Below are positions 1-12,970 of a DNA stretch of 12,970 nucleotides, piece by piece (within the stretch, counting starts at the first letter, position 1; the number at the start of each line of letters is the position of its first letter). The DNA is taken from the NCBI GenBank assembly GCA_000433175.1, contig HF986726.1:1-12970 (forward strand). The letters are read 5' to 3'. A model generated the notes under the pieces. That model saw nothing but the letters and a program-made list of their open reading frames with translations. It searched no databases and was not told where the DNA came from. The position numbers and the translations under genes were made by a program. Source of the stretch: Prevotella sp. CAG:1058. GTDB lineage: Bacteria; Bacteroidota; Bacteroidia; Bacteroidales; Bacteroidaceae.

Positions 1-57
1 TATGCCGCCTTTTAGCGTGTAAAAGGCATCCTTTTGCAGCCCGAAAGGTTACCTTTT
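1..57 (+). repeat. 22-bp-period palindromic repeat array, copy 1 (three boxes)
   Basis: A half box, TATGCCGCCTTTT, is followed by AAAAGGCATCCTTTT and GAAAGGTTACCTTTT. The CC pairs of the three boxes fall at 8-9, 30-31 and 52-53, an exact 22-bp period. The opening TATGCCGCCTTTTA is identical to that of the array at 5518-5600, and the same end occurs inverted at 10695-10707. The array may extend left of the window. No coding potential is evident. I do not know a named family for it. Confidence 0.8.
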
Positions 58-156
58 ACTTTTCCTTCCGCCGTCGGCGCTATTTCTTCCGGTGTTAACC
101 CATGTTTTTTGTGGTAATATTCAATAAACAGGCAAGTATTTCGTTATAACCTTGAC

Positions 157-227
157 GGAAAACGGCGGTTTTCCCGAAAAATGTCAGTATTGGGCTAAAT
201 TTTTTATTTTCGAGTAGCTAACGCTAC
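157..227. other. two small hairpins in the 5' intergenic region
   Basis: GGAAAAC (157-163) pairs with GTTTTCC (168-174) around the loop GGCG. GTAGC (214-218) pairs with GCTAC (223-227) around TAAC. Neither is followed by a convincing T-run on the + strand, so a terminator role for a gene left of the window is only possible. The rest of 58-270 holds no gene that I can recognise. Confidence 0.35.
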
Positions 228-280
228 GGTATTTTCTTAAAAAAAGCAATCGAATTAAATTTACTTAACGTTTTTTTTTT

Positions 281-308
281 TTTGTTCAGAGTTTTCGGCG
301 TAAATTTG
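281..308 (+). promoter_or_regulatory. Bacteroidetes-type promoter for the coiled-coil lipoprotein gene
   Basis: TAAATTTG at 301-308 matches the Bacteroidetes -7 consensus TAnnTTTG exactly. A TTTG at 281-284 lies 16 bp upstream, slightly short for the usual -33 spacing. It sits at the end of a 13-T run (271-283). Transcription would start near 314, giving a leader of about 75 nt, AT-rich and without a clear Shine-Dalgarno sequence, as is usual in this phylum. Confidence 0.6.
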
Positions 309-390
309 CAGCGCAAGAATGAAGGATAGAATTCAACCCATCAAGAAAATACTAGTGTTTTTATAAGTTTAATTTAATCAATTTAGTCAA

Positions 391-3300
391 ATGAAAAAGA
401 AAATTTCTAGTTCATTACTCATGGCGTCTATGCTTGCCGTAGGTTCCACGGGTATGCTCGTTTCTTGTTCAGAAGATTATGACGACGACATCAAGAACCT
501 GCAATCGCAGATTGACGGTCTGGCAACGGCAGACGACCTGACCAACCGCATCAACGAGATGGCATCGGCAATCGAGCAGGCAAAGAACGAGGCAATCGCA
601 AAGGCTAACGCCGCCAACGAAGTGGCATTGGCCGCACAGCAAGCCGCAGCTAACGCACAAAACACTGCCGAAGGTGCCCAGCAGGTAGCTGACGCCGCCA
701 TGGCAAAGGCTGAAGAGCTTGAGAAGAACGGCGCAACAAAGGAAGAAGTTGAAGCCGCACGTGAAGCAGCCGCAGCAGCACAGGCTTTCGCCGAGCAGGC
801 AAAGCAGGATGCTGACAAGGCTCTGGCAGACCTCCAGGCCGCACTCGACCAGGCTGTAGCTGCCGCAACTGAAGCTGTAAGCCAGGCCCAGGCTACAGCC
901 GACAACGCTCAGAAGACCGCCGACGAGGCTAAGGAAGCCGCCCAGAAGGCATTCGACGACGCCAAGGCACTTATCGACGAGACAGCAGAAAACGCAGCCG
1001 AAGAGGCAGCAAAGAACGCAGCCGCAGCTGCTGAGGCCCTCGACGCAGCCCTCAAGGCTGAACAGGTTGCCCAGCAGGGTGTGGCTGACGCAGCAAACGC
1101 ACTGGCCGCAGCACAGGCAGCAGACGGCAAGGCCGAGGAAGCCAAGGCAGCCGCAGCCCTCGCACAGGAGGCCGCTACTAAGGCGCAGCAGACTGCCGAC
1201 GAGGCAAAGACACTTGCCAACCAGGCACTCGGCGAAATCTCCGAGCTCGAAAGCAAGCTCAACCAGGCTATCGCTGACGGCGCTACAAAGGACGAACTCA
1301 CCAGCCAGATTAATGCAGCCAAGAATGAGTTGAAGGGTCTTATAACGGAAGCCGAGAACCGCGCAACTGCAGTTGCCAACACTGCTAAGGCTGCTGCCGA
1401 CGCAGCACAGGCTACGGCAGACCAGGCACTCAGCATCGCACAGGCAGCCAAGACAGCCATCGACGCCATCAAATTGCAGATCAACGACGAGACGACAGGT
1501 CTTGCCGCCCTTGACGCACGTCTGAAAGTTGTCGAGGCTTGGATGAAGGGTGGCGAGGCTGAAGGCCTGCAGATCGACCTCAAGGCAATCGAGGAGAAGC
1601 TCGACAGCATTGACGGCGCTCTCAAGGATATCGTAGGCGAGTACTCTACAATGGTAACAAGCGTGTCGTTCTTCTATGCTAACAATACTACATCTGACCT
1701 CAGTCCTAAGTTCAGCAAGGTTACACAGAAGGAGAACACATTCCCGAAAGAGGATGTAACAGATACCCAGTTGACCTTCAAGAAGGATTACACTACTACT
1801 GATTCTGTTTCAGTTATTGTACGTGTATCACCTACAAACGCTAAACTTACTAAGGAGAACATAACACTCATCAACTCTCAGGGCAAAGAGATTAGCGATG
1901 TAGTTGAGTGTGCAAAGGTTGAACCTTTCACAGGCCTTCTTACAAGAAGCGACCTCAACAACGGCCTTTGGGAACTTACATTCAAGATGGTTGACGGTGT
2001 AAGTGCTGCCGATTTCAAGGCTGCAGTTGAACACAACGGACAATCTGTATTGTTTGCTGTAGCAGTAAAGAATACTAAGCTCAACGAAGACGAGCGCCGC
2101 GTGATTACAGGTTATGACCTTACACTCTCTGCAGAGGATGCTAAACCTGCTTCAAACGGCTTCGCCTTGAAGGACAATGCCGGCATCTGGAGGTCTGTTG
2201 AAGATATCAACAACCGCTACGGAGCAACAGGCGCACCTAAAGAGTATGTATGGAAAGACGCTACCAAACCTGCAACCGCACCTATCACTTCTGGTTCAAG
2301 CATCAATGTTGTTGTAGGCGATAACCGTACAGCACAGCCTCTGCTCGCTGCCGAGGTTGACAAGGCTATCGAAATACAGGTAGACTACGATATCAACAAC
2401 AACAAGACCAACAATAAGATTGCCGGTTTCTATGTAACTCTTGACAGCAAGTTCGCTTCAGCTTCTGATCCTTCAGAGCTTAACTCATGGAACAACTACA
2501 GCTATGTAGGCGTTGGCGTTCCTGGCGATGCTAAGAGAAAGGCTACCCTCTTCAAGGGCAATAAGGGCCAGATTACAGTTGCTGATCTTGGCGGTGTAGC
2601 CGGCGACGTTATCGGTTTCCGTCTCTATGCTGTAAACCTCGACGGTACTTTGGTTGACCCGGACGGCCGCGCATTCTATGTAGCAGTAGGTAATACTTCA
2701 ACAGAGGCTACAATACCTGGTGTTACTGTAGACCTGACTAAGGGTACTTCATCTGACCTTGTAGAGGTTGAGGATGGTACATTCATCAACTGCAGCTCTG
2801 TAACAGGTTGGACTTACGCAAGCGGAACCAAGGTTAACAATGTTGCTCCTGTATTCACTGTTAAGTATTACGATGCAGACAAGGCAGAAATAACCAATCC
2901 TGCACAATACGGAGAGATCAAGTATGTCAAGTTCGTTCTTGACAATCCGATGGCTTTCGAAGACGGTGGCACATACACCCAGACTCTCGAACTCTACAAT
3001 GTAATCAGCGGAACTAAGGTTTTGGCTAAGACCATCACGGCTTCTGTAATCAAGAAGATGCCTACAACGTTCAAGGGTGACTTCGGTATCAAGATCGGCC
3101 AGACTTGGAACAATAGCTCGAATATTGTACGTCCGTTCATCACACCGGCTGCCGGCTGGGTTGTTGGAACTTCTTTCGCAACTGAGGGTACGGCTAATTT
3201 GACAGACATCTTCAAGGGTCTCGATGGAACAGAGAAGTACAGGTTCGACTTCGGCACTGATGATATTGACGACGTTACATCTGACAACGGATACGTTCTT

Positions 3301-3888
3301 ACTGTACCTAAGAAACTCATTGACGACAAGGAGCGTGCATTCAACGTTTACAACATCTATAAGGACATCTCTGCCAAGAAGGTTAACGGAGTTTGGGTAA
3401 CCGGCAATTACGAGGTAGCTTACTCTGAGCCTCTGTATATCAAGCTCGCAACTTGGTCTTATGGTATGGAGTATGACTGGCTTACAGTTAAGAATGATTA
3501 TAAGAATCCTTACCACAAGCCGGTTCTGAACTGGACTTCAGCTGGTACTACGGAAAATGTGGTACTGACAGAAATCACTGTTACCAACGACCGTGACTCA
3601 CAGAACTTCGGTGGAACGCTTGCTTCATTGATGGACAACAGCGGCAAGAACTACCTGAACTATGTTGCAGGTTCTGCCAAGCTTACAGCTACTGACGGCA
3701 GCGTTAATCCTTACTTCAATGTAAGTGTTGACGAGAAAAACCTGAAGTTGACGTTCACCCAGAATACAACTGACGCTTCACAGGCTCCTTACGGACAGCA
3801 TGAAGAGACCTTGACCTTCGACGTTCAAGACGCTTACGGAATCAAGACTACAATCACGCTTCCTGTAACAGTGAAGAACCCGAACTGA
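391..3888 (+). CDS. large coiled-coil lipoprotein, probably surface-exposed
   Basis: This 1165-residue protein has no known reaction; it looks structural or adhesive. The signal peptide ends in a lipobox LVSC with the lipidated Cys at residue 26. The next residues, SEDYDDD, are acidic and resemble the Bacteroidetes lipoprotein export signal that sends lipoproteins to the cell surface. The start YDDDIKNLQSQID resembles Bacteroides lipoproteins annotated DUF4988 or PL29 N-terminal domain. Residues about 30-415 form a very Ala-, Gln-, Glu- and Lys-rich helical stalk with recurring AQxTA(D/E) motifs at 89, 166, 173, 265 and 339. From about 420 to the end the protein is Thr-, Asn- and Val-rich and looks like several beta-sandwich domains, the last ending at the C-terminus. 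The gene has its own promoter and terminator. Long antisense reading frames inside it are by-products of Ala codons. The lipoprotein call is firm; surface display is inferred and the ligand is unknown. Confidence 0.88.
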   Translation: MKKKISSSLLMASMLAVGSTGMLVSCSEDYDDDIKNLQSQIDGLATADDLTNRINEMASAIEQAKNEAIAKANAANEVALAAQQAAANAQNTAEGAQQVADAAMAKAEELEKNGATKEEVEAAREAAAAAQAFAEQAKQDADKALADLQAALDQAVAAATEAVSQAQATADNAQKTADEAKEAAQKAFDDAKALIDETAENAAEEAAKNAAAAAEALDAALKAEQVAQQGVADAANALAAAQAADGKAEEAKAAAALAQEAATKAQQTADEAKTLANQALGEISELESKLNQAIADGATKDELTSQINAAKNELKGLITEAENRATAVANTAKAAADAAQATADQALSIAQAAKTAIDAIKLQINDETTGLAALDARLKVVEAWMKGGEAEGLQIDLKAIEEKLDSIDGALKDIVGEYSTMVTSVSFFYANNTTSDLSPKFSKVTQKENTFPKEDVTDTQLTFKKDYTTTDSVSVIVRVSPTNAKLTKENITLINSQGKEISDVVECAKVEPFTGLLTRSDLNNGLWELTFKMVDGVSAADFKAAVEHNGQSVLFAVAVKNTKLNEDERRVITGYDLTLSAEDAKPASNGFALKDNAGIWRSVEDINNRYGATGAPKEYVWKDATKPATAPITSGSSINVVVGDNRTAQPLLAAEVDKAIEIQVDYDINNNKTNNKIAGFYVTLDSKFASASDPSELNSWNNYSYVGVGVPGDAKRKATLFKGNKGQITVADLGGVAGDVIGFRLYAVNLDGTLVDPDGRAFYVAVGNTSTEATIPGVTVDLTKGTSSDLVEVEDGTFINCSSVTGWTYASGTKVNNVAPVFTVKYYDADKAEITNPAQYGEIKYVKFVLDNPMAFEDGGTYTQTLELYNVISGTKVLAKTITASVIKKMPTTFKGDFGIKIGQTWNNSSNIVRPFITPAAGWVVGTSFATEGTANLTDIFKGLDGTEKYRFDFGTDDIDDVTSDNGYVLTVPKKLIDDKERAFNVYNIYKDISAKKVNGVWVTGNYEVAYSEPLYIKLATWSYGMEYDWLTVKNDYKNPYHKPVLNWTSAGTTENVVLTEITVTNDRDSQNFGGTLASLMDNSGKNYLNYVAGSAKLTATDGSVNPYFNVSVDEKNLKLTFTQNTTDASQAPYGQHEETLTFDVQDAYGIKTTITLPVTVKNPN

Positions 3889-3925
3889 AACATTTGACAG
3901 AATTGTATATTTTGTGACTTGCTCG

Positions 3926-3961
3926 GACAGAAGGGGGCTGCCTTGCCAACCTCCTTCTGTC
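3926..3961 (+). terminator. intrinsic terminator after the coiled-coil lipoprotein gene
   Basis: Two 12-nt arms, 3926-3937 (GACAGAAGGGGG) and 3950-3961 (CCTCCTTCTGTC), pair with one mismatch around a 12-nt loop. The downstream TTAAATTT is a modest U-tract. It begins 37 bp after the stop codon and separates this gene from the next. Confidence 0.7.
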
Positions 3962-4088
3962 TTAAATTTCAAGATTGACATTAGGGCTACTTGCCCGTAA
4001 ACGCTGTCAATGCGGCGTTGAATTAGCACGCAGGGCGTGTCCTGTAAGCCCTCCGTGTTTATTTATGGAACCAAAAACAGTTGACGAA

Positions 4089-4478
4089 ATGAAGAAATAT
4101 GTGATAATCCCGCTTCTCCTTCTGGTGATGCTCGCGATGCATTCATGCCGCAAGGAGATCAAGGTCTGCACAGCAAAAATAGAGGAAGTCAGCGACTCAA
4201 CGTCGATGACCACCATGATAGGTGACTATCAGATCAGCTTCGATATCAGCAAGGCGCGTTTCACCAACGGTGCAGTCATGCCTGGCGATTCGGTCCGCAT
4301 CAACTACATAGGCGACCTTAAGGAGAGGAAGGCGAAAGCCCTTGTGGTTTACCTTATACCCAAACCCGGCAATGTTGTTGATGCAGTATACGACCCCGGC
4401 AAGGAGTTGCTGACCAAGCCGATGGACCCTGAGGACAAGAGACGCCTTGACGAGTTTGTCGAACACGCAGGTAACTGA
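4089..4478 (+). CDS. small lipoprotein of unknown function
   Basis: The reading frame opens at 3975, but I place the start at ATG 4089, because MKKYVIIPLLLLV begins a textbook lipoprotein signal peptide with the lipobox MHSC and Cys at residue 20 of 129. An alternative ATG at 4065 would add eight polar residues ahead of the signal. The mature part is about 110 residues. Its pattern GDYQISFDISKARFTNGAVMPGDSV, split by NG and GDSV, is reminiscent of small Bacteroidales lipoproteins with a five-stranded OB-like or NlpE-like barrel, where a short ligand segment is followed by a GDxVxVxYxG turn (here GDSVRINYIGDL). That resemblance is from memory and is weak. The gene lies 127 bp after a terminator and no good TAnnTTTG promoter is visible before it. 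No function can be assigned; it is probably anchored in the outer membrane or periplasm. Confidence 0.75.
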   Translation: MKKYVIIPLLLLVMLAMHSCRKEIKVCTAKIEEVSDSTSMTTMIGDYQISFDISKARFTNGAVMPGDSVRINYIGDLKERKAKALVVYLIPKPGNVVDAVYDPGKELLTKPMDPEDKRRLDEFVEHAGN

Positions 4479-4633
4479 CACCGGTTCCTGAGAATACGGC
4501 ACGGCTGTTGCTGCCATTGCTGTCTGGGCAGCCATCGGCAGGCGGTGCTGTCATTGTGAAGTAATGTTTTAATACTAGTCTGTAAAACTATATGATAAAT
4601 ATATTTTGATCAGGCAGTAATGCCTTAACTATT

Positions 4634-4665
4634 ATATACCGTCTTGGTTTCAGATGGTATATTTG
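4634..4665 (+). promoter_or_regulatory. first of two matching promoter cores (P1)
   Basis: TATATTTG at 4658-4665 matches TAnnTTTG, with TTG at 4634-4636 and a 21-bp spacer. The 15-mer GTATATTTGTTGTCA (4657-4671) recurs exactly at 4849-4863. Transcription would start near 4672, just ahead of a hairpin and T-run. Confidence 0.5.
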
Positions 4666-4671
4666 TTGTCA

Positions 4672-4733
4672 ATTGCAGGTAGGAGGAGAAATTTCCGGAC
4701 TCGTGAGAGTCTGTTTTTCTCCTCTGTTTTTTG
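4672..4733 (+). ncRNA. candidate short RNA or attenuator ending in a terminator hairpin
   Basis: From the predicted P1 start, the RNA would run directly into a two-part hairpin. The outer stem is 4682-4691 with 4716-4725 (10 bp including one G-U pair). The inner stem GACTC (4698-4702) pairs with GAGTC (4707-4711) around GTGA. TGTTTTTTG at 4725-4733 follows. This would give an RNA of about 60 nt, or end most P1 transcripts before the lipocalin gene. It could also simply be the late terminator of the gene ending at 4478. The rest of 4479-4916 holds no gene I can support. Confidence 0.4.
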
Positions 4734-4829
4734 TTGTCTGCGTTCTTCGCTGTACCGTTCCTTTGTTCGGCGGCAGTCGTAACGGGGTGTAAAATGGTAG
4801 AATACTTTATTATTCCCCTGTATTTCTCG

Positions 4830-4857
4830 TTGCTTCAAGATTAATTATGTATATTTG
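4830..4857 (+). promoter_or_regulatory. lipocalin gene promoter (P2)
   Basis: TATATTTG at 4850-4857 is an exact -7 match, with TTG at 4830-4832 and a 17-bp spacer. The sequence from 4849 to 4863 is identical to that at P1. The predicted start near 4864 gives a leader of about 53 nt before ATG 4917. Confidence 0.6.
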
Positions 4858-4863
4858 TTGTCA

Positions 4864-4909
4864 TGCAAACTTATTTGCACGGCATAGGCCGGCAGTAATC
4901 TTAATTACT
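4864..4909 (+). promoter_or_regulatory. structured lipocalin leader: three tandem tetraloop hairpins
   Basis: The leader reads TGCAAA-CTTA-TTTGCA (4864-4879), CGGC-ATAG-GCCG (4880-4891), then AGTAAT-CTTA-ATTACT (4894-4909), and ATG follows 7 nt later. All three stems are perfectly complementary, and the first and third share the loop CTTA. They fill almost the whole predicted 5' UTR. A role in mRNA stability or translation control is inference. Confidence 0.5.
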
Positions 4910-4916
4910 ACTGATT

Positions 4917-5429
4917 ATGAAAAAGATAATGTTATTTTTGCTTTCGCTCCTGGGTCTGGGCGGATGTGCCGGCGGTCCTTTGACCGTTGACAACAGTACG
5001 GTGAAGCAGCTCGACCTCGAGAGGTTCATGGGCCGCTGGTACGAGATAGCACGCTACGACCACAGGTTCGAGCGCGGCATGAGCCACGTCACGGCCACGT
5101 ACAGCCTGCTCGGCGACGGCCGCATAAAGGTGGTTAACGAGGGCGTGAGGAACGGTAAGCGCAAGGTGGCGCGCGGCAAAGGCAAGCTGCCCGACGCTTC
5201 GCAGCCGGGCAAGCTCAAGGTGTCGTTCTTCCTGTGGTTTTACGCCGACTATTACGTTCTCGACATTGCGCCCGACTACAGCTATGTGCTCGTGGGCAGC
5301 AGTTCAGACAAGTATCTCTGGATAATGAGCCGCACGCCGGCCTTGCCACGGCCTGTGCTCGACTCGCTTCTTGCCAAGCTGCGCCGCCGCGGCTACGATA
5401 CGTCGAAGCTGATATTCGTCGAGCAGTGA
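4917..5429 (+). CDS. blc: outer-membrane lipocalin (Blc family lipoprotein)
   Basis: This 170-residue protein is a bacterial lipocalin that binds lipids or other hydrophobic molecules in the envelope; the E. coli homologue binds fatty acids and lysophospholipids. The signal peptide ends in LGGC with the lipidated Cys at residue 17. The lipocalin signature GRWYEIARYDHRFERG starts at residue 39, with the invariant Gly39 and Trp41. VTATYSLLGDGRIKVVNEG and the late block DKYLWIMSRTP are also diagnostic of Blc. The C-terminal FVEQ closely matches the FIWVQQ end of E. coli Blc, and length is normal for the family. The gene has its own promoter and a structured leader, and no partner gene lies next to it. 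The physiological ligand here is unknown. The family call is firm; the symbol rests on motif similarity alone. Confidence 0.93.
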   Translation: MKKIMLFLLSLLGLGGCAGGPLTVDNSTVKQLDLERFMGRWYEIARYDHRFERGMSHVTATYSLLGDGRIKVVNEGVRNGKRKVARGKGKLPDASQPGKLKVSFFLWFYADYYVLDIAPDYSYVLVGSSSDKYLWIMSRTPALPRPVLDSLLAKLRRRGYDTSKLIFVEQ

Positions 5430-5496
5430 CATCGTAAGGCCTTCAGCATGGCTGATGCGCCGCTTGAGGCAGGCGGTGTTTCACTGTCCTCTATCA

Positions 5497-5511
5497 CGCT
5501 GGTAATCAGCG
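5497..5511. terminator. weak hairpin after the lipocalin gene
   Basis: CGCTG (5497-5501) pairs with CAGCG (5507-5511) around GTAAT, followed by GGTTTG. It lies 67 bp after the lipocalin stop, but the stem is short and the T-run is only three bases, so termination here is uncertain. Confidence 0.25.
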
Positions 5512-5517
5512 GGTTTG

Positions 5518-5600
5518 CAATATGCCGCCTTTTACCCTGCAAAAGGTTACCTTTCGGCTTGCAATAGGTAGCCTTTTGCAGCCTGAAAGGTTACCTTTTA
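5518..5600 (+). repeat. 22-bp-period palindromic repeat array, copy 2 (four boxes)
   Basis: The array starts CAATATGCCGCCTTT (5518-5532) and continues with AAAAGGTTACCTTT (5541-5554), AATAGGTAGCCTTTT (5563-5577) and GAAAGGTTACCTTTT (5585-5599). The GG of the last three boxes falls at 5545, 5567 and 5589, and the CC of the first at 5528, one period ahead of 5550. Spacers such as TGCAGCCTG recur between boxes. It lies between the lipocalin and pectinase genes, in the same orientation as copy 1 and opposite to copy 3. Confidence 0.85.
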
Positions 5601-5719
5601 CAAAACGGCCGTTACCGTGGCTGCATAGTGCTGCTTACTTTTATTCTTGCAATAAAAACTATATTTATTGACAAGAACCGCGATTTTATCGCATACTTCA
5701 TTAAAGCTAGGAATTAAAT

Positions 5720-5733
5720 GTGTATATTTACAC
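5720..5733 (+). promoter_or_regulatory. probable pectinase promoter with overlapping palindrome
   Basis: TATATTTA at 5723-5730 differs from TAnnTTTG only in its last base, and no good -33 TTTG lies at the expected distance. The element is inside a perfect inverted repeat, GTGTA-TATT-TACAC. A weak core promoter covered by a palindrome would suit a regulated gene, but the operator role is only inferred. A start near 5737 would leave a leader of about 36 nt before ATG 5773. Confidence 0.35.
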
Positions 5734-5772
5734 GTTCAAAACACTAACTTACTAATATAAACTTTATCTTAA

Positions 5773-8700
5773 ATGAAAAAACTTTGTCTTTTATTCGTGC
5801 TGGTCAGCATGTTGTTGCAGGCCGGCCCGATGCAGGCGCAGGACATGCTTGCGTTTCCCGGCGCCGACGGTTACGGCAAGTACACGACCGGCGGACGCGG
5901 AGGAGAAGTTTGCTATGTGACGCGCACTGACGACTGCAGCGACAACGACCTTGTTGAAGGTACGCTGCGCTGGGCGTTGCGCCACGACAACGGCGGCAAG
6001 CCGCGTACGGTGCTTTTCGCAACGTCGGGCACAATCTATCTTACGAGCAAACTCAAGCTCCAGTATCCCGACGTGTCAATCCTCGGACAGTCGGCTCCCG
6101 GCGGCGGCATCACCATAACGGGCTACCCGATGTACATCTGCCGCGACAACGTAATCATACGCTACATACGTTTCCGCGCTGGCGACATACCCAACGAGAG
6201 CCTTACCGGCCTCGACATGGAGAACTGCGACAACGTGATAATAGACCACTGTTCGATGACATGGTCTATGGAAGAGTGCCTCACGGCCTACGACACTGAC
6301 TACACCACCGTGCAGTGGTGCATCATAGGCGAGGGCCTTTACAACTCTAAGAACTCAAAGGGTGCGCGCGCCTACGCCACGCAGTGGGGCGGCGAGCATT
6401 CAACCATGCACCACACGCTGATTACCAACTCGCATTCGCGTTCGCCCCGCTTCAACGGCGTGCGCTCAAAGAGCAACAACCCAGGCGACCACGACCAGTA
6501 TGTAGACTCTGAGTTTGCCAACAACGTCATCTTCAACTGGAGTGGCTACAACTCAATTTACGGCGGCGAGAACTATCCCGAGTGCAAGGGATACAACCGC
6601 GTCTACATGATAAACAACTACTTCCGTCCGGGTCCGTCAACGCAGAAGGGCACAAGCTCCAGGCGTTATTTTGTCTCGGCAAGCGGCAGCTTGGACCAGG
6701 TAGGCCAGTGGTACTTCAACGGCAACAAGTTTGAAACGTCAAGCAAGTTCGCCCCGACGACCACCGTATGGAGCGACGCCGAACTCGAGAAGGTGAACAA
6801 CGACAACCTCTACGGCCTGCTTGACAACAATTCGTCGAGGGCCATCAACTACTGGAGCCTCACTCCATCGCAGGAGCTTTACGACAAGAGCATCATGACT
6901 ACGCGCCCCGACGAGCTGAGCGGACTGGCTTACGAGACTGCCGACGAGGCATTCCTCAGCGTAACCACCAAGGCCGGAGCGTCGCTTCCGCGCTACGACG
7001 AGGTAGACACCCGACTGTTGCAGGAGGCTGCCGGCACCGTAGACCCGCGCTTCACGGGCAGCCTGAACGAGCTTGGCATCATCGACTCGCCTGACGACGT
7101 CAAGCTGTCTTACACTGACACATACGTCGTTGACGGCGTTACCTACAACAACATGCCCCGCATGTTCGTCGAAGGACAAGACAAGTATATGGTCGATTCT
7201 GACGCCGACGGCATGCCCGACAAGTATGAAGACGAGATGGGTTTCAACAAGAACGATGCCGCCGACGGTGCAGCTTACGCCGACAACGGCTACACCAACC
7301 TGGAGAATTACTTGAACGGCATAGCCGACGGAACTATAAACAAGACCAAGTACGAGACTTCGGCAGAATATGTGGAGCCGGGTCCCGAGGTAACTCCGCC
7401 TGAAACCGTGACCGCCGTTTTCAGCAACACTGACGCAAAGGCTGAAGGCCAGGCGCCCGCACAGATTACCGTAAACTACGGCGAGGCCATCACACTGCCC
7501 GTAAACCGCACCCTCTACAAGGACGGTTACACCCTTACCGGATGGCAGGGCGACGGCAAGCTCTACACTCCGGGACAGACCGTTACCCTGAAGAAGGAGA
7601 CCGTTACGCTTACGGCAATTTATACCCAGAACAAGGTTAACATGCCCGACCGCATCACGGACGTCAACGTTACGTGGGACTTTACTGAAGAAAGCGCCCC
7701 CTCTTTGAGTGGAAGTGGCATATACGTGACCCAGAGTTATTTCTCCGGAGCCGACCACGACGTGCGCCTCAAATACGAGGACGCCAGCATAACGCTGCCC
7801 GCATGTGCCGACGCTAAGGTGACCGTAACCACTGCTGAGGCTGTTGAGGAGTACACCGCTACGGGCGACACGTACGTCTACGACGCCACAGGCAAGCAGG
7901 TAGAGAGCATAAGCGTTGACCTGCCTTACGTGTGGAACACGCCGGACCGCGTATATTACACGCCCGAGATAATGCCCGGCGAGGAGTATATGATATTTTA
8001 CACCACGCCCGAGAATGCCGCTGCGGCAGACTGGATACAGGGTACTTACAAGGAGCGCACCGACAACCGCACCTTCTACGACCCTGAGGTGGACGATAAC
8101 TCGACTTATTACTTAGGTCCGGCTCTCGTGGTAAACAACAGCGACCAGACGCTCGACATGTTTGTGACCGGCACTACCAAGGTGCGCGTGTTCATATCCA
8201 ACCAGAGCAGCTACGTTGACCGTGGCGTGCTTACGGCAACGCCGAGCGACGGCACAGCCCCTGTGAGCGTTCAGTCGGCCAACCTTACGCAGAAGCAGAT
8301 GCCCTACGTGCTCGAGCTTCAGCTTGACAAGGAGAAGAAATACCGCCTGCAAGTGTCTACCGCCAACGACTATGAAATCTCGGTGGGAGCCGTCAAGTTC
8401 TACGGCGACGCGCCCGAGATAACCGAAGGCGATGCCGAAGTTGCATGGCCCTGGGAGGGCACTCCCGATGTGGAAGGCGTGAAGTCGCCCTCTACAATCT
8501 TCACCACGGCCACCTCGTCATACAATTCTGACCTGTACTCAACAAGCTCGAAGACTGCGTTTGACGAAACGTTCGCGGCGTTCAAGCCCGCAGCCGAGAG
8601 CCAGTTTGACGAGCCAGACGTGAACTACGCCATTACTTTCGACATGCAGCCGGCACAAGGCGTTTACTTCATGCCGCAGGAAATAAGTTTCAAGGCTGTC

Positions 8701-10500
8701 AAGTTCGGCACCGATTCAGGCCTGTTTGACGTGACTGTCCAGCAGGACGGCGCCCAGGAAACTACCGTGCTTAAGGGTGGTCAGTTCACCCGCAACAACG
8801 CGGCGTCGCTCAGTGCCACGACGGTAGACCTGTCCGCAGTCGACGGCATCGTGTCTACGGCAGGTCCGTTGAAGGTTCGCATCTACCTTTACAGCATGTA
8901 TCCGGGCAAGGAGTTCGGCTTCAACAACATCAAGGTGAGCGGTAAGTTCAACGGCAACGCACCCGAGGCAAAGACCTACACGTTCACGGCAAAGGCCTCT
9001 CCGGCCGAAGCTGCCAATGTAATATGGTCGCCCGAAGGCGACGTCTTCGAGGACGGCACGAAGATAGCGGTTACTGCCGAGCCCAACAGCGGCTACCTCT
9101 TCGAGGGCTGGATGAACCAGGACGGCGACAAGGTGAGCGAGACCGAGAGTTTCACTTACACCATAAAGTCTGACACCGAGCTTACCGCCGTTTACCGTTC
9201 ATACGACGACTACGGTTACATATTCGACGCCGCTCCCTACGACGCGGCAGTCAAGACCGTGAACGAGCTGAAGGTTGCGCTCAGCAAGGCTGCCGAACGT
9301 AAGGATCAGACGCAGCGCTACCGTATCTTCCTGCACAACGGAACATACGACTACGGCTCGTCTGCGAAGAACGAAGTTAAGGGTGGCGTGTCGCTCATCG
9401 GCGAGAGCCAGGAAGGCGTAATAATAATGAACAAGGCCACCTCGACAAGCAACAATGCCGAGACAACGCCGACAATATTCATAGACCAGAACCAGAACGA
9501 CGTCTACATGCAGGACCTCACCATACGCCAGGGACGCGACTGGGAGACGCAGAAGTCTACCGGACAGGCCATGGCGCTGCGCCAGCGCGGCAAGCGGGCA
9601 GTGTACAAGAACGTCACCCTGCAAGGTATACAGGACACTTATTACCTTAACAAGGCCGACGCCACTGCTTACTTCGAGACTTCAACGATAGCGGGCGAGG
9701 TCGACTATGTGTACGGCGACGGAACTGCATGGCTCGAGAAGTGCAACCTCTACAATACCGGCGCAGGCTATATCACGGCGCCCAACACGCAGCCCGGCTA
9801 CTGGGGCTTCGTAATGAACGAGTGTACCGTAAGCGGAGCCGACGCCGCAGCCGGCAAGTTCTGCCTCGGACGCCCGTGGGGAGACTCGCCTCATGCAACC
9901 TTCATCAACACTACTTTCAACCAGTTGCCTACCGAAGCAGGTTGGGGTAAGATGCAGGATGGACTCGTACTACGCTTCCATGAGTACGGTTCGGTTGACG
10001 CCAATGGCAGCAACATAGACCTGTCAAAACGCTCGCTCGACGCATGTTCGCCAGCAGCAGGTTCCGACAATCCCGTCCTTACGGCTGAAGAGGCTGCCAA
10101 ATACACTATCGGCGGCGTGTTCGGAGAGTGGAATCCGCAGGCCCTTACCGTACAGCTTGCAGCGCCTGAAGTCGTAATCGACGAAGAAACCAATACCCTT
10201 TCATGGAACGCCGTGCCTGAAGCGCTTGGCTATGCCATAGTAAAGGACGGCAGCGTGGTTGCGTTCACAACGGCCTCTTCGTTCAGTATCTCCGACCTGG
10301 GTGCCGGCACATACAGCATCAGGGTTGCCAACGAGATGGGTGGACTCGGCGATGCTTCAAACCAGACAACGGGCATAAGCTCTATTACAGTAGACGGTTT
10401 GGACGGCGACTCGCCAATATACAACGTGTCGGGAGTGCGCGTAGGCAACGACTATAAGGGTGTAGTGATACAGAAAGGAAAGAAGTTCATTAAGAAATAG
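5773..10500 (+). CDS. secreted two-enzyme pectinase: PL1 pectate lyase fused to CE8 pectin methylesterase
   Basis: A signal peptide (cleavage likely after residue 22, MQA-QD) precedes a PL1 pectate lyase (about 25-450) that cleaves de-esterified homogalacturonan by beta-elimination. Its marks are AFPGADGYGKYTTGGRGG, the IDH block at 157-159 and HSRSPR at 221-226, which fits the RxPxxR catalytic region. A calcium-binding DSDADGMPD segment starts at 475. Residues 546-618 and about 1066-1140 look like InlB/Flg_new repeats ending in LTAxY. Between them, about 630-880 and 890-1060, lie beta-rich modules that may bind glycan. The CE8 methylesterase (about 1157-1447) has GQAMAL (Q1265), QDTYY (Q1287, acid/base D1288), GEVDYVYG (nucleophile D1311) and LGRPWG (R1367, W1369), so both active sites look intact. 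A fibronectin-III-like domain (1458-1535) and a conserved-looking Bacteroidales C-terminal tail starting IYNVSGVRV at 1549 end the protein. Cell location beyond export is not certain. Confidence 0.93.
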   Translation: MKKLCLLFVLVSMLLQAGPMQAQDMLAFPGADGYGKYTTGGRGGEVCYVTRTDDCSDNDLVEGTLRWALRHDNGGKPRTVLFATSGTIYLTSKLKLQYPDVSILGQSAPGGGITITGYPMYICRDNVIIRYIRFRAGDIPNESLTGLDMENCDNVIIDHCSMTWSMEECLTAYDTDYTTVQWCIIGEGLYNSKNSKGARAYATQWGGEHSTMHHTLITNSHSRSPRFNGVRSKSNNPGDHDQYVDSEFANNVIFNWSGYNSIYGGENYPECKGYNRVYMINNYFRPGPSTQKGTSSRRYFVSASGSLDQVGQWYFNGNKFETSSKFAPTTTVWSDAELEKVNNDNLYGLLDNNSSRAINYWSLTPSQELYDKSIMTTRPDELSGLAYETADEAFLSVTTKAGASLPRYDEVDTRLLQEAAGTVDPRFTGSLNELGIIDSPDDVKLSYTDTYVVDGVTYNNMPRMFVEGQDKYMVDSDADGMPDKYEDEMGFNKNDAADGAAYADNGYTNLENYLNGIADGTINKTKYETSAEYVEPGPEVTPPETVTAVFSNTDAKAEGQAPAQITVNYGEAITLPVNRTLYKDGYTLTGWQGDGKLYTPGQTVTLKKETVTLTAIYTQNKVNMPDRITDVNVTWDFTEESAPSLSGSGIYVTQSYFSGADHDVRLKYEDASITLPACADAKVTVTTAEAVEEYTATGDTYVYDATGKQVESISVDLPYVWNTPDRVYYTPEIMPGEEYMIFYTTPENAAAADWIQGTYKERTDNRTFYDPEVDDNSTYYLGPALVVNNSDQTLDMFVTGTTKVRVFISNQSSYVDRGVLTATPSDGTAPVSVQSANLTQKQMPYVLELQLDKEKKYRLQVSTANDYEISVGAVKFYGDAPEITEGDAEVAWPWEGTPDVEGVKSPSTIFTTATSSYNSDLYSTSSKTAFDETFAAFKPAAESQFDEPDVNYAITFDMQPAQGVYFMPQEISFKAVKFGTDSGLFDVTVQQDGAQETTVLKGGQFTRNNAASLSATTVDLSAVDGIVSTAGPLKVRIYLYSMYPGKEFGFNNIKVSGKFNGNAPEAKTYTFTAKASPAEAANVIWSPEGDVFEDGTKIAVTAEPNSGYLFEGWMNQDGDKVSETESFTYTIKSDTELTAVYRSYDDYGYIFDAAPYDAAVKTVNELKVALSKAAERKDQTQRYRIFLHNGTYDYGSSAKNEVKGGVSLIGESQEGVIIMNKATSTSNNAETTPTIFIDQNQNDVYMQDLTIRQGRDWETQKSTGQAMALRQRGKRAVYKNVTLQGIQDTYYLNKADATAYFETSTIAGEVDYVYGDGTAWLEKCNLYNTGAGYITAPNTQPGYWGFVMNECTVSGADAAAGKFCLGRPWGDSPHATFINTTFNQLPTEAGWGKMQDGLVLRFHEYGSVDANGSNIDLSKRSLDACSPAAGSDNPVLTAEEAAKYTIGGVFGEWNPQALTVQLAAPEVVIDEETNTLSWNAVPEALGYAIVKDGSVVAFTTASSFSISDLGAGTYSIRVANEMGGLGDASNQTTGISSITVDGLDGDSPIYNVSGVRVGNDYKGVVIQKGKKFIKK

Positions 10501-10505
10501 CAGTT

Positions 10506-10560
10506 TGGCGGCATCCGCCATTATTGCATACGGCATGGCCAAGGCTTTCAGCCGGCCATG
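10506..10560 (+). other. two hairpins after the pectinase gene
   Basis: TGGCGG (10506-10511) pairs perfectly with CCGCCA (10515-10520) around CAT. CATGGCC (10534-10540) pairs with GGCCATG (10554-10560), with an inner GGC/GCC pairing (10543-10545 with 10551-10553) around TTTCA. They start 5 bp after the stop codon and precede the main terminator. They may protect the 3' end of the long mRNA; no T-run follows either one. Confidence 0.5.
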
Positions 10561-10569
10561 ACTACCGCT

Positions 10570-10624
10570 AAAAGGGGATGAGTAAAAAATGTATTTTGAC
10601 ATACATTTCTACTCATCCCCTTTT
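10570..10624. terminator. strong intrinsic terminator, likely bidirectional
   Basis: A perfect 15-bp stem, AAAAGGGGATGAGTA (10570-10584) with its complement at 10610-10624, continues after a small internal loop into an 8-bp inner stem, AAATGTAT (10587-10594) with ATACATTT (10601-10608), around TTTGAC. The right arm ends in TTTT and the left begins with AAAA, so it can act on either strand. It closes the pectinase unit and abuts repeat copy 3. Confidence 0.85.
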
Positions 10625-10709
10625 CCTGAAAGGCCACCTTTTGCCTTGTAATAGGTTACCTTTTGCGTTGTAAAAGGTAACCTATTGCAGCCTGAAAGGC
10701 GGCATATTG
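10625..10709 (-). repeat. 22-bp-period palindromic repeat array, copy 3 (four boxes, inverted)
   Basis: The boxes are GAAAGGCCACCTTTT, AATAGGTTACCTTTT, AAAAGGTAACCTATT and GAAAGGCGGCATATTG. Their GG pairs fall at 10632, 10654, 10676 and 10698, again exactly 22 bp apart. Read on the - strand the array opens CAATATGCCGCCTTT, identical over 15 nt to the start of copy 2. It follows the pectinase terminator directly. Confidence 0.85.
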
Positions 10710-10871
10710 GTAACTGTCTGATTATCAATTATATATATTGGGCTAAAATGCAGTCTGGCAATCTGTGCCGAGATTGCTGTTCGTTGCAGCACTGACATGT
10801 CTTACTGTAGCCTTGTACCTGGCTTGTTCCTTGATTGCCTTATCTAAATTTGAGAAAAAGCTGTGCTTATT

Positions 10872-10902
10872 TTTGGTTTTCCGGATATTTTAATTATTTT
10901 TG
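10872..10902 (+). promoter_or_regulatory. promoter for the DUF6377-type regulator gene
   Basis: TTTG at 10872-10875, a 19-bp spacer and TATTTTTG at 10895-10902 form a full match to the Bacteroidetes consensus. The predicted start is near 10909. A second possible -7, TAAATTTG at 10845-10852 with TTG at 10824-10826, lies upstream. The leader opens with a small hairpin, GCTAA (10910-10914) with TTAGC (10922-10926). Confidence 0.65.
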
Positions 10903-10973
10903 CATAGATGCTAATCTAAACTTAGCCATGTTGGCGACCACTTGAATTTAGCAGTTTTTTTATTGCAAATACA

Positions 10974-12620
10974 ATGGAAAAAATATTAATATCGGTTTGT
11001 TTTATGCGCAGGGCCTGCCTTTGGGTGGTTGTCTTTGCCGTGGCATTGGCGTTTGCGTCGTGCAGCCGCAAGTCGTCAGGACTGCTCGATCAGCTTGACC
11101 GCACCATTGCCGAAAGCCGCAGATATGTCGATGCACGGCAGGCCCAGCTCGACTCGCTGAAAGCCTGCATGTCCGTCGCCACTACCGACGAGGCCCGTTA
11201 CCGTCTGGCCGGTACGCTGCGTGAGATGTACACGCCCTTCAATGCCGACACCGCCCTTTACTTCGCCAATGAGAAGATGGAGATAGCAAGGCGCATAGGC
11301 AACATGTCTTACATACATGATGCGAGGATGAACGTGGCCGAGGTCATAGGCTCGCAGGGCATGTACAAGGAGGCTCTCGACTATATGGCAGGCGTGGACA
11401 AGAGCCTGCTCGACGTTTACCAGATAGAGTATTACTACCACGTGTACCGTTTCTTGTACGGCCTTATGGCCGACAATTGCGTCAATGCGGCAACCCGGCG
11501 CGAGTACACACGCCTTACCGACGCTTACCGTGACTCACTCCTGATGGTTAATCCGAAAGGTTCGTTCAACCATGTCATAGTGCAGGCCGACAAGTACAAC
11601 GCCATGCGGCGGTACGACCTGGCCATAAAGCTGCTCAATGAAGCCTACCGCCGCTTTACCGGGACCCACGAGCGCGCCCTCGTCTACTATTCGCTCGCCG
11701 AAGCATACAGCGGCAAGGGCGACACTGCCAACGAGAAGAAGTATCTTGCCATGTCGGCCGTCAGCGACATAAAGTCGGGCATACGCGAGTACTCATCTCT
11801 GCGAAAGTTGGCCGTAATCCTTTACAACGAGGGCGACGTCGACCATGCCTACGCCTACATGACGCGGTGCATGAACGATGCCGCGGCGTGTAACTCGCTT
11901 TGGCGCATATATGAGGTACAGAAGGCTTTTCCCGTTATCAACAAGTCGTACCATATGAAACTTGAAAGGCAGCGCCGCTTTATAATGTTCTCCCTTGTGT
12001 CCATTATCCTGCTGTCGCTTTTCCTCGTGGTGGCCGTGTTGCTCATAAAGAAGCAGGCCAGGCGCGCTACGGCGCCCCGTATGCAGGTGCAGCAGGCCAA
12101 CGCACGCCTTAAGGAACTTAACGCCGAGCTGTCGGAAAGTTCGCTTATCAAGGATGAATACATCGCACATTACATTGACCGCTGTTCTCTCTACATTGAG
12201 AGTATGGACAATTATCGCAAACATTTGCAGAAAATTGCTGCGAAGGGCGGTGCGAAAGAACTTTTTATCGAGCTTCGCTCTACTGAAATTATAGATACAG
12301 AACTTAAAGACTTTTACACGCATTTTGACGATTCGTTCCTAAAACTGTTTCCGACGTTCGTCGAAGATTTCAACTCCCTGCTGCGTCCTGAGGCACGCAT
12401 ACGCCTCAAACCTGGCGAGAAGCTCAACACCGAGCTGCGCATATTCGCCCTTGTGCGCCTCGGTATAAGCAGCAGCACCAAGATAGCACACTTCCTGCGC
12501 TATTCGGTCACCACGATATACAATTACAGGGTGAAGCTGCGCAACGGTGCCGAGGGCGACCGCGACAAGTTCGACGAGGCCGTGATGAGGATAGGACGCA
12601 GCGGCGAAAGTATTAAATGA
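10974..12620 (+). CDS. DUF6377-type transmembrane regulator with C-terminal helix-turn-helix
   Basis: The 548-residue protein is probably a one-component membrane regulator. The N-terminal hydrophobic segment is either a lipoprotein signal (FASC, Cys30) or a membrane anchor. ATG 11004 (residue 11, MRRACLWVVV) gives a more compact signal and is a real alternative start. Residues about 35-330 are helical with TPR-like spacing, for example LNEAYRRFTGTHERALVYYSLAEAY, and should be periplasmic. One transmembrane helix lies at about 337-360 (FIMFSLVSIILLSLFLVVAV), then a coiled coil, then blocks SLIKDEYIAHYIDRCSLYIE and DFYTHFDDSFLKLFPTFVEDF that I recognise as DUF6377. The helix-turn-helix is at about 485-525 (NTELRIFALVRLGI ... 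KIAHFLRYSVTTIYNYR). Such proteins often lie just upstream of SusC/SusD-like genes; here an exported gene follows. The signal it senses and the genes it controls are unknown. Confidence 0.85.
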   Translation: MEKILISVCFMRRACLWVVVFAVALAFASCSRKSSGLLDQLDRTIAESRRYVDARQAQLDSLKACMSVATTDEARYRLAGTLREMYTPFNADTALYFANEKMEIARRIGNMSYIHDARMNVAEVIGSQGMYKEALDYMAGVDKSLLDVYQIEYYYHVYRFLYGLMADNCVNAATRREYTRLTDAYRDSLLMVNPKGSFNHVIVQADKYNAMRRYDLAIKLLNEAYRRFTGTHERALVYYSLAEAYSGKGDTANEKKYLAMSAVSDIKSGIREYSSLRKLAVILYNEGDVDHAYAYMTRCMNDAAACNSLWRIYEVQKAFPVINKSYHMKLERQRRFIMFSLVSIILLSLFLVVAVLLIKKQARRATAPRMQVQQANARLKELNAELSESSLIKDEYIAHYIDRCSLYIESMDNYRKHLQKIAAKGGAKELFIELRSTEIIDTELKDFYTHFDDSFLKLFPTFVEDFNSLLRPEARIRLKPGEKLNTELRIFALVRLGISSSTKIAHFLRYSVTTIYNYRVKLRNGAEGDRDKFDEAVMRIGRSGESIK

Positions 12621-12649
12621 GGGGTGAAAAAGTGGATTTTTCATCCCTC
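12619..12649 (+). terminator. terminator overlapping the regulator stop codon
   Basis: Two 13-nt arms, 12619-12631 (GAGGGGTGAAAAA) and 12637-12649 (TTTTTCATCCCTC), pair with a single G-U wobble around GTGGA, followed by TTT. The stem begins inside the TGA stop codon (12618-12620). Confidence 0.75.
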
Positions 12650-12811
12650 TTTCCGTGTTTTTACACTTGTGGACCATCATTAAAAGTACTACTTTTTTTA
12701 TATTTCCAGTGATGTTGTAACATGCTGTTTTTCAGTGATATAAGAAAAACATAGACCTGTATTTGACTACTTTTTGCCTGAAATCGGGAATAAACATCTT
12801 ACTTAATTGCT

Positions 12812-12819
12812 TAAATTTG
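12812..12819 (+). promoter_or_regulatory. -7 element for the truncated downstream gene
   Basis: TAAATTTG matches TAnnTTTG exactly, but no TTTG stands at the proper -33 distance. The predicted leader of about 80 nt contains a hairpin, ACATCC (12827-12832) with GGATGT (12837-12842) around TGCT, and a weaker AGCC/GGCT pair (12847-12850 with 12858-12861). The lack of a -33 element suggests an activator-dependent promoter, which is inference. Confidence 0.45.
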
Positions 12820-12905
12820 CACCGTGACATCCTGCTGGATGTGACTAGCCCTTTCACGGCTCATGTTATGACTTTGTGTTGATATTATCGATCATCAAAA
12901 AATAA

Positions 12906-12970
12906 ATGCAAATGAAAACTTATTACCTTAAACGATTGAAGACCTTTGTTGCGTGTTTGGCCTTAATCCC
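12906..12970 (+). CDS. 5' end of an exported protein, cut by the window end
   Basis: Only about 21 codons are present. ATG 12906 and the in-frame ATG 12912 are both possible starts; the second gives MKTYYLKRLKTFVACLALIP, a basic N-terminus followed by a hydrophobic stretch typical of a signal peptide. The gene follows the DUF6377-type regulator and has its own leader. Position suggests a SusC-like TonB-dependent receptor or another glycan-locus protein, but no domain is visible, so this is a guess. Confidence 0.6.
   Translation, partial: MQMKTYYLKRLKTFVACLALI

What the first reader, a model, noticed from the sequence alone, without database searches (positions are those of the whole stretch)
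1..10709. Family of intergenic arrays of AAAGGTTACCTTT palindromes with an exact 22-bp period
Three arrays (1-57, 5518-5600, 10625-10709) hold 3, 4 and 4 boxes, each an imperfect AAAAGG-nnn-CCTTTT palindrome, and every box-to-box step I measured is 22 bp. Spacers also vary around TTGCAGCCTG. Because the box and the spacer-flanking halves are both self-complementary, each array can fold in alternative ways as RNA. As DNA, 22 bp is close to two helical turns, so all boxes would face the same side, as in a cooperative protein-binding array. I know no named element with this structure. It could be a REP-like mobile repeat, a nucleoid-protein site or a regulatory array.
Basis: partly seen in the sequence, partly recalled or inferred. 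Interest (0 to 1): 0.72.

Follow-up and report, generated by a model that had tools for sequence, protein, structure and literature searches.

The report
Grid-spaced palindrome arrays in Prevotella
Several Prevotella-group genomes carry dozens to hundreds of short mirror-image DNA boxes placed exactly 22 bases apart between genes; their letters differ between related species while the spacing stays fixed, which suggests docking sites for an unknown, fast-changing DNA-binding protein.

Summary
Three arrays exist, with 3 (one cut by the window edge), 4 and 4 boxes at exact 22-bp steps; seven two-box matches against 0.00 expected.

The family is real: 20 of 150 genomes of a related genus match, 13 with 6 or more hits, up to about 200. 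It is intergenic (3 of 109 arrays touch predicted genes) and indifferent to gene direction. No RAYT gene is linked.

Three results go beyond a dispersed repeat. (1) In four well-sampled genomes the head lies at multiples of 11 bp (37 of 40). (2) Some genomes keep the 22-bp pitch with other boxes. (3) Between related genomes the centre base differs genome-wide, only on the grid (G/C to A/T 82:6 versus 7:48), including at five orthologous sites.

I favour phased binding arrays for an unknown DNA-binding protein whose specificity drifts (0.42). A REP/BIME-like repeat is the main rival (0.33): neighbouring boxes are often reverse complements, though not in every genome, and positions turn over. 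No protein was identified; function is inferred.

The parts
1..56 (+). Array 1: first box cut by the window edge (visible 1-12), boxes 22-34 AAAGGCATCCTTT and 44-56 AAAGGTTACCTTT; a head, if any, would lie outside the window
5498..5510 (+). Head palindrome of array 2, GCTGGTAATCAGC, one 22-bp step before the first box
5520..5598 (+). Array 2: boxes 5520-5532 ATATGCCGCCTTT (end box), 5542-5554, 5564-5576, 5586-5598
10629..10707 (-). Array 3, inverted relative to array 2: boxes 10629-10641, 10651-10663, 10673-10685 (perfect reverse complement of the box before it), end box 10695-10707 AAAGGCGGCATAT
10717..10729 (-). Head palindrome of array 3, TCTGATTATCAAT, one 22-bp step beyond the end box
10570..10624 (+). 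Separate hairpin (AAAAGGGGATGAGTA stem) between the stop of the pectinesterase-domain gene and array 3; a candidate bidirectional terminator, not part of the array
   Evidence: z -8.95; the simple terminator scan did not list it

Best explanation
The arrays are clusters of binding sites for one sequence-specific DNA-binding protein per lineage. SHOWN: palindromic 13-bp boxes at an exact 22-bp pitch; in several genomes a palindromic head on the same lattice at multiples of 11 bp; placement between genes irrespective of gene direction; many arrays shared at orthologous sites between close genomes; boxes conserved while spacers drift; a genome-wide, grid-only difference of the centre base between related genomes; other box alphabets on the same pitch. 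INFERRED: a dimer binds each dyad; about two helical turns between boxes lets dimers sit on one face and bind cooperatively; the role is structural or chromosomal (nucleoid organisation, or silencing) rather than control of one gene; when the protein's specificity drifts, grid sites follow. The frequent reverse-complement relation of neighbouring boxes is then secondary, for example from template-switch correction of quasi-palindromes (recalled, not tested).
For: Exact grid: in 400 kb of G001, distances of 100 bp or less between boxes (up to 1 mismatch) are 22 (14), 44 (9), 66 (2) and one of 1; in 380 kb of G327, 22 (7) and 44 (3); reversed-sequence controls have 19 and 27 boxes and no such distance. 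Head offsets: 37 of 40 multiples of 11 in G465, G001, G487, G327 (41 of 49 over all twelve sources); of 256 palindromes of that form TGATNATCA ranks first, the other 255 pooled give 203 of 1653. Intergenic: 3 of 109 arrays overlap predicted genes; divergent/tandem/convergent 19/53/14 against 17.2/55.4/13.4 expected by intergenic length. Head orientation to transcription 11:7. Constraint, G010 against G470: outer box 361/379, spacer 268/331, flank 4845/5504 identical. Grid-only difference: centre G/C: A/T 82:6 (G010), 57:5 (G470), 7:48 (G009), off-grid GTNAC alike in all three; at five orthologous sites 17:2 against 3:14; off-grid GGTNACC in G009 is 11:1, on-grid 1:24. Other alphabets on the same pitch.
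Against: No binding protein was identified, and no gene family recurs beside the arrays in more than 4 of 9 genomes. Presence is patchy (20 of 150, 7 of these with only 1-3 hits), odd for a core nucleoid function. Positions turn over: of 11 G010 arrays whose flank was found in G009, 4 have an array at the same place; the other 7 do not, and two of those G009 loci (L306, L308) have no grid sites in 3.2 kb. Neighbouring boxes are reverse-complementary far above chance in G465 and G487 and in well-kept G010/G470 pairs, which simple site-by-site binding does not predict. G009, G010, G470 and G474 show no head on the lattice (0 of 5 offsets). The head motif was chosen after seeing arrays.
Confidence: 0.42

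Rival explanations
1. REP/BIME-like dispersed palindromic repeats: non-autonomous elements built from inverted box pairs that form hairpins, spread by a transposase not identified here, now largely inherited vertically with some turnover.
For: Lineage-specific boxes, intergenic, dozens to hundreds of copies, patchy. Neighbouring triplets reverse-complementary in 32 of 61 pairs in G465 (6.9 expected, largest of 2000 permutations 17) and 12 of 57 in G487 (3.9 expected, largest 11). In the G076/G540 pair different loci share about 400-650 bp at 74-88% identity. Turnover of positions between G010 and G009 (7 of 11 not shared).
Against: Y1 transposase in 5 of 18 genomes and none of four array-rich ones, no box pair beside the 7 Y1 loci. 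GTAG/CTAC within 8 nt of array ends in 0 of 115 arrays, CGTC/GACG in 2 (control tetranucleotides 3 and 8). No clean empty site: 17 of 22 G540 elements have an array at the orthologous place in G076, 2 do not, 3 unresolved. Copying does not explain the grid-only centre-base difference at orthologous sites or the 11-bp lattice including the head.
Confidence: 0.33
2. RNA elements: the arrays are transcribed and fold into hairpins that end or stabilise transcripts or are cut by RNase III.
For: Arrays fold well below shuffles (z -3.4 to -6.5); array 3 has a 21-bp central stem. Double compensatory changes at two orthologous loci between G010 and G470 (L034/L325, L291/L329).
Against: Equally present in divergent, tandem and convergent gaps; no clear head orientation relative to transcription (11:7; one each way in the window). 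Neighbour triplets that miss complementarity at one position show no G-U excess: 8 G-U against 25 other over G465, G487, G001 (strand arbitrary). Complementarity is absent in G009 (3:4) and not significant in G001 (9 of 40, 6.7 expected) or G327 (2 of 7, 1.8 expected). In the G014 arrays printed neighbours are often identical. A distinct hairpin already lies after the pectinesterase-domain gene.
Confidence: 0.15
3. Transposon-end or MITE remnants: the boxes are multiple transposase-binding sites of a non-autonomous DNA transposon whose head is one end.
For: Arrays are polar with one conserved end in G001 and part of the G465 arrays. By eye in the printed sequence, one G540 copy lies between inverted GGTTCTTCCGTTAA-like ends about 630 bp apart (L150).
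Against: No second conserved end seen in G001 or the window; no recurrent neighbouring gene; many shared sites. Target duplications were looked for only by eye.
Confidence: 0.1

Closest known systems
REP / BIME / REPIN repeats (passages of PMC6006769, PMC3733652, PMC12306157 seen)
   Same: Short palindromes, intergenic, many copies, lineage-specific sequence, often as inverted pairs at regular spacing
   Different: No RAYT gene linked, no GTAG/CGTC foot enriched, a strict 22-bp pitch extended by a head on an 11-bp lattice, no bias by gene direction, a grid-only genome-wide difference of one base at shared sites
BrickBuilt minisatellite MITE of Porphyromonas gingivalis (PMC4596501: abstract, section 5, section 7 part 1, passages)
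   Same: Tandem units of about 22-23 nt between genes in a Bacteroidales species, 19 loci in one strain
   Different: Consensus AGAYCATARTATCCTCTCRTRTG, 23-nt direct repeats, leader and tail with IS5-like TIRs; the term palindrom does not occur in its main text
Clustered operator or iteron arrays for cooperative DNA-binding proteins (recalled, no call)
   Same: Sites spaced about two helical turns, dyad symmetry in some
   Different: Those are one or few loci per replicon; here dozens to hundreds of loci with drifting alphabets

Membership tests
REP/RAYT system | A cognate Y1 (RAYT) transposase gene in the genome, flanked by copies | tested here: not met
   PF01797 in 5 of 18 genomes, absent in G009, G010, G311, G327, G380, G413; no box pair in the 7 Y1 loci, one single box in L079. 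Divergent Y1 genes below Pfam sensitivity are not excluded.
REP/RAYT system | GTAG or CGTC tetranucleotide at the foot of the stem | tested here: not met
   Within 8 nt of array ends in 115 arrays: GTAG/CTAC 0, CGTC/GACG 2, two control tetranucleotides 3 and 8
REP/RAYT system | Dispersed intergenic palindromes in high copy | tested here: met
BIME | Palindromes in alternating orientation at regular spacing | tested here: inconclusive
   Spacing exact; alternating orientation enriched in G465, G487, G470, G010, not in G009, G001, G327 or, by eye, G014
BrickBuilt MITE | 23-nt repeat AGAYCATARTATCCTCTCRTRTG with leader, tail and IS5-like TIRs | tested here: not met
   Consensus and period differ
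MITE | Two terminal inverted repeats and target site duplication, precise empty sites | tested here: inconclusive
   One polar end seen in G001, part of G465 and the window; the two G540 elements without a counterpart lie in larger replaced stretches, not clean insertions; TSD only by eye; L150 has TIR-like ends
Curated RNA family (Rfam) | Match above gathering score | tested here: not met
   None in window; 12 loci given gave only two tRNAs and one TPP riboswitch, none at an array
Protein-binding array | A protein that binds the boxes specifically | not testable with these tools
   Needs pulldown or ChIP

The most novel reading that the evidence does not exclude
A previously undescribed class of bacterial chromosome element: a 22-bp, helically phased grid of dyad sites spread over dozens to hundreds of intergenic loci, whose letters are rewritten genome-wide and in place when the specificity of a trans-acting recogniser changes, so that related species keep the pitch and many of the loci but not the code.
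Probability: 0.3. Interest if true: 0.9.

Novelty: new variant of a known kind. Interest (0 to 1): 0.68.

Why it matters
If a protein reads this grid, Prevotella has a genome-wide site system that changes its recognition code between related species while the sites stay in place: a natural experiment in protein-DNA co-evolution in bacteria, and a possible chromosome-organising or silencing system in a major genus. If it is instead a repeat without a RAYT, it is a REP-like class with an unknown spreading mechanism and a strict spacing rule that needs explaining.

Tried and rejected
RAYT-mobilised REP: tested by Y1_Tnp search and inspection of Y1 loci, not supported. BrickBuilt MITE: compared, different unit. 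Rfam RNA: no match at arrays. Phage carriage: one exact 37-base pattern from array 2 found nothing in viral contigs; no wider search was made. Linked gene: clustering of the flanking proteins of 174 arrays (341 entries before removing duplicates) gave no family in more than 4 of 9 genomes; the one family in 4 includes the homologs of the window's pectinesterase-domain protein. Methylation or restriction at GGTNACC, or general mutation bias, as cause of the centre difference: off-grid motifs do not shift. Terminator role: no gene-orientation bias. A-tract curvature as common denominator: argued only; the GTAACNNNGTTAC arrays lack the A-tracts. Precise insertion in the G540/G076 pair: not seen; L159, L161 and L164 stayed unresolved.

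Rows dropped: identical arrays counted once; arrays without a called gene on both sides left out of the context classes (86 of 109 classed); one search used 14 of 15 G470 loci (in the fifteenth, L321, the nearest array lies about 1.3 kb from the tag). One search was given 20 of the 22 loci.
Full report
WHAT WAS CLAIMED AND WHAT IS THERE. The window holds three intergenic arrays of 13-bp palindromic boxes (AAAGGNNNCCTTT and variants). Box starts are 22 and 44 (plus one cut by the edge), 5520/5542/5564/5586, and 10629/10651/10673/10695; every step is 22. Two-box matches: 7 found, 0.00 expected; single boxes: 8 found, 0.41 expected. The end box is a distinct type, ATATGCCGCCTTT, at the left of arrays 1 and 2; array 3 ends at the right with AAAGGCGGCATAT, so it is inverted. 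One further 22-bp step outward lies a palindrome, GCTGGTAATCAGC (5498-5510) or TCTGATTATCAAT (10717-10729), which I call the head. Arrays 2 and 3 flank the 1575-aa pectinesterase-domain gene 5773-10500 with heads outward.

HOW COMMON. No whole genome is held for the window. Relatives of the 1575-aa protein gave 22 loci; 20 of them were given on and led to 20 genomes. Of these, 4 of 20 had two-box matches at up to one mismatch: G001 (Xylanibacter caecicola) 50, G009 69, G010 43, G007 1; reversed-pattern control 0. At family rank 7 of 399 genomes matched exactly (control: 1 genome). At genus rank 20 of 150 matched, 13 with 6 or more forward hits (most 205, G487) and 7 with 1-3 hits in all, near background (control: 1 genome). 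At order rank 5 of 295, four of them with a single hit, fewer genomes than the 11 hit by the reversed control. Three of the seven family hits (G001, G226, G319) recur in the genus draw; the rank of the other four is not told. So the AAAGG form is concentrated in the genus and I saw it nowhere outside the family.

THE GRID. In 400 kb of G001 the distances of 100 bp or less between boxes (up to 1 mismatch) are 22 (14), 44 (9), 66 (2) and one of 1; in 380 kb of G327, 22 (7) and 44 (3); reversed-sequence controls, with 19 and 27 boxes, have none. The head motif TGATNATCA (up to one mismatch, searched 6 to 70 bp outside arrays) lies at multiples of 11 bp: G465 16 of 16, G001 13 of 13 (11 of them at 11 bp), G487 6 of 8, G327 2 of 3, window 2 of 2, G226 1 of 1, G319 1 of 1; G009, G010, G470 and G474 0 of 5 together, G311 none found; overall 41 of 49. 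Heads were found at a minority of arrays (16 of 46 in G465, 13 of 34 in G001, 7 of 23 in G487, 3 of 13 in G327). The motif was chosen after seeing arrays; as a control, among all 256 palindromes of that form it ranks first for hits on the lattice (37 of 40 in the four large sets), the other 255 pooled give 203 of 1653. Copies are related and not independent.

OTHER ALPHABETS. A scan that ignores sequence, for three palindromic 13-mers in a row, found 4 runs at step 22 in 16 loci of genomes without AAAGG arrays, against a mean of 0.0 (largest 1) at other steps. All four lie in two arrays, L016 and L018, which have the same right flank and so are one locus in two genomes; their box is GTAACNNNGTTAC. 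The genus survey with that box then gave 105 forward and 110 reverse hits in G014 and 1-4 hits in six others, of 150 (control: 2 genomes with 1). A third box, GTAAGGNCCTTAC, with a loosely defined second part and up to 2 mismatches, matched 46/45 times in G018, 29/31 in G014, 24/26 in G016 and 0 in G001, G002, G003 (controls 0-3); in 10 fetched loci 5 of 24 counted boxes have a second dyad at 22 bp, 1 at 23 and 1 at 29, none at the other distances from 15 to 30 (both strands counted). The pitch is shared; the letters are not.

PLACE AND INHERITANCE. Of 109 arrays in five genomes' stretches, 3 overlap predicted genes; among 86 that could be classed, divergent/tandem/convergent neighbours are 19/53/14 against 17.2/55.4/13.4 expected from intergenic length (my own simple gene caller). 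Head orientation to transcription in tandem gaps is 11:7. Between G076 and G540 (about 95% identical; I recall the contig lengths of G076 as those of P. melaninogenica ATCC 25845, no call names it), 17 of 22 G540 elements have an array at the orthologous place, 2 (L150, the first in L162) do not, 3 are unresolved. Between G010 and G470, 14 of 15 loci carry an array at the same place, one partly deleted; in the fifteenth the nearest array is about 1.3 kb from the tag. Outer box positions are 361/379 identical, centre triplets 103/114, spacers 268/331, flanks 4845/5504 (14 loci). Boxes in G010 were chosen for fitting the pattern, which slightly favours box over spacer. Between G010 and the more distant G009, 4 of 11 tag-found loci have an array at the same place; the other 7 do not: two (L306, L308) have no grid sites in the 3.2 kb held, five have some elsewhere in it. 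So positions are stable over short distances and turn over at larger ones.

THE CENTRE BASE. On the grid, GTNAC centres are G/C:A/T 82:6 in G010, 57:5 in G470 and 7:48 in G009, while off-grid GTNAC is 225:79, 124:49 and 206:81. Off-grid GGTNACC in G009 is 11:1, on-grid 1:24. At five orthologous sites (the four above and the one upstream of the pectinesterase-domain gene, L012/L011) the centres are 17:2 in G010 and 3:14 in G009. A difference confined to the grid, in place and across loci, is hard to explain by copying of elements, mutation bias or methylation of the short motif; following a trans-acting recogniser is the simplest account, and it is an inference.

PAIRING. Neighbouring boxes have reverse-complementary triplets in 32 of 61 pairs in G465 (expected 6.9) and 12 of 57 in G487 (3.9), not significantly in G001 (9 of 40, 6.7) or G327 (2 of 7, 1.8). 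Two boxes apart there is no clear excess; three apart 4 of 8 in G465 (1.2 expected), 0 of 15 in G487, 1 of 7 in G001. Well-kept pairs: G010 17 opposite to 6 same, G470 14 to 2, G009 3 to 4. In the G014 arrays printed, neighbours are often identical. Two orthologous loci show double compensatory changes. The window arrays fold with z -3.4 to -6.5. So hairpin symmetry is real in several lineages but not general, whereas the pitch is. Triplets that miss at one position show no G-U excess (8 against 25). Template-switch correction of quasi-palindromes would give this pattern without RNA function; that is recalled knowledge, not tested.

KNOWN THINGS. Searches of the PMC open-licence library, which lacks most subscription papers, gave no description of these arrays in the listings seen; listings were capped. 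Of PMC4596501 I saw the abstract, section 5, section 7 part 1 and passages; of PMC6006769, PMC3733652, PMC12306157 and PMC5771137 passages only. The closest kinds are REP/BIME repeats and the BrickBuilt MITE; the REP/RAYT system and BrickBuilt fail tested features, BIME is left inconclusive (membership table). The arrays resemble BIMEs in architecture but are not shown to be members.

VERDICT. A real family, widespread within its group, that I found undescribed, with a strict spacing law and a drifting code. I commit to binding arrays for an unidentified DNA-binding protein at 0.42; REP-like repeats at 0.33. It is scored as a new variant of dispersed palindromic repeats because no protein or function is shown.

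Noticed in passing
window 10570-10624: Hairpin with a perfect 15-bp outer stem (AAAAGGGGATGAGTA...TACTCATCCCCTTTT) between the pectinesterase-domain gene and array 3, RNA fold z -8.95; perhaps a bidirectional terminator, not listed by the simple scan.
   Followed up: partly
window 5773-10500; L011, L012, L001: 1575-aa protein with a C-terminal pectinesterase domain and InlB-like repeats, no Pfam match in its first 550 residues. In the window, G009 (L011) and G010 (L012) an array lies just upstream of its gene; none in L001.
   Followed up: partly
G018, G016, G014 (L365-L374): GTAAGGNCCTTAC box repeat with a recurring spacer and, in part, a second dyad 22 bp on: 24-46 loose matches per strand.
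   Followed up: partly
L150 about 3774-4410 (G540): One array of the G076/G540 pair lies between inverted GGTTCTTCCGTTAA-like ends about 630 bp apart, suggesting capture by a MITE in that lineage.
   Followed up: no
window 391-3888: 1165-aa lipoprotein-like protein (by eye) with a long alanine-rich stretch and no Pfam match.
   Followed up: no
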